Shown: piece after piece, positions 1-59,216 of the stretch
Layout: each line of letters opens with the position of its first letter
Position numbering within the stretch: the stretch's first letter is position 1
Assembly: GCA_027082875.1 (NCBI GenBank)
Contig: JALWTK010000101.1
Coordinates: 1 to 59,216, forward strand
Reading direction: 5' to 3'
Length of the DNA stretch: 59,216 nt
Source of the DNA: Sulfurimonas sp.
GTDB taxonomy: Bacteria > Campylobacterota > Campylobacteria > Campylobacterales > Sulfurimonadaceae
Notes under the pieces: generated by a model
The model's database searches: none
The model's input: only the letters and a program-made list of their open reading frames with translations
Told to the model about the DNA's origin: nothing
Translations under genes and position numbers: made by a program

Positions 1-51
1 CGTTGAAGCTAACGCTGTCTCACTATCATCTACAAATATTACTAATGGCAT
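1..51 (-). CDS. Response regulator receiver protein, 5'-terminal fragment
   Basis: Only the first 17 codons lie in the window; the gene continues off the left edge. The start is ATG at 51-49 on the minus strand, with AAGGA about 8 bases upstream. The peptide MPLVIFVDDSETALAST has the hydrophobic first strand followed by the paired acidic residues (VDDS) that open CheY-type receiver domains. It begins 22 bases after the cheR stop, so it belongs to the chemosensory operon. It could be a stand-alone CheY-like protein or the start of a larger regulator; the window cannot tell. Confidence 0.75.
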   Translation of the reverse strand, partial: MPLVIFVDDSETALAST

Positions 52-73
52 AATTTTATCCTTAATTTAAATT

Positions 74-904
74 TTATTTTTGGTATATTAAAGTATTGTC
101 AATTTTTTTCGCATTAAATACGGAAACAATTCGACTCATATATTCAGCATGTCCTAAAAGAACATAACCACCTGGGTTGAGCATATCATAAAAGGTCATC
201 GCAACCTCTTTTCTTGATGCATCATCAAAATAGATAAGCATATTTCTTGAAAAGATAACATCAAACTTGCCTAATTTGCGCATCTGTGCCTTATCAAAAA
301 TATTAGCTACTTGAAAATCAACACTTCCTTTGAGATCGTCTCCGAGCTCATATCCTAATGGTTTTTTCACAAACCACTTATTTAAAATTGGCTTTGGTAT
401 CGCATGTACAGAACGATCACTATACTTCGCAATCTCTGCTTTTTTAATAACAGTAGAGTCAATATCAATACCAACTACTTCAATATCTCTCTCCTCAACA
501 ACTCTCCCCTCTTCTACGATATGAAGTATCATAGAGTATGGCTCTTCTCCAGTTGAACACGGAGATGAGAGTATGCGTAGTGTTTTTGAAGCTGGCATTT
601 TTTTATGAAGTTCAGGAAGTATAGAGTTCACCAAGACTTCAAACTGATCTTTTTCTCTAAAAAAGTATGTCTCATTAACTGTAACTGCATTCATAAGCTC
701 TTGAAACTCTAAACCATCTTTATCTTCAAAGCGAAGTTTGAAAAAGTACTTACGAAAATTGTCTAAGCCTAACTCTGCGGAGCGTTTATCTATGTACTTC
801 GCAATCTTGTCAAAATGCTTATCAACCTCTAAACTAATTCCACTTTTTCTATAGATAAACTCTCCGATTTTTGTAAAGTTTTCTTTAGATAATAGATGAG
901 CCAT
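74..904 (-). CDS. cheR: Chemotaxis protein methyltransferase CheR
   Basis: S-adenosylmethionine-dependent methyltransferase that methylates glutamates of chemoreceptors for adaptation in the cytoplasm. At 276 residues it has the usual CheR length. An N-terminal helical domain (about 1-75) precedes the Rossmann-type catalytic domain. Visible CheR motifs are NETYFFRE (77-84), CSTGEEPYS (116-124, SAM-binding loop), GIDID (145-149) and FDVIFSRNMLIYFD (214-227). There is no C-terminal TPR extension and no recognisable pentapeptide-binding insert. It lies 4 bases after the HEAT-repeat gene and is cotranscribed with cheB upstream. Campylobacter also encodes CheR with CheB, but there CheB lacks the receiver domain that is present here. 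Confidence 0.97.
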   Translation of the reverse strand: MAHLLSKENFTKIGEFIYRKSGISLEVDKHFDKIAKYIDKRSAELGLDNFRKYFFKLRFEDKDGLEFQELMNAVTVNETYFFREKDQFEVLVNSILPELHKKMPASKTLRILSSPCSTGEEPYSMILHIVEEGRVVEERDIEVVGIDIDSTVIKKAEIAKYSDRSVHAIPKPILNKWFVKKPLGYELGDDLKGSVDFQVANIFDKAQMRKLGKFDVIFSRNMLIYFDDASRKEVAMTFYDMLNPGGYVLLGHAEYMSRIVSVFNAKKIDNTLIYQK

Positions 905-908
905 AACC

Positions 909-1532
909 TTACCCTTTTATAAGTGCTATAGCACCATCAACAGCAAACTCAACATAGAACTCACCAGAGAAGCGTTCCTTAAGAGATTCTAGAAGTGGTA
1001 TATCCTCCACTTCTCCTATTTCACCCATATAATCAACTGCTGTCATAGCAACATTGATATCTTCTTCTGTCTGCAGTAACTCAACAAGCATCTCACGTGA
1101 CTCAGCAAAATCAACATCACCAAGAACATTAATAGCAAAGATTCTTAAGTCTCTGTCTTCACCAATTAAAAATTTAACGATATAGTACTTAATGGATGCA
1201 CCAAAATCACGAAGCATTGAGATACCAAGATTACGTATATAGGCATTTTCAAGCTTTAGTAACTCCATAATCTTTTCAATAGGTGCTTCATCTGGATCCA
1301 TAGAAGAGATAGTAGAAGCTATCTTTGTAGAAACATTTTTATGCGTATCTTCTTGATGAATATAGTCTACAAGAAAATCACCACCACCATGAAATTTCAC
1401 AATCTCTTCAATAATATAATCTTTATCTGCATCTTCATCAGTATTTTCAAATGCTTCTATCGCTTCATCTAAAGTAGCATAATGTTCTAACTCAACAATA
1501 TCTTGTTTCTCATGTCTTTTTACTAATGCCAT
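909..1532 (-). CDS. HEAT-repeat protein in chemosensory operon
   Basis: A 207-residue soluble acidic protein with no signal peptide or membrane segment. From about residue 80 it consists of repeated paired helices of HEAT/PBS-lyase type, with units such as IRNLGISMLRDFG, LRIFAINVLGDVD and VAMTAVDYMGEIG about 30 residues apart. Such alpha-solenoids act as protein-binding scaffolds. The first 60 residues are highly acidic (DEAIEAFENTDEDADKDYI) and may be a separate contact surface. It sits between cheB and cheR, so a role in organising or tuning the adaptation enzymes is plausible, but that is inference from position. No catalytic residues are evident. Confidence 0.8.
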   Translation of the reverse strand: MALVKRHEKQDIVELEHYATLDEAIEAFENTDEDADKDYIIEEIVKFHGGGDFLVDYIHQEDTHKNVSTKIASTISSMDPDEAPIEKIMELLKLENAYIRNLGISMLRDFGASIKYYIVKFLIGEDRDLRIFAINVLGDVDFAESREMLVELLQTEEDINVAMTAVDYMGEIGEVEDIPLLESLKERFSGEFYVEFAVDGAIALIKG

Positions 1533-1550
1533 TTGTTTTCCTCCTATGCT

Positions 1551-2621
1551 CTATCTAAGTGCTGCTATTTTTCTAAGAATAGCAGGAAAAGCTAGCTGTT
1601 CTAAAACACCACCTCTCTCATAAGCCTCTTTAGGCATACCATAAACTGTAGCACTCTCTTCACTTTCACCAAGAGTGTATGCTCCAGCTTTTTTCAAAGC
1701 CACCATTGCATCAGCACCATCATCACCGATACCAGTTAAAATAACACCAACCAAATCTTTGCCCTCAAAAACTTCTAAAGCACTTTTCATCATTTCATTT
1801 ACACTTGGCTGAAAGAAGTTATCACCTTTTTTACTATCTTCACGAAGGACTACCTTACCAGATACTTTTTTAGCAAAGTTCATATGAACTCCACCTTTGG
1901 CAACATATATATGTCCAGGTAAAAGTTCCATATTTTGCTTTGTCTCTTGTACACTAAGACTTGAAGCACGATCTAGTCTCTGGGCAAAGGCAGCAGTAAA
2001 CTGCTCTGGCATATGCTGAACTATACATACAGTATGTTTAAAGTCAGCAGGAAAAGCTGAACATATTTGCTCAATCAATCCTGGTCCACCCGTTGAAGAA
2101 CCTATGAGTATCACTTTTTCAATATCTTTAGAGCTACGAGTTTCAACAACAGCTCTCTCTTGCGGCTCTGGAGTAGCACGATGTCTTTCACGTCGTGGAG
2201 GTTGCGCAAGTTTTCGTTTAAGACGTCTTGGAGATATACGACTTAACGACTTTATTTTTTCTAAGATCTCTTCACGATTCTCATTTTTCCCAACATTCAT
2301 AGTTCCAGGTTTAGCGATGAAATCAACCGCACCTAAATCAAGGGCATCCATAGTTATAGTTGCATCAGCAGTTGTAAGAGAACTCACCATAAGTATGGCA
2401 CTAGGCTTCTCCTGCATTATTTGACGAACAGCTTCTATTCCGTCCATTACAGGCATATTAATATCCATTGTAATGACATCATATTGCTCACTAGTTGCCT
2501 TATCTACAGCTTCTTGACCATTTCTTGCAGTCTCTATCTCAAAACCAAGAGTCTCTATCATCTGTGTTAGCTGCTTTCTAACAAGTGCTGAATCATCTAC
2601 TATTAGTACTTTTTTAGCCAT
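1551..2621 (-). CDS. cheB: Chemotaxis response regulator protein-glutamate methylesterase CheB
   Basis: Removes methyl groups from, and deamidates, chemoreceptor glutamates. It is a full two-domain CheB of 356 residues. The receiver domain (about 1-125) has acidic pocket D9/D10, phospho-acceptor D53 in TMDINMPVMDG and the conserved lysine K104. A basic linker (about 130-165, rich in Arg and Pro) leads to the methylesterase domain. That domain has the catalytic Ser176 in GSSTGG, His203 in QHMP and Asp301 in GIGDDGADAM. Its start overlaps the end of the triple-CheW gene by 8 bases, indicating translational coupling. The intact receiver implies phosphorylation control by a CheA that is not in this window. 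Confidence 0.97.
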   Translation of the reverse strand: MAKKVLIVDDSALVRKQLTQMIETLGFEIETARNGQEAVDKATSEQYDVITMDINMPVMDGIEAVRQIMQEKPSAILMVSSLTTADATITMDALDLGAVDFIAKPGTMNVGKNENREEILEKIKSLSRISPRRLKRKLAQPPRRERHRATPEPQERAVVETRSSKDIEKVILIGSSTGGPGLIEQICSAFPADFKHTVCIVQHMPEQFTAAFAQRLDRASSLSVQETKQNMELLPGHIYVAKGGVHMNFAKKVSGKVVLREDSKKGDNFFQPSVNEMMKSALEVFEGKDLVGVILTGIGDDGADAMVALKKAGAYTLGESEESATVYGMPKEAYERGGVLEQLAFPAILRKIAALR

Positions 2622-3996
2622 CTACATGCTCCGAATTTACTATTTTTTCTATATCTATAGATAGGATAAGTCTCTTTCCATTATCCAGATGAAGAACACT
2701 ATTAAAATACCCTTCACTCTCCTCTTTTATATCCTTTTTTTCAATACTCATAATATCACTCACACTATCTACTATAAAACCAATACGGTTATCCTCAATA
2801 TTACAGATAATAATCTTAGACTCTTCAGTAATCACAGTTGGAAGATTTAACTTCTCAAAAAGAGAAACTGTTGCTACTATTTGACCTCTAATATTAATAA
2901 TTCCATCAATATATTCTTCTGTAAATGCAACCTTTGTCGAATCAACTATATCTATTATCTCATTCACATAGTCTACATCAAAAGCATACTCTTTTTGTGC
3001 AAGCTTAAAGACTATTACTTCTTTTGCATACTCTTTTGTAGTTTCAGCTTCATTTTGTATCTCTGCTTTTGTATCTACAAAAGTCTCATTTTGCATCAAA
3101 ATTTCATCGATGAGTTTATCATCAAAAAAAGAGATCAGCATATTTTCATCATGAATGACACCCGCTATTTTATTGCCTTCAAATGCTTCACTCATATACT
3201 CAATATTTTTAAGGGCTATATTTTTAATATCTATAATACTATCTATTAAGAGTCCTATTTTTTTATCTTTATAAGAAACAACTAAGATCCTATTTGTTTC
3301 ACTATTTATTGCTTCAAAGCCATAGTAAATACGAAGATCAATAACCATCAGCAACTCTTCTCTAAGAGTAATAAGCCCTAAAACTTCATCAGAAGTTCCA
3401 GAAATATCTGTATATTCTGTATCTGCTAAAATAATCTCTTGTAAAAAATCAATATCCAAAGCATACTTTTCATTTTCCATTGCAAAGATTAAAAATCGCT
3501 TATTCTCTTCTTCTTTTAGTGTATTGTCTTTTATCTTTCCGGCTACTATCTCTTTTGATTCTATCGAGACTTTACTCATTTTTGAGAACATCTCTTCTAA
3601 AGAGAGTACTTGCACTAAAATATTATCATACTTATAAATAGCGATAACAGGATCATCTTCAGTATCTATATATTCTATATTTTTTTGATCAATTTCTACA
3701 GTATTATATACATCATTTACAAGAAGTGTATTTGAAGAAACATCATCATTGAGACTAATTATTCTTGCCTTTGGATCAGAGAGATCTACTTCTGGCATAT
3801 TAAGAAGTAGATTCATATCTACCATAGAAACTACACCACCTCCAACAGAGCATAAACCTCTTACACCAAATGGACGTAAAGGTAGAGGCATTAAGTCTGG
3901 AACTCGTGAAATTTGGCTTATATCTTCAGTAGATATACCATAATTTTCATGAGCATTTTTAATAATTAAAATCTCATCAACTTGCATAGTGTTCAC
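2614..3996 (-). CDS. Triple CheW-domain scaffold protein
   Basis: A 460-residue soluble protein made of three consecutive CheW-like domains, at about residues 5-140, 167-300 and 326-455, joined by short acidic linkers. CheW couples receptors to the kinase CheA in the array lattice. The third domain keeps the classic signature (DGIINIRGQIVATVSLF, 364-380), the second has GLITLREELLMVIDL (207-221), and the first has VRGLCSVGGGVVSMVDM (45-61). No histidine-phosphotransfer or kinase domain is present, so it is not CheA. It lies 6 bases after the MCP gene and overlaps cheB. Family knowledge makes it an array adaptor; why three copies are fused is unknown. Confidence 0.92.
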   Translation of the reverse strand: MNTMQVDEILIIKNAHENYGISTEDISQISRVPDLMPLPLRPFGVRGLCSVGGGVVSMVDMNLLLNMPEVDLSDPKARIISLNDDVSSNTLLVNDVYNTVEIDQKNIEYIDTEDDPVIAIYKYDNILVQVLSLEEMFSKMSKVSIESKEIVAGKIKDNTLKEEENKRFLIFAMENEKYALDIDFLQEIILADTEYTDISGTSDEVLGLITLREELLMVIDLRIYYGFEAINSETNRILVVSYKDKKIGLLIDSIIDIKNIALKNIEYMSEAFEGNKIAGVIHDENMLISFFDDKLIDEILMQNETFVDTKAEIQNEAETTKEYAKEVIVFKLAQKEYAFDVDYVNEIIDIVDSTKVAFTEEYIDGIINIRGQIVATVSLFEKLNLPTVITEESKIIICNIEDNRIGFIVDSVSDIMSIEKKDIKEESEGYFNSVLHLDNGKRLILSIDIEKIVNSEHVDG

Positions 3997-4002
3997 CTAC
4001 TT

Positions 4003-5892
4003 TTACCCTTGTTGTAGCTCATCTGCCATAACTGCTAACTCTTCAACACCTTCACTAATATGTGTTACAGTGTCGATAATAAGTTCACTTGCTTTACGAG
4101 ACTCACTTGCATTTCTTGCACTAAGTTCTACAGCTTTTTGAATCTCATTAATACCAATCATAACCTGATTCATACCTTCAAGGTTTTGATCATTTGTAGC
4201 TTTAAGTCCTGTATATTTATCAAGTAAATCAACAAGTAATTCTGTAATTACTATAATGTCATTCACTAAAGAGTTAATGTTAGCTTCTTCTGTCCCTTGA
4301 GAGTGTAGTAAATCATTCCAATCACCCTTCACTGTATCAATTTCAGAGTTCATTGACTCTACAATATCATTGATCTTTTCTGTATTGCTCTCTGAATCTT
4401 TTGCTAAGTTTCTAATATCTGCACTTACTACAGCAAAACCTTTTCCAAAGTCTCCAGCACGAGCAGCTTCAATACTTCCACTAATAGCAAGCATATTAAG
4501 TTGTACGATTGAATTAGAGATATTTCCAACTGTTTTATCTACACTTTTTGTCTCTTTTACTATAACATTTAACTCTGTTGCTGCACTATTACCTTGAGAG
4601 ATAGAGTCAGAAAAAGAGCTCTTAATCTCAACAACTGAAGATTTTACTTCATTAAAAGAGATTTTTAAAAGATCAAAGTTTCTTCTTGCAATCTCTATTA
4701 GCTTGTCAATATCTTTTGCTGTACCTAAACCTGCTTCAACAAGTTCTTTATTATTTAAAGCACTCTGGTTCGTACTTTGTGAAGAGTCTTCCATCTGGTT
4801 AAGTGAACTCGTAACATCTTCAAGTGCATTTTGAATCTCATCCATAGATGCACCAATAGTATCTGCACTCATTGCGATGTCTTCTGCAGATTTCATTGTG
4901 TCTGTTGAGTACTTTAACTCCTCAGCTTGACTTGAGAGTTCCTTAATGTCATCTTCAGTTTGAGCAAGTGCATCTGACTGTACTTCTATAGAGTTAAGAG
5001 TACGTTCTACTGAGAGTGCTATCTCACTAGAAGCTTGTGCTATTTCGACTGAACCATCATTGATTTTTTCTATAAAATCACCAAGCTGTGTAGTGTAAGA
5101 ACCTATACTTCTCGCTGCCTCTACCGAGTAAACAGCAATTTTTGTAAGTTCTTCCATTTTTAGTGCAAGTTCATTACCCTTTATTCCATTCCCTGAAATA
5201 GTACCCGTTGTAGCACCAATACTGTTGATAATACTATCTATACTTCCTTGAATCTTATTGACAAGTTCAGAAATAAACTCTGCATTTTTTTCACTCTCAC
5301 CGGCTAAAGCACGTGTTTCATCAGCAACAACTGCAAAACCTTTTCCATGCTCTTTTGCACGACTCGCTTCAATAGCAGCATTGAGTGCAAGAAGGTTTGT
5401 CTGATCTGCAATCTTAGCGATAAAACCAACTGCATTCCCAATGTTCTGTGAAGATTCTTTAAGCTCTTCACTCTTTGTTGAAGACTCTTTTGCAACTGTC
5501 ACGGCATTACCCATTCGCTCAACACTTACATTGATTTTACCAACCGCAGCCATAATGTTATCACCAGCAGAAATAGTTGAAGCTGCTACTGCATTAATCG
5601 TGCTTGTCATTTTATTGATGTTTGAACTAATATTTTTTACATTTGAGAGAGCTTGCTCACTTGCACCACTATTTTCTTCTGCTGCAGTAGCGATCTGTTC
5701 CATAGAAGATTTTAGCTGTTCTATAGCACTTACACTCTCTTGTGCATTATCTAAGATGCTCATAGAGACACCTGCGATACTTTCACTGATCTGTTGTTGC
5801 TTTGCTAATGTTCTCTGCTTGCGTTTATCTGTGCCACCTGAAGAGACTACACTGTGAGATGAAGACGAACTTCCTTTTTTCATTAATGCCAT
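4003..5892 (-). CDS. Soluble methyl-accepting chemotaxis protein with two signalling tips
   Basis: A 629-residue receptor with no transmembrane segment, so cytoplasmic. After a Ser-rich, Lys-rich N-terminus (1-35) it is almost wholly heptad-repeat helix. A canonical hairpin tip that contacts CheA/CheW lies at about 155-200 ([20 protein letters not shown], then [15 protein letters not shown]). A second, more divergent tip lies at about 455-505 ([20 protein letters not shown], then [13 protein letters not shown]). There is no ligand-binding domain in the chain. The PAS protein 17 bases upstream is the likely sensor module, as in bipartite CetB/CetA energy taxis of Campylobacter; CetA, however, is membrane-bound and single-tipped. 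Confidence 0.93.
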
Positions 5893-5909
5893 TATATTTT
5901 CCTTTTCTC

Positions 5910-6341
5910 TTAATCTAGTGTTGCGTAAAGCTCTTGAGCTTTTTGAATATCTTCACGTGAAGGTTTTACTCTAATCGATACATATTTAGTGTTTCCATTT
6001 TTATCAATAGAACGAAGTACAGTTGCATATACCCAGTAGTGTCCACCACCTTTTCGAGAGTTCTTTACATAACCCGTCCAAAAACCTTTAGACTGAACAT
6101 CATCCCAAAGAGACTTAAATGCCGCTCTTGGCATATCTGGATGTCTTACTACATTATGTGGTTGTCCTATAAGATCTTCTTCTTTCATATTTGCTATTTT
6201 ATAAAATGAGTCACTTGCATAAGTCACTATACCTTTTTCATCTGTTTCTGAAAGTAGATAGAGATCATTAAAGAGTACTTCACCATCATCTAAGAAAGTC
6301 AAACCTTCCGTACTTATATCATTCTTATTATTTTTCGACAC
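5910..6341 (-). CDS. PAS-domain sensor, Aer/CetB-like
   Basis: A 143-residue single PAS domain protein with no membrane anchor. The start is GTG at 6341, preceded by TGGAGG with a 7-base spacer. The core contains the Aer-type signature [11 protein letters not shown] (61-71) and later [11 protein letters not shown], typical of FAD- or haem-binding redox PAS domains of aerotaxis sensors. It heads the chemosensory operon and precedes the soluble MCP by 17 bases, so it probably supplies sensory input to it in trans, as CetB does for CetA in Campylobacter jejuni. The cofactor is not determinable from sequence; FAD is the family expectation. Confidence 0.9.
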
Positions 6342-6556
6342 AATAAACCTCCAATAAAATCAAATTACACAAATCTTACTATGTCGAAACTAAAAGAGAA
6401 TTGAATTTACAAAAAAAATTTAACAATTATATACTTCATGGGAGTATTTAGAGAATAGTAGGATAATAGGGTCACAATGATGTTATCTAGTGTTTATATT
6501 TTAGAAGAATTATAAGTTTTTATAATTTTAAAGAGAAAAGGGATTAAGAAGAGAAA

Positions 6557-6587
6557 TTTCAGTCTAAGAAAAGTTCTTAAACTGAAA
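6557..6587 (-). terminator. Hairpin terminator downstream of rpsO
   Basis: Arms TTTCAGT (6557-6563) and ACTGAAA (6581-6587) pair perfectly. They continue after one mismatch with TAAGAA (6565-6570) against TTCTTA (6574-6579) around a 3-base loop. Read on the minus strand it lies 13 bases after the rpsO stop and is followed by a pyrimidine-rich tract (TTTCTCTTCTT). It probably insulates rpsO from the chemosensory operon. The remaining space up to 6342 holds only AT-rich sequence and presumably the promoter of the PAS gene. Confidence 0.75.
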
Positions 6588-6599
6588 AGAGTGTGCTAA

Positions 6600-6875
6600 C
6601 TAGATGTTGTCACGGATTTCAAGAGCGTCAACGAGTTTCATGTAAGCATCTTTGTTCTTACGTTTGAAGTATCTCATTAAGCGACGACGTTGACCAACAA
6701 GTTTAAGAAGTCCTAAACGTGATGCATGATCTTTTTTGAACACTTTTAAGTGCTCAGTTAACTCTGCAATTCTTGTAGTTAATAATGCAATTTGAACTTC
6801 ACTTGAACCAGTGTCGTTTTCATTACGTCCGTATTTTGTAACAATTTCTTGTATTTTAGCCGAATCTAAAGCCAT
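6600..6875 (-). CDS. rpsO: 30S ribosomal protein S15
   Basis: A 91-residue primary 16S rRNA-binding protein of the small subunit platform. The family signatures [21 protein letters not shown] (split around residues 23-43) and [21 protein letters not shown] are complete, and the length is standard. It is divergent from the Rrf2/flhA pair. The neighbourhood matches Campylobacter and Helicobacter, where rpsO lies near flhA. Confidence 0.99.
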
Positions 6876-7055
6876 AATAGCCTCCTGATGGGTATAGTTA
6901 TCTAACGTTCACACACTTGTACTTTAGTACTTATGTAAAGTTGAAATGGAATTATAGCCAAATTATTCTTGAAATGCTAGTTCATCATGATTATTCATGT
7001 AGTTTTAGGTTTTTTAGATATAATAAAAGTTCTAAATAATTATAAAGAAAAAAAT

Positions 7056-7460
7056 ATGCTAATAACTCGTGCTAGTGAGTATGCGATACTCTCTTTAATA
7101 CTTCTTTGCTCATCTGACGAACCTATGGATAGTGAGACTCTCTCTCGTGAGCTGAGCATCCCTAAAAGTTTTTTAGCTAAGATACTCCAATCACTAGCAA
7201 AAAAAGGTATTCTCAAATCTTATAAAGGTGCTAAAGGTGGTTTTGCCCTAGATAAAATGCCACAAGAGATAAGTATGCTTGATGTCATGACAAGTGTTGA
7301 AGGAAAAGCACCAGCAGTTTTTGAGTGTGCACCTTCTGAGGATAATTGCCCTTCAAAAAGAGCAAACATATGTTCTATTTGGCCATTTCTTCATAAACTT
7401 CAAGGGAAGATAGACTCTTTTCTTGGTGAACTTACACTTGCAGACATTATAGAAGAGTAG
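7056..7460 (+). CDS. Rrf2-family transcriptional regulator
   Basis: A 134-residue winged-helix regulator. I place the start at ATG 7056 (MLITRASEYAILSLILL), because Rrf2 proteins begin exactly here; an upstream in-frame ATG at 6987 would add 23 non-homologous residues. The helix-turn-helix spans about 25-60 with SKSFLAKIL-type recognition residues and the typical KGAKGGF wing. Three cysteines (91, 98, 106) sit where IscR, NsrR and RsrR carry their iron-sulfur ligands, so cluster-based sensing of redox state, NO or iron is plausible. It ends 9 bases before flhA. The same pairing occurs in Campylobacter jejuni. Confidence 0.92.
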   Translation: MLITRASEYAILSLILLCSSDEPMDSETLSRELSIPKSFLAKILQSLAKKGILKSYKGAKGGFALDKMPQEISMLDVMTSVEGKAPAVFECAPSEDNCPSKRANICSIWPFLHKLQGKIDSFLGELTLADIIEE

Positions 7461-7469
7461 AGAAAAAAC

Positions 7470-9641
7470 TTGGCAAGAAAACTCACCTTTAAACAGCAAA
7501 TCGGTACAGCACTTAACTTTTTACTTGGACAAAAAGATCTTAGTGTCGTTGTTTTCGTTATGGCAATTCTTGCCATTATCATTGTACCTCTTCCTTCTGC
7601 TGTTTTAGATATTTTGCTTACTGTTTCTATGGCAATGGCTGTTCTCATTTTGCTTATCTCTCTCTATATTCCTAAACCAACGGATCTGACTACTTTTCCA
7701 ACACTTATTCTTATCCTTACACTTTTTCGACTCTCGCTAAATATCGCTACTACAAGGATGATTTTAAGTCATGGAAGTGAAGGACCAGCTGCTATGAGTG
7801 AGATTATTACCTCCTTTGGTAACTTTGTAGTTGGGGGAAATTTTGTCATTGGTATCATTGTATTTGCTATCTTAGTACTTATAAACTTTATGGTTATTAC
7901 CAAGGGTTCTACTAGAGTTGCAGAGGTTGCAGCACGTTTCGTCCTCGACTCTATGCCAGGAAAACAGATGGCCGTTGATGCGGACTTAAATGCAGGGCTT
8001 ATTGATGATGCCCAAGCTAAAGATCGCCGTGCAGAGATTCTACAGGATGCAAACTTTTATGGAGCTATGGATGGTTCGAGTAAGTTTGTAAAAGGAGATG
8101 CTGTTGCAGGTATCATCATCACCCTTATAAATATCATTGGTGGATTTCTCATAGGGGTATTCCAGCACGATATGGATGTAAGCGATGCTGCATCTACTTT
8201 TACACTACTTACTATAGGTGATGGGCTTGTTGGGCAGATTCCCGCACTTATTATCTCTACTGCAACGGGTATTATGATTACTAGAAGTTCTAGTGATGGG
8301 GATAACTTTGCTGAGGGAACTATCAACCAGATGGTTGGAAACTCAAAGATCATGATGATTGTTGGGTTTATTATGATTCTTTTCGCACTTGTTCCTGGTC
8401 TTCCTACAGCTTCTATGGGACTTGTTGGAATTCTTTTTGCCGTTCTTGGTTGGGCTATCTACAAATTCGATAAAGGTGAACTCTCTATCTTAGATGTTGA
8501 CAACCTCGTAGGTAACAAATCTAAAGCACAACTTGAAAAAGAGCATGAAGAGATCAAACCTAAAAAAAGCAGTGAAGAGATAGCACAAGAGGAGGAAGCT
8601 GCACTTGAAGATATTCTCAAAGTGGAGATGTTAGAGCTTACATTGGGGTATCAGCTTATTAAACTCGCAGATGCAAATCAAGGAGGAGATCTTCTTGAGC
8701 GTATCCGATCTATGCGTCGTAAAATTGCAAGTGATTTTGGTTTTTTAATGCCACAAGTCCGTATTCGTGACAACTTACATCTTCAACCGCAACAGTACCA
8801 GATACTTCTCAAGGGTATTAGTATAGGTGAAGGAACTATACAACCTGACAAGTTTCTCGCTATGGATAGTGGAATGGCAACCGGTGAAATAAATGGTGAT
8901 GCTACAAAAGAGCCTGCTTTTGGTCTTGATGCCCTATGGATTTATCCTGATGACAAAGAAGATGCCATCATCAACGGCTACACGGTAGTTGACCCTTCTA
9001 CTGTTATCTCTACGCATATGAGTGAGCTCATCAAACGCAATGCCGAAGAGCTTCTTACTCGACAAGAGGTTCAAGAACTTGTGGATAAGATCAAAGATAG
9101 CTTTCCTGTTATCGTGGACGATGTTCTCAAAGTTGCTTCTATCGGTCTTGTACAACGTGTCCTTAAAGCACTTCTTCATGAGAAAATCCCTCTTAAAGAT
9201 ATGCTTACTATCTTAGAGACTATCGCAGATATCGCAGAGTTTACGAAAAATGTAGAGCTCATTACTGAACAAGTTCGTGCAAAACTCTCACGTGTTATCA
9301 CACAGATGTACTCAAGTGAAGATGGAGTTATCAGACTACTTACCTTTGACACAGATACAGAACAGATGCTTTTACAAAAGTCTCAAGAACAAGATGGTGT
9401 TCGTAACCTCATGCTCAATGTCGGTGAGATAAACGGACTCATCCAAGCGACAAGCACAAAGGCTTCAGAGATCCTCCAAAAAGGTATCTCTCCAGTGATC
9501 GTTATCGTAGATCCTCAGCTTCGCCGTGGTGTTGCTGAGATATTTGAGCGCTTTTCTCTCGATGTTATCGTGCTCTCTCATGCAGAGATAGACTCTAGTG
9601 CTACATTTGAAGTACTTGGCTCTATTGCTATAAGTACCTAA
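7470..9641 (+). CDS. flhA: Flagellar export apparatus protein FlhA
   Basis: Inner-membrane component of the flagellar type III export gate. The 723 residues begin at a TTG codon (7470), 9 bases after the upstream gene. The N-terminal half has about eight membrane segments and the FHIPEP signature ([19 protein letters not shown]). From about residue 340 a soluble domain follows that binds chaperones and substrates. Length and architecture are complete. In Campylobacterota FlhA is also needed for the FlgSR-RpoN regulatory checkpoint of flagellar genes. Confidence 0.98.
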
Positions 9642-9684
9642 AGCACTCTAAACAACTTAAACTTTAAAAGGAAAATAATCAACT

Positions 9685-10764
9685 ATGAATAATAGAACAA
9701 TTTATCATCTCTCACATATAGACCTTGATGGCTATAGCTGCCAACTTGTAATGAAGTACACACCCTACACAAAAGTCAACTTCAATGCCAACTATGGTCC
9801 AGAGGTAAAAGCAAAACTCTCTCTCATCCTTGAATCCATACGTAAAGAAAAGTCAGCAGCACTTATACTCATCAGTGACCTTAACCTCACAGCAGATGAG
9901 TCAGACTGGCTCAAACGCGAGGTAGATAAGTGTAATACAAGTAAGATAGATGTGCAGCTTACTCTACTAGACCACCATGGAAGTGGAGCTCAAAGTGCTA
10001 AAAAACATGAGTGGTACTACCTCGACACAGAACGCTGTGCTACAAAGATAGTCTATGACTATGTTAAAGAGCATTTCGAGTTTGATGAGCCATCATGGAT
10101 GCAGAAGTATGTGGACATCGTAAATGCGGTTGACCTCTGGAAAAAAGAGGAGCATGACAACTTTGAGTATGGAAAAGTATGTATGCGTTTAGTCAACGAA
10201 ACACGAGAGCTTAACCGTGTTATGTTTGCCAATGAAGATAATGACTATAAACTTACACTTTTAGAAGAAGCAGTGAAGTTCATCAACGAAGAGGATGCTC
10301 CTATAGTTTTAGATGAGCAGATTCATCTGATTAAAAAAGCCTTTTTTAAACGTGGGAAAAATGACACCCTAGATAATCTTGCAACTGATTTTGTTGTAGC
10401 ACTTTTAGGCTCTCAAAGAAAAACAAATACTATCTACTATAAAGGCTATAAAGGCTATCTCTCTTATGCAGTAGGAAACACTTCTATAGTAGGAAATGGT
10501 TTTTTAGTTGCATACCCAGAGTATGACTTTATCGTAGATATCAGCTTTAAGGGTGCTATGAGTCTGCGTGCAGACTACAAGGTAAGTGTCGCTCAAATAT
10601 CAAAAGAGTGGGCAAATGGAGGCGGACATCCTAATGCTGCAGGTGGAAGAATTCCACATTTTAAAGAGCAGTATAGCTATGCGAAAGTAAAACAGCAGAT
10701 AGAAAATATCATCAACGATAAAGAAGCAATGCATGGTGATTTAGAGTGGAAAAAAGAGGGCTAG
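9685..10764 (+). CDS. DHH/DHHA1 family phosphoesterase
   Basis: A 359-residue predicted metal-dependent phosphoesterase related to NrnA, RecJ and cyclic-dinucleotide phosphodiesterases. DHH motifs are visible: HIDLDGYSCQ near residue 11, DLNLT, LLDHHGSG near 95, and the C-terminal DHHA1 substrate-binding motif GGGHPNAAGG. The first motif reads HIDLDG rather than HxxPDGD, so one usual metal ligand differs. The substrate (nanoRNA, pAp or c-di-AMP) cannot be told from sequence. The gene follows flhA, as its homologue does in Helicobacter pylori. Its TAG stop overlaps the stop of the opposing cytochrome gene in the palindrome CTAG. Confidence 0.9.
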   Translation: MNNRTIYHLSHIDLDGYSCQLVMKYTPYTKVNFNANYGPEVKAKLSLILESIRKEKSAALILISDLNLTADESDWLKREVDKCNTSKIDVQLTLLDHHGSGAQSAKKHEWYYLDTERCATKIVYDYVKEHFEFDEPSWMQKYVDIVNAVDLWKKEEHDNFEYGKVCMRLVNETRELNRVMFANEDNDYKLTLLEEAVKFINEEDAPIVLDEQIHLIKKAFFKRGKNDTLDNLATDFVVALLGSQRKTNTIYYKGYKGYLSYAVGNTSIVGNGFLVAYPEYDFIVDISFKGAMSLRADYKVSVAQISKEWANGGGHPNAAGGRIPHFKEQYSYAKVKQQIENIINDKEAMHGDLEWKKEG

Positions 10765-11069
10765 TTCTTCTCTTTTCCAAAGTGTTTATAGAGATATTCA
10801 GTCGCTAAAAGCTCATCTCTAGGGCTTATAGGTGCTTTATATGTATTACGCATTTTGAGCACTATTTTATGCCAAAACTCTCTGCTTTGCTTCCCTTGAT
10901 TTAAGATATAACCATAAGAGTGGCACCATTGACAGTTTCTCTGCATGACTATAGTATTTTTATCCACTGGAATTTCAAAACTTATACTCTTCATTTTTAC
11001 TTTCTCAGTATAGACTGCTTGAAGAGAGAGTGTTGCTATTAAGAGTATAAAAACTATCTTTTTCATCAT
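10761..11069 (-). CDS. sorB: Periplasmic monohaem cytochrome c, SorB-like
   Basis: A 102-residue protein with a cleavable signal peptide (KKIVFILLIATLSLQA) and one haem c motif, CQWCH, at about residues 47-51. It lies 7 bases after the molybdopterin sulfite dehydrogenase gene, the order of sorA-sorB. In characterised SorAB, SorB receives the electrons from sulfite oxidation and passes them to the respiratory chain. The distal haem ligand is not certain; a methionine lies in the following helix (KMRNTY). Confidence 0.8.
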   Translation of the reverse strand: MMKKIVFILLIATLSLQAVYTEKVKMKSISFEIPVDKNTIVMQRNCQWCHSYGYILNQGKQSREFWHKIVLKMRNTYKAPISPRDELLATEYLYKHFGKEKN

Positions 11070-11076
11070 ATGCTCC

Positions 11077-12273
11077 TTAAACTACAGAGACAGTCACACT
11101 GTCTATACCGTTGTATTTATACCCACCATGATTCCATGCTATCTCGTGTGCGAATGGTTGTTCTTCACCCTTATTATTGACAGCTTTTGCCATGATAGTA
11201 AGCTTCCCCTTATTCATGGGCTTCATTCTATAAGTGAAACTTCTAAAGGCAAACTTTGATAACTCCTCACCAAGTGTTGCTTCTACCCAAGTTTTACCCT
11301 TATCAAGTGAGATAAGTAGCTCTTTTATCCCTGATCCTTCATCAAAGGCTATCCCTTTTATAGTGAGTTTTGTCTTCGCATAAAGCTTAGTATTTGGAGT
11401 AGGATAGCCTATGTAGGACTTTACATTCATAAACTCTAAAGGTTTTGTACTTTTTGCATGAACTTCTGGTGTTTCGCTCTCATCTGCATTATCTGGTACT
11501 CTATAGGCTGTGTCCATATAGTAGTACTTTTGATACTCTTTGGTAACCCTTATATCACTAAGCATCTTCACCCATGAGTCTGAATAAAACCCTGGAATAA
11601 TTAAACGCAGGGGATAACCATTTAAAAATGGCAACTCTTCTCCATTTTGCTCATATGCTATGATAGTTTCATCACTTATCTCAGAGATTTTAAGCTCGCG
11701 TTTAAAGTGAGGCATTTTCTCCATCACTGCTTTATCATCACCATTAAGTGTTATCCATCGAGCATCAGCTTTAAGTCCTGCACGAGCAAGAATATCCTTT
11801 AGTTTAATGCCTTTATATGTACTACAGCCCATAGCCCCACTTCCCCACTGAATTCCAGAAGTTGTCGGAACAAAGGCTGAACGTGAGTTCCCTCCACACT
11901 GCATAGCTACAGTGATAGTATGAGATTTAAATTCTTTTTTTAACATCTCCACTGTAAGATAGAGTCTCTCATTCACCTCTCCATGTACCTGTAGATAGTG
12001 AGTTTCCATGTTAATAGCAGTAGGAATATGTGGCATATGCCACCTTACAAAAAGCTCATCATTCGGTGTGATTGCCTTAGTAAAAGCATCTCGTGGAGTC
12101 TCTAAAAGAGGTGGTCTATCGGAGTGAATAATAAGTGGACGTTTCTCAGGAAAGCTCTCTAAGGATATAGTTTGATTATCTCTAGGCTCTCTTGTCTTAT
12201 AAGCATTCAGTGAGTTAGTAACTACTACACTTGAAGCAACTACAGAAAGTTTAAAAAAGTCTCTTCTTCTCAT
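11077..12273 (-). CDS. sorA: Sulfite dehydrogenase molybdopterin subunit, SorA-like
   Basis: A 398-residue periplasmic molybdoenzyme predicted to oxidise sulfite to sulfate. The N-terminus MRRRDFFK followed by a hydrophobic stretch is a twin-arginine signal. The sulfite-oxidase core has the molybdenum-ligating Cys126 in VAMQCGGNSRSAF. A C-terminal Mo-co dimerisation domain (about 285-390, immunoglobulin-like) follows. Pairing with a small cytochrome c supports a sulfite:cytochrome c oxidoreductase rather than YedY/MsrP. It fits a sulfur-oxidising lifestyle. Other members of this fold oxidise different substrates, so specificity is inferred. Confidence 0.88.
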   Translation of the reverse strand: MRRRDFFKLSVVASSVVVTNSLNAYKTREPRDNQTISLESFPEKRPLIIHSDRPPLLETPRDAFTKAITPNDELFVRWHMPHIPTAINMETHYLQVHGEVNERLYLTVEMLKKEFKSHTITVAMQCGGNSRSAFVPTTSGIQWGSGAMGCSTYKGIKLKDILARAGLKADARWITLNGDDKAVMEKMPHFKRELKISEISDETIIAYEQNGEELPFLNGYPLRLIIPGFYSDSWVKMLSDIRVTKEYQKYYYMDTAYRVPDNADESETPEVHAKSTKPLEFMNVKSYIGYPTPNTKLYAKTKLTIKGIAFDEGSGIKELLISLDKGKTWVEATLGEELSKFAFRSFTYRMKPMNKGKLTIMAKAVNNKGEEQPFAHEIAWNHGGYKYNGIDSVTVSVV

Positions 12274-12288
12274 ATATATTCCTCTTTT

Positions 12289-13683
12289 TCAGTTATTTAA
12301 AAAGTAGCGTTCGACTCCATTAGCAAGACCTAATGCCATAGAGTATTGGTACTTAGAGTTCACTAAACGCCGTGCTTCTGTAGGATGTGTAATAAATCCA
12401 ACTTCTACTAATACTGCTGGCATCTGAGCCCCAACAAGTACCCAAAATGGTCCAGGGCGGACCCCTGCATCTTTAACATTTTTAAAGTTCTTTTTAAGTG
12501 AACCCAATGCTCCTCTTTGTAAGTCTATTGCGAGTTTATTTGCAGCTACAATATTATGAGTATTAAGGGTATTTAAAAAACTCTCTTTACCATAAAAATT
12601 CATATCTTTTAAGTCACCCCTGTTTTCACTAGCCGAGACTCGCTTTGCACGAGAAGAACGCGATTTATCAAGAAAATAACACTCTACCCCATGTACTTTT
12701 TTCGCCGACTTCCTACCTACAGCATTTGCATGGATGCTTATAAAGAGGTCTGCTCTCTTCTTGTTAGCAAATCCTGTACGGTTTCTCAACTTTATAAACT
12801 TATCTGAGTCTCTTGTCATATAGACTTTATACCCACGTCGCTTAAGAATCTTCTTGAGTTTTTGAGCGATCTGTAGAACAACTACTTTTTCTCTATAGTG
12901 TCTATATCCTATAGCTCCTGGATCTTTTCCACCATGCCCTGCATCTATAACTATTCTTTTATTTCTATCGAGTCTTTTAGGTGCTATCGCTCTATGCTTT
13001 GGTTTAGTGTAGCTAGATTTTTTTACATTGAGAATATTTATAGAAAGAGCTCTACTCTCTTTTTTAAAGTGCACTTTGAGCTTGTAATTATTTATGATCA
13101 CTAATCGTAGAGTATTTGAGTTGTACTGAGCTAGCTTTATCTTCTCTATACCCTCTTTTCTAAGATTTTGAGACTGTGTTAACATAGAAGCATGAATATC
13201 AAACACATACTTATATTTTTTTGTTTTTGAGTCATAAAGAGTGAAATAGTTCACCTGATTGCTGCAAAGTTTTTTATCAAAAGATAGCACTAACCGCTCA
13301 TTTTTCCATCGTACAGATTTAAGTCTATGTGAGGATTTTATCTTGAGTTTTTTCTTTGTTTTTATCTTGACATTTTTTCTAGGTACTGGCTTTTTATAAG
13401 TAACTCTTGGCTTTGCTGATTTAAGTTCTTCTTCATACTGAGTGACATCTATATGAAGCTTTTTTCCACTTTGAACTATCCCAGAAAGAGCACTATACTT
13501 TAAAGAACTATTCTCTTGCATTAAAGAATGCAGATAAAGGTTTTTGAAGTCATTGTAAGCACGAAACTGCTTACTTTTGTTGGAAGATTTTACAAAAGAG
13601 TTCGCACGTTTGAGTGTCTCTTTGTCACTTAGCGCACTCAAAGAGAGTGCGAAGATAAGGAGTAGAGAAAGTAAACGCAACAT
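12289..13683 (-). CDS. N-acetylmuramoyl-L-alanine amidase (AmiA/B/C type)
   Basis: A 464-residue periplasmic zinc amidase that cuts septal peptidoglycan between muramic acid and the stem peptide. It has an N-terminal signal peptide (LRLLSLLLIFALSLSALS), a Lys/Arg-rich linker around 85-120 and an AMIN-like beta domain (about 120-225). The Amidase_3 catalytic domain follows, with zinc ligands in VIDAGHGGKDPGA, the glutamate in YREKVV, the histidine in ISIHANA and the catalytic Glu in VLVEVGFITHP. It begins 7 bases after the preceding oxidoreductase gene. Campylobacterota typically have a single such amidase. Confidence 0.93.
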   Translation of the reverse strand: MLRLLSLLLIFALSLSALSDKETLKRANSFVKSSNKSKQFRAYNDFKNLYLHSLMQENSSLKYSALSGIVQSGKKLHIDVTQYEEELKSAKPRVTYKKPVPRKNVKIKTKKKLKIKSSHRLKSVRWKNERLVLSFDKKLCSNQVNYFTLYDSKTKKYKYVFDIHASMLTQSQNLRKEGIEKIKLAQYNSNTLRLVIINNYKLKVHFKKESRALSINILNVKKSSYTKPKHRAIAPKRLDRNKRIVIDAGHGGKDPGAIGYRHYREKVVVLQIAQKLKKILKRRGYKVYMTRDSDKFIKLRNRTGFANKKRADLFISIHANAVGRKSAKKVHGVECYFLDKSRSSRAKRVSASENRGDLKDMNFYGKESFLNTLNTHNIVAANKLAIDLQRGALGSLKKNFKNVKDAGVRPGPFWVLVGAQMPAVLVEVGFITHPTEARRLVNSKYQYSMALGLANGVERYFLNN

Positions 13684-13690
13684 TAAAAGA

Positions 13691-14782
13691 CTATTCGCCT
13701 TGCATAAGTTTGTTTATAAGTTCTTCTACTGTAATAATTTCATTGAGTCTATAACCATTTGTTCCAGAGAAGAAAAGACCAGTCTCAAGGTTACCCTCGT
13801 AAGCATCAGAGAGTCTGTCAGCTATACAAAAACCTACTACTTTTGCTTCTTCACCACGGTTACAAGGTGCAACACAGTTCGAGATACACTTAATAGCAGG
13901 ACCCTCGCGTTTATCTACCATATGAGTAAGATTAGTAACAACACCCTGTGCCGGATAACCAACAGGAGAACTCATAAGTTTTATATCCTCTTTTTTGGAG
14001 TCTAGTAAAACTTTTTTGAAATTTGCATGAGCATCACACTCATAAGTTCCAATAAAGCGTGTTCCCATTTGAACACCACTTGCACCCAGACTCATCATTT
14101 CTTCTATATCAGACTTGTCCCAAATGCCACCAGCAGCGATAATTGGCATATTACCCCACTTAGCAGCTTCTTCTACTACAGGGGCAACAATATTTTCTAA
14201 CTGGTACTCTTCCATCTTACACTGCTCATAAGTAAATCCTTGGTGACCACCAGACTTGGGCCCTTCCACTATAACAGCATCAGGAAGTCTATCATAGCGT
14301 TTTTGCCAACGTTTACAGATAATTTTGAGTGCTTTAGGTGAAGATACAATAGGTACAAGAGCAACATCAGGATAGCCCTCAGTAAACTCAGGCATATTTG
14401 TAGGAAGTCCAGCACCTGTGATAATGATGTCTATCCCTGCTTCACAAGCATCACGAACAACACGACCATAATCATTAATAGCATAGAGAATATTTGCCGC
14501 TAAAGGTTTATCGCCACAGATACTACGAGCACTCTCGATAATAGCATTAAAACCCTCTTTAGAGTAAAAGTTTGTTTCACTTAGAGGTCGATTTGCAACA
14601 AGCTTTTTACTGTACTCTTTATCTTTAAAGTAACCTGTTCCAACAGAAGATATAACACCTAGTCCACCTTGAAGTGAAACATTACCAGCGAGTTGATCCC
14701 AGCTAATTCCAACACCCATTCCACCTTGAACAATAGGCTTTTCTATAGTGTACTTTCCGATTTTTAAAGAGTTGAAGCTCAT
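13691..14782 (-). CDS. Nitronate monooxygenase-like FMN oxidoreductase
   Basis: A 363-residue TIM-barrel flavoprotein of the nitronate monooxygenase / FabK superfamily. Family motifs are the N-terminal VQGGMGVGIS, ITGAGLPTN, VEGPKSGGHQG and AAGGIWD (FMN phosphate loop). The ATG shares one base with the tyrS stop (TAATG). Four cysteines cluster near 300-315 (CISNCVAPCN), seen in some FabK-like homologues. It could detoxify nitronates or act in lipid metabolism; sequence alone does not decide. Confidence 0.88.
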   Translation of the reverse strand: MSFNSLKIGKYTIEKPIVQGGMGVGISWDQLAGNVSLQGGLGVISSVGTGYFKDKEYSKKLVANRPLSETNFYSKEGFNAIIESARSICGDKPLAANILYAINDYGRVVRDACEAGIDIIITGAGLPTNMPEFTEGYPDVALVPIVSSPKALKIICKRWQKRYDRLPDAVIVEGPKSGGHQGFTYEQCKMEEYQLENIVAPVVEEAAKWGNMPIIAAGGIWDKSDIEEMMSLGASGVQMGTRFIGTYECDAHANFKKVLLDSKKEDIKLMSSPVGYPAQGVVTNLTHMVDKREGPAIKCISNCVAPCNRGEEAKVVGFCIADRLSDAYEGNLETGLFFSGTNGYRLNEIITVEELINKLMQGE

Positions 14783-15981
14783 TAGTTTACCTTTAATTTT
14801 GCAAATTTTCTTTTTCCAACTTGGAGAAGGTACTCTCCAGCTGTAAGCACTAACTTTTCATCAGTTACTTTTTCTTGGTCTATTTTAACACCACCTTGCT
14901 TAATATCTCTTCTAGCTTGAGAAGTTGAGGGCTCAATGTTACAATCTAGCAATGCTTTTGCTATCCAAACTTCCCCATCACACTCAAACTCAGCAATATC
15001 AGTAGGAATTTGACTTTTTGCATGCACTTTATCAAACTCTTCTTTCGCAGTATCTGCCTCATTTTCTGAGTGAAAACGAGCAGTTATTTCTAATGCTAAT
15101 GCTTCTTTTACTTTTTTAGGGTGTAAAGAACCATCATTTACACCTGATTTGAGTTGTGCAATCTCATCAAGAGTTTGTGTACTTAAAAGCTCATAAAAAC
15201 GCCACATCAACTCATCTGAGATACTAAGTACTTTACCAAACATATCATTAGCGGTATCAGTTACGCCAATATAGTTGCCAAGAGATTTACTCATCTTTTG
15301 CACACCATCAAGACCCTCTAAAATAGGCATCATAAGTACAGCTTGCTGCTTCTTAATCTCATAAGCTTTTTGGAGTTGACGTCCCATAAGAAGATTAAAC
15401 TTCTGATCTGTTCCACCTATCTCGATATCTGAAGCTAAATGTACAGAGTCATAACCTTGAAGGAGTGGGTACATAAACTCACTTACTGCGATTGGTGTTT
15501 GTGAAGCATAGCGTTTAGAGAAGTCATCACGCTCTAACATACGTGCAACTGTGAGGTTTGAAGCGAGTTGTAACATCCCTGCAGCACCTAGTTCATCTAG
15601 CCATTCGTTGTTGTAAACGATGTCTGTTTTTTCTGTATCAAGAATTTTAAATGCCTGAGTTGTGTAAGACTTTATGTTTTTTACAATATCCTCTTTGGTG
15701 AGTACTTTTCTTGTAGCATTTTTCCCTGTTGGATCACCGATCATAGCAGTAAAAGAGCCTATAAGAAACTGTACACGAGCACCATACTTTTGAAAAATAG
15801 CAAGTTTTTGTAAGAGTACTGTGTGCCCTAAGTGTAGATCTGGAGCGGTAGGATCAAAACCAGCTTTTACTGTATATGTTTTTCCCTCATCAAAGTAGGC
15901 TTTTAAGAGCTTCTCTATTCTCTCGATGTCTATTATCTCAGCAGTTCCTCTCTGGATCTCTCTTAGTGCTTCTTGTATCAT
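14782..15981 (-). CDS. tyrS: Tyrosyl-tRNA synthetase
   Basis: Class I aminoacyl-tRNA synthetase charging tRNA-Tyr. The 399 residues contain the HIGH-type motif HLGH (50-53), the KMSKS loop (KMSKSLGNYIG, near 230) and a C-terminal S4 RNA-binding domain (about 335-399). It belongs to the longer bacterial TyrZ-like subtype. It lies 21 bases after spoT, the order also seen in Helicobacter. Confidence 0.98.
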   Translation of the reverse strand: MIQEALREIQRGTAEIIDIERIEKLLKAYFDEGKTYTVKAGFDPTAPDLHLGHTVLLQKLAIFQKYGARVQFLIGSFTAMIGDPTGKNATRKVLTKEDIVKNIKSYTTQAFKILDTEKTDIVYNNEWLDELGAAGMLQLASNLTVARMLERDDFSKRYASQTPIAVSEFMYPLLQGYDSVHLASDIEIGGTDQKFNLLMGRQLQKAYEIKKQQAVLMMPILEGLDGVQKMSKSLGNYIGVTDTANDMFGKVLSISDELMWRFYELLSTQTLDEIAQLKSGVNDGSLHPKKVKEALALEITARFHSENEADTAKEEFDKVHAKSQIPTDIAEFECDGEVWIAKALLDCNIEPSTSQARRDIKQGGVKIDQEKVTDEKLVLTAGEYLLQVGKRKFAKLKVN

Positions 15982-16002
15982 TATTTCTCTTTTCTCCGTA
16001 AA

Positions 16003-18159
16003 TTAATTAGTTTTATATGCATCATCAGTCCGTATAAGATCTATGACTTTTATTGATGAGTCTATTTTACCACGTAATACATTAATATCTGACTCTTTAG
16101 CTTCAAATTCTAACTCACAAAACTTGGTATAGTCTTCACTCTCTTTACCTAATTCAATAGTACTTATGTCGATGTTGAGTTTTGCAAGATACGCCAAAAA
16201 CTCTGCTAAAGCACCTTTTTCATTGTGTAATGATGCGATAAGCTTATAGTTGTAATGTTTTTGGTGTGTCCACTTGATAAAAACCATAGGTGTCTCTTCT
16301 TCAAGTTTTTTTGCTGCTACACTACAGAGTTTGTGGTGTACATTAACCCTATTTTTATTTAAAAAACCCATCACTTCATCACCGGACTTTGGGTGACAAC
16401 AGTAATCAAAAACCACATCATTTATACTTGATGTCGAGTAGATATCTAATCCTGCGACAGTTGTCGTCTTAAGCTTAAAACGATGTCTTACCAAAAAACT
16501 TCTAAAGCGACTATTTTTATTGATATCTGCTACATATCTATGTATGACATTTTTAAAACTCTCTACATCACTAGCAATATTTGCAATACTTTCGCAGTTG
16601 TTTTCTTTGAACCACTCATTAACTCGATGTGTGCTAAGACTCATAGAAGTTGCTACTATATTTACAGCAGCTTTACTATTTATTTCGCGGATTCTCGCAT
16701 TGCAGTTGAGCTTCATATTTGTTTGTGCTTTGGATGTTTTTACGGCATCGATCCACGAACAGCGAGTAATCATCTGATCACCTGTTATAACCTTGACTAT
16801 ATCTCCATTGTTAAGCTCGGTTAAAAGAGAGGACTTTGTTTTGTTTACTAGACCAGAGAGTGCTTTGTTCCCTACTTCTGAGTGTACTGCATATGCATAG
16901 TCAAGTAGAACAGCTCCCCGAGGAAGAGTAAAAGCATCTCCTGTTGGAGAGAAAACACTTATATCTTCACTATAGAGATCATTTTTTATAAGTGCATAAA
17001 AATCTTCTACAGATTCATCTTGGTACTGCAGGTTATCTAACCAGTCAAGTTTGATGGTATCACCACCACTTTTGTACTTCCAGTGCGCGGCAACTCCTAA
17101 CTCTGCAGTTTTATGCATCTCATATGTACGTATCTGTACTTCAAAGATGGCAGTGTTATAAAATACACTAGTATGAATAGTCTGGTAACCATTATCTTTT
17201 GCTACAGCTATATAGTCTTTAAAACGCGAGGCGAGAGGTCGAAAGTGAAGATGAATAAGTCCTAAAATATTGTAACACTTTACTGGGTCTTTTGTTAAGA
17301 TACGCAGAGCTAAAAGGTCAAGTACTTCATCTATACTTACACCCTTACGTTGCATCTTGAGATAAATAGAGTAACGGTGTTTCACACGAGAAAGTACTTC
17401 AAAATCATCTTCACAGAAGCCATTTTGGACAAGAAGCTTTGAGATGGCTTCTTTAAAGTCATTAAGTTTAAGCTCTATAGCATGGTAGTTTGTGTCAAGA
17501 TAGTTATCTATATGGTGTTTCTCTTCTTTGAAAAGATACGAAAAGCTTAAATCTTCAAGTATATTTTTTAAAAAAGAGATACCAAGTCTATGTGCAATGG
17601 GAGCATAGACAACAAGAGTCTCTTCTGAAATACGTTGCTGTTTATGCTCAGCTAAAGCATCTAAAGTCAGCATATTATGTAGTCTATCACATAACTTAAC
17701 TACTAAAACCCGTACATCTTCAATACTAGCGATAAGCATCTTTCTAAAAGTAAGGGCAGAAGCAACGAGCTTCTCGTTTGAGTGTGAAGGTATAAGCTCG
17801 CTATCACGGATAGTATCTATCTTCGTAAGACCATCTACTAAGTGTGCTACATCTTTTCCAAATATACTCTCCACCTCTTCTACTGTGGTCGGAGTATCTT
17901 CTACAACATCATGAAGAAGGGCAGCAATAGCCATAGACTCATCAGCCGTGATAGAAGCAACAATGGAAGCAACAAGAATGGGGTGAATAATATAAGGTTC
18001 ACCAGACTTACGAAACTGAAGCTTATGTGCTTCTATAGAGTAAGAGAGTGCCTTTTGTAAAAGAGGAGTGGAGTTAATATGAGAAAAAAGATAGCTAATA
18101 GCGGAGTCAACATCATGAAGATGTTTGACTTTTTCTATCTCTACATGACTTAACCCCAA
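16003..18159 (-). CDS. spoT: Bifunctional (p)ppGpp synthetase/hydrolase
   Basis: Controls the stringent response by making and degrading (p)ppGpp. The 718 residues show the HD hydrolase domain (LLHDVVEDT, 81-89), the synthetase domain (RFKDYIAVAKDNGYQTIHT and FEVQIRT), a TGS domain (DAFTLPRGAVLLDYAYAVHS) and a C-terminal ACT domain (about 640-710). Translation starts at TTG 18159, 5 bases after the rpoZ stop. Campylobacterota usually carry this as their only long RelA/SpoT homologue, and no second one is seen here. Confidence 0.96.
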   Translation of the reverse strand: MGLSHVEIEKVKHLHDVDSAISYLFSHINSTPLLQKALSYSIEAHKLQFRKSGEPYIIHPILVASIVASITADESMAIAALLHDVVEDTPTTVEEVESIFGKDVAHLVDGLTKIDTIRDSELIPSHSNEKLVASALTFRKMLIASIEDVRVLVVKLCDRLHNMLTLDALAEHKQQRISEETLVVYAPIAHRLGISFLKNILEDLSFSYLFKEEKHHIDNYLDTNYHAIELKLNDFKEAISKLLVQNGFCEDDFEVLSRVKHRYSIYLKMQRKGVSIDEVLDLLALRILTKDPVKCYNILGLIHLHFRPLASRFKDYIAVAKDNGYQTIHTSVFYNTAIFEVQIRTYEMHKTAELGVAAHWKYKSGGDTIKLDWLDNLQYQDESVEDFYALIKNDLYSEDISVFSPTGDAFTLPRGAVLLDYAYAVHSEVGNKALSGLVNKTKSSLLTELNNGDIVKVITGDQMITRCSWIDAVKTSKAQTNMKLNCNARIREINSKAAVNIVATSMSLSTHRVNEWFKENNCESIANIASDVESFKNVIHRYVADINKNSRFRSFLVRHRFKLKTTTVAGLDIYSTSSINDVVFDYCCHPKSGDEVMGFLNKNRVNVHHKLCSVAAKKLEEETPMVFIKWTHQKHYNYKLIASLHNEKGALAEFLAYLAKLNIDISTIELGKESEDYTKFCELEFEAKESDINVLRGKIDSSIKVIDLIRTDDAYKTN

Positions 18160-18164
18160 GAGAA

Positions 18165-18386
18165 TTACTTCTCTATATCTACAAAGCCTTTAACTACAAC
18201 AAGGCCTTCTGCGATTTCCATAAGTGCTAAGTCAGCAGACTTGATTACACTAGTGTTTACACTAAGTTTACTCTGTGCACCATTTTCTAACTGATCACAT
18301 CTTGTAGCTACTGCTATTGCGAGTTGGTAACGATCCATATTTGGATTGTCTATTAAAATTTTTGCTGTTAATTCTTCTGTATTCAT
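18165..18386 (-). CDS. rpoZ: RNA polymerase omega subunit
   Basis: A 73-residue omega subunit that helps assemble RNA polymerase and forms part of the ppGpp site. Family features are DRYQLAIAVATRCDQLENGA and the acidic C-terminal helix. It is placed between pyrH and spoT, as in other Campylobacterota and many proteobacteria. It is followed after 5 bases by spoT. Confidence 0.95.
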   Translation of the reverse strand: MNTEELTAKILIDNPNMDRYQLAIAVATRCDQLENGAQSKLSVNTSVIKSADLALMEIAEGLVVVKGFVDIEK

Positions 18387-18401
18387 TTTTATTTTCCTTT
18401 A

Positions 18402-19124
<723 letters not shown>

Positions 19125-19203
19125 TTATTGAAAATCCGTGAATTATACTTAAAAGTCTCTTTAAATCTGCTTTGAGTATATTTTATTCTTAAATTTTATC
19201 AAT

Positions 19204-19223
19204 ATATCAATATATCTTGATAT
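19204..19223 (+). promoter_or_regulatory. ArsR/SmtB-type operator upstream of arsC
   Basis: A perfect inverted repeat of seven bases, ATATCAA (19204-19210) and TTGATAT (19217-19223), is separated by six bases. Its core ATCAA-N6-TTGAT is the pattern described for ArsR-family repressors such as cyanobacterial ArsR. The right arm contains the putative -35 box, so binding would block RNA polymerase. A partial extra copy of ATCAATAT lies just upstream. Identity of the bound regulator is inferred; no arsR gene is in this window. Confidence 0.65.
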
Positions 19224-19245
19224 TGTTATGCTTTTGTGCTACAAT
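19217..19245 (+). promoter_or_regulatory. Sigma70-type promoter of the arsC operon
   Basis: TTGATA (19217-19222) and TACAAT (19240-19245) are spaced by 17 bases, close to the consensus. Transcription should begin near 19252. An AAAGG ribosome-binding site follows at 19264-19268, six bases before the arsC ATG. The -35 box coincides with the right arm of the operator. Confidence 0.65.
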
Positions 19246-19274
19246 ACTTTATAATTACTTACTAAAGGCTCAAT

Positions 19275-19682
19275 ATGAAAAAAAATGTTTTAATTCTTTG
19301 TACAGGAAACAGTTGCCGTTCTATTATGGCAGAGGCTCTTATAAATGCTAAGTTAGGTGAGTGTGTAGAAGCTCAGAGCTCTGGCGTTAAAGCGAGTGGG
19401 AAAGTTAATCCTACTGCTCAAGCACTCTTAGAAAAGCAAGGTTTATGGAAAGATGCATACCATTCTAAAGTTATAGAGACAGTTCTTGACACTGCATTTG
19501 ATCTTGTCGTCACGGTGTGTGATAATGCTAAAGAGACTTGCCCTATGTTTCCAAAGGCTATAAAAACTATCCACATGGGTTTTGAAGATCCAAGTGGGAA
19601 AGAAGATGAAGAGTATCTCAAAGCACTCGAACTTATCAATAAAAATCTTTTACCAATCATCAAAAAGGAGTTATGTTCATGA
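19275..19682 (+). CDS. arsC: Thioredoxin-coupled arsenate reductase ArsC
   Basis: Reduces arsenate to arsenite in the cytoplasm using a low-molecular-weight tyrosine phosphatase fold. The 135 residues have the P-loop CTGNSCRS beginning at Cys9. They also carry the redox pair Cys82 and Cys89 in VTVCDNAKETCP, the same spacing as the plasmid pI258 enzyme, so it should use thioredoxin rather than glutaredoxin. All three catalytic cysteines distinguish it from plain phosphatases. It is first in the operon, and its TGA overlaps the ATG of the next gene (ATGA). The adjacent thioredoxin-like protein may be its reductant. Confidence 0.95.
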   Translation: MKKNVLILCTGNSCRSIMAEALINAKLGECVEAQSSGVKASGKVNPTAQALLEKQGLWKDAYHSKVIETVLDTAFDLVVTVCDNAKETCPMFPKAIKTIHMGFEDPSGKEDEEYLKALELINKNLLPIIKKELCS

Positions 19683-19909
19683 AAATAGAAGTACTAGGCA
19701 CAGGCTGTAAAAAATGTATAGAGTTAGAGATGATAGTAAAACAAGCTATCGCTAAGAGTGGGAAGTTTGTCCAACTTGAAAAAGTAGATGACATCATGAA
19801 AATCATGGAGTATCAAGTAGTCAGCACTCCCGGGCTTGTTATAGATGGCAAGGTAGTGAGTACTGGGAAAGTGCTTAGTGTGAGTGAAGTTTTAGAGTTC
19901 ATAAAGTAA
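19679..19909 (+). CDS. Small thioredoxin-like protein, redox-active disulfide protein 2 family
   Basis: A 76-residue cytoplasmic thioredoxin-fold miniprotein. I choose ATG 19679 (MKIEVLGTGCKKC) over the upstream ATG 19673, because AAGGAG at 19665-19670 is then 8 bases away and the start overlaps the arsC stop. It has the active-site motif GCKKC near the N-terminus and the cis-proline loop STPGLVIDGKV. It is closely similar to the C-terminal domain of the protein encoded at 21948-22484, so the two are paralogues in one operon. Members of this family often occur beside ArsP/DUF318 permeases. Confidence 0.9.
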   Translation: MKIEVLGTGCKKCIELEMIVKQAIAKSGKFVQLEKVDDIMKIMEYQVVSTPGLVIDGKVVSTGKVLSVSEVLEFIK

Positions 19910-19913
19910 AGAG

Positions 19914-20588
19914 ATGTTAGAGACTTTAGTAGCGTTTGGGAGTGCATTTGGAGCAGGAAGTTTGACTGCTCTTGCGCCCTGCTCTTTAGTCTCTGTACCT
20001 CTTTTAGTTGGGGCTTCAGTAGCACTCAACAAAGATTTGATTGGGCGAAAGAAAGTACTCTACACTTATGCTTTTGCCTCACTCTTCGCTCTTGGAGTAA
20101 TGCTAAGCTTTTCGGTTCTTGGTCTTATAGTCGCTAAGTTTGATGGCTTTTTGAGCATCGCTCCTGCTTGGGCATATAATGTTGCTGGAGTCGTGAGTCT
20201 CTTCATCGCTCTGTATGCTTGGGGACTCTTTGGTGAAATCAACAAGTCTGGCATCATGCTCAGACTCATAAAGTTTCGCCTCTTTGGTGGCTTTCTTATC
20301 GGTATCATCTTTGGGCTTGTAAGTACTCCTTGTGCCTCAGCTCCACTTATCAGCATCATCACTTTAGCTGCTAGTAGTGGGTATGTTTATGCTTATGGAC
20401 TTATCTTGGCATTTGCATTAGGACACTCTATGCTACTTTTAGCTGCTGGTGTTTCAGTTGGTTTTGCTCAAAGCATCACTTCAAACCAGCGTTTAAGTAC
20501 ATTTTCAAACTACCTCAACAGACTCTTTGCTCTTATGCTTGGAGCTTTTGGGATTTACTTTTTTTATCAAGCATTTTTACAATACTAG
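19914..20588 (+). CDS. CcdA/DsbD-type transmembrane thiol-electron transporter
   Basis: A 224-residue integral membrane protein with six predicted helices. The two half-motifs of the family carry the redox cysteines: ALAPCSLV (Cys23) and VSTPCASAP (Cys140). Such proteins pass reducing equivalents from cytoplasmic thioredoxin to periplasmic thiol proteins. It starts 4 bases after the small thioredoxin-like gene and is followed 9 bases later by a secreted thioredoxin. The three genes can therefore form a complete relay across the membrane. Whether it also serves cytochrome c maturation is not known. Confidence 0.9.
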   Translation: MLETLVAFGSAFGAGSLTALAPCSLVSVPLLVGASVALNKDLIGRKKVLYTYAFASLFALGVMLSFSVLGLIVAKFDGFLSIAPAWAYNVAGVVSLFIALYAWGLFGEINKSGIMLRLIKFRLFGGFLIGIIFGLVSTPCASAPLISIITLAASSGYVYAYGLILAFALGHSMLLLAAGVSVGFAQSITSNQRLSTFSNYLNRLFALMLGAFGIYFFYQAFLQY

Positions 20589-20597
20589 GAGATTTTC

Positions 20598-20978
20598 ATG
20601 AAACTATTTACACTTATTTTTACTCTCATTTTCACATCACAACTCTTTGCGGAGACACCTATGCTAAGAGCCACACCTTACAAATATGTCCAATCAGCCA
20701 TAGGCAAGGGAAAACCTCACTTTGTAGAGCTAGGTTCAGATAGCTGTCACTCTTGTCAGATAATGGGAAGAGAACTCTATAAAGTTAAGCAGAAGAACCC
20801 TACATTTAACATAGAGTTTATCAATGTCAAACGCGAACGCCAAGCTGCATATGATTTTAAAATCAGAATGATACCTACACAGATTATTTTCGATGCACAG
20901 GGTAAGGAAGTTTACAGACATATAGGACTTCTCGGATCAAAAGAGTTACACCAACTTTTTCTAACTTACAACTTTTAA
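20598..20978 (+). CDS. Secreted thioredoxin-family protein
   Basis: A 126-residue protein with a signal peptide (KLFTLIFTLIFTSQLFAE) and a thioredoxin fold. The active site is SDSCHSCQIM (Cys50, Cys53), and RMIPTQIIFD carries the cis-proline. It most resembles SoxW/DsbD-gamma-like periplasmic thioredoxins that are kept reduced by CcdA proteins. It lies directly after the CcdA-like gene and before the permease, with a strong AGGAG site. A periplasmic reductant for the permease or for the exported FmdE-like protein is plausible but inferred. Confidence 0.88.
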   Translation: MKLFTLIFTLIFTSQLFAETPMLRATPYKYVQSAIGKGKPHFVELGSDSCHSCQIMGRELYKVKQKNPTFNIEFINVKRERQAAYDFKIRMIPTQIIFDAQGKEVYRHIGLLGSKELHQLFLTYNF

Positions 20979-20988
20979 AGGAGTCATT

Positions 20989-21936
20989 ATGTGGCAATCT
21001 GCAGTTGATTATTTAACACTAGATTTACTAGGTTTGAGTGGACACCTTGAAAAAAGTATAAACTTTTTCATCTACGATACTATCAAGATATGGTTTTTAC
21101 TTATCACTATTATTTTTGTGGTTTCTTACCTTAGAACTCACTTCAACACTGAGTATGTTCGTGCTCATCTCCAAGGTAAGTCGGAACTCTATGGCAATGT
21201 TTTAGCCGCACTTTTTGGAATCATTACTCCTTTTTGTAGCTGTTCGGCTATTCCCTTGTTCTTAGGATTTATTCAAGCTAGGATTCCTATCGGTGTGACA
21301 TTTTCCTTTCTCATCTCTTCGCCTATGAACAACGAGATAGCTATCGCCTTACTCTTTGGACTCTTTGGCTGGAAAGTTACGGCTATTTACATAGGATTTG
21401 GACTTTTAGTTGCCATCGTTGGTGGCTTTGTTATTGGTAAGTTTGGTATGGAGAAATATGTACTTATGGATGTCAAACCTATGGAGGGCGAGCTAGAAGA
21501 GGTGAAAATTTCTCTTACTATGAAAGAGCGTGCAAAAGAGGCATATGAATACACTGCCGATATTTTCAAGCAGATTTATCTCTATGTTCTCATCGGTGTT
21601 GGTGTTGGTGCCATCATCCATGGCTATATTCCAGCTACTTTCATAGCTCAGTATGCAGGAGCAGACAATCCCTTTGCTGTTTTAGTAGCAGTTATCATGG
21701 GAATCCCTATGTACTCAAACGCAGCGGGTGTGATGCCTCTAGTGGAAGTACTCACACAAAAAGGTATGCTTCTTGGAACTGCACTTTCGTTTATGATGGC
21801 AGTAACAGCACTAAGTCTACCAGAGGCGATGATACTTAAGAAAATACTTCATGTGAAACTTATCGCTACATTCTTTGGTATCGTAGGATTTGGGATTATC
21901 TGTATTGGGTATCTCTTTAACTTCATTTTAAAATAA
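20989..21936 (+). CDS. Permease of ArsP / DUF318 (SO_0444) family
   Basis: A 315-residue inner-membrane transporter with about eight to ten helices in two homologous halves. The first half carries TPFCSCSAIPLF (Cys83 and Cys85) and the second GIPMYSNAAGVMPL, both signatures of this permease family. Characterised relatives export trivalent organoarsenicals (ArsP of Campylobacter jejuni), and others have been linked to copper/zinc efflux. A cytoplasmic loop lies around 155-190. Its place between two thioredoxin-fold genes, in an arsC-headed operon, supports export of a thiol-reactive metalloid. Confidence 0.85.
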   Translation: MWQSAVDYLTLDLLGLSGHLEKSINFFIYDTIKIWFLLITIIFVVSYLRTHFNTEYVRAHLQGKSELYGNVLAALFGIITPFCSCSAIPLFLGFIQARIPIGVTFSFLISSPMNNEIAIALLFGLFGWKVTAIYIGFGLLVAIVGGFVIGKFGMEKYVLMDVKPMEGELEEVKISLTMKERAKEAYEYTADIFKQIYLYVLIGVGVGAIIHGYIPATFIAQYAGADNPFAVLVAVIMGIPMYSNAAGVMPLVEVLTQKGMLLGTALSFMMAVTALSLPEAMILKKILHVKLIATFFGIVGFGIICIGYLFNFILK

Positions 21937-21947
21937 AAGGAAAAAAT

Positions 21948-22484
21948 ATGTCAACAAATAGAATAGTTAGAATAGTAATCGGTTTAGCACTTATAGGATA
22001 TGGTCTTTATGCACATAACATCTGGTTTGGATTAGTTGGTCTCGCTCCACTAGCAACTGGACTCATCAACTGGTGTCCACTTGAAATGAAGATGGGAACT
22101 TGTGACCCAGCTTCTGGATGCTGTGCGACACCAACTAACAGTAAAAACTCTTCATGCTGTAGCACTCCTGCTCCACAAGCTACATGGTCGACAACAAAAA
22201 CAGAAGATAGTGCTTGCTGTAGCGATGGCTCTGAGTGCTGTAGTGAGGACACTATCAAGATAGAAGTCTTAGGAACTGGATGTAAAAAGTGTAAACTGCT
22301 CGAAGAAGTAGCAAACAAGGCTATTAAGGAGTTAGAGGGTGAATACTGTGTCATCAAGGTTGAGGATATAGAAAAGATAATGGCTTATGGCGTTACAAAC
22401 ACACCGGCTCTTGTTATAAATGGCGAAGTCAAAAGCAGTGGAAAACTCTTAGAGGTGCATGAAATCCAAGCACTTTTGAAGTAA
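21948..22484 (+). CDS. DUF2892 membrane - Cys-rich linker - thioredoxin-like fusion
   Basis: A 178-residue fusion. Residues 1-45 form a DUF2892-type membrane hairpin (RIVRIVIGLALIGYGLYAHN). Residues 46-100 are a linker with four adjacent Cys-Cys pairs (58-59, 70-71, 90-91, 97-98) plus Cys52. Residues 103-178 repeat the small GCxxC thioredoxin-like protein of this operon (GCKKC at 111-115, NTPALVINGEV). Vicinal cysteines are typical ligands of As(III) and other soft metals, so the linker may capture or hand over metal to the tethered redox domain. The function is inferred. The gene starts 11 bases after the permease. Confidence 0.8.
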   Translation: MSTNRIVRIVIGLALIGYGLYAHNIWFGLVGLAPLATGLINWCPLEMKMGTCDPASGCCATPTNSKNSSCCSTPAPQATWSTTKTEDSACCSDGSECCSEDTIKIEVLGTGCKKCKLLEEVANKAIKELEGEYCVIKVEDIEKIMAYGVTNTPALVINGEVKSSGKLLEVHEIQALLK

Positions 22485-22494
22485 GGTGGACAAG

Positions 22495-23208
22495 ATGAAA
22501 TTTCTTCTAGCTACACTTCTCAGCATACCCCTTGTACTTTTAGCCAATGAGAGTAGAAAACAAAATATTGACGATGCTTTTTATGAAAGCTCTGTCAAAA
22601 ATGCACCCAATGCCAAACCTATCCTTGTCAAAGATACAGATAGTGCTATGGGAAGATACAACCTTCATGCAAAAAAGCTAGACATTAAAACACTGGCACG
22701 AGCACATGGACACCTCTGTGATGGGCTTGTTCTTGCCTATGTAGAACTCTCAAACACACTGCCAAAACTCTTTAATGATAGCATTGTAGATAGAACAGAC
22801 ATAAGAATCGTGGCAAAGAACAGTCCCTGCCTTGTAGATACATCCGCACTTATGAGTGGTGCTCGTATAAACCATAAAACACTTTCACTTGACAACTCTT
22901 TAGGTGGTAGTTTTATAGTGCAACGTATCTCAACAGGTCAAACATATAAGGTCTCACTTGCTGACAAAGGTTTTTTAAAAGCCCTCAAAACAGAAGAGGA
23001 AAAGATAAAGGCAAAAGCAAATAAAGATGTCACTCCAAAAGATATAGATGAAGTCGAAGCTCTCGCGTTTAAAGCGATGAAGCATATGCTTAACACTGAT
23101 CCAAAAAAACTTCTCAAAATAACAGAGCTTAAGAACTACCACTACAAGTTCAAGATAGATGCCATAGGCTCTCGTAGCGACATAGTCAATAAAAACATAG
23201 GAAGATAA
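22495..23208 (+). CDS. Secreted FmdE-family protein
   Basis: A 237-residue exported protein. I use ATG 22495, giving MKFLLATLLSIPLVLLA as a signal peptide with AAGGTGG five bases upstream; a GTG at 22486 is less likely. The FmdE-like core carries HGHLCDGLVLAY (71-82) and a second conserved cysteine in NSPCLVD (Cys112). FmdE domains come from formylmethanofuran dehydrogenase clusters and bind metal or molybdate-related ligands; secreted versions in bacteria have no settled role. Its place beside metal and thiol genes suggests a periplasmic metal-binding function. Confidence 0.8.
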   Translation: MKFLLATLLSIPLVLLANESRKQNIDDAFYESSVKNAPNAKPILVKDTDSAMGRYNLHAKKLDIKTLARAHGHLCDGLVLAYVELSNTLPKLFNDSIVDRTDIRIVAKNSPCLVDTSALMSGARINHKTLSLDNSLGGSFIVQRISTGQTYKVSLADKGFLKALKTEEEKIKAKANKDVTPKDIDEVEALAFKAMKHMLNTDPKKLLKITELKNYHYKFKIDAIGSRSDIVNKNIGR

Positions 23209-23210
23209 TC

Positions 23211-24104
23211 ATGAGCGAACATCACCACCATCACGATGTAAGTGGTAAAAACCTCTTCATCACCATACTTTTAAATGTCATAATAACAGTTTCACAAATA
23301 GTCGGAGGAATACTCTCAGGTTCTTTAGCACTTCTGAGTGATGCTATGCATAACTTTAGCGATGTGCTTGCTCTTATTATCGCCTATGTTGCTAACCGTT
23401 TAGCAGCCAGACCAAATAGCCAAAGTAAAACATTTGGCTATAAACGTGCAGAAATTTTAGCTGCACTCTTTAATGCCTCTGTACTTATTGGAATAGCTAT
23501 ATTTCTCATCATCGAGTCTTTTCATAAGTTCTACCACCCTGAAGCTATCAACTCCCTTTGGGTTATAGGGCTTGGAACTTTGAGTATCATCTTAAATGCA
23601 GCGAGTGTACTCCTAGTCAAAGATGATGCCCATGACAATATGAACATAAAAGCAGCCTACCTGCACCTACTCACAGATGTTATGACAAGTGTGGCAGTTG
23701 TTGGTGGCGGAGTACTCATGTACTACTTCGGACTCTTTTGGATTGACCCTGTTATCTCTGCACTTATAGCAGTTTATCTCATCTGGGCATCTTTTGGTCT
23801 TGTCAAAGAGAGTAGTGCTATACTGATGCAGTTTACTCCGGAGGAGATAAACTTAGAAGAGGTGATAGCGAGTATTGAAGCAGAGGAAAAGATAGCAAAT
23901 GTCCACCACATCCACATCTGGAAACTTAGTGATCACCGTATCCACCTCGAAGCACACCTAGATTTTAAAGAAGATTTAGCACTCTCTGAGTCAAACGCCA
24001 TCATCATTGACCTAGAAAAAAAGCTACACGACAGTTTTGAGATAGAGCACACTACTTTTCAGTGTGAGTTTGAGAGAGATGATGCTAAGGATATAATTAG
24101 ATAA
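23211..24104 (+). CDS. Cation diffusion facilitator metal exporter (CzcD/ZitB-like)
   Basis: A 297-residue proton-coupled exporter for Zn(II) or related divalent cations. It opens with a metal-binding stretch MSEHHHHHDV and has six membrane helices. The paired transport-site motifs are SDAMHNFSD in helix 2 and HLLTDVMTS in helix 5. The cytoplasmic C-terminal domain (about 210-290) contains HHIHIWKLSDHRIHLEAH. It starts 2 bases after the FmdE-like gene and ends the operon. The exact metal is not determinable. Confidence 0.93.
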   Translation: MSEHHHHHDVSGKNLFITILLNVIITVSQIVGGILSGSLALLSDAMHNFSDVLALIIAYVANRLAARPNSQSKTFGYKRAEILAALFNASVLIGIAIFLIIESFHKFYHPEAINSLWVIGLGTLSIILNAASVLLVKDDAHDNMNIKAAYLHLLTDVMTSVAVVGGGVLMYYFGLFWIDPVISALIAVYLIWASFGLVKESSAILMQFTPEEINLEEVIASIEAEEKIANVHHIHIWKLSDHRIHLEAHLDFKEDLALSESNAIIIDLEKKLHDSFEIEHTTFQCEFERDDAKDIIR

Positions 24105-24154
24105 GTAAGAAGGATAGATTTAGAAAAAAAATTTCCTTTTTAAGCTATCTTAGA

Positions 24155-24160
24155 TACAAT
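24155..24160 (+). promoter_or_regulatory. Possible -10 box for the antiporter gene
   Basis: TACAAT lies 32 bases before the antiporter ATG in an A/T-rich upstream stretch (24105-24191). No convincing -35 box is present, which is common in Campylobacterota promoters. No clear terminator for the preceding operon is seen here. Confidence 0.3.
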
Positions 24161-24191
24161 AATTACAATAAAAAATTTCAAGGTGGATTTT

Positions 24192-25745
24192 ATGGACTTC
24201 CCTATAGAAACTGAAATAATTTTACTTTTGATGGTTATCATATCTGTAGCTATGGGTGTGAGATATTATAGTAAACTTCCCTATACAATAGCACTCATTT
24301 TTGCAGGTATTATCTTAAGTTTTTTTGATATATTTCCAGATATACGCCTCACCCCAGAACTCATTTTTCATGTTTTACTGCCACCCTTACTCTTTGAAGC
24401 AGCCTTTAATCTTAATGCAAATGAGCTAAAAAAGAATACAAAACCTATCTTGACTTATGCTATATTTGGGGTAATTATCGCAGTGCTTACGACAGGCTCT
24501 CTACTTTATGGCTCTTTCTCTCTCTTTCATATAGATACGACTATGCCACTCATTGCCTGTCTCTTGTTTGGTGCAGTTATATCTTCTACGGACCCTATCT
24601 CTGTACTAGCTATCTTTAAACAACTTGGTGTTCCCACTAGACTCTCATCTATTATTGAGGGAGAAAGTCTCTTTAATGATGGTGTATCTGTTGTTGTCTA
24701 TGGAATTGTTCTCACTCTTATCACAACACATAGTGATTTTAGTCTGATTCATGGGCTTAAAGAGTTTATCATAGTTGCTTTTGGAGGAGCTATAACAGGT
24801 GCTATTCTTGGACTTACTTTTTCAAAGATAACAGCTCTTGTAGATGACCATCTCATAGAGATAACACTCACAACAATCGTAACATACCTTACTTATATAG
24901 TAGCAGAGTATTTTGAAGTCTCTGGGGTAATAGCGGTCATAGTTGCAGGACTCATGGTAGGAAACTATGGAACAAAAATAGGTATGAGTCCAACCACAAG
25001 AGTATCGGTAAAAGATTTTTGGGACTATATAGCTTTTCTCATCAACTCTATAGTCTTTTTTATTATCGGTTTGGAAGTAGGGATTACAAATATTTTTACA
25101 AATCTACACTATATCGCTATAGCTATTGTGGCAGTATTAATAGGGCGAGTTGTATCTGTAATGCTCTTAACACAGTTTGTCAACAAGATAGATCAGAAGA
25201 TTAGTTTTAAATGGCAGGCAGTATTTGTATGGGGTGGTGTCAGAGGTGCTTTAGCTATGGCTCTTGCCCTTGCCATCCCTAAAGAGTATGAGTATAGAGA
25301 TATTATTTTAGTGATGACGTTTGGTGTTGTCGGCTTTTCCTTGATAGTCCAAGGACTCACAATAGGAAAACTTTTACACTTTTTACATATTGGGGGAAGA
25401 GATAAAAACCTTGATACCTATGAGCTTGAAAAAGGTAAACTTATAGCTATTAGCGGTGCTTCTGAGGAGCTAGAACTCATGCACAGCGAAGCACTTATAT
25501 CAGAACATATCTATAAACTTTTATCGGAGCACTATACAAAAGATATACAGAGAGCAAAAGAGACTATTGAACAAATATCACATGACCCAAATGTAAAAGA
25601 TTATGAGTTTAAAACCTCCTTTAAAAGACTACTTCTTAAAGAGAAAGACTCTGTACAAGACTCTATGAAACATGGCATTATCTCTTCAAATGCGGGGGAG
25701 AAAATTATTAACACTATCAATAAAGAGATTTTACAACTACACTAA
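24192..25745 (+). CDS. Na+(K+)/H+ antiporter, NhaP/CPA1 family
   Basis: A 517-residue membrane antiporter for pH and sodium homeostasis. ATG 24192 is preferred over GTG 24183 because AAGGTGG (24180-24186) is five bases upstream of it. About 12 helices span residues 5-400. CPA1 hallmarks include GAVISSTDPISVLAIF, EGESLFNDGVSVVVYG (ion-binding ND motif) and VWGGVRGALAMALAL. The soluble C-terminal tail (about 410-517) is helical and may regulate activity. It appears to be a separate transcription unit. Confidence 0.93.
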   Translation: MDFPIETEIILLLMVIISVAMGVRYYSKLPYTIALIFAGIILSFFDIFPDIRLTPELIFHVLLPPLLFEAAFNLNANELKKNTKPILTYAIFGVIIAVLTTGSLLYGSFSLFHIDTTMPLIACLLFGAVISSTDPISVLAIFKQLGVPTRLSSIIEGESLFNDGVSVVVYGIVLTLITTHSDFSLIHGLKEFIIVAFGGAITGAILGLTFSKITALVDDHLIEITLTTIVTYLTYIVAEYFEVSGVIAVIVAGLMVGNYGTKIGMSPTTRVSVKDFWDYIAFLINSIVFFIIGLEVGITNIFTNLHYIAIAIVAVLIGRVVSVMLLTQFVNKIDQKISFKWQAVFVWGGVRGALAMALALAIPKEYEYRDIILVMTFGVVGFSLIVQGLTIGKLLHFLHIGGRDKNLDTYELEKGKLIAISGASEELELMHSEALISEHIYKLLSEHYTKDIQRAKETIEQISHDPNVKDYEFKTSFKRLLLKEKDSVQDSMKHGIISSNAGEKIINTINKEILQLH

Positions 25746-25835
25746 TTTTGAGCTTTGAAAATTTTCTGCAAGTGCTTCTAATCAGCAGAATGAAAACTGT
25801 ACAGATTTTTTATAACAAGTTCAAGATTTTTAGAC

Positions 25836-25841
25836 TATAAT
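25836..25841 (+). promoter_or_regulatory. Possible -10 box for the diguanylate cyclase gene
   Basis: TATAAT stands 18-30 bases before the candidate TTG starts, after a T-rich segment; no good -35 is visible. The gap 25746-25858 otherwise holds a weak hairpin (TTCTGC/GCAGAA) without a T-tract. Confidence 0.35.
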
Positions 25842-25858
25842 GAAGTTTAAACTTAATT

Positions 25859-27571
25859 TTGGACCTTTATTTGATAAAACTTATAACTTTTTTTCTACTT
25901 TTTCTTAGTCTACAGCTGAGTGCTCAAACTTTTGTACTCAGTGACACCGCTGCACACAAACCACTCTGGTCATATCTAGAGTACTATAAAGATACTAACG
26001 CCTCTCAGACAAAAGAGAGTATAGACAAACTCTCTCAAAAACATTTTTACACAGCCAAAAAACAATATGAGCACATGGGTCTTAGTTTTATCACACAGGC
26101 TCTTTGGGCAAAAGTCAATGTAAAGAACACTACAAAACAAGAAATCCATAAAGTACTCTGGTTTAAAAATATCAATTACAAAACTATTATCCTCTATAAA
26201 AAAACTGCTGATGGTTTTACACAGATAAAGAGAACCTCTGATATAAATGACTTCTATTTTCACCTCACATTTGAGCCAAACACCAATCAAGAGTATATTG
26301 TCAGTTTTCATGCAGATGGTCCCTATATCATAAACACTAAACTCTTAACATCGACACAAGCAAGTCAAGTGAGCTATGAGAGTGGTCTCTTTTTTGCAGC
26401 CTTTAGTATGTTTATATGTATAGCAGTTATCTTCTATCTAGTTTTATTTATTGGAATCAAGGAGAGTATGTATTTTTACTTTTCTCTCTATCTTATTTCT
26501 CATCTTTTACTCTGGTTAGGTATTTTTGGCGTTTATAGACCTATAGACTTCTCTACTCTTAAAATATTTAGTTTTTCACTCTCTTCTATCTCTATAGCCT
26601 TAGTAAGTTTTCGTTTTCTACACTTAAAACAAAAACAGCCTCTCTTTTTCAAGCTCATTTCGCTACTACTTATCGGTTTATTATCCTACTTCTTTTCTAC
26701 TTACTACTTTCACTTTGCAATTTTTCAGCCTATTGTATTTGCTAGTTTTTATATTACTATCTATATTTTGATCTTCACAGCTACAGTGAGAGCTATTCGT
26801 AGTGGTTACAAAACTGCCTACTACTTTTTCTTTGCAACACTAGGCTATCTACTCGGACAAAACATCACTATCGGTGGAGTATTTGCAAGTGCAAAAATCC
26901 CAGCAAATGATTTTACACTCTACATTGGAATGCTTGGAACAGTAATAGATGTCATTTTTGCAAGTATTGCTTTTGTTCTTTTAGCAAAGACAATATTTTT
27001 CAAACAGAAAAAACAACTTGAGATTTATAACCACTCGCTTGAAGAGCAAGTAGAGAGACGTACCAAAAAGATAAAAGAGCAAAATCTCTTACTTGAGAAA
27101 CTCTCCACAACGGATACACTCACACAGTTAGCTAATCGTGCTGCACTTGATAGTGCTATTGAAACCGCTTTTCATTTAGAACAAAACACTTACCTGATTC
27201 TTATAGATATAGATTTTTTCAAGCAAGTAAATGACAACTATGGACATTTAGTGGGAGACTCTGTTTTAAAACAGCTTGCAACTATTTTAACAAAAAGTAC
27301 AAAAGAGGCTGATTTCATCGGTAGATGGGGAGGGGAGGAGTTCCTTCTTCTCATAAAAGTAACAGATGATGAGAAAATACTCAATATTGCTGAGAGAATA
27401 CGTAAAAATGTAGAGGCTTCTATCTTTGAGCAAAACATCAAAGTAAGCATTAGTCTCGGGGTAAGTTCTAAGAGAGGAAAGGACTCCGTAAAAGAGTGGA
27501 TAGCCCAAAGTGACAAAGCTCTTTACCAAGCGAAAGAAGAAGGAAGGAATAAAATAGTTTTTTTTAAATAG
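25859..27571 (+). CDS. Membrane diguanylate cyclase with 7TMR-DISM sensor
   Basis: Synthesises cyclic di-GMP in response to a periplasmic signal. It has a signal peptide, a 7TMR-DISM extracellular beta domain (about 25-170), seven membrane helices (about 175-380), a short coiled coil (385-420) and a C-terminal GGDEF domain. That domain carries TDTLTQLANRAALD, DIDFFKQVNDNYGH and the active-site GRWGGEEF. The inhibitory RxxD site reads KEAD, so product inhibition may be weakened. No ATG is available at the start; TTG 25859 or TTG 25871 (preceded by GGA) are the candidates. Confidence 0.92.
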   Translation: MDLYLIKLITFFLLFLSLQLSAQTFVLSDTAAHKPLWSYLEYYKDTNASQTKESIDKLSQKHFYTAKKQYEHMGLSFITQALWAKVNVKNTTKQEIHKVLWFKNINYKTIILYKKTADGFTQIKRTSDINDFYFHLTFEPNTNQEYIVSFHADGPYIINTKLLTSTQASQVSYESGLFFAAFSMFICIAVIFYLVLFIGIKESMYFYFSLYLISHLLLWLGIFGVYRPIDFSTLKIFSFSLSSISIALVSFRFLHLKQKQPLFFKLISLLLIGLLSYFFSTYYFHFAIFQPIVFASFYITIYILIFTATVRAIRSGYKTAYYFFFATLGYLLGQNITIGGVFASAKIPANDFTLYIGMLGTVIDVIFASIAFVLLAKTIFFKQKKQLEIYNHSLEEQVERRTKKIKEQNLLLEKLSTTDTLTQLANRAALDSAIETAFHLEQNTYLILIDIDFFKQVNDNYGHLVGDSVLKQLATILTKSTKEADFIGRWGGEEFLLLIKVTDDEKILNIAERIRKNVEASIFEQNIKVSISLGVSSKRGKDSVKEWIAQSDKALYQAKEEGRNKIVFFK

Positions 27572-27625
27572 CTAAAGCACACCTAGCATCTAAAATCCTT
27601 CAGTTTCATGAAAGCTAAACTACTC

Positions 27626-27651
27626 TATAATTTTACTTACCGTTCAGTAAG
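27626..27651 (+). promoter_or_regulatory. Promoter and TetR-type operator of the RND efflux operon
   Basis: A TATAAT -10 box (27626-27631) is followed immediately by the imperfect palindrome CTTACCGTTCAGTAAG (27636-27651). Its arms CTTAC and GTAAG flank a six-base centre, and it resembles operators of TetR repressors. Its location over the likely transcription start, directly before the TetR gene, indicates autorepression. AAGGAG (27649-27654) sits 9 bases before the GTG start. Confidence 0.6.
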
Positions 27652-27663
27652 GAGAAAATAGCA

Positions 27664-28272
27664 GTGGCAAAAATTTCTAAAAAAGAGTTGATAATCGAGC
27701 AGTCTAGAAAATCATTTTCACAACTAGGCTATGAGCTTACTAGTTTAGAGTCTATTGCTAAAGAGTGTGGGATTACAAAACCTGCTATCTATTATCATTT
27801 TAAGGATAAAGCAACTCTCTATAAGGCTGTTGTCTGTCCTGAGTTTACAGCACTTGCTCAGAAAATAGAAGAATCTACACAAATAGGTAATGCAGTTGAA
27901 AGACTCAATGCTTACATACACACCTTTGGTGAGTTTCTTATCTCTAATCCTGACTTTAGTGCTATCTTCGCACGTGAAATTGCTAATGGTTCAAAGACAA
28001 TTCCTGATGAGTGTATAGAGCAACTCTCTCGTACTATCAAACAGCTCATCAATATTTTACATACTGGTACTAGCGAAGGAGTATTTGAAGAGGAGTCACC
28101 TTTTCTTGTACAGATGATGATAGTTACACCCCTTATCTCTTGCCATACCACAAGACCTCTTCGTGAGCGAATAGCAAACTTTACACAAAACGAGATCATA
28201 CCTCTTGAGCCACATTTTAAGAATATCATAGAGTCACTCTCTAAAAAAATCATAAAAGGATTACAATGTTAA
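27664..28272 (+). CDS. TetR/AcrR-family transcriptional repressor
   Basis: A 202-residue regulator starting at GTG 27664. The N-terminal helix-turn-helix is clear (LESIAKECGITKPAIYYHFKDKATLYKAV, about 28-56 including the YYHF signature). The C-terminal ligand domain resembles AcrR-type effector domains. The gene overlaps the following outer-membrane factor gene by 7 bases. It almost certainly represses this efflux operon through the palindrome just upstream, released by a pump substrate; the inducer is unknown. Confidence 0.94.
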   Translation: MAKISKKELIIEQSRKSFSQLGYELTSLESIAKECGITKPAIYYHFKDKATLYKAVVCPEFTALAQKIEESTQIGNAVERLNAYIHTFGEFLISNPDFSAIFAREIANGSKTIPDECIEQLSRTIKQLINILHTGTSEGVFEEESPFLVQMMIVTPLISCHTTRPLRERIANFTQNEIIPLEPHFKNIIESLSKKIIKGLQC

Positions 28273-29546
28273 GAAAATCACTTCTCGCACTAACTCTTCC
28301 TCTCCTGCTTAGTGCCACAACCCTACCAGATTTGTTCTCTGCACTTAAAAATCATGCACAAACAAAGTCTGATGAGATGGTAGTCAAACAAGCAGAGGTA
28401 GCAAAAGAGATGGCAAACGCCAAGCTCTACCCTACTATAAATCTCTTTGCTAAGTATGACTACACAACGGAACCCGTTGGAATGATACCTGTTCCACCAG
28501 ATACTCTAGTACAACTCGTAGTGAATCCATCAAAACCTGCACAACCATTTAGTCAAGGTATCTTACGAGAAGGTGCGAATTTTACTATGCCACTCTTTGT
28601 AAAGTCTATCTATACGATGTCAGATAAGGCAGAGAAAATGCAAAAGAGTGCAAAGGCAAAGAAGAGAATAAATCTTCTTAAAAATGAAGCTGTTATAGTT
28701 GGGGCAAATGCCAACTACCTCTATTTAGCAGAGTTAGATAAGTCACTTGATGTCAAGAGAAAGTCTCTTATTGAAACACAAAAAACTATACAGATAAAAG
28801 TAGATAATGGTCGTGCCCCAGCCTCAGCACTGTATAAAATAGATGATGGCATCAACCAGATAGATATAACTAAAAACTCAATTGCCTTACAAAAAGAACA
28901 ACTTATAAATAGTATCCGTTCACTTACAGGTATCACACTTGAGACACCAATTCCTATGCAAGAAGTAAGTTCAGTGCAAACATCAGACACTATAGAGTCT
29001 CTTACTCCACTAAAACTTAAGATAGAAGCAAACCAGCTTGACATAGATGCACAAAAAGAGAAACTCTATCCAAGTGTAGTTGCCTATGGTAGTTACTCGT
29101 TCTCTCAAGCAAAAGCTTATAACAAGAACGAAAATATTCATGAAACATATGGAAATGTAGGGGTAATGCTCAACATCCCTCTTCTTGCTATGGGAGATTA
29201 TCAAGAGATTAAAAAATCTAAAATCCAAATGAGACAAGATGAAGTGGAGTATCAAAAACTAGAAGAGGAGCTTAGCTCAAAAGCAAAAATGTTGCAAAAC
29301 TCTCTGCCTCTTTTAGCAAACTCTATAAAACTTTCACAAAAAAGTATAGCTAACAAAGGAAAGCTACTTAAAATTGCGAAGGTCAACTACACAAGTGGAA
29401 GACTTTCAACTGAAGAGTATCTAAGATATGAAGATGATGTAGTTGCTGCATCAGCAAAGCTCTATAAAACCCAAGCACAAAAGTGGCAAACCCTTATGGA
29501 GTTAGCCGTAATCTATGCAAATAACATTGAGGAGATGGTAAAATGA
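28266..29546 (+). CDS. TolC-family outer-membrane efflux protein
   Basis: A 426-residue outer-membrane channel subunit with signal peptide LRKSLLALTLPLLLSATTLP. Long amphipathic helices in two repeats form the periplasmic tunnel; LNIPLLAMGDYQ marks one beta-strand pair. It is encoded before its adaptor and pump partners and overlaps both neighbours by a few bases, so the three are translationally coupled. It is distinct from the second TolC-like gene at 45830. Confidence 0.92.
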   Translation: MLRKSLLALTLPLLLSATTLPDLFSALKNHAQTKSDEMVVKQAEVAKEMANAKLYPTINLFAKYDYTTEPVGMIPVPPDTLVQLVVNPSKPAQPFSQGILREGANFTMPLFVKSIYTMSDKAEKMQKSAKAKKRINLLKNEAVIVGANANYLYLAELDKSLDVKRKSLIETQKTIQIKVDNGRAPASALYKIDDGINQIDITKNSIALQKEQLINSIRSLTGITLETPIPMQEVSSVQTSDTIESLTPLKLKIEANQLDIDAQKEKLYPSVVAYGSYSFSQAKAYNKNENIHETYGNVGVMLNIPLLAMGDYQEIKKSKIQMRQDEVEYQKLEEELSSKAKMLQNSLPLLANSIKLSQKSIANKGKLLKIAKVNYTSGRLSTEEYLRYEDDVVAASAKLYKTQAQKWQTLMELAVIYANNIEEMVK

Positions 29547-30592
29547 ATAAGTACATAAAGATAACAATAGGCGCAGTAGTAGTCGCAGGACTCGCAGCAG
29601 GTGGGATAAAAGCTATTAAAAATGCAAAGGCAAAAGATGCAGCACAGCCAATAGCAAAAATCTACCCAATAGTAGTACCAACACTTGCGCCAAAACTAGC
29701 TAATGTTGAACTCACTCTTCCCTATTTAGCAGAAGTAGCTAATGATAAGGATGTAAAACTTGCTCCTCGTATAGCAGCGAGAGTTCTCTCAATCACACCA
29801 AGTGGTTCTCGTGTTAAAAAAGGCGAAGTAGTAGTTAAACTTGATATCACAAATATCAGAAGCTCCCTTAAAAGTGTCAAAGACCAAATGGCAGCGGCGA
29901 AAGTTGCACTAGAAAACTTAAAGTCTACACATAAACGTACACTTGATTTACTCAAGGTTCAAGGTGCTTCCATAGAAGAGTCTCAAAAAGAGGCAACGAT
30001 GATAGCAAGTGCAGAAGCAAATCTCAATGCACTTAAGCAAAAAGAGATAGAACTACAAAACAACCTCTCTTATGCAACTATCACTTCTCCAGTCAATGGT
30101 ATCATCGCGAAAACTTTTGCGAGTAAGGGAACACTGAGTGCACCAGGTCATCCTCTTTTAGCTATTAGCTCAAAAAATGGCTTTTATATCATGCTTCGTG
30201 TACCAACCGATCTCTCTGTAGAGGGTGTTATTCTCAACAAAAAAGAGTACAGTGCTATGCCACTGGGCAGTACTTTTCACGGTTTAGCAGAGTATAAAGT
30301 CTACACTGGAGATAGTAAACTCATTAGTGGTGACAGAGTGCAAGTAGATGTAATCACTTACCATCAAAAAGGGATAAAACTTCCTTTTAACGCCATTTTA
30401 AATCGTAATGGAAAAAGTTATGTTTTAGTCGCACAAGGCAACAAGGCTCAAGCTGAGGAAGTGCATATTTTACAAAGTGCTGAACAAGGTGTTGTAGTAT
30501 CTGATAACTTAGAAGGTAAAAGAATAGTTATTGCAAAGCCAGATATTCTTCTCAAACTTCTTAGTGGTTATGCACTGAGCATCAAGGAGTAA
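29543..30592 (+). CDS. RND efflux periplasmic adaptor (HlyD/AcrA family)
   Basis: A 349-residue membrane fusion protein bridging the RND pump and the TolC-like channel. It has an N-terminal membrane anchor (ITIGAVVVAGLAAGGI), a split lipoyl/barrel-sandwich domain (PRIAARVLSITPSGSRVKKG and ATITSPVNGIIAKTFAS), a helical hairpin (about 105-165) and beta-barrel domains. It starts with an ATGA overlap. Family membership is clear; cargo is unknown. Confidence 0.93.
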   Translation: MNKYIKITIGAVVVAGLAAGGIKAIKNAKAKDAAQPIAKIYPIVVPTLAPKLANVELTLPYLAEVANDKDVKLAPRIAARVLSITPSGSRVKKGEVVVKLDITNIRSSLKSVKDQMAAAKVALENLKSTHKRTLDLLKVQGASIEESQKEATMIASAEANLNALKQKEIELQNNLSYATITSPVNGIIAKTFASKGTLSAPGHPLLAISSKNGFYIMLRVPTDLSVEGVILNKKEYSAMPLGSTFHGLAEYKVYTGDSKLISGDRVQVDVITYHQKGIKLPFNAILNRNGKSYVLVAQGNKAQAEEVHILQSAEQGVVVSDNLEGKRIVIAKPDILLKLLSGYALSIKE

Positions 30593-30595
30593 ACG

Positions 30596-33500
30596 ATGTT
30601 TGAATTTTTTTATAGACGTCCCTATCTGCTCTACTCGATTATTGCGGCGTTTTTTATTATGGGGATTATTGGACTTGTAACACTCCCTAAGAACCTCTTT
30701 CCTGATGCAAATCCGCCACAGGTTATTGTCATCACTCAAGTTCCGGGGGCTACAGCTCAAGTCGCAGCATCAACTGTCTCTAAGCCTATAGAGCAGGAGA
30801 TCTCGCGTTTAGGACTTGTCACAGATGTAAGCAGTATAAATGTTGCAAACTACTCTATAGTAAAAGCAGAGTTTGGCTACAAAAAAGGTTTAAATGCAGC
30901 GGCAGTTGATGTAGCAAATGCACTAAGTATTGCCAAAGCAAAACTCCCAGCGGGCATAAATCCAGCTATCTATACAGCAGGAGACTTCACTCTTCCAGTA
31001 GATGTTATCTCTCTTACACCAAAGAACAAAGATATCTCACTTGCAGATATAAGAAAGATAGCCGATAGTTTCATAAAACCTCACATGTTGAGTAATAAAA
31101 CTATAGGAAATGTAGAAGTTTTTGGTGGCTACCAAAGTGCTGTTAACATAGAAGTAGACCCTTTTAAAGCCAAACGCTACGGTGTAAACTTTGAGAGTAT
31201 CACCAAAGCTATCGCTACACTTAATCGTGATATGCCTATAGGATTTCTCAAAGGTGATAATGATTTTTACACTGTTACTGTTTATGGTGAAAGAGATAAT
31301 GTCGAAAAACTTAAACAGCTTCAAATCATGCCAAATGTTCGCTTAAGTGACATCGCAGATGTGAAGTGGAGTTATAAAAAACGAACAAGTGGTTACATAG
31401 GAAATGGTAAAGATGCCATTGCGTTAGCAGTACAACGTGCTCCTGGTGGAAGTGTTCTTGATGTAAGTAAGGCAGCTCGTGCTGAGATGAAAAAGCTTGA
31501 AGTGAAGTATCCAAATATCAAGTTTGCTATTTCCGATACACAAAGAGACCTCATTGAACAAGCCAATGACAATATGCTTGAAGCACTTCGTGATGCGGTT
31601 ATCTATACTCTTATCGTAATTATGATTTTCTTAGGAAACTTCCGTGCTATTGTTGCTGCTGGGCTTTCGATACCTATGGTTTTCTTCTCAACTATGGCTA
31701 TTATCTGGCTTACTGGTGGAGAGTTAAATATCGTTATCTATACTGCAATTATTCTCGCTCTTGGTATGCTCACGGATGATGCCGTAGTTGTACTAGAAAA
31801 CATTGAACGCCATCTCAAAGAGGGTCATGAAGAGCTAGAAGATGCTATCTTCCACGGGACAAAAGAGGTACTAAGCCCTATCTTTGCAGGAACTATCGCA
31901 ACTGTAGCTATCCTCTTTCCTCTTATGTTTGTTGGTGGTTTTCCAGAGAAAATCTTTAAGCCTCTCATCGAGACACTTATCATTGCACTTGGTGTGAGTT
32001 GGTTCCTCTCTATCACTTTTATCCCCCTACTTTCAAAGTGGCTCTATAAAAATGGTGTTGGAAAAACAAAAGTAGAAAATGGATTTGAGTGGTTCTACCA
32101 AAACACAATCGGGAGACTTGTTACTCCTTATGTAGGAATTATCAAATTTTCAAATGGAAAGTTTTGGTTCCTTCGACGTATGATGCTTACTATGGGTGTT
32201 ATAGCTGTATTAGTGCTAAGTCTTAAAAATATTATGCCGACTATTGGTAAAGATGCTATGCCACCTATGGATACTGGTATTATCAAAGTACAGTTGGCGT
32301 TTAGTTCCAACGATACAGTCGATGGTGCAGAAACAAAAATCCGCCCATTTCTAAAATGGCTCGGTGAACAAAAATGGGTAAAAATGAGTTCAGTGGCGTT
32401 TGGTACTGAACCAGGTGTACTCTCTCTAGGCTCTGGAAATCTCCCTGCTGAAGCAACTATTACCATCAATGCTGTCAACCGTTTTAAGAGAAAAGCGACT
32501 ATCTGGCAACTTGAAGATGAAATCCGTGATAGATTAGCAAAGCTTAAGGGTATAAAACGTAATGATGTCTTTGACTTTGGTGCAACTGCACTCTCAAGTA
32601 TCAAAGCAACAGTAGATGTTCGTGCAAGTTCTCCTTATGTAGAAAACTTACCGGATGTTGCACATAGTGTTGCTGATGCTATCAAAGATGTGCATGGACT
32701 TACCTCTATCTCAACAAGTTGGGACAAGGATTTTATGGAAGTTGAGCTAGATATAGATGAAAACAAAGCCTTAAGCTATGGCATCACACCTTATCAAATA
32801 GCGATGCAGATGCCTATAAAAGGACAAGTAGTAGGCCTAAACGCCAACCTAGAGTCTATGAATACTCAGTATGTACGACTCTATCTGAAGGGCAAGTTCT
32901 CACAAAATATAGAGACACTCAGACTCTTACCAATAGCAACACCACAAGGAGAGATTCCACTGAGTGCCGTAGCAACACTTAAACGCCATCTTACCTTTGC
33001 GAAGATTGAACGCGATAAACTTCTCTATAGTGTCGATGTAAATGGCTACCGTGCAAAACGCCCAGTAACCCACTTAACAGATGATACAGTAGCAGCTCTG
33101 AAAAATGCTAAAATTGCGGACATAGAGATAGAACAGACTGGAGATATCGCACAGATAAATGATAGCTTTAGACGTATGGGAAAAGCTATCGGTCTTGGGG
33201 TTATCATCCTTATTATGACGCTTATCGCTATCTACAAGTCGGTGAGAATGGCATTAATCATGATACTTGTTTTACCACTCTCTATGATTGGTGCTTCATG
33301 GGGAATGCTACTCTTTGGTAAACCAAGCTGTATGCCTTCGCTCTTAGGTGTATTACTACTTTTTGGTATCATTATCAAAAATGCTGTACTCCTTATAGAT
33401 TTCTATCAGAGCTATAGAGAGAATGGAGAGTCTCCTTTTGAGAGTGCTCAAGAGGCTGTTCGTGTACGTTTCCGCCCTGTTATGATGACAGCCTTTGGAA

Positions 33501-33667
33501 CTATTGCAGGAATGATTCCAATCGCATTAGAGCAAGCAGTTGGCTTAGAGCGTCTTAGCCCACTTGCTGATGTTGCCATAGGTGGGCTTTTAGTTGGTAC
33601 ACTTTTAACCTTAGTATATGTTCCAATGTATGCTTATATCTTTGATAAAGGAGAAAAAAAATTATGA
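30596..33667 (+). CDS. RND multidrug efflux transporter (AcrB-like)
   Basis: A 1023-residue proton-driven pump of the inner membrane with the duplicated 12-helix RND architecture and two large periplasmic loops. The helix-4 proton-relay aspartates are present in LALGMLTDDAVVVLENIE. This DD pair matches hydrophobe/amphiphile exporters rather than heavy-metal CusA-type pumps. Late helices carry FGIIIKNAVLLIDF and RPVMMTAFGTIAGMIPIAL. It lies 3 bases after the adaptor gene and overlaps the next small gene by ATGA. Substrate range cannot be predicted. Confidence 0.95.
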   Translation: MFEFFYRRPYLLYSIIAAFFIMGIIGLVTLPKNLFPDANPPQVIVITQVPGATAQVAASTVSKPIEQEISRLGLVTDVSSINVANYSIVKAEFGYKKGLNAAAVDVANALSIAKAKLPAGINPAIYTAGDFTLPVDVISLTPKNKDISLADIRKIADSFIKPHMLSNKTIGNVEVFGGYQSAVNIEVDPFKAKRYGVNFESITKAIATLNRDMPIGFLKGDNDFYTVTVYGERDNVEKLKQLQIMPNVRLSDIADVKWSYKKRTSGYIGNGKDAIALAVQRAPGGSVLDVSKAARAEMKKLEVKYPNIKFAISDTQRDLIEQANDNMLEALRDAVIYTLIVIMIFLGNFRAIVAAGLSIPMVFFSTMAIIWLTGGELNIVIYTAIILALGMLTDDAVVVLENIERHLKEGHEELEDAIFHGTKEVLSPIFAGTIATVAILFPLMFVGGFPEKIFKPLIETLIIALGVSWFLSITFIPLLSKWLYKNGVGKTKVENGFEWFYQNTIGRLVTPYVGIIKFSNGKFWFLRRMMLTMGVIAVLVLSLKNIMPTIGKDAMPPMDTGIIKVQLAFSSNDTVDGAETKIRPFLKWLGEQKWVKMSSVAFGTEPGVLSLGSGNLPAEATITINAVNRFKRKATIWQLEDEIRDRLAKLKGIKRNDVFDFGATALSSIKATVDVRASSPYVENLPDVAHSVADAIKDVHGLTSISTSWDKDFMEVELDIDENKALSYGITPYQIAMQMPIKGQVVGLNANLESMNTQYVRLYLKGKFSQNIETLRLLPIATPQGEIPLSAVATLKRHLTFAKIERDKLLYSVDVNGYRAKRPVTHLTDDTVAALKNAKIADIEIEQTGDIAQINDSFRRMGKAIGLGVIILIMTLIAIYKSVRMALIMILVLPLSMIGASWGMLLFGKPSCMPSLLGVLLLFGIIIKNAVLLIDFYQSYRENGESPFESAQEAVRVRFRPVMMTAFGTIAGMIPIALEQAVGLERLSPLADVAIGGLLVGTLLTLVYVPMYAYIFDKGEKKL

Positions 33668-33891
33668 ATTCATTTGTAAAAAAAATAATTGACTGGACAA
33701 TGGAGAAAGAGGAGGAGATGGCAAAAAAATGTGCTATCTCTATGGAAGATTTAGACCAGCAGATAGCGAAAGTGGAAGCAGAGAAGAAGAAAGTACAAGA
33801 GAAGTATGATGATGCTATGCAAGAGCTTAATCATGTACTCGCAAGACTAGAGAAAATTAAAAACATAGAAGTGCTTCGCTGCCAAAAGTAA
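33664..33891 (+). CDS. Small coiled-coil protein in efflux operon
   Basis: A 75-residue charged protein, start overlapping the RND stop (ATGA). Residues 12-68 form a continuous predicted coiled coil rich in Glu, Lys and Gln (DLDQQIAKVEAEKKKVQEKY). There is no signal peptide or membrane segment, and cysteines occur at about positions 23 and 73. I do not recognise a family. Coupled translation with the pump suggests an accessory role, but its function is unknown. Confidence 0.7.
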   Translation: MNSFVKKIIDWTMEKEEEMAKKCAISMEDLDQQIAKVEAEKKKVQEKYDDAMQELNHVLARLEKIKNIEVLRCQK

Positions 33892-33903
33892 AAAAGGTTT
33901 CTT

Positions 33904-35223
33904 ATGTATGACATTATTTACATTGGCGGTGGTCTCAACTATGCAGGTGCTATAGTCGCTGCAAAGGCTGGTAAAAAAGTCGCTCTTATAGAGAGTGATA
34001 TGAGCCAACTTGGTGGTGTTTGTCTGCATAAAGGGTGTATTCCCTCTAAGATGTTTCTGCACTACTCAAACCTTGTCTATGAGTCTTCAAGTGAGATTTT
34101 GCAGGGTGCACTCTCTTTAGATATAGAGACTCTAGTTGAGAAAAAAAATGCTCTTTTAAAGAGTGTAACCAAAGTAGTAACTAAACAGTGTTCTCATTTT
34201 GAGCTTATTGAGGGAAAAGCGAAAATAATCGCTCCTCATAAAGTTGCAGTAAATGGTGAGGTTTATGAGGGTGAGTATATTGTCATAGGAACAGGCTCAT
34301 CAGCATTTGTCCCTGAGGGCATAGAGTACAATGGAGATGATATTATCATCAGTGATGATGTGCTTGAGCTTACATATATTCCCAAAGAGATAGCCATTTA
34401 CGGCACGGGTGCTATAGGTTTAGAGATGGCGAGTTTTTTTGCTACTGCTGGGAGTAGTGTTACCGTGATAGATAGACATGACTCACTTTTAAAGTCTGCC
34501 CATCCACAGATAACCAAAGCTCTCAAAGAACAGTTTGTAAATCTCGGAGTGACTCTGCTTACAAACCACTCAATACAGAGTGCTAGTGAATCCCCTGATG
34601 GCGTGCAGATTCGCTTTGAAGATGGTATTACACTTCAAACTCAAATGCTCCTCGTAGCAACAGGACGCAAGCCAAATGTAGATGTAGTTGCAACTGAGGA
34701 GATAGAAATAAAAAGAGGCATCACTACCGATGAGATGTTTGAAACGACCCTTGCAAAGCACTATGCCATAGGTGACTGTAATGCTAAGTTACAGTTAGCT
34801 CATGCAGCGCGAGCAGAGGCTCTTCATGTCACTAAACAAATACTAGGAAAAAGTCCTAAGCCTCTCAACTTAGGACATGTAGTCAAGTTTATCCATACCC
34901 TGCCTATGAGTTATGCGGTTGTAGGCATGGGGAAAAACGAACTCGAGAATAAGCAACTTCCCTACAAGGAGAGTCTAGTTCTACTCAAGCAGTTTACCTA
35001 CTCCGTCTATAACCATGCAAAAAATGGTTTGATAGTGACGTATGCAGATGAGAAGAGTGGAAAGATTCTCGGTGCTGAGATATTTGCACCAAACGCAGAG
35101 GAGCTAATAGCTAGCGTTGCTATGAGTCTTGCTGGAGATATGAATCTCACCCAAGCAAAAGAGACTATTTTAGCCCACCCAACATTCTCCGAGGCACTCG
35201 AGAGAACATTTTATAAATTATAA
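33904..35223 (+). CDS. Dihydrolipoamide-dehydrogenase-like disulfide reductase
   Basis: A 439-residue FAD flavoprotein of the pyridine nucleotide-disulfide oxidoreductase family. The N-terminal FAD site is followed by the redox disulfide motif GGVCLHKGCIPSK (Cys40, Cys45). An NAD(P) Rossmann motif is present (IYGTGAIGLEMASFFATAG), as are a second FAD segment (AIGDCN) and the interface histidine in LAHPTFSEALE. It resembles dihydrolipoamide dehydrogenase and mercuric reductase. No 2-oxoacid dehydrogenase genes are near; instead it follows the pump genes by 12 bases, implying a thiol or quinone reductase role in stress defence. Confidence 0.87.
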   Translation: MYDIIYIGGGLNYAGAIVAAKAGKKVALIESDMSQLGGVCLHKGCIPSKMFLHYSNLVYESSSEILQGALSLDIETLVEKKNALLKSVTKVVTKQCSHFELIEGKAKIIAPHKVAVNGEVYEGEYIVIGTGSSAFVPEGIEYNGDDIIISDDVLELTYIPKEIAIYGTGAIGLEMASFFATAGSSVTVIDRHDSLLKSAHPQITKALKEQFVNLGVTLLTNHSIQSASESPDGVQIRFEDGITLQTQMLLVATGRKPNVDVVATEEIEIKRGITTDEMFETTLAKHYAIGDCNAKLQLAHAARAEALHVTKQILGKSPKPLNLGHVVKFIHTLPMSYAVVGMGKNELENKQLPYKESLVLLKQFTYSVYNHAKNGLIVTYADEKSGKILGAEIFAPNAEELIASVAMSLAGDMNLTQAKETILAHPTFSEALERTFYKL

Positions 35224-35240
35224 ACTTAAAGGAAATAACA

Positions 35241-35603
35241 ATGAATGTACCAACACCAGAACAAGTAGAAACAATGATGACAGAGAAAATGGGAGCACTT
35301 CCAGCTTCTTTAAACAGTGCAAAAGCAATAGATCCACGTTTTTTAGTAGAACAGGCTATGAGTAGTAAGTTCAGTATTCAAGATGAAAAAAATCCTTTTG
35401 ATCCAAAAACATCTATGATGATAGCATTAGCTGCTTCCATCACTTTAGGTTCAGAAGAGTGTATAATGGAGCAGACAAGAATGCTTAAAAAAATGGGTAT
35501 TAGCAAAGAAGAATTAGCATATGTAGTTCGCATCGTAAAACATGCACAAGGTAGTGCAGTTATGGGAAATGCAAAAACTGCTTTTGATACATTTGAAAGC
35601 TAA
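35241..35603 (+). CDS. AhpD/carboxymuconolactone decarboxylase-like protein lacking CxxC
   Basis: A 120-residue all-helical protein. The central segment MMIALAASITLGSEECIMEQ, followed by MLKKMGISKEELAYVVRIV, matches the AhpD-like fold. The AhpD active site ExxCxxC is reduced here to a single Cys74 (EECIME), so a classic peroxidase-coupling disulfide cannot form within the chain. It lies 17 bases after the disulfide reductase gene. It could still use an intermolecular disulfide or serve a non-redox function. Confidence 0.65.
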   Translation: MNVPTPEQVETMMTEKMGALPASLNSAKAIDPRFLVEQAMSSKFSIQDEKNPFDPKTSMMIALAASITLGSEECIMEQTRMLKKMGISKEELAYVVRIVKHAQGSAVMGNAKTAFDTFES

Positions 35604-35631
35604 AGAGTGATATTTTTAAAGGAGACTGGTA

Positions 35632-36234
35632 ATGGCAGAGAGTGAGAACAGAGATAAAGTAGTGTTTCTCAAACCAAAAAAACGACTCTTTTATAATGTA
35701 TATGTAGCATTTGCCTTCTTACCACTTGTCTTTCTTCCCATTCTTTTTGAGTGGGGATTTTCACTCTACAATCCAGCATTTTTTAATGAGTTTAAAGATC
35801 TGTTTCTCATTGCAAATATCCTCTATATTGTCCTTGCTAGATTTGCGCTACTTGATAGTGCACTCTATATCTTTACCCATACAAATCACCCAACTAATGC
35901 GACACTTATGCATATAGTCCTGCTCTATCTTGAGATTACGGTACTGACTATTCTCTACTATGCGACTGTTTACAATATGTTTGATGTCTTTTCACTCTTT
36001 CACCTCAACTCAAACTTCACACCAGAAAATTTAAAGATAGTGCATGATCATAGTTTTATTACCTCTTTTTATATCTCAACAGTGACATTTACTACTTTGG
36101 GTTCAGGAGACTGGATTCCTCAAACACTCACTGCCATGATAGCAGTAAGTTCGGAGGTTATCTTAGGAGTTATACAAGGAGGTGTTTTTGTTGCTATCAT
36201 TATCTATGGGCATCAAAGCAAGGGGAAGATTTAA
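35632..36234 (+). CDS. Two-pore-helix type potassium-channel-like membrane protein
   Basis: A 200-residue protein with four hydrophobic helices (about 20-42, 56-82, 91-115, 168-192) and a pore loop just before the last one. The loop reads TFTTLGSGDW (152-161), where canonical K+ filters read TVGYGD, so valine and tyrosine are changed to leucine and serine. No cytoplasmic RCK/TrkA-N domain follows. It closes the RND operon. Ion selectivity is therefore uncertain. Confidence 0.75.
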   Translation: MAESENRDKVVFLKPKKRLFYNVYVAFAFLPLVFLPILFEWGFSLYNPAFFNEFKDLFLIANILYIVLARFALLDSALYIFTHTNHPTNATLMHIVLLYLEITVLTILYYATVYNMFDVFSLFHLNSNFTPENLKIVHDHSFITSFYISTVTFTTLGSGDWIPQTLTAMIAVSSEVILGVIQGGVFVAIIIYGHQSKGKI

Positions 36235-36242
36235 TCTTTTAC

Positions 36243-36974
36243 CTATAAACCAAAAATATTTTTACGTTTCTTTTTAAGTTTTTCACCTAGTTGAGTGATA
36301 GAGTGAGTGGCTATCATCTCTGCAAAATCTGGTGCAAAAGTGAGAAATTTTTCAAATATTTGTGGATCAAAATGTGTACCGTTATTTTCTTTCATGATCT
36401 CTATAGCCTTTTCATAAGAGAGTGCCTCTTTGTATGGACGCACTGCAAGGAGAGCATCAAAGACATCTATGATGGCAAAAATACGAGCATTAAGAGGTAT
36501 CTTATACCCTTTAAGTTTATCAGGATAACCTGTTCCATCAAATCTTTCATGATGATGCAGTATCACATCTAAGGCATCTTCAAACCAAGGCATATCTTCT
36601 ACAAGCTCTTGACCTAAAATAGGGTGTAGCTTCATTCTTGCCCACTCCTCTTCATTGAGAGGACCATTTTTTAATAGTATCGCATCAGCAATGCCTATCT
36701 TCCCTACATCATGTAAAAAGGCACCTTTCATGAGTGCTTGTAGTGACTTTTTTTTGAGATGAAGTGCTTCCCCTATGATACTTGCCATATATGCTACACG
36801 AAAGTTATGTGCACCTGTTTCATGGTCTCGGATTGATGCAGCATGCCCTAAGGCTTGTGCTATTTTTATATTGTAAGCGAGTGCCATCTTTTTTTTATCT
36901 TGATAAGTGATGACAAAAAGAGCAGAAGGAAAAAATGCTCCTATCAATAACATTATTAAATCTGTTTCATTCAT
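36243..36974 (-). CDS. HD-GYP domain cyclic di-GMP phosphodiesterase
   Basis: A 243-residue membrane-anchored phosphodiesterase: one N-terminal helix (about 5-25), then a complete HD-GYP domain. Metal and substrate motifs are FLHDVGKIG (87-94) and HHERFDGTGYP (141-151), with downstream DVFDALLAVRPYKEA. It degrades c-di-GMP to pGpG or GMP, opposing cyclases such as the one at 25859. There is no separate sensor domain. It is convergent with the channel gene and downstream of gadB. Confidence 0.93.
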   Translation of the reverse strand: MNETDLIMLLIGAFFPSALFVITYQDKKKMALAYNIKIAQALGHAASIRDHETGAHNFRVAYMASIIGEALHLKKKSLQALMKGAFLHDVGKIGIADAILLKNGPLNEEEWARMKLHPILGQELVEDMPWFEDALDVILHHHERFDGTGYPDKLKGYKIPLNARIFAIIDVFDALLAVRPYKEALSYEKAIEIMKENNGTHFDPQIFEKFLTFAPDFAEMIATHSITQLGEKLKKKRKNIFGL

Positions 36975-36998
36975 GCTCTTTATACCTCTTTTATGATC

Positions 36999-38393
36999 TT
37001 AACATATCTTTGTAGCTGTCTCATTTTTGGGAATATCTTTTGTTTCTTGTTCAAGTATTTCTACCGCTTCATAAAGATGTTTTAAAAAGAGTGTTGCTAA
37101 ATCATAATCAAATCCCTCTTTTATTACAACTCGTAAGATGGCTATATCTTTACAATTTTTGGGAAGTGTATAGGCTGGAACTTGCCAACCATGGTAACGT
37201 AGTTTTTCAGAAATCTGATACACTGTAAAAGATTGATTCTCTTTGAGTTTAAAAGCAAGGAGTGGCATTCTAAGATCATCAATGATAGGTTCAAAAAGAT
37301 GAGAGTTCACAAGAGAGTCATGAAGAAAGTGTGCTACATCTAAACAGGCTTGATGTACTTTTTTATACCCCTCAAAACCTAAACGCACAAAGTTATAGTA
37401 TTGTGCGATTACTTGCGATCCTGAGCGTGAAAAGTTGAGAGCAAATGTCGGCATATCTCCACCAAGATAATTGACATGAAAGATAAGTTCCTCTGAAAGC
37501 AGTGACCAATCTTTCCACATAGCCCAACCAACACCAGGAGCTACAAGCCCAAACTTATGACCAGAGACATTGATAGAATGAACCCATTTTAAGCGAAAAT
37601 CCCATAGTAAACCTGGCTCTAAAAATGGAGCGACAAAACCACCACTAGCAGCATCAACATGGATAGGAATATCATACCCTGTCTCTTTATTGTATATATC
37701 AATAAGTCTATCTAACTCCTGAATATCTTGATACTCACCCGTATAGGTTGTTCCTAAAATACCCAAAACACAGATAGTATTTTCATCACATAACTCTATC
37801 GCTTTCTCTGCTTGAAATTGGTAGCCATTTGCTGCACTCATAGTCACTTCTCGCATCTCTATATCCCAATAGACACAGAACTTCTCCCAACAGACCTGAA
37901 CATCTATACCAACTACCATATTTGGTCTCGTTGTATCTTTACCTTCTGCTTTGCGTTTCTTTCGCCAGTTCCATTTCATCGCCATTCCAGAGAGCATTGC
38001 AGCTTCACTTGAGCCGACGGTAGAGCAACCACATGCCTCTTTTTTATCATTTGTATGCCCATGAAACATATCTGAGAGTATATTGACACATCGCATCTCT
38101 ATCTCAGCAGTTTGTGGATACTCATCTTTATCAATCATATTTTTATCAAATGTTTCACTCATAAGTTGTCTTGCTTCTGGTTCTATCCATGTTGTTACAA
38201 ATGTCGCTAGGTTGAGTCTAGAATTGCCATCTAACATCAACTCATCATGCACTATTTGGTAGGCATCTCTAGGTTTCATCTCATCAGCAGGCAGATTAAA
38301 CTTTGGTGCTACAGTAGCAACACCTCTACCCCCATAAACAGGATCATCCTCTTTAGCTTTTATAATGTTTTTGTGTACCCGTTTATGTAACAT
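36999..38393 (-). CDS. gadB: Glutamate decarboxylase
   Basis: PLP enzyme converting glutamate to GABA and CO2, consuming a proton. The 464 residues match GadA/GadB length. The PLP-binding lysine lies in SINVSGHKFGLVAPG (Lys280), with the pyridine-ring aspartate in HVDAASGGF (Asp247). The N-terminal helix and a C-terminal tail around 440-464 correspond to the regions that gate the Escherichia coli enzyme by pH. No GadC antiporter is adjacent, so the role may be metabolic (GABA shunt) or acid/osmotic stress. Confidence 0.95.
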   Translation of the reverse strand: MLHKRVHKNIIKAKEDDPVYGGRGVATVAPKFNLPADEMKPRDAYQIVHDELMLDGNSRLNLATFVTTWIEPEARQLMSETFDKNMIDKDEYPQTAEIEMRCVNILSDMFHGHTNDKKEACGCSTVGSSEAAMLSGMAMKWNWRKKRKAEGKDTTRPNMVVGIDVQVCWEKFCVYWDIEMREVTMSAANGYQFQAEKAIELCDENTICVLGILGTTYTGEYQDIQELDRLIDIYNKETGYDIPIHVDAASGGFVAPFLEPGLLWDFRLKWVHSINVSGHKFGLVAPGVGWAMWKDWSLLSEELIFHVNYLGGDMPTFALNFSRSGSQVIAQYYNFVRLGFEGYKKVHQACLDVAHFLHDSLVNSHLFEPIIDDLRMPLLAFKLKENQSFTVYQISEKLRYHGWQVPAYTLPKNCKDIAILRVVIKEGFDYDLATLFLKHLYEAVEILEQETKDIPKNETATKIC

Positions 38394-38417
38394 ACTATTT
38401 CCTAATCAAATTTTTTA

Positions 38418-38423
38418 TATAAT
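38418..38423 (+). promoter_or_regulatory. Possible -10 box upstream of the membrane protein at 38462
   Basis: TATAAT lies in the 68-base gap between divergent gadB and the membrane protein gene, after a run of six T residues. A -35 box is not evident. Confidence 0.35.
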
Positions 38424-38461
38424 ATCACTTTTAGTTTAACAATCCCCTTAGAGAGTCAAAT

Positions 38462-39205
38462 ATGCAGTATAAAAAGTTAGGTCCATTTATTTCTCATGCT
38501 ATGAAAGATGGTGTCGTCTGTTATACCTCAAGAGAGTTGAGAAAATCACTTTTTTCCTCTAAAAAAGCTATATCTTTGTGGATTTCAACACTTTTTATGA
38601 TTGGTTCTTTTTGGTTTGCTTTTGCCTCTTTTTTCTCTCTTGATATTTTGCCCCTATTTTCCTCTTTTAGTTTGAGTATTTTTTATTTTATCGGTTCTAT
38701 TTTCTTTACCTCAGCAGCATATCTTCAGTACTTAGAGTCAATAAACCATGATATTACCCATCTTGCACACCTTTATCATAAGCACCCTATTTGGTTTTGG
38801 TGGCGATTGCGTCCTTATAACATGGGATATATCTCGAGTACAACACAGTTTATAGGAACACTTCTCTTCAATATTTCAACATTCTCTGCAATTTTTATCT
38901 CTTTAAGTATTGAGCTAAAAAATTTTCTTGTGTGGCTACCAAATCTTCTCGGTTCCATACTCTTCTTAACCTCATCTTTTTTCGGTTACTTGGAAATTTA
39001 TCACGATAAGAAGATTAAGGTATTTAGAAGTACAACATGGTGGATTATTTGGATAAATATATTTGGTTCTGTTTTTTTCCAAATATCTGCACTTTATAGT
39101 GCTTACTCTACACAGATGGCACTGTTCATCGCTACCATGACTACACTCTTAGGGGCAGTATGTTTCTTCATGGCTGCCCTACTCTTACGATTTGAAAAAG
39201 CTTAA
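38462..39205 (+). CDS. Six-helix membrane protein, possibly YrhK-like
   Basis: A 247-residue polytopic protein. It has an N-terminal cytoplasmic part (1-35) and six predicted helices arranged as three similar hairpins, each with the pattern GS-hydrophobic-F-xS/A-x-YLE (for example LLGSILFLTSSFFGYLEIYH). A Trp-rich loop (HPIWFWWRLRPYN) separates hairpins one and two. The repeat resembles the YrhK-like domain, an uncharacterised membrane family. No enzyme motifs are visible. It lies divergent from gadB and upstream of the SQR-like gene. Confidence 0.7.
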   Translation: MQYKKLGPFISHAMKDGVVCYTSRELRKSLFSSKKAISLWISTLFMIGSFWFAFASFFSLDILPLFSSFSLSIFYFIGSIFFTSAAYLQYLESINHDITHLAHLYHKHPIWFWWRLRPYNMGYISSTTQFIGTLLFNISTFSAIFISLSIELKNFLVWLPNLLGSILFLTSSFFGYLEIYHDKKIKVFRSTTWWIIWINIFGSVFFQISALYSAYSTQMALFIATMTTLLGAVCFFMAALLLRFEKA

Positions 39206-39294
39206 ATAAGGAATATTTATCTTTTCAATTAGCATAGTATCTTAAGCTAAAAATAGATATTATTTTTAACTTTTTGTTATTAAGGAGAGTTTTT

Positions 39295-40515
39295 ATGAAA
39301 AAGATAGTTATCTTAGGGGCTGGTTTTGCTGGTCTACATATATTTTATAAACTTCGCCATCTTATCGGTGCAAAGATTGCAATTACAGTGATAGATAAAC
39401 GCTCTCACTCTCTACTCAAACCCTCTCTTCCTGAAGTGGCGTTTGAGGGTGCCCCACTCTCTCACTCTTTAGTAGAGCTAGAACACACCATAGCCTCTAA
39501 GGGTGCTACATTTTTACAGAGTGAAGTCATTGAGATAAATGCTAAAGCAAATGAACTACGTTTAAAAAGCGGTGTAATTGTCTCTTATGACTATCTTTTT
39601 GTGACACTTGGTGCCATTAAAAACTATGATGCTATTAAGGGTTATAGAGAGTATGCTTACTCTGTTTGTGATGATAAAGAGGCACAAAGACTTTGGGAAA
39701 AAGTGAAAAGTTTTGAAGGTGGTAAGATAGTTACAGGTGCCGCTAAAAGTGTATGGGGAACTCGTGTTGATGCCCCACCACTTCTTGCTCCATGTGAAGG
39801 ACCTATCGGCGAGATAATGTTTATGTTTGACTATTTTCTTACTGAGGAAAAGGGTCTTAAACGCAGTAAAGATTTTCAGATAGATATCTTTACTCCAGGG
39901 GAAGTTTTCTTTGAAGATGTTGGTGATACTCCTCGAGAAGTAGTGGGTAAGTATATGCAAAAAAAAGAACTTACTCTACATAAAAACAAAGTACTCAAAG
40001 AGATTACAAAGAGTAGTATGAAGTTTGAAGATGGTACAGAGATGCAGTGTGATTTAGCCATCATCATACCTCCATACGCTGCTCCAAAACTGCTCCAAGA
40101 GTCTAGTATAGGAGATGAAAAAGGCTTTATCCCTACAGACAGAGAGATGCGGCACCTAGACTATAGAAATATCTTCTCTGCTGGAGACATCACAGCATTA
40201 GCACAACCAAAGTTAGGGCATATTGCCATCATTCAAGCCTCTATTGCTGCGAGCACACTTATGAAAGAGCTAGGAGAAGATGTCGAAATACCTCCACATG
40301 ATTTAGAGGTCTTTTGTATTATGAATATGGGTGGACATGATGCTACACTCATAGTCTCTGATAATCTTTATGGTGGTAAGGTCGATAAAGCGAGCTACTC
40401 ACCGATAAGCAAGATGATGAAGTGGGGCTTTGACAACTATCTTTACTACAACAAAGGGCATATGCCACCAGATTTTGCACTTGATTTAACAGATAAGCTA
40501 GTCAAACTTTTCTAA
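39295..40515 (+). CDS. Sulfide:quinone-oxidoreductase-like FAD protein
   Basis: A 406-residue flavoprotein. ATG 39295 follows TAAGGAGAG and gives the FAD motif MKKIVILGAGFAGL; the ATG-less extension upstream is rejected. Cysteines 125, 167 (in LAPCEGPIGE) and 341 (in EVFCIMNMG) fall close to the three redox cysteines of Aquifex SQR, and the C-terminus is amphipathic as in membrane-surface SQRs. NAD(H) dehydrogenase type 2 is the alternative, but that family lacks these cysteines. A role in passing electrons from sulfide or polysulfide to quinone fits the sulfur-oxidiser context but is unproven. Confidence 0.78.
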   Translation: MKKIVILGAGFAGLHIFYKLRHLIGAKIAITVIDKRSHSLLKPSLPEVAFEGAPLSHSLVELEHTIASKGATFLQSEVIEINAKANELRLKSGVIVSYDYLFVTLGAIKNYDAIKGYREYAYSVCDDKEAQRLWEKVKSFEGGKIVTGAAKSVWGTRVDAPPLLAPCEGPIGEIMFMFDYFLTEEKGLKRSKDFQIDIFTPGEVFFEDVGDTPREVVGKYMQKKELTLHKNKVLKEITKSSMKFEDGTEMQCDLAIIIPPYAAPKLLQESSIGDEKGFIPTDREMRHLDYRNIFSAGDITALAQPKLGHIAIIQASIAASTLMKELGEDVEIPPHDLEVFCIMNMGGHDATLIVSDNLYGGKVDKASYSPISKMMKWGFDNYLYYNKGHMPPDFALDLTDKLVKLF

Positions 40516-40529
40516 TATGTAGTTTAAGC

Positions 40530-41972
40530 TCAAAACTTTTTCCAAAAAGAGCTACTAAGCAGAACAAAGAAAGTATAGCACTCTAATCGTCCAATAATCA
40601 TAGCAAGGGAAAACACTACTTTATCAAAATCTGAGAAGAATGAAAAATTATCAGAGGGTCCAACGAGGGAAAAGCCTGGTCCTATATTTCCCACTAGTGA
40701 GAATGCAGCAGAGATAGCACTCATTTCATCATATCCCCTTGCATAGATATAGACGGTCGTTACACCAACAGTTAGCATAAAGAGGGTAAAAAAGCCAAAG
40801 GTTGAGCTCAGTATCCTCTCTGGTTGCTGTTTTTTATCTATAAATACTGATATTATACTGTTTGGATGTAATATTCTTTTAAATTCACTTTTTAATGTTT
40901 TAAAAATAATAACATAACGAATAACTTTAACACCACCAGCAGTTGAACCTGCATTCCCTCCAACAAGCATTCCTACAAAAATAATGGCAATAGCAAGATG
41001 TGACCAAGATCCATAATCTATGGTCGCAAAGCCTGTAGTCGTTATTACCGAAGCTATCGTAAAAGAGGAGTGTTTAAATGCATCATAAAAAGAGTCACTT
41101 CCCATATCCATATGAACAGATGTAAGTGCTAAAGAGAGGAATAGTCCAACGAGAAGATACCAGCGGACTTCTTCATTTTTATACCCACTGAAATCTCTAT
41201 GAGCAACTTTGAGATGCACTAAAAAGTTTATGCCAGAGAGTATCATAAAAATTGTCGTTGTCCAGATAATACCATCACTACTATAATAGCCTAAGGAGTT
41301 ATTTTTTGTAGAAAATCCACCTGTTGAAATAGTAGAAAAAGCATGATTTATCGCATCAAACCATGTCATCCCAAAGAGTTTGAGAAATAGCATATCTGTA
41401 AATGTTAAAATAAAATAGATAAGCCATAACATCAAAGCTGTATCTTTTATCTTTGGAGTCATTTTTTCTAACTGTACTCCTGTCGATTCTGCACGAAAGA
41501 GTGAGAGACTCCCTGATGGGTTGATAACGGAGAGTAGTCCTACACCAAGAACGATGACACCAAGACCACCAAGCCAATGCATCAGACTTCTATGAAAGAG
41601 GATAAGATGAGGCAGAGACTCTATGTCTGTATAAACGGTAGCCCCGGTTGTAGTAAAACCACTAATTGCTTCAAAAAAAGCTGAAAAGAAAGAGATATCT
41701 GAGTATAAAACGAGAGGCATTGCCCCAGTTACTCCAAGAAGTACCCATAAAATATTAACAGTAAAGATACTCTCCTTTATGTTAAGGTCAAGTTCATGAT
41801 CACGCAGTAGAAACCAGATGATGAGATTGAAAAGGAAAAATACCATGTCAATATAGAGAAACTGCAGATACGATTCATGATAGAGCATACCAATAAAAAT
41901 ATCAGAGAAGTAGATGACAGAGAGGGTACATCCAATAAGTGAAAGCAGTTTAAAAATATTTTTAAAGTTCAT
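40530..41972 (-). CDS. trkH: Trk potassium uptake system membrane subunit
   Basis: A 480-residue K+ translocating subunit with four repeated membrane-pore-membrane units. Filter segments visible include SGFTTTGATVY, STGGFSTKNNS, ITTTGFATIDYG and LVGNIGPGFS. The family glycines of the filters are kept. It overlaps the trkA end by 11 bases. TrkH takes up K+ under control of the NAD/ATP-binding TrkA ring. Confidence 0.95.
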   Translation of the reverse strand: MNFKNIFKLLSLIGCTLSVIYFSDIFIGMLYHESYLQFLYIDMVFFLFNLIIWFLLRDHELDLNIKESIFTVNILWVLLGVTGAMPLVLYSDISFFSAFFEAISGFTTTGATVYTDIESLPHLILFHRSLMHWLGGLGVIVLGVGLLSVINPSGSLSLFRAESTGVQLEKMTPKIKDTALMLWLIYFILTFTDMLFLKLFGMTWFDAINHAFSTISTGGFSTKNNSLGYYSSDGIIWTTTIFMILSGINFLVHLKVAHRDFSGYKNEEVRWYLLVGLFLSLALTSVHMDMGSDSFYDAFKHSSFTIASVITTTGFATIDYGSWSHLAIAIIFVGMLVGGNAGSTAGGVKVIRYVIIFKTLKSEFKRILHPNSIISVFIDKKQQPERILSSTFGFFTLFMLTVGVTTVYIYARGYDEMSAISAAFSLVGNIGPGFSLVGPSDNFSFFSDFDKVVFSLAMIIGRLECYTFFVLLSSSFWKKF

Positions 41973-43275
41973 AAATCCACTGCTTTATTTTTGGCATATC
42001 TTTTGTTGTTGCAAATGCTACAACAATATCATTCTCCTGAAGTAGTATCTTTTCATCGATAGGAAATACAATTTCTTCTCTAATGTAGTAAATTTTTGTA
42101 TTGTTTAACTTCAGAGGTTTTATCTCTTTTGTAGTAGATTTTGATGCTTTAAATATCTTTCTCATTAAAACAAGAGCTTTGGACCCACAAAAACTTTTTT
42201 GTATAACGACACCTTGTGAAGCTATCTCTTCCATTATTTTATTGTAAGCACTGATTTTTGGTCCTCTTGTAACCACTATACCCAGAGAGTGCATAAGATT
42301 ATAGTATTCCATATCATTATTCACTGCAACAATTTTCTTGATACCTTTCTCTTTTGCTTCAAGACATTTTATGATGTTAAATTCATCATTTTGAGTTGTT
42401 GCTATAAAAATATCTGCATTATTTAAGTTCTCTTCTTCAAAAACATCATGTGCACTATATTTCGCATTTATAACTGTTGCTTCACCTGCTAGTTCACTTT
42501 CGACTACTTCACAAACCTCTAAGCTTTTCTCAATAACTTTAACAGTTTTTCCCGCTTCTAAAAGGAGTCTAGCTATAGATATGCCAAGTTCATCACCTCC
42601 ATAAATAACACAATTTTGCATTTTACTAGGTGATGTATCATCAATCTGCTCACAAGCACTCTTAATATGCTCCTCAAGACCAAAAAAATAGATAAGATCA
42701 TTTGGCATAATCACTTCATCATCTTTAGGAATAAAAAAGTCTTTATCCCTCTCAACACCTACTTTAATAAAGTCATGTGAAATAATTTCCTTGGCTTGAA
42801 AATCTTTAGGTATACGAAAAGAGATAAGTTTATTTTTAGTATATTTAAATAATTTGATATTGTTTGCTCTTGGATAACCTAGAAGTGATGCCACACTTTT
42901 TGATGCGATTCTCGTCGGAAAAATTATCTCATCTACACCTAACTTCTCTTTAATCACAAATACATCTTTAAAGTATTTTTGGAGCCTTACAAAAGTTTTA
43001 TCTATCTCAAGTATAGAGTCTGCAATCATTGTTGCTATAAGATTGACATTATCTATATTTGTAACAGCAATGAAAAGGTCAATTTTTAGATTTTTAAAAC
43101 TTTCATAGGTTTGTGAATTTTCCACATCACCTTGAAAAGGTAAAATATCTAGACTTTCTTGAATCCGATGAAGAGCTTTTTCATTTCTGTCGATAATAGT
43201 TACATTGTGCCCTACAGAGAGGGTTCTCGCAAGATTAAATCCAACTTGCCCTGCTCCAGCTATAATAATATTCAT
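41962..43275 (-). CDS. trkA: Trk potassium uptake regulatory subunit TrkA
   Basis: A 437-residue cytoplasmic regulator made of two RCK modules. The first Rossmann fold starts MNIIIAGAGQVGFNLARTL and the second near 220 (VIYGGDELGISIARLLLEAG); each is followed by a TrkA-C domain. The first NAD motif GAGxVG is intact, and the second is altered to GGDELG. The double-module form is typical of proteobacterial TrkA. It is first of the trkA-trkH pair and divergent from the two-component system. Confidence 0.95.
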   Translation of the reverse strand: MNIIIAGAGQVGFNLARTLSVGHNVTIIDRNEKALHRIQESLDILPFQGDVENSQTYESFKNLKIDLFIAVTNIDNVNLIATMIADSILEIDKTFVRLQKYFKDVFVIKEKLGVDEIIFPTRIASKSVASLLGYPRANNIKLFKYTKNKLISFRIPKDFQAKEIISHDFIKVGVERDKDFFIPKDDEVIMPNDLIYFFGLEEHIKSACEQIDDTSPSKMQNCVIYGGDELGISIARLLLEAGKTVKVIEKSLEVCEVVESELAGEATVINAKYSAHDVFEEENLNNADIFIATTQNDEFNIIKCLEAKEKGIKKIVAVNNDMEYYNLMHSLGIVVTRGPKISAYNKIMEEIASQGVVIQKSFCGSKALVLMRKIFKASKSTTKEIKPLKLNNTKIYYIREEIVFPIDEKILLQENDIVVAFATTKDMPKIKQWIYEL

Positions 43276-43377
43276 ACGAAATTATAGTGCTATGTAACTT
43301 ATAATCTACTTCTTATTCAAAAAAAACCCATACAAAAAAACAGCTCCTCCTTAACAATAAGCTAACACATATTTGAG

Positions 43378-43383
43378 TACAAT
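43378..43383 (+). promoter_or_regulatory. -10 box very close to the response-regulator start
   Basis: TACAAT ends six bases before the ATG at 43390, and no Shine-Dalgarno sequence is visible between. If this box is used, the transcript would start at or next to the ATG. An upstream promoter in 43276-43370 cannot be ruled out. Confidence 0.4.
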
Positions 43384-43389
43384 CTCACT

Positions 43390-44043
43390 ATGTTAAAAAT
43401 ACTCCTCTTAGAAGATGACACAATTTTATCAGAGACCTTAATAGAACTGCTTGAGAGTGAGGAGTTTTTCCTCACTCATGTAGATGATGGGCAAAAGGCA
43501 CTCGATATTACTTTCTCAGAACATTTTGACCTCTATTTATTTGATGTCAATGTTGCATACTTGAGTGGCTTTGAGCTTTTAAACTCTCTTCGTAAGAGTG
43601 GCGACAAGACCCCGACTATCTTCATTACAGCCCTTACAGACATCGCTTCTCTCTCAAAAGGCTTTGAAGTGGGTGCAGATGATTACATCAAAAAGCCTTT
43701 TGATTTTGATGAGCTTTTAGTGAGGATAAATGCACTCATACGCAAATCTTACCACAGCTACTCCGATACACTCCAAGTCGGAGAGTTTCATTTTTCAATA
43801 GAAAAAGAGGAACTTTATCATGAGGACAGATTTATCGCACTCTCTCCCTTAGAGCTTAAAATAACAAAGCTATTTTTTCAAAATATCAATACAACACTGC
43901 AAAAAGAGATACTTCTTGAGTATCTTGGCGATGGCAAAGAGATGAGCGAGGGTTCCTTGCGTGTTCATATCAATAAACTACGAAAAATCGGACTAGCAAT
44001 CACAACCATAAAAAGAGTAGGATACCGCCTTGCATCATCATGA
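43390..44043 (+). CDS. OmpR-family response regulator
   Basis: A 217-residue two-domain regulator. The receiver (1-120) has acidic residues LEDD, phospho-acceptor Asp52 (LYLFDVNV) and the lysine in IKKPFDF. The winged-helix DNA-binding domain (about 125-215) has SPLELKITKLFFQN and GSLRVHINKLRKIG...TIKRVGYRL. It overlaps the downstream kinase gene by 14 bases. Targets are unknown; the haem-binding protein and ABC efflux operon that follow are candidates. Confidence 0.95.
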   Translation: MLKILLLEDDTILSETLIELLESEEFFLTHVDDGQKALDITFSEHFDLYLFDVNVAYLSGFELLNSLRKSGDKTPTIFITALTDIASLSKGFEVGADDYIKKPFDFDELLVRINALIRKSYHSYSDTLQVGEFHFSIEKEELYHEDRFIALSPLELKITKLFFQNINTTLQKEILLEYLGDGKEMSEGSLRVHINKLRKIGLAITTIKRVGYRLASS

Positions 44044-45100
44044 AAAAACAGCCTTTTTAAAATTTTTCATTACCTACTTTGTAAGTGTAGCACTACTTAT
44101 TTTAACTGCAGGATTTTTTTACTATACTCAAATTCAAAACCATCTTTTAAAAGCTCAGGAGTTCTCTCTTATAGAATATGCTCGTCATATAAAACTCCAT
44201 CTTAATATGAATGAATATCATAATGGTACTTACTCACATAGGTTCGTAGAGAGGTCAGGAGAGCATATAGATATACGAAATTTCAGTATTTCAGAAAAAA
44301 GCTTCATGAAGTATATACCCACACAAAAGCCATACTATTATCTTCAAATTTTCAAGAAAAAAAGTCTCTTTAACCAAAAGCTTTTTGAACTAAAAATAGA
44401 GATATGGACACTCCAGTTTTTACTACTTCTCCTCTTTGCCTTTATCAGCTACAAACTTGCTAAAAATGCCCTCAAACCACTCCAAGAGAGTATCCTGACA
44501 CTTGATAAGTTTGCAAAAGATCTTATACATGATTTAAACACACCTGTCACCTCCATCAAACTCAACATGAAGTTACTTGAAAAAAGAGAAGAGTGTAGAG
44601 ACAATGCCCCATTGCAAAGGGTAAAAAAAAGTGTAGAAACCATCTCAGAACTGCATGAAAATCTCACTATACTCCTCCAAGAGGAGACCTTCCAGCTCGA
44701 AGAGGTAAACCTCTGTAAAATCACACAAGAGATACTCCGAACACAACAACAACTCTACCCAAACATTCACTTCACTCAAGAGTGCTCAAACTTTACAGCC
44801 AAGCTCAATGCACATGCCATAAAGCAGATACTCCAAAACATCATCTCAAATGCCTGTAAATACAATACAAAAAATGGATATGTGAAAATATATACCAAAA
44901 AAAATATACTTTATATTCAAAATAGTGGACCAAAGATAGTTGACCCTGAGAAGATTTTTGAGCGTTCCTATAGTAGTGATAAACGTAGCAGTGGTATAGG
45001 ATTAGATATTGTCAATCGTTTAGCAAAAGCAATGAATATAAAAATAGAAGTAGAATCAGGTGAGAAAAGTAATACTTTTCTTTTGAGGTTTTCATCCTAA
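44030..45100 (+). CDS. Sensor histidine kinase
   Basis: A 356-residue kinase partner of the preceding regulator. Translation begins at TTG 44030, with AGGA upstream. It has two membrane helices (about 10-32 and 126-145) flanking a short periplasmic sensor of about 90 residues. There is no clear HAMP domain, and the phospho-accepting His168 lies in DLIHDLNTPVTSIK. The ATPase domain shows N-box NIISNACKYNTKNG and G-box SSGIGLDIVNRLA. The periplasmic sensor has no recognisable ligand motif. Confidence 0.93.
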   Translation: MHHHEKTAFLKFFITYFVSVALLILTAGFFYYTQIQNHLLKAQEFSLIEYARHIKLHLNMNEYHNGTYSHRFVERSGEHIDIRNFSISEKSFMKYIPTQKPYYYLQIFKKKSLFNQKLFELKIEIWTLQFLLLLLFAFISYKLAKNALKPLQESILTLDKFAKDLIHDLNTPVTSIKLNMKLLEKREECRDNAPLQRVKKSVETISELHENLTILLQEETFQLEEVNLCKITQEILRTQQQLYPNIHFTQECSNFTAKLNAHAIKQILQNIISNACKYNTKNGYVKIYTKKNILYIQNSGPKIVDPEKIFERSYSSDKRSSGIGLDIVNRLAKAMNIKIEVESGEKSNTFLLRFSS

Positions 45101-45184
45101 TATACCAAACAAAGATAAAATGAGAATGAACAAAATGGTGAACAGTTTTTATCCTTAACGATGCATTAACGCACTTATGAGACA

Positions 45185-45298
45185 ATGCAACATAAATTAT
45201 ATGAGAAAGAGGATAAAGAGAGTTTTCCTCAGAGATTTCAAAAAATGGTGCAAACTGTTTTTGAAAATGCTGATGAAGTTATTGAAATAACGTACTAA
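45185..45298 (+). CDS. Possible 37-residue small protein
   Basis: A short reading frame in the 243-base gap after the kinase gene: it encodes MQHKLYEKEDKESFPQRF followed by QKMVQTVFENADEVIEITY. Composition is charged and amphipathic, like a genuine soluble peptide, and the stop precedes the next gene by 45 bases. The ribosome-binding site is weak (GAGA). It may be a small protein or the tail of a decayed gene. No family recognised. The rest of 45101-45343 shows nothing else that I can support. Confidence 0.3.
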   Translation: MQHKLYEKEDKESFPQRFQKMVQTVFENADEVIEITY

Positions 45299-45343
45299 TT
45301 GTACTTTAGATACTTACCAATAAATAATCTCAAGGAGTGAGAA

Positions 45344-45778
45344 ATGTCAAAAATAAAAACAGTAACAATATCTGCAATACTGATAGGTGTTGTCATTCAA
45401 TTTGTGCCTTTTGGCAAAAACCATACGAACCCACAGATAGTGAAAGAACCAAGATGGGACACTCTAAAAACACGCACACTTTTTATGCATTCATGTGCTG
45501 ACTGTCACTCCAATGAGACCAAATGGCCATGGTATAGTCATGTAGCTCCCATATCTTGGTTAGTTCAACATGATGTTGATGAAGGGCGAGAACATTTTAA
45601 TGTCTCAAACTGGCTTCATCAAAAAAAGAACAAAGGTGATGAAGCGGCAGAGGAAGTAAGAGAAGGAGATATGCCTCCTCTTGTTTATCTCCCTGCCCAT
45701 CCAGAAGCAAGATTAACTCCAACAGAAAAACGAGAGCTTATAAAAGGACTTATCAATACTTTTGGTGAAGAGAATTAA
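45344..45778 (+). CDS. Haem-binding domain protein (periplasmic cytochrome-like)
   Basis: A 144-residue protein with an N-terminal signal anchor (ISAILIGVVIQFVPFG). Its single haem c motif CADCH (51-55) lies in the family signature HSCADCHSNETKWPWYSHVA, and GDMPPLVYLPAHPEARL follows with possible axial ligands. It belongs to the haem-binding (Haem_bd) family, often found beside sensors or efflux systems. A good GGAG ribosome site precedes it. Role unknown; electron transfer or redox sensing is possible. Confidence 0.85.
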   Translation: MSKIKTVTISAILIGVVIQFVPFGKNHTNPQIVKEPRWDTLKTRTLFMHSCADCHSNETKWPWYSHVAPISWLVQHDVDEGREHFNVSNWLHQKKNKGDEAAEEVREGDMPPLVYLPAHPEARLTPTEKRELIKGLINTFGEEN

Positions 45779-45792
45779 CGATGACTTAACAC

Positions 45793-45824
45793 TACAATAG
45801 TACAATACAAGTAAATTTTAGGAG
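45793..45824 (+). promoter_or_regulatory. Tandem -10 boxes and ribosome site before the ABC efflux operon
   Basis: Two TACAAT hexamers (45793-45798 and 45801-45806) lie 24-37 bases before the ATG at 45830. AGGAG (45820-45824) is the ribosome-binding site. No -35 consensus is seen. Confidence 0.35.
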
Positions 45825-45829
45825 TTATA

Positions 45830-47080
45830 ATGAACCGTTTACTCTTTGTCTCTTGTTTACTCTCGAGTCTCCTTTTCTCACAGACACTCACCCTTGAACA
45901 TAGCATACAAAAAACACTACAAAACCATCCAGATGTAAAAACTTTTGCACTTAGAGTGAGTCAATCTCACTCAGCTTATGATGCTTCTTTTTCAGACTAT
46001 CTTCCTCAGGTAACTCTTAGTGCAAACTATAATGCTGTGCAAACTTTTGTATTTCCAGCGAATGGTGTTTTTAATACCATTGATGACACTGGATGGAGTG
46101 CTGGAGCATCAGTGAAACAAAAAATCTGGGACTTCTCTAAAACAAGCTCTTCAGTAGATGCGTCTAAACTTGATGAGAGTATTTCACAACTCTCTTTAGA
46201 AGATATAAAAGCATTACTTGTCTCTAAGGTCAAGTCTCTTTATGAGCTGATGCTCGTTGAGAAAGAGGCTGTTACAGTGAGAGAGCAAGACTTACAAACG
46301 AAAGAGGCTTACTATAAGCAGTCTCTTGCATTTGTAGAACAAGGACTTAAAACAAGTGCTGATTCTAGCCGTTTTCTCTCCGCTGTCTATCTCTCTAAAG
46401 AGAGTCTTGCTGAGTCCCAAGCAGAGTTTGAGAAAGCGAAAAACTCTCTTTCACTCTATATGGGTGAGCCTATCGCTTCTAATACACTCTTAGAGAGTGA
46501 ACTTCTTGACTCTGACTTTACAACATCTGCAGATGTAGAGCAGAAGATTTTAGCACAGAACTACCAACTCAAAATAGCGACACAGAACATAGAAAAAAAT
46601 GAACTCCTCCAAAAATCAGCACAAGCAAGCCACTACGGTTCAATAGATGCAGTAGGCTCATACAATCATATCAGTTCACTCAATACATACGACTCAAAAC
46701 TCTTAGGTGTGACACTAAACATTCCACTCTATAGTGGTGGTAGAGTAAGTGCAGAGTCTCAAAAGGCAGAGATAGATGCGCAAATAGCAAAAGAGCAAAA
46801 AGCATCTGCGAAACTTGCCCTTAAAGAGGAGAGTGAAAATCTTCTCACTGATATCAAAAAGTATAGATATACCATAGAAGCAAAAAAAGCACAGTTACAC
46901 TCTTCTAAACAGACAACTGCTCTTTTAGATGGGCGATACAAAGAGGGACTAGCTACCTACATAGAGGTGCTAGATGCCACAGCACTCGAACTTAATGCTA
47001 AACTCGGACTCCTAAACGCCAAGTACCAACTCGCACAAGCGATAAACAGACTTCAATATCTTCAAGGAAAACAAAAATGA
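45830..47080 (+). CDS. TolC-family outer-membrane efflux protein (ABC operon)
   Basis: A 416-residue outer-membrane channel protein with signal peptide NRLLFVSCLLSSLLFSQ. The two-repeat helical pattern ends in characteristic strands (TLNIPLYSGGRVSAESQ). It begins an operon with adaptor, permease and ATPase, each overlapping or nearly touching the next, so all parts of a tripartite ABC exporter are encoded together. It is not closely similar to the TolC-like protein of the RND operon. Confidence 0.93.
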   Translation: MNRLLFVSCLLSSLLFSQTLTLEHSIQKTLQNHPDVKTFALRVSQSHSAYDASFSDYLPQVTLSANYNAVQTFVFPANGVFNTIDDTGWSAGASVKQKIWDFSKTSSSVDASKLDESISQLSLEDIKALLVSKVKSLYELMLVEKEAVTVREQDLQTKEAYYKQSLAFVEQGLKTSADSSRFLSAVYLSKESLAESQAEFEKAKNSLSLYMGEPIASNTLLESELLDSDFTTSADVEQKILAQNYQLKIATQNIEKNELLQKSAQASHYGSIDAVGSYNHISSLNTYDSKLLGVTLNIPLYSGGRVSAESQKAEIDAQIAKEQKASAKLALKEESENLLTDIKKYRYTIEAKKAQLHSSKQTTALLDGRYKEGLATYIEVLDATALELNAKLGLLNAKYQLAQAINRLQYLQGKQK

Positions 47081-48219
47081 AACCAGCAATAAAATATCTT
47101 CTCTCAGCCCTTCTAGTTCTTGGACTAGGCACTCTTTTTTACAATAAAGTCTACATCCCAAAGACAACTTTTAAAACACTCTCCCCTACTCATGGCAACC
47201 TCAATGTCACAGTGCAAGGCATAGGGAATGTCGGTGCGAAGGAGAGCTATGCTATCACAGCACAAACAGGTGGTAAAATCATAGCTCTGCATACAGACAT
47301 CGGTCAGTGGGTCAAAAAAGGAGATCTCCTTGTAGAGATGGATGGTGTTGATTTACCTGCTCAACTCGCCATCACAAAAGCAAATCTCAACAAAGCAAAC
47401 GCCGATACAAATGCGGCTAGGAGTGACTTGATGAGTCAAAAAGCACAAAAAAAGCTTCTCCAAATTACTTATGATAGATATGCAAAACTCCAAAAACAGA
47501 AGTTCGCTTCTCAGTCTGAGTATGATAAGGCAAAGGCTGACTTAGAGAGTATTGATGCAGGTATTCGAGCTTCAAAAGCACACATAAACGCAGCCAAAGC
47601 TGCCGCAGTTGTCGCTTCAAAAAACATAGATGCCCTCAAAGTCAAGATAGATAGACTTAAAATCTATGCCCCAGTAGATGGCTATGTCACAGCAAAAAAT
47701 GCACAAATAGCTCAAAATGTTCTCCCAACTACAGCAATATTTACCATGGTTGATAGCAGAACTCTTTGGGTGGTAGCAAAGATAGATGAGCGAGTGAGTA
47801 GCAGTATAAAACTTGGACAAAGTGTCAAAATTCATCTCCGTTCACAAGACAACAAAATCTATGAGGGAGTAGTTGCTCGTATCAATCCCGTCAGTGATAG
47901 TGTGACACTTGAGAGAGAGATAGACATCGTGTTTAAGGAGATACCAAAGCCCTTTTACATAAACGAACAGGCTCAAGTAGAGATAGAAGTAGAGATGCAC
48001 AAAGATATAGTGAAAATCCCTGCGAAACTCTTAGTGCAAAATAGTGGAAAATTTGGCGTTTGGATAGCGAAAGATGCTCATGCTCACTTTGTAGCATGTG
48101 ATATTATCGCCAAAAATAGCCACGAGGTAGGTGTAAAAAACCTCCCTCTAACAGCTCAGATTATCGTGCCCAATAGCCACAAAAAGCCCCTTAAAGAGGG
48201 GATGAGTATTCACCTATGA
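47077..48219 (+). CDS. HlyD-family periplasmic adaptor of ABC exporter
   Basis: A 380-residue membrane fusion protein: N-terminal anchor (IKYLLSALLVLGLGTLFY), lipoyl halves (GGKIIALHTDIGQWVKKGDLL and KIYAPVDGYVTAKNA), a helical hairpin (about 105-190) and barrel domains. It starts within the stop of the TolC-like gene (ATGA) and overlaps the permease gene. It links the FtsX-type permease to the outer-membrane channel. Confidence 0.93.
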   Translation: MKPAIKYLLSALLVLGLGTLFYNKVYIPKTTFKTLSPTHGNLNVTVQGIGNVGAKESYAITAQTGGKIIALHTDIGQWVKKGDLLVEMDGVDLPAQLAITKANLNKANADTNAARSDLMSQKAQKKLLQITYDRYAKLQKQKFASQSEYDKAKADLESIDAGIRASKAHINAAKAAAVVASKNIDALKVKIDRLKIYAPVDGYVTAKNAQIAQNVLPTTAIFTMVDSRTLWVVAKIDERVSSSIKLGQSVKIHLRSQDNKIYEGVVARINPVSDSVTLEREIDIVFKEIPKPFYINEQAQVEIEVEMHKDIVKIPAKLLVQNSGKFGVWIAKDAHAHFVACDIIAKNSHEVGVKNLPLTAQIIVPNSHKKPLKEGMSIHL

Positions 48220-49361
48220 TTTATCTAGCAAAAGAGGACATCAAACACACGTTAGGAAAGTTTATCGTTACAGCTATGGGTGTGGGAATGTTGCTTGGGA
48301 TTGTGCTGATTATGATTGGTGTTTATCGTGGAATGATTGCTGATGCACGTGTTATCTTAGATGATTTAAATGTAGACTTGTGGGTGGTGCAAGAGGATAC
48401 TCTAGGACCATTTGCCGAGGCTTCTCGCATACATGAAGATCTAAAATATACACTCAAAGGGTATCAGGCTATAGATAAGAGTGAGGCGATTACTTTTCAA
48501 AATATACAGATACCTTTTCATGAGAAAAAACTCTCTGTTATGGCGATAGGATATGATATTTATGGTTCAATAACTCCTATCAACCCGAAGAGACTTATCG
48601 CTGGACGAACTCTGAAAAACGACCATTATGAGATAGTGGTTAGCGATAAAACTGACTACGAACTCGGGGACACTATTCCACTAGGAAGAGATATTTACAC
48701 GGTTGTAGGTATCACACATGGAACAGTCGCTTCAGGAGGTGACCCTCTTGTTTATGTCTCGCTCAAAGATGCGCAAAGCTTACAGTTTACCTACACAAAC
48801 AAACGTATTCAGACAGATAGAGCAAGGGGTATAAAAAGTGGTGATGCACATCTTGTAAACGCCATCATAGCAACTGTTTATCCTAGTTATGGGGTAGATG
48901 CGACAGCGAAAACTTTACGAAAGTGGCTTCATAAGAGTGTCTATACACGAGAGCAACAGACTGATGTTTTAACGAAATATGTCGTAGAGAAAGCCTCTAA
49001 ACAGATAGGACTTTTTACTGTTATACTCATTAGCGTTGCGACCATCATCATCGCACTTATCATCTACACTATGACGCTTGAGAAGATGAAAGAGATCTCT
49101 ATCATGAAGCTTATCGGTTTGCCAAACTCAACGATAGTGAAGATGATAGTCGAAGAGACTCTTCTCCTTGGAGTACTGGCGTTTATCTTTGGAAATATCT
49201 TTTCACACCTTATCTACACAAAATTTCCAAAAAATGTTGTCCTAGAGACACCTGATGCTTTTATACTCTTTATCATCATTGTTATCGCTTCCATAGTCGC
49301 TTCATTTGTCGGAGTCAAGAAAGTTATAAGTGCAGACCCAACTGCTGCCATAGGAGGCTAA
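48216..49361 (+). CDS. ABC exporter permease, MacB/FtsX-type (DevC-like)
   Basis: A 381-residue permease with one N-terminal helix (about 15-40), a large periplasmic MacB-PCD-like domain (about 40-255) and three C-terminal helices (about 265-370) with the FtsX fold (LEKMKEISIMKLIGLPNSTI). It has no fused ATPase, unlike MacB; the separate ATPase follows after one base. With adaptor and TolC-like protein it resembles DevBCA/MacAB exporters. Cargo could be a lipid, peptide or antibiotic. Confidence 0.9.
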   Translation: MIYLAKEDIKHTLGKFIVTAMGVGMLLGIVLIMIGVYRGMIADARVILDDLNVDLWVVQEDTLGPFAEASRIHEDLKYTLKGYQAIDKSEAITFQNIQIPFHEKKLSVMAIGYDIYGSITPINPKRLIAGRTLKNDHYEIVVSDKTDYELGDTIPLGRDIYTVVGITHGTVASGGDPLVYVSLKDAQSLQFTYTNKRIQTDRARGIKSGDAHLVNAIIATVYPSYGVDATAKTLRKWLHKSVYTREQQTDVLTKYVVEKASKQIGLFTVILISVATIIIALIIYTMTLEKMKEISIMKLIGLPNSTIVKMIVEETLLLGVLAFIFGNIFSHLIYTKFPKNVVLETPDAFILFIIIVIASIVASFVGVKKVISADPTAAIGG

Positions 49362-49362
49362 T

Positions 49363-50052
49363 ATGAGTACCAAACAAGCCATAAAGGTAGAAAACCTTAA
49401 CAAATCTTTTGGAAAAGGAGATGCCTTTGTCGATGTTATCAAAGATGCTAACTTCACCATAAACAAGGGCGAACTCATAGCACTCATCGCCCCCAGTGGT
49501 GCAGGAAAAACGACACTTCTTATGATGCTCGGCTGCGCTACAGAACCAAACTCTGGAAAAATTTGGATAGGAGAAGAAAAAGTTTTTGAGAACAAATGGC
49601 TCACAAAAGAGACAAGAAAGATACGAAGAGAGAAGATAGGCTTTATCTTTCAAGCACACTATCTTATCCCTTTTTTGAACATTATCGACAACCTCACCCT
49701 ACTCCCTCAAGCCAATAAAGTGGCAGATAAGGAGTCCAAAGCAAAAGCGAGAGAACTCCTAAGCTACTTCGATATAGCCGACAAAGAAAACGCCATGCCA
49801 AGCCAACTCAGTGGTGGACAAAACCAAAGGGTAGCCATAGCAAGAGCGCTTATGAATAACCCCGAAATCATCCTAGCAGATGAACCAACAGCGGCACTTG
49901 ATATGAACCGTTCCGTTGATGTTGTTAAAATGCTTAAAAAGATAGCCCTAGAGCAAGATGTAGCCATAGTTATGGTCACTCATGATGATAGAATGTTAAC
50001 ATACTGTGACAAGATTATGAAGATAGAGAATAAGAGTGTTGTGTTTTTGTAA
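49363..50052 (+). CDS. ABC exporter ATP-binding protein (LolD/MacB-NBD-like)
   Basis: A 229-residue ATPase powering the preceding permease. Walker A is APSGAGKTT (43-51), the signature is LSGGQNQRVAIARAL, Walker B is EIILADEPTAALD and the switch histidine is in VTHDDRM. It starts one base after the permease stop and ends the operon. Confidence 0.95.
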   Translation: MSTKQAIKVENLNKSFGKGDAFVDVIKDANFTINKGELIALIAPSGAGKTTLLMMLGCATEPNSGKIWIGEEKVFENKWLTKETRKIRREKIGFIFQAHYLIPFLNIIDNLTLLPQANKVADKESKAKARELLSYFDIADKENAMPSQLSGGQNQRVAIARALMNNPEIILADEPTAALDMNRSVDVVKMLKKIALEQDVAIVMVTHDDRMLTYCDKIMKIENKSVVFL

Positions 50053-50119
50053 GAATACTTATGATAGAATAGACAAAAATATACACTAAATGTATGATAG
50101 AAAATACAGAAGGTTAATT

Positions 50120-51307
50120 ATGCTAGAGTCTTTACAAAACAGTTTCTCTCTCAGATACAAAAATACCAAACTCAATTTTAAACGCTATATGCATACTTTT
50201 GATATGGATGACAAGCTTATAGGTATAGTAGGGGCGAGAGGAGTTGGAAAAACTACTTTTATTTTGCAGTACTTAAAAGAGTTAGATATTCCATTTTCTA
50301 AAAAACTTTATATAAGTGCTGATAGTTTTGAGATAAGTGATTTATCGCTATATGAAATAGCTCATGAGTTTTCTAAAACTGGTGGAGAAGTGTTAGCTAT
50401 TGATGAGATACACAAGTACCCAGAGTTTGCAAAAGAGCTAAAAGCTATCTATGATACATTTGATTTAAAAATTATATTTAGTGGTAGTAGTGCTATCAGT
50501 TTAGAAAATGCAAAAGTAGATTTGAGTAGAAGAGCAGTTTTATATAGAGTTGGTGGTATGAGTTTTCGAGAGTTTTTAGAGTATGAAACAGGTACAAAAT
50601 TTGATACTTATTCACTTGCAAATATTCTCTCAAATCATATAGATATAGCCCTAGAGATAAACTCTAAACTAAAACCTTTTGAGTATTTTAAATCATATCT
50701 ACAACATGGCTATTATCCATTTTATAAACAGAATAAAAATCTTTTTCCTATAAAACTTAAAGAGAGTGTTAACATAGTACTCGAAAGTGATTTACCGATT
50801 ATCTTTAATATTGAACCTAAAAATATCTTTTTACTTAAAAAACTTCTTGCTCTTCTTTGCCAATCAAAACCTTATGAGCTTAACATCACACAACTTTCTC
50901 AAAAAATAGGTATAACAAGACAGACTCTCTATAATTATCTGCACTATTTAGAACTAGGAAACCTAGTAACTATCGTAAAGCAAAAATCAAAAGGTGATAG
51001 TATATTTATCAAGCCTAAAAAGCTCTACTTAAGCAATACCAATATCACTTATGCTTACTGCTCTGATTTTGAGATTGGCACTATAAGAGAGCAATTTTTC
51101 ACAACACAGCTTAAACTTCAATATGATATTGCTTATAGTAAAATAGGTGATTTTATAGTGAATGATAAGTATATATTTGAAATTGGTGGAAAAAATAAAA
51201 GCTTTAAACAAATAAAAGATGTCAAAAATAGCTTTGTTGTCTCTGATGATATAGAGATAGGATTTGGTAATAAAATTCCGCTCTGGTTATTTGGGTTTTT
51301 ATACTAA
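50120..51307 (+). CDS. AAA ATPase with DUF4143 domain
   Basis: A 395-residue predicted ATPase. I prefer ATG 50120, preceded by AGAAGG, over the upstream ATG 50090. The AAA_14 domain has P-loop GARGVGKTT (38-46), Walker B VLAIDEIH (92-99) and sensor IIFSGSS. It continues with the SRRAVLYRVGGMSFREFLE segment, a winged helix (ISQKIGITRQTLYNYLHYLE) and a C-terminal DUF4143 nuclease-like fold. These proteins are scattered and horizontally mobile; their role is unsettled. It is a single-gene unit between the ABC operon and the cyd operon. Confidence 0.88.
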   Translation: MLESLQNSFSLRYKNTKLNFKRYMHTFDMDDKLIGIVGARGVGKTTFILQYLKELDIPFSKKLYISADSFEISDLSLYEIAHEFSKTGGEVLAIDEIHKYPEFAKELKAIYDTFDLKIIFSGSSAISLENAKVDLSRRAVLYRVGGMSFREFLEYETGTKFDTYSLANILSNHIDIALEINSKLKPFEYFKSYLQHGYYPFYKQNKNLFPIKLKESVNIVLESDLPIIFNIEPKNIFLLKKLLALLCQSKPYELNITQLSQKIGITRQTLYNYLHYLELGNLVTIVKQKSKGDSIFIKPKKLYLSNTNITYAYCSDFEIGTIREQFFTTQLKLQYDIAYSKIGDFIVNDKYIFEIGGKNKSFKQIKDVKNSFVVSDDIEIGFGNKIPLWLFGFLY

Positions 51308-51317
51308 AACCTCTCTA

Positions 51318-51348
51318 TAAATAAGACACTACACTAGTGTCTTATTTA
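51318..51348. terminator. Bidirectional rho-independent terminator
   Basis: A perfect 14-base-pair stem, TAAATAAGACACTA (51318-51331) with TAGTGTCTTATTTA (51335-51348), encloses a 3-base loop (CAC). A/T ends on both sides supply the U-tract in either direction. It separates the converging AAA ATPase gene and the cyd operon. Confidence 0.88.
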
Positions 51349-51351
51349 AAA

Positions 51352-51507
51352 CTATTTGCCTAGCTTTCCCTCTGCATGAAGAGCTTCAAGCTCTTCAAGT
51401 CTTTCCATTTTTTTGTAGTGTTGTAGGTTAACCTGAGTAAACTTAAGTCCTAAAAAGACAACTACAGGCCAGCTTAAGTACCAGATGATTTCTGTTAAAT
51501 ATTCCAT
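51352..51507 (-). CDS. CydX-like small membrane protein of cytochrome bd
   Basis: A 51-residue peptide. The start is ATG 51507 with AGGAG about 8 bases upstream, 9 bases after the cydB stop. It has one hydrophobic helix (residues 8-24, IWYLSWPVVVFLGLKFT) followed by a charged helical tail (KKMERLEELEALHAEGKL). Position, size and topology match small accessory subunits such as CydX/CydS of bd oxidases, although it does not share the E. coli CydX sequence. It is the last gene of the operon before the terminator. Confidence 0.8.
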   Translation of the reverse strand: MEYLTEIIWYLSWPVVVFLGLKFTQVNLQHYKKMERLEELEALHAEGKLGK

Positions 51508-51516
51508 AAAAGACTC

Positions 51517-52638
51517 CTAGTAGTGATGTGAGTCAGATTTGACTTCATCTATTGTTAATTTTGTTTTATCCATTGAACGCCATACATAAACCACATAAGC
51601 TCCGACAACTGGAACGAGTAAGGACACAACTGCCATAATGCTTAGAGTATAGTAACTTCCAGAACTATTTTGTATAGTAAGAGAACTCTGTAAATCTACC
51701 AACGATGGATAGTACACTGAGTTATGCACTCCTAAAACAAACAGCAAAGTTGTTACTGCAACGATAGTACCAAAACCTGTAAACCAGATAGCATTTTGTG
51801 CATTTTTTTGCACTGCGATGTAGATACCATAGAGTAAAGAGAGTACACCAGTGAGTAAAAAAATAGCAAGTAGTGGCATCTCCATAAAACTATGTAAATA
51901 CTTCATGCTTTTAACTGTTATTACAGCTGTATCGGCATCATAAACAAGACCTTCTGCAAAAAGGATAGTTGCTAGCACATATAAAAAGAGTCCTAAAAAC
52001 ATAAGAAAGTTGACAACTACAACCTTTTTTACTCGTCTAGTGACTTCGGGTGCCTCTAGTGAATTGAAAAAATAGAGTGCTCCTTGAACTCGTGAGAGAA
52101 AAACAAGCATAAGTCCAAACGCCACATTAAATGGGTTAAGAAGTGCTTCTAAACCATAACTTGAGAGTGTCCAGTGAGAAAGATGGGAGTCATTGACTAC
52201 AAAGTTTCCACCGCTATAAAGTGTAGCAAGGGCAACACCTATAAGAAAGATACCAAGTGAGCCATTGATGTAAAGAAGGTTTTCATAGAACTTTTTTCCA
52301 TAAAGGTTATTTGGTTTTTTTCTGTACTCGTAAGCTACTGCTTGAATGATAAAACAGAAAAGAATCGCCATCCAAACATAGTAAGCACCACCAAAACTCA
52401 CTGCATAAAAAAGAGGAAATGCAGCAAAAAGAGCACCACCAAACATAACTAGCATAGTAAAGGTAAGTTCCCATTTACGACCAAGAGAGTTGATGAGTAA
52501 ATCTCTCTCATCCTCAGAATGACCAAGTCTATAGAGAAGAGTCTGTCCACCTTGTACAAAAGTCATAAAAACAAAGAGTGCCCCAATGACACTCACTAAA
52601 AACCACCAGTACTCTTGTAGAGTAAGTAAATCAAACAT
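51517..52638 (-). CDS. cydB: Cytochrome bd quinol oxidase subunit II
   Basis: A 373-residue membrane subunit with about eight to nine helices, partner of CydA. Family features are the N-terminal LQEYWWFLVSVIGALFVFMT, the conserved tryptophan/aromatic pattern of CydB and the late segment LGVHNSVYYPS. It starts one base after the cydA stop. It stabilises the haem b595/d centre; the complex reduces oxygen with high affinity without pumping protons. Confidence 0.93.
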   Translation of the reverse strand: MFDLLTLQEYWWFLVSVIGALFVFMTFVQGGQTLLYRLGHSEDERDLLINSLGRKWELTFTMLVMFGGALFAAFPLFYAVSFGGAYYVWMAILFCFIIQAVAYEYRKKPNNLYGKKFYENLLYINGSLGIFLIGVALATLYSGGNFVVNDSHLSHWTLSSYGLEALLNPFNVAFGLMLVFLSRVQGALYFFNSLEAPEVTRRVKKVVVVNFLMFLGLFLYVLATILFAEGLVYDADTAVITVKSMKYLHSFMEMPLLAIFLLTGVLSLLYGIYIAVQKNAQNAIWFTGFGTIVAVTTLLFVLGVHNSVYYPSLVDLQSSLTIQNSSGSYYTLSIMAVVSLLVPVVGAYVVYVWRSMDKTKLTIDEVKSDSHHY

Positions 52639-52639
52639 C

Positions 52640-54169
52640 CTAATGTCCCTCCGGTCCAGATTTTATCTGTGTTAACATAATCTTTACTTCAGCGATAAGA
52701 AGCCCTGTAAAGAGCACTGCAAAGAGCCAAAAAGTAATCATAACACTTGTTGTTGCTACATTTGAAGTAGCCATACCTACAGGGAGAAGGTCTTGAATAG
52801 CCCAAGGTTGACGTCCTGCTTCTGCTGTAATCCAACCTGCTTCTTGTGCCACATATCCAAAAGGAATACTAAAGAGAGCGAGATACTGTAACCAGCGTTT
52901 GTTGTGCATTTCATGTGTCATCGTATAGTAAAGTGAGATGATGAAAAGAACTATAAACCATGACCCTAAACCAACCATAGTGTGAAAACTATAAAAAGAG
53001 AGTGCAACACTAGGCACTGCATCTTCTGGTTTTTTCAGGTAACCATATCCCATATATTTTTGATGTGCTTCAAAAACTTTGAGTGCTTCTGCTGCATGTT
53101 TGCTGTCTTTTGCCTTTTTGAAGTTTTTATAGGCACCTAAAGAAGCAACTGCAATTTTCCCCATTTGCATTTTCTCTGGTATAGACATAATTCCATGTTT
53201 TTCATTTCCATTTATAAGGTCATCTATCCCTGGAACAAAAGCGTTGAGATCATGATAGCCTAGGAACGAGAGGGCACCGGGGATCTCTACACTTGCAATA
53301 AATGGATCCAAATCATCACCAATCTTTTTCGCACTATCTAGTACTCCAAATGCGATAATACCTGCTCTTTTTTCACCATCATAAAGTCCTTCCATCGCTG
53401 CAAGTTTCATAGGCTGAGTAAGTGCTACTTGGTGTGCAGACTCATCACCAGTTGTCACAAGATAAAGAGAAGCGATAAGACCAAAACTAGAGGCTACGAT
53501 AGCACTTCTTCGTGCAAAAGCAATATCTCTTTTTTTGAGCATATACCAAGCACTAATCCCAAGAACAAAAAGTGAAGCGAGGACATAACCACTACTTACA
53601 GTATGTAAAAACTTACTCACACCGTTAGGGTTGAAAACAACTTCTGCAAAATTTTGCATCTCATTTCTTGCTGTATCTGGATTAAAGTGCATACCTACTG
53701 GGTGCTGCATCCAACCGTTTGCTATAAGAATCCAAAGTGCAGAGAGGTTAGAGCCTATGGCTACAAGCCATGTAGAAGTAAGGTGCATTCTTTTGCTTAC
53801 CTTCTCCCATCCAAAAAACATGACAGCGAAGAATGTCGACTCCATAAAAAATGCCATAAGCCCTTCAATAGCAAGAGGAGCACCAAAGATATCTCCAACA
53901 ATCCATGAGTAGTTTGACCAGTTAGTACCAAACTCAAACTCCATAATAATTCCAGTTGCAAGACCAATAGCGAAGTTAATTGCGAGGAGTCCCATCCAGT
54001 ATTTTGTTGTAGTTTTCCATTTTATATCACCAGTTTTGACATAAATAGTCTCCATAATAGCGACTATGAAAGTAAGTCCAAGGGTAAGAGGTACGAAAAG
54101 CCAGTGATAGAGTGCTGTAAGAGCAAACTGCGCACGTGACCAATCAACGAGTAGATCAGTGTGTTCCAT
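52640..54169 (-). CDS. cydA: Cytochrome bd quinol oxidase subunit I
   Basis: A 509-residue subunit holding haems b558, b595 and d. His22 (in ALYHWLFVPL) corresponds to the b595 ligand and the histidine in LHTVSSGYVLASLF to the b558 ligand; the methionine in FHTMVGLGSW is the second b558 ligand. GRQPWAIQDLLPV near 445 is the family signature. Its quinol-binding Q-loop (about 250-370) is of ordinary length. It overlaps the DUF4492 gene by 14 bases. Likely function: oxygen respiration at low oxygen and protection from sulfide or NO. Confidence 0.96.
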   Translation of the reverse strand: MEHTDLLVDWSRAQFALTALYHWLFVPLTLGLTFIVAIMETIYVKTGDIKWKTTTKYWMGLLAINFAIGLATGIIMEFEFGTNWSNYSWIVGDIFGAPLAIEGLMAFFMESTFFAVMFFGWEKVSKRMHLTSTWLVAIGSNLSALWILIANGWMQHPVGMHFNPDTARNEMQNFAEVVFNPNGVSKFLHTVSSGYVLASLFVLGISAWYMLKKRDIAFARRSAIVASSFGLIASLYLVTTGDESAHQVALTQPMKLAAMEGLYDGEKRAGIIAFGVLDSAKKIGDDLDPFIASVEIPGALSFLGYHDLNAFVPGIDDLINGNEKHGIMSIPEKMQMGKIAVASLGAYKNFKKAKDSKHAAEALKVFEAHQKYMGYGYLKKPEDAVPSVALSFYSFHTMVGLGSWFIVLFIISLYYTMTHEMHNKRWLQYLALFSIPFGYVAQEAGWITAEAGRQPWAIQDLLPVGMATSNVATTSVMITFWLFAVLFTGLLIAEVKIMLTQIKSGPEGH

Positions 54170-54413
54170 GAGATGAAGTCTCCTGTGTTAATTGTTGTAA
54201 GATGTATTGACTTCTTTGTGTGTCATTGTCAAATCGCTCTTGCAATACATCTGGAAAGAAAAGCCACTTTAAAATGGCAAACATTACAAAGAGTTTTATA
54301 ATTATAAGAAGCCAGAGAGTTTTTCCAACTCTCATATTTATAAAACCATCGTAGTAAAGATAATAAACTGAGCGGAAAAAGTGTGTTATTTTAGTTTCCA
54401 TAAGTCGCATCAT
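54156..54413 (-). CDS. DUF4492 small membrane protein upstream of cydA
   Basis: About 85 residues when started at ATG 54413; ATG codons at 54410 and 54401 and a TTG at 54428 are alternatives, none with a clear ribosome site. It has the DUF4492 pattern YDGFINMRVGKTLW followed by a single helix (LLIIIKLFVMFAILKWLFFP) and a charged tail that overlaps the start of cydA. DUF4492 genes are known directly before cydA in Bacteroidetes and Campylobacterota, hence a role in bd-oxidase assembly is inferred. Confidence 0.85.
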   Translation of the reverse strand: MMRLMETKITHFFRSVYYLYYDGFINMRVGKTLWLLIIIKLFVMFAILKWLFFPDVLQERFDNDTQRSQYILQQLTQETSSHGTH

Positions 54414-54456
54414 AGGGGAGAATAACAAACAGATTATAAATGTGGATTATATTTAT

Positions 54457-54488
54457 AATAAATAAATTATATAATTAATTTATTTATT
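54457..54488. repeat. Perfect AT-only inverted repeat upstream of the cyd operon
   Basis: Arms AATAAATAAATT (54457-54468) and AATTTATTTATT (54477-54488) are exact reverse complements separated by eight bases (ATATAATT). It lies between pldA and the DUF4492/cydA start in the promoter region of the cyd operon. It may be an operator or a hairpin that ends pldA transcription; AT richness makes chance occurrence more likely than for mixed sequence. Confidence 0.5.
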
Positions 54489-54490
54489 GA

Positions 54491-54519
54491 AGAGCTATTT
54501 TAGAAATTAAAATAGCGCT
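54491..54519 (-). terminator. Hairpin at the end of pldA
   Basis: GCTATTTTA (54494-54502) pairs with TAAAATAGC (54508-54516) over a five-base loop. The stem overlaps the last codons and stop of pldA; A/T-rich sequence follows on the minus strand. A likely transcription end of pldA, possibly leaky. Confidence 0.55.
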
Positions 54520-55580
54520 CTTGAAAAGGAGAAGCCAAAGGATGTTTTGGTTACAGAGCGGTCATAGTCGATAAGACTTTCACCATAACCACTAAATATT
54601 TTCGTATACCAAAACATATTTTTAGAGTGAAAAAATGGATAGGACCAGTTAAATTCTACTGAACCTCTCTGTGTGCCACCTACGCCAAAGTTATAGCGTA
54701 AAACAGACGAGAACTGACTTGTACTGTAAAGATAGTGAAAAGTTAAATCACCATATCCTAGATAATTTTCTATATGAGGGTTATCATCACCTCTTTGATG
54801 TGGGTCAGTTTCTGTACCATCTGGCTCATATCCATTACCATGATAATAACTATACGTTTTCTCTTTTTCAGGTATTCTATACCAAACTCTTGAGGCTAAG
54901 AAAAGATTCTTCCATTGCCAAAGCCACTTCACGTATAAACGGTTCCAAGAACGTGAGCGATAGCCATCTTGCCCATTTGAGTCGTGAAGAAAGCCATATC
55001 TAACAGCTTTAAGTCCATAATATTCATCTAAATAAGGAGAAGAAGGCACAGAGAGATAGAGTTCAGGTTTATAATTCGTCTCACGAAATGGTGATGATCT
55101 TTCATAAATCTGCCACCACACTGTTTGTGTATATGCCGCAAATATAAATTCATTCCATCCAAAGAAATTATAGCTGAGTTGCTTTTTGAAGCTAATTTGA
55201 AATTCAACTTCTGTTTTACCATATTGACTATATTTTTCTTGTAAAGGGGTACGTGGCGCATTTGGATGATGATTTTCTGATATACGGGGATACTTACTAT
55301 TTGCCATTGATACAGGAAGAAAGTAGCTATCATGATAAGGTGTTAAGCCAAAGAAATCTCCTTTCCAGAGTGAATCCATAAGAATCTTAACTTCTGGTGT
55401 ACTTGTATCAATCTTAGAGAGTGCAAAATTTGCTCCTCTTTTATCTGATGCCGAGTTAAACTGTTTTTTTACATCCATCAATAAAGTAGTGTCCATATCA
55501 GTGTTTATGTCGGTGTCTGCTGCTAAGGCAGAGAACGAGGAGATAATAAAAAAAATAGAAGTGAAAAATAGTTGCTTCAT
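54507..55580 (-). CDS. pldA: Outer-membrane phospholipase A (OMPLA)
   Basis: A calcium-dependent outer-membrane phospholipase that removes misplaced phospholipids. The 357 residues have a signal peptide (KQLFFTSIFFIISSFSALAA) and a 12-strand beta-barrel. Signatures are YTQTVWWQIYERSSPFRETN, KPELYLSVP and the catalytic region GFLHDSNGQ...RSWNRLY, with His and Ser of the His-Ser-Asn triad. The C-terminal phenylalanine (SRALF) suits outer-membrane insertion. In Campylobacter and Helicobacter this enzyme affects haemolysis and acid survival. Confidence 0.93.
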   Translation of the reverse strand: MKQLFFTSIFFIISSFSALAADTDINTDMDTTLLMDVKKQFNSASDKRGANFALSKIDTSTPEVKILMDSLWKGDFFGLTPYHDSYFLPVSMANSKYPRISENHHPNAPRTPLQEKYSQYGKTEVEFQISFKKQLSYNFFGWNEFIFAAYTQTVWWQIYERSSPFRETNYKPELYLSVPSSPYLDEYYGLKAVRYGFLHDSNGQDGYRSRSWNRLYVKWLWQWKNLFLASRVWYRIPEKEKTYSYYHGNGYEPDGTETDPHQRGDDNPHIENYLGYGDLTFHYLYSTSQFSSVLRYNFGVGGTQRGSVEFNWSYPFFHSKNMFWYTKIFSGYGESLIDYDRSVTKTSFGFSFSRALF

Positions 55581-55660
55581 TTTTATGAAATTCCTTAAAA
55601 AGAGTTATATTCCTTATATTAGTGTTATAATACCATTGTATATTTAAAATAGGCTATAAA

Positions 55661-55957
55661 ATGTATAATTTTCTCTCTTTTAATACTTTTATCACTCAAG
55701 ATATATTGATATTTTTTTACTATATAGGTGCTTTACTTGTTCCTTTTTTGCTTTACAAATATAAAAATAAATTTATCACAAATAGAAGTTTTTTTATAAA
55801 ACTAGAAAACAAACCTAAAATTTTACTCACTTTTCTTGGAATATTGCTACTTTTAGAGCTCTTTTGGCGCATGATATTTGAAGCTATGATAGGCTACTTC
55901 GATATGCATGAGTATCTTTATGAGATAGCTACACATATACAGAGACAATCATTATAA
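55661..55957 (+). CDS. Small two- to three-helix membrane protein, unknown
   Basis: A 98-residue protein with hydrophobic helices at about 13-35 and 52-75 and a possible amphipathic C-terminal helix (DMHEYLYEIATHIQRQSL). I recognise no family. Its TAA shares a base with the ATG of the next gene (TAATG), so the two are probably coupled. Function unknown. Confidence 0.65.
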   Translation: MYNFLSFNTFITQDILIFFYYIGALLVPFLLYKYKNKFITNRSFFIKLENKPKILLTFLGILLLLELFWRMIFEAMIGYFDMHEYLYEIATHIQRQSL

Positions 55958-56277
55958 TGAAAGAAAATAAAATACTACAAGCTTGTCATGAGATGAAAAA
56001 TGGAGAAATATTAAACAAAGAAAAAGAGGAGTTTCCTCTTTATAATGCCACACTTTATGGAGATAAAGTCCTCACTGCTAAGTTTTCCAAACGCCTAAGT
56101 TGCGCGATAAAGCACCTACCTCTACGAGTAGCATTTACGTATGAGAACAGTGTAGAGGAAGCCGTGCAGATGGGTATAGCAAAGGACCCTACTCTTGTAC
56201 TCAACGGAGAGATATTCTTAGAGGGACTGGTACAAGCTGAAGAGATCACTCAAAAGTTTTTGAAAATATCTACTTAA
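55957..56277 (+). CDS. Thioredoxin-like protein without CxxC motif
   Basis: A 106-residue cytoplasmic protein. The C-terminal half, DPTLVLNGEIFLEGLVQAEEI, aligns with the cis-proline half of the redox-active disulfide 2 proteins at 19679 and 21948 (for example NTPALVINGEVKSSGKLL). The N-terminal half has only scattered cysteines (10 and 49) and no CxxC, so disulfide exchange of the usual kind is unlikely. It is coupled to the membrane protein gene before it. Family assignment is tentative. Confidence 0.6.
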   Translation: MKENKILQACHEMKNGEILNKEKEEFPLYNATLYGDKVLTAKFSKRLSCAIKHLPLRVAFTYENSVEEAVQMGIAKDPTLVLNGEIFLEGLVQAEEITQKFLKIST

Positions 56278-56289
56278 AAAAGGAAAAAT

Positions 56290-57546
56290 ATGTTTTTAAA
56301 TTACCTACTGCATGCCCAATGGGTATCCTTAATTGTAGTTGTCATTGCTGGTTTACTTATTGGTCTTGAAGTAAAAGCACACAGTATTAGTAAAAATCTT
56401 ACAAAAGAGATAGGAAGTGTAAGAACTTTTTCTTTCATAGCACTTATAGGGTATATCTTTGCTTCTATTAGCATGAATCTCTTCATCGTTGGTTATGTTG
56501 CTATAGTGATGCACCTACTACTCTTTTACAACTCAAAACTTAAGGCCACAAAAAGTGGTATTATCATTTTTTTACTCTCTACACTTGTCTATAGTTTTGG
56601 TATGATAGTGATTAAATTTAATATATGGTTTCTGCTTACTATTTTTGTAGCAGTTGTTTTTATATCAAACATCAACAAACGCCTTGAACACTTTTACACT
56701 ATCTTTGATGAAAAAGAGATAGAGATATTTGCGAAACTACTTCTTCTAAGTGGTGTTGTTTTACCTCTACTTCCACATCAGCAGATCTCTGAACTTGTGC
56801 CTGTCTCTTACTTTAAAATATGGCTTGCAGTCGTTGTAGTCTCTCTTTTTTCTTACATTGGCTATATTCTCAAAAAATATATTTTCAACGATAAAGGATA
56901 TCTTATTGCAGGAATACTCGGTGGAATATACTCAAGTACTGCCACAACAATAGTATTAGCAAAAAAAGCATCTTCAGGAAGCACACCCTATCTTTTTGCC
57001 TCTTCCATAGTTGTTGCAACTGCTCTCATGTATTTACGACTGCTAGGTATTACCTATGCTTTTAACTTTGACATTGCTCAAATTTTACTGCTTCCATTTG
57101 TTGGTTTAACACTCCTAACCCTACTAGCTACTCTCTTTCTTTATAAAAAGTCAAAAAAAAATACACTCAATCCTAACATCGCAAATGAAGATAAAAATCC
57201 CCTTGAACTCAGCACAGCTTTTTTGTTTGCATTTTTATTTATTGTTATGGCAGTTCTCACACATTTTGTACTGAGTAAGTATGGAAATATTGGATTAAAT
57301 ATACTCTCATTTATCGTTGGTTTTACAGATATAGATCCTTTTGTACTCTCTATACTCTCATCAAAGTTTAGTGTAACAGCAGAAAATGCAGCAACAGCAA
57401 TCCTCATTGCAACAGGAAGTAATAATATTTTAAAAGCCTTGTATGCTTATATTTTTTCAAAAAATAGTGCAGGAAAAGTAAGTGCTCTTACTCTCTCTAT
57501 TTTAGGATTTTTAACCATTGCTATCGGTTTTCTGCCTCATAGTTGA
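56290..57546 (+). CDS. MgtC/DUF4010 family membrane protein
   Basis: A 418-residue polytopic membrane protein. The N-terminal part matches MgtC/SapB (IAGLLIGLEVKAHS, KEIGSVRTFSFIALIGY), and the C-terminal part is DUF4010 (GGIYSSTATTIVLAKKA, VGFTDIDPFVLSIL). About ten to twelve helices are predicted. Such fusions are found in many bacteria near magnesium- or phosphate-related genes, but their transported substrate is unknown. It starts 12 bases after the thioredoxin-like gene. Confidence 0.85.
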   Translation: MFLNYLLHAQWVSLIVVVIAGLLIGLEVKAHSISKNLTKEIGSVRTFSFIALIGYIFASISMNLFIVGYVAIVMHLLLFYNSKLKATKSGIIIFLLSTLVYSFGMIVIKFNIWFLLTIFVAVVFISNINKRLEHFYTIFDEKEIEIFAKLLLLSGVVLPLLPHQQISELVPVSYFKIWLAVVVVSLFSYIGYILKKYIFNDKGYLIAGILGGIYSSTATTIVLAKKASSGSTPYLFASSIVVATALMYLRLLGITYAFNFDIAQILLLPFVGLTLLTLLATLFLYKKSKKNTLNPNIANEDKNPLELSTAFLFAFLFIVMAVLTHFVLSKYGNIGLNILSFIVGFTDIDPFVLSILSSKFSVTAENAATAILIATGSNNILKALYAYIFSKNSAGKVSALTLSILGFLTIAIGFLPHS

Positions 57547-57576
57547 AAAGTTTACTTACTATTACATAACATTGTT

Positions 57577-57582
57577 TATAAT
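57577..57582 (+). promoter_or_regulatory. Possible -10 box for fliL
   Basis: TATAAT lies 27 bases before the fliL ATG in an AT-rich gap (57547-57608). GGAG at 57598-57601 is the ribosome site. Sigma28 or sigma54 elements were not recognised. Confidence 0.35.
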
Positions 57583-57608
57583 AACACAAATATTAATGGA
57601 GTCGGTAT

Positions 57609-58091
57609 ATGGCACAGAATGGTTCAAATAAAATTTTAATTATCATTATAGTTTTTTTACTTCTTATTCTTATAGCTGGTGGAGCTGGATTTTTTTGGTA
57701 TATGCAAAAAGATGATATGAATACAAATACGACTTCTGCACCTCAAGAGAAAAAAATAAGTGCTGCAGATGAGACATTAGCAGAGGTTGGACCACTCTAT
57801 CCTCTTGCACCTATCACAGTAAATCTTAAAACTACAGATGGAAAAGATGTCTATCTCAAAGCAACACTTTCACTAGAGCTAGATAGTAAGCTCTTAGAAA
57901 ATGAACTCGATGCTAAAAATGCTGTTATCAGAGATGAACTCATACTCATTTTAAGTAACTACACACAGGTAGATGTTGCCTCAGATAACGGCAAAGCAGA
58001 AATTTGTGCACGTATAAAAGAAAAACTCAACTCCATGCTTCATGATGGTCAAATACGTAATGTTTATATAGTGAGTTTTATCATACAATAA
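57609..58091 (+). CDS. fliL: Flagellar basal-body-associated protein FliL
   Basis: A 160-residue single-pass inner-membrane protein: helix at about 9-31 (ILIIIIVFLLLILIAGG), a short Ser/Thr/Gln linker and a periplasmic domain with the stomatin-like FliL fold (LYPLAPITVNLKTTDGKDVY...LKATLSLELD). FliL rings stabilise stators around the motor. As in Helicobacter, the gene stands alone rather than in a fliLMNOPQR operon. Confidence 0.92.
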   Translation: MAQNGSNKILIIIIVFLLLILIAGGAGFFWYMQKDDMNTNTTSAPQEKKISAADETLAEVGPLYPLAPITVNLKTTDGKDVYLKATLSLELDSKLLENELDAKNAVIRDELILILSNYTQVDVASDNGKAEICARIKEKLNSMLHDGQIRNVYIVSFIIQ

Positions 58092-58123
58092 AAAGCTCTT
58101 TTAAAAATCCTAAAGGAAAAAAT

Positions 58124-58681
58124 ATGTGGAAATATCCCCTAGCAGAAAATGTGAGCGAAGAGCTCGTCCAAAAGTTTCATAAGTATACAAAGATTACAGG
58201 TGTCATTTTTGTCGTTTTAGGTATTGTCGGGATTTTATTCCCTGAAGTAATGACCTTAGCAACAGTAAGTTTTGTCTCATGGCTTCTGCTCTTTGCAGGT
58301 ATATTTGCTGGGTATTTTACCTACTTAAGTGATAAAGAGGATTTTATAGGTTGGCTCAAGAGTCTTGTTCTTATCGGTGTAGCTCTTTTTATGATTTTTT
58401 ATCCTTTAAGTGGGATTGGAACTGTTGGTTTACTTCTCTCTATCTACTTCTTTATCGATGCCTTCGCAAGTTTTAGTATGGCTATGAATATGCGACCCCA
58501 TAAAGGATGGATTATGTGGTTTATTAATGCTATCTTTTCTGTACTACTTGGTGCTTTATTTGTAATAGGATGGCCTATGACTTCACTCTATCTTATAGGT
58601 CTGTTTGTTGGGTTTAGTCTCTTTTTTGATGGGATTTCTCTCTTAACAGTAGGCTCTATCTTTAAAAAAATGCAGAAATAA
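58124..58681 (+). CDS. HdeD-like (DUF308) membrane protein
   Basis: A 185-residue integral membrane protein with six hydrophobic segments in three pairs, the DUF308/HdeD pattern. Short Gly-rich turns (FVVLGIVGILFPEV, GIVGTVGLLLSIYFFIDAF-like) mark the repeats. E. coli HdeD is linked to acid resistance; the function of relatives is unknown. It starts 32 bases after fliL and ends 3 bases before the MtfA-like gene. Confidence 0.85.
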   Translation: MWKYPLAENVSEELVQKFHKYTKITGVIFVVLGIVGILFPEVMTLATVSFVSWLLLFAGIFAGYFTYLSDKEDFIGWLKSLVLIGVALFMIFYPLSGIGTVGLLLSIYFFIDAFASFSMAMNMRPHKGWIMWFINAIFSVLLGALFVIGWPMTSLYLIGLFVGFSLFFDGISLLTVGSIFKKMQK

Positions 58682-58684
58682 TAT

Positions 58685-59216
58685 ATGCAAGAGAATAGTC
58701 ACTACTACTTTTCCCTTTTAGTTACTGTTCTTATTTTCGGAGCAATATTTCTCTTTTTTTATACTCTTTATGCACTCTATAAACGCCGAAAGATAGAGAA
58801 GTTTTCTCACTTGGCGTTTCCCAAAGAGTATGAAGCTATTTTGAAAAATATACCACTCTATCAAAAGCTCAATGCTCAAGAGAGAGAGCAGATTGGACAC
58901 TCTATCATGCTCTTTATAAATATGAAAGATTTTATTGGTGTTTCGCTTACTCTCACAGATGAGATAAGGGTCATAGTGGCGTTTCATGCCTGCTTACTTC
59001 TTCTACACTCAAAAGTCTCTCAGTGCTATGAAAATTTAGCAACAGTAGTCATCTACCCAAATACAGTTATAGCCGATAGAGTAAGCAACAGTGGTGGTAT
59101 CGCAACAAAAGGACCTTTTTTACTAGAAGGCCAATCCTCAAGCGACACAGTAGTTCTCTCATGGAGTGATGCCTCAAAAGATGCCTACCACCTCCACCGT
59201 GACAATGTCATCATCC
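58685..59216 (+). CDS. Membrane-anchored MtfA-type peptidase, 5' part
   Basis: The frame from ATG 58685 is open to the window end (177 codons). An N-terminal membrane helix (about 9-33, FSLLVTVLIFGAIFLFFY) precedes a domain resembling MtfA/YeeI zinc peptidases: FIGVSLTLTDEIRVIVAFHA, then VVIYPNTVIADR and TVVLSWSDASKDAYHLH. The HExxH zinc motif is expected downstream and is not visible here. E. coli MtfA is soluble, so the membrane anchor is a notable difference. It is 3 bases after the HdeD-like gene. Confidence 0.85.
   Translation, partial: MQENSHYYFSLLVTVLIFGAIFLFFYTLYALYKRRKIEKFSHLAFPKEYEAILKNIPLYQKLNAQEREQIGHSIMLFINMKDFIGVSLTLTDEIRVIVAFHACLLLLHSKVSQCYENLATVVIYPNTVIADRVSNSGGIATKGPFLLEGQSSSDTVVLSWSDASKDAYHLHRDNVII

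Follow-up and report, generated by a model that had tools for sequence, protein, structure and literature searches.

An apparently ArsR-controlled arsenic-resistance operon of a split regulon in Sulfurimonas sp., encoding a candidate transmembrane thiol relay and a secreted FmdE-like protein

Results

The window analysed here is the whole stretch of 59,216 nucleotides of contig JALWTK010000101.1 from Sulfurimonas sp. (assembly GCA_027082875.1). Positions 19275-24104 of its + strand hold eight same-strand open reading frames (ORF calls) that form one putative operon. Their intergenic gaps of -10, 4, 9, 10, 11, 1 and 2 bases are as tight as first described, and profile matches bear out the family names that the original prediction had given to all eight genes. 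A candidate ArsR-type box lies 53 bp upstream and overlaps a predicted sigma-70-like promoter. The features are:

19206-19221, no strand assigned: ArsR-type operator ATCAATATATCTTGAT, the sole ATCAAN6TTGAT match in the window (0.26 expected)
19217-19245, + strand: sigma-70-like promoter TTGATA-N17-TACAAT with TG before the -10 (consensus scan, 10/12 matches; suggestive only)
19275-19682, + strand: ArsC, LMW-PTPase-type arsenate reductase (C9TGNSCR, C82, C89; PF01451, 68.6 bits)
19673-19909, + strand: ArsE1, small cytosolic thioredoxin-like protein with GCKKC (TIGR00412, 96.7 bits, cut-off 62)
19914-20588, + strand: CcdA-like transmembrane thiol carrier, DsbD_TM (PF02683, 40.2 bits, cut-off 27.1)
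20598-20978, + strand: secreted thioredoxin-like protein, signal peptide and CHSC (PF13098 and PF00085 above cut-off)
20989-21936, + strand: ArsP_1-family permease, TPFCSCS motif (PF03773, 233.7 bits, cut-off 32.3)
21948-22484, + strand: fusion of a YgaP-like_TM (DUF2892) hairpin, a Cys-rich linker and an ArsE domain (PF11127, PF13192; TIGR00412, 97.0, cut-off 62)
22486-23208, + strand: secreted FmdE-like protein of an ars-linked subfamily (PF02663, 51.6, cut-off 22.9; signal peptide; H74-G-H76-x-C78 ... C115)
23211-24104, + strand: CDF cation exporter with ZT_dimer (TIGR01297, 254.6, cut-off 82.35)

The 16-mer upstream of the operon, ATCAATATATMTTGAT, recurs on another contig of the genome (C177), where an orphan arsR and arsB are each preceded by such a box; the one ahead of arsR (C177:3012-3027) is identical to that of the operon and the one ahead of arsB (C177:5342-5357) is a one-base variant. 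Nine such boxes occur across the 2.34 Mb genome, and ArsR, which carries CVCDL, is the sole HTH_5 protein found in it. At 26 of the 41 loci surveyed in the class, an ars gene has the same box ahead of it, and the box also precedes ArsP/ArsE operons of vent Campylobacterota. Because identical or near-identical boxes are found at the operon, at arsR and at arsB, the operon shares its operator with both the regulator and an arsenite exporter gene and would belong to an ars regulon that is divided between two sites and, it appears, controlled by the arsenic-sensing ArsR. That the eight genes make up one operon of such a split, ArsR-controlled arsenic-resistance regulon is, at the level of the DNA, well supported.

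The original prediction states that ArsB and Acr3 are lacking. This is true of the operon, but elsewhere the genome encodes an ArsB (PF02040, E=4e-143), on C177 behind the variant operator. A search of the genome for Acr3 gave none (assembly 93% complete). A stand-alone ArsP route with no arsenite exporter is therefore rejected. ArsM gave only sub-cut-off matches in the genome, and hence no gene that would evidently supply methylarsenite from within the cell.

ArsC has the P-loop C9 and the C82/C89 pair of thioredoxin-coupled (pI258-type) enzymes. It scores 85.7 bits against the arsC_pI258 model, under the curated cut-off of 174.3, and 91.7 against the cut-off of 215 bits of a second NCBIfam equivalog; judged by its residues it works like, yet is not filed as, a pI258-type equivalog. 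The redox-active disulfide 2 (ArsE) family is represented twice, both copies being above the TIGR00412 cut-off and both bearing GCKKC. The second copy belongs to the DUF2892-ArsE fusion, a protein with 13 cysteines, including four CC pairs in the linker, that is predicted to be cytosolic and membrane-tethered. The CcdA-like protein has the make-up of a CcdA/DsbD thiol carrier, its only two cysteines, C23 (PCS) and C140 (PCA), lying in transmembrane segments. The secreted thioredoxin likewise has only C50 and C53, and the FmdE-like protein has only the two cysteines that serve as ligands in the established zinc site of FmdE; each of these three proteins has just its two functional cysteines. 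The permease, the only ArsP copy in this genome, combines its profile match with the family's C(S/T)C motif, and the CDF protein has HxxxD pairs in two transmembrane segments (Zn-type) and a His-rich N-terminus.

For 41 permease orthologues of the class we surveyed the neighbours within 4 kb. ArsC is near 39 of them, ArsE near 37, ArsR near 33 and ArsB near 29; because these genes recur in this way, the association exceeds chance. The claims of a real, recurrent ars operon and of co-occurring families thus stand. CcdA and the secreted thioredoxin occur at 9/41 loci, always as a pair (9/9), and are missing at the remaining 32. The transmembrane thiol relay originally proposed is supported by this pairing and by the conserved cysteine pairs of its members, but as an accessory of these loci, not a universal feature.

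Among 220 genomes of the class, the FmdE-like protein and the full-length DUF2892-ArsE fusion were found only in this genome, and a wider contig collection was therefore used. The architecture of the fusion recurs in loci L116-L121, one of which (L118) encodes arsR-arsB-arsC-arsP-DUF2892/ArsE-ArsE-fmdE in a single run. We sampled 80 loci of the FmdE-like subfamily from about 14 phyla, 63 with secreted and 17 with cytosolic forms. An ars gene lies within 6.5 kb at 70 of the 80 loci, as against 0/20 loci of other FmdE paralogues; a CDF gene is near 13 of the 80. ArsP stands beside 49/63 secreted forms and beside none of the 17 cytosolic ones, 13 of which are near ArsB, ArsA, ArsD or Acr3. In Bacillota, relatives of the FmdE-like protein occur with ArsA/ArsD/ArsB. 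Relay genes are near 25/63 secreted forms and 0/17 cytosolic forms, a contrast that comprises only 3-4 independent switches, with 3 pairs on supported branches, and is not significant; corrected for phylogeny, secretion goes with ArsP or with the relay in the same direction, on few independent pairs. No CcdA, ArsG or thioredoxin is nearby at the other 38 secreted loci, and since the relay is also lacking at 32 of the ArsP loci, it is not obligatory. No FmdE-like relative was found on viral contigs.

The protein itself belongs to the FmdE family by Pfam cut-off, by its HGHxC motif with a distal cysteine and by its fold: the predicted model (pLDDT 92) has 2glz as its best match in a fold search (Z 14.1), while searching PDB sequences with the protein or its profile gave no match. 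The invariant alignment columns, H74, H76, C78, C115 and D118, match the metal ligands of 2glz and 2gvi (PMC2954224). It shares with the solved members (2glz, 2gvi, 3d00) the thioredoxin-like core and the metal site; unlike them it is secreted, has an N-terminal region of its own (DT..GRY), lacks the zinc finger, is only about 13% identical and is linked to ars genes rather than to methanogenesis, its neighbours being ars genes and not those of a formylmethanofuran dehydrogenase operon. By sequence and neighbourhood its gene is the unusual arsenic-linked member of the operon, a point that the original prediction, which lists the gene, had missed. In the searchable literature we found one unrelated mention of FmdE with arsenic and no paper on the link. 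An Acidiplasma gene, connected with this subfamily only by the name 'formylmethanofuran dehydrogenase subunit E', fell more than 14-fold on arsenopyrite but equally on sulfur and on pyrite, and is therefore no evidence for arsenic.

Discussion

Parts of this operon have known counterparts. CcdA, thioredoxin and redox-active disulfide 2 genes were described with arsC in ars operons in 2010, in 8 instances from 7 organisms, and an arsenate-reductase redox system was proposed (PMC2963123). Here all four are contiguous, and they are joined by ArsP, the membrane-tethered Cys-rich ArsE fusion, the secreted FmdE-like protein and a CDF exporter, while arsB and arsR lie elsewhere in the genome behind the shared operator. 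ArsP is well known from ars operons (PMC4435449), and organoarsenical export has been reported for Campylobacter jejuni (Shen et al. 2014, as cited in PMC4435449). The C. jejuni operon likewise places an ArsP-family permease with the C(S/T)C motif in an ars context of Campylobacterota; its companion exporter is ArsY/Acr3, that of Sulfurimonas ArsB. The four-gene operon of C. jejuni is not known to include FmdE or CcdA.

We favour, at a rough probability of 55%, a split-regulon operon for arsenical export in which a CcdA/thioredoxin relay keeps a periplasmic FmdE-like protein reduced. The sequence itself shows the operon, its families, the operator common to arsR and arsB, the linkage of FmdE with ars genes and the conserved metal site; what is transported, how electrons travel and what the FmdE-like protein does are inferred. 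ArsC would reduce arsenate, and arsenite would leave through the separately encoded ArsB. ArsP would serve as a second exporter, for a trivalent arsenical that is probably organic or bound to thiols. Thiol carriage in the cytosol may fall to ArsE1 and to the Cys-rich, membrane-tethered ArsE2 fusion. Electrons would cross the membrane via CcdA to the secreted thioredoxin, which in turn would hold C78 and C115 of the FmdE-like protein reduced. With its thioredoxin-like fold and His2Cys2 metal site, which holds Zn or Ni in FmdE crystals (PMC2954224), the latter may bind or process the exported arsenical, and so bar it from re-entry or from poisoning envelope thiols. The CDF protein would export zinc and perhaps also feed this metal site. 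Several findings weigh against this model: relay genes are missing at many loci of ArsP and of secreted FmdE, their tie to secretion comprises few independent switches, the crystallised FmdE sites hold Zn or Ni, ArsC scores below its equivalog cut-offs and no ArsM of the genome passed its own.

Alternatively, the redox genes may serve ArsC only, ArsE1 and the thioredoxins recycling the cytosolic reductase, with CcdA and the secreted thioredoxin as passengers or agents of general thiol maintenance and FmdE as a separate zinc protein. The frequency of ArsC and ArsE around ArsP permeases and the C9/C82/C89 triad speak for this, as does the 2010 proposal, whose authors considered transmembrane electron flow less likely since ArsC is cytoplasmic (PMC2963123). 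A cytosolic reductase, however, needs neither the signal peptide of the secreted thioredoxin nor the transmembrane cysteines of CcdA, and the absence of relay genes from all 17 cytosolic-FmdE loci also argues against it; we regard this explanation as unlikely, roughly a one-in-five matter.

Could the CcdA-like protein itself be the exporter, in a module for aromatic arsenicals? Chen, Zhang and Rosen are said to have reported in 2019 that arsEFG encodes a cytosolic ArsE, a CcdA-like membrane protein and a secreted Trx-like protein. These three types of component are all present here, the ArsE domains above cut-off, and true ArsG (277.8 over 200) and ArsF (113.2 over 60) adjoin FmdE-like genes in other phyla. 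The CcdA of the window, however, was rejected as an ArsG (NF040495, 25.8 bits against a cut-off of 200) and matches DsbD_TM where ArsG matches DsbD_2, and the secreted thioredoxin has no match to the ArsF model that reaches its threshold, which makes an ArsEFG-like exporter improbable. Equally improbable is a zinc or soft-metal envelope system in which metal would leave through the permease and the CDF protein, with FmdE as a zinc protein of the periplasm and arsC as a mere neighbour, for although the HxxxD pairs of the CDF protein, the Zn/Ni site of FmdE, the metal-ion transporter genes beside some FmdE genes (PMC2954224) and a weak, sub-cut-off similarity of ArsP to a Cu/Zn exporter model fit it, the operator common to operon, arsR and arsB, the class-wide ArsR/ArsB/ArsC neighbours and the ArsA/ArsD/ArsB partners of Bacillota FmdE, usual in ars loci and not zinc exporters, point to arsenic.

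Beyond this operon, we suggest tentatively, at slightly less than even odds, that proteins of the FmdE-like subfamily contribute to arsenic resistance, a role so far unrecognised, in lineages from Bacteroidota to Thermoplasmatota. They would be zinc-thiolate proteins with a His2Cys2 site and would capture or chemically convert trivalent arsenicals. Those that accompany ArsP would do so in the periplasm, where relays of thioredoxin with CcdA or ArsG would often hold them reduced, and those that accompany ArsA/ArsD/ArsB would act in the cytosol. If so, the label 'formylmethanofuran dehydrogenase subunit E' would be a misnomer for genes of some fourteen phyla, and the ars toolkit would gain a component that is widespread and has a well-defined metal site. 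The CcdA and thioredoxin genes of ars operons would gain a candidate client that is periplasmic, unlike the cytoplasmic ArsC, and the change of compartment with the type of exporter would be an unusual natural experiment on where arsenicals are handled.

An operator shared with arsR and arsB

We find that the eight genes form a co-directional operon, with intergenic gaps of -10 to +11 bases, preceded by a box matching ATCAAN6TTGAT and followed by an antiporter gene.

19206-19221, ATCAAN6TTGAT box, ATCAATATATCTTGAT, upstream of the operon; its sole match within the window
19275-24104, + strand, operon: ArsC, ArsE1, CcdA, secreted thioredoxin, ArsP, DUF2892/ArsE fusion (ArsE2), FmdE-like protein, CDF exporter
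24183-25745, + strand, CPA1-type Na+/H+ antiporter gene, 78 bases after the CDF gene

No terminator-like site was found between the CDF and antiporter genes, and therefore read-through from one to the other is possible.

The whole 2.34 Mb assembly contains nine ATCAAN6TTGAT boxes and ten matches to a reversed control pattern; since the count is not above control, it is the spacer in common and the placement of the boxes that serve as evidence. On contig C177 of the same assembly, the identical 16-mer occurs on the opposite strand, 47 bp ahead of an orphan arsR that encodes a protein with CVCDL. Likewise, ATCAATATATATTGAT is located on C177, 52 bp upstream of arsB, whose product matches PF02040 (E=4e-143). 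Six further matches with other spacers (contigs C3, C11, C117, C169, C171 and C202) are likely due to chance, given the control count. Of the 41 loci in the class survey, 26 have the box ahead of an ars-family ORF at a distance of up to 160 bp, its spacer nearly always K-ATAT-M or close to it, and in vent Campylobacterota it directly precedes ArsP or ArsE operons. At one locus of an FmdE-like relative (L118), arsR, arsB, arsC, arsP, the DUF2892/ArsE fusion, ArsE and fmdE form a single run. Given that operator positions and spacer are common to arsR, arsB and the ars genes of relatives, the operon most plausibly represents one arm of a split ars regulon rather than the system lacking an arsenite exporter of the original prediction, since arsB lies on C177 behind an ArsR-type box. 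We put at roughly 90% the probability that this ars operon belongs to an ArsR regulon that includes arsB.

Cysteines and neighbours of the operon genes

Family profile matches agree with the names first assigned to all eight genes. The C9/C82/C89 triad known from thioredoxin-coupled reductases is present in ArsC, which nevertheless scores below the curated NCBIfam cut-offs. Both ArsE1 and the fusion's ArsE domain reach the TIGR00412 cut-off; the fusion carries 13 cysteines, four CC pairs among them. CcdA reaches the DsbD_TM cut-off and has exactly two cysteines, both predicted to lie in TM segments. A signal peptide precedes the thioredoxin, whose only cysteines are those of CHSC. ArsP contains TPFCSCS, and the FmdE-like protein, predicted to be secreted, has exactly two cysteines.

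A search of 220 genomes of the class Campylobacteria yielded 41 ArsP orthologues of about 55-92% identity. In this survey and the one below, homology was called from phmmer hits scoring 28 bits or more against one query sequence. The permease does co-occur with ars and redox families, as anticipated: within 4 kb lie ArsC in 39 loci, ArsE in 37, ArsR in 33, ArsB in 29, CcdA and secreted thioredoxin in the same 9, and CDF in 5.

An FmdE-like subfamily linked to ars genes

The other 219 class genomes hold no relatives of the FmdE-like protein at E<=0.001; distant PF02663 paralogues are present in class genomes. One such second paralogue, G000:C151:10085-10531, lies in the source genome (G000) away from any ars setting, and many class genomes likewise have one. 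Two plasmid relatives were found, one within an Alicyclobacillus arsDA-arsRBC-trxB cluster. A search of genome contigs with an alignment of all three proteins gave 195 relatives, and 80 of these were retained. The nearest are 72-82% identical, largely from Sulfurimonas/Sulfurovum-type MAGs. An ars gene lies within 6.5 kb in 70 of the 80 loci (66 by a stricter list). None of 20 loci holding other PF02663 paralogues has one, although this control is confined to Campylobacterota and the 80 loci lack phylogenetic independence. The linkage is seen in about 14 named phyla across a deep gene tree, and neighbouring ArsG, ArsF, Acr3 and ArsD reach NCBIfam cut-offs. A literature search that reached few subscription journals found no paper tying PF02663 to arsenic. 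We conclude that this subfamily is probably tied functionally to arsenic handling.

Other features recur at these loci. Most Bacteroidota FmdE-like proteins, about 430 aa, carry an N-terminal acetolactate-decarboxylase-like domain behind the signal peptide (L155, L160, L164, L170, L173, L179, L182, L187, L188, L192-L195; PF03306 match in L182). In ars clusters of Bacillota and archaea, the FmdE-like gene repeatedly has as its direct neighbour one for a DsrE-like protein of some 117 aa, the DsrE match being just below cut-off (L115, L154, L156, L157, L159, L161-L163, L175, L177, L180). Rhodanese occurs nearby in 15 loci (L114, L120-L122, L125, L138-L140, L146 and others; the L140 copy has a Cys-rich, CC-containing tail), an OsmC-family protein within 2.5 kb in 10 (L138, L140, L159, L173, L179, L182, L188, L191, L192, L194), and a CT0912-like/ABM-like protein in islands L116, L120-L122 and L154, with a Tat-type leader in L121.

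The subfamily alignment, numbered on the operon's protein, has invariant H74, G75, H76, C78, D102-R103-T104, C115, D118 and R127. Fold comparison of the structure model (pLDDT 92) ranks the three solved FmdE proteins highest: 2glz with Z 14.1 across 142 residues, then 2gvi and 3d00 with Z 12.2 each. In 2glz and 2gvi, Zn or Ni is bound in a cleft by His, His, Cys, Cys (PMC2954224), ligands that correspond to invariant residues here. The same study reports that in one FmdE crystal the second Cys carries an unknown ligand, and that most PF02663 genes adjoin metal-ion transporters.

Compartment and proposed mechanism

Most diderm relatives carry Sec signals and some Tat-like ones (L139, L146); forms from Bacillota, Thermoplasmatota, Chloroflexota and three diderm loci (L129, L136, L143) are predicted cytosolic by a simple hydrophobicity rule, the set being defined after the sequences were seen. 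ArsP is near 49 of 63 secreted forms versus 0 of 17 cytosolic ones, 13 of which have ArsB, ArsA, ArsD or Acr3 nearby. A CcdA/ArsG/thioredoxin relay accompanies 25/63 secreted forms and 0/17 cytosolic forms (uncorrected p=9e-4). Mapped onto the tree, the contrast amounts to 3-4 independent switches, in the same direction wherever the neighbour differs and too few for significance.

CcdA, thioredoxin and redox-active disulfide 2 proteins in ars operons were reported in 2010 by authors who doubted transmembrane electron flow, ArsC being cytoplasmic (PMC2963123). We propose that ArsC would supply arsenite for export by ArsB, while ArsP may export a second trivalent arsenical. No ArsM scores above cut-off in the source genome, thus a methylated substrate would need an external origin, unless the substrate is of another kind. 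A role as thiol donors or carriers may fall to ArsE1 and the tethered ArsE2, and CcdA with the secreted thioredoxin could pass electrons outward. With C78 and C115 its sole thiols, the FmdE-like protein would be the natural periplasmic client. That the relay acts on FmdE is a tentative suggestion, somewhat short of even odds; it is absent from most related loci, where other reductants must serve.

The observation behind the original prediction is thus confirmed and its interpretation partly supported. The redox module and ArsP were already known; what is new here is the ars-linked FmdE-like family, together with the Cys-rich ArsE fusion tethered to the membrane.
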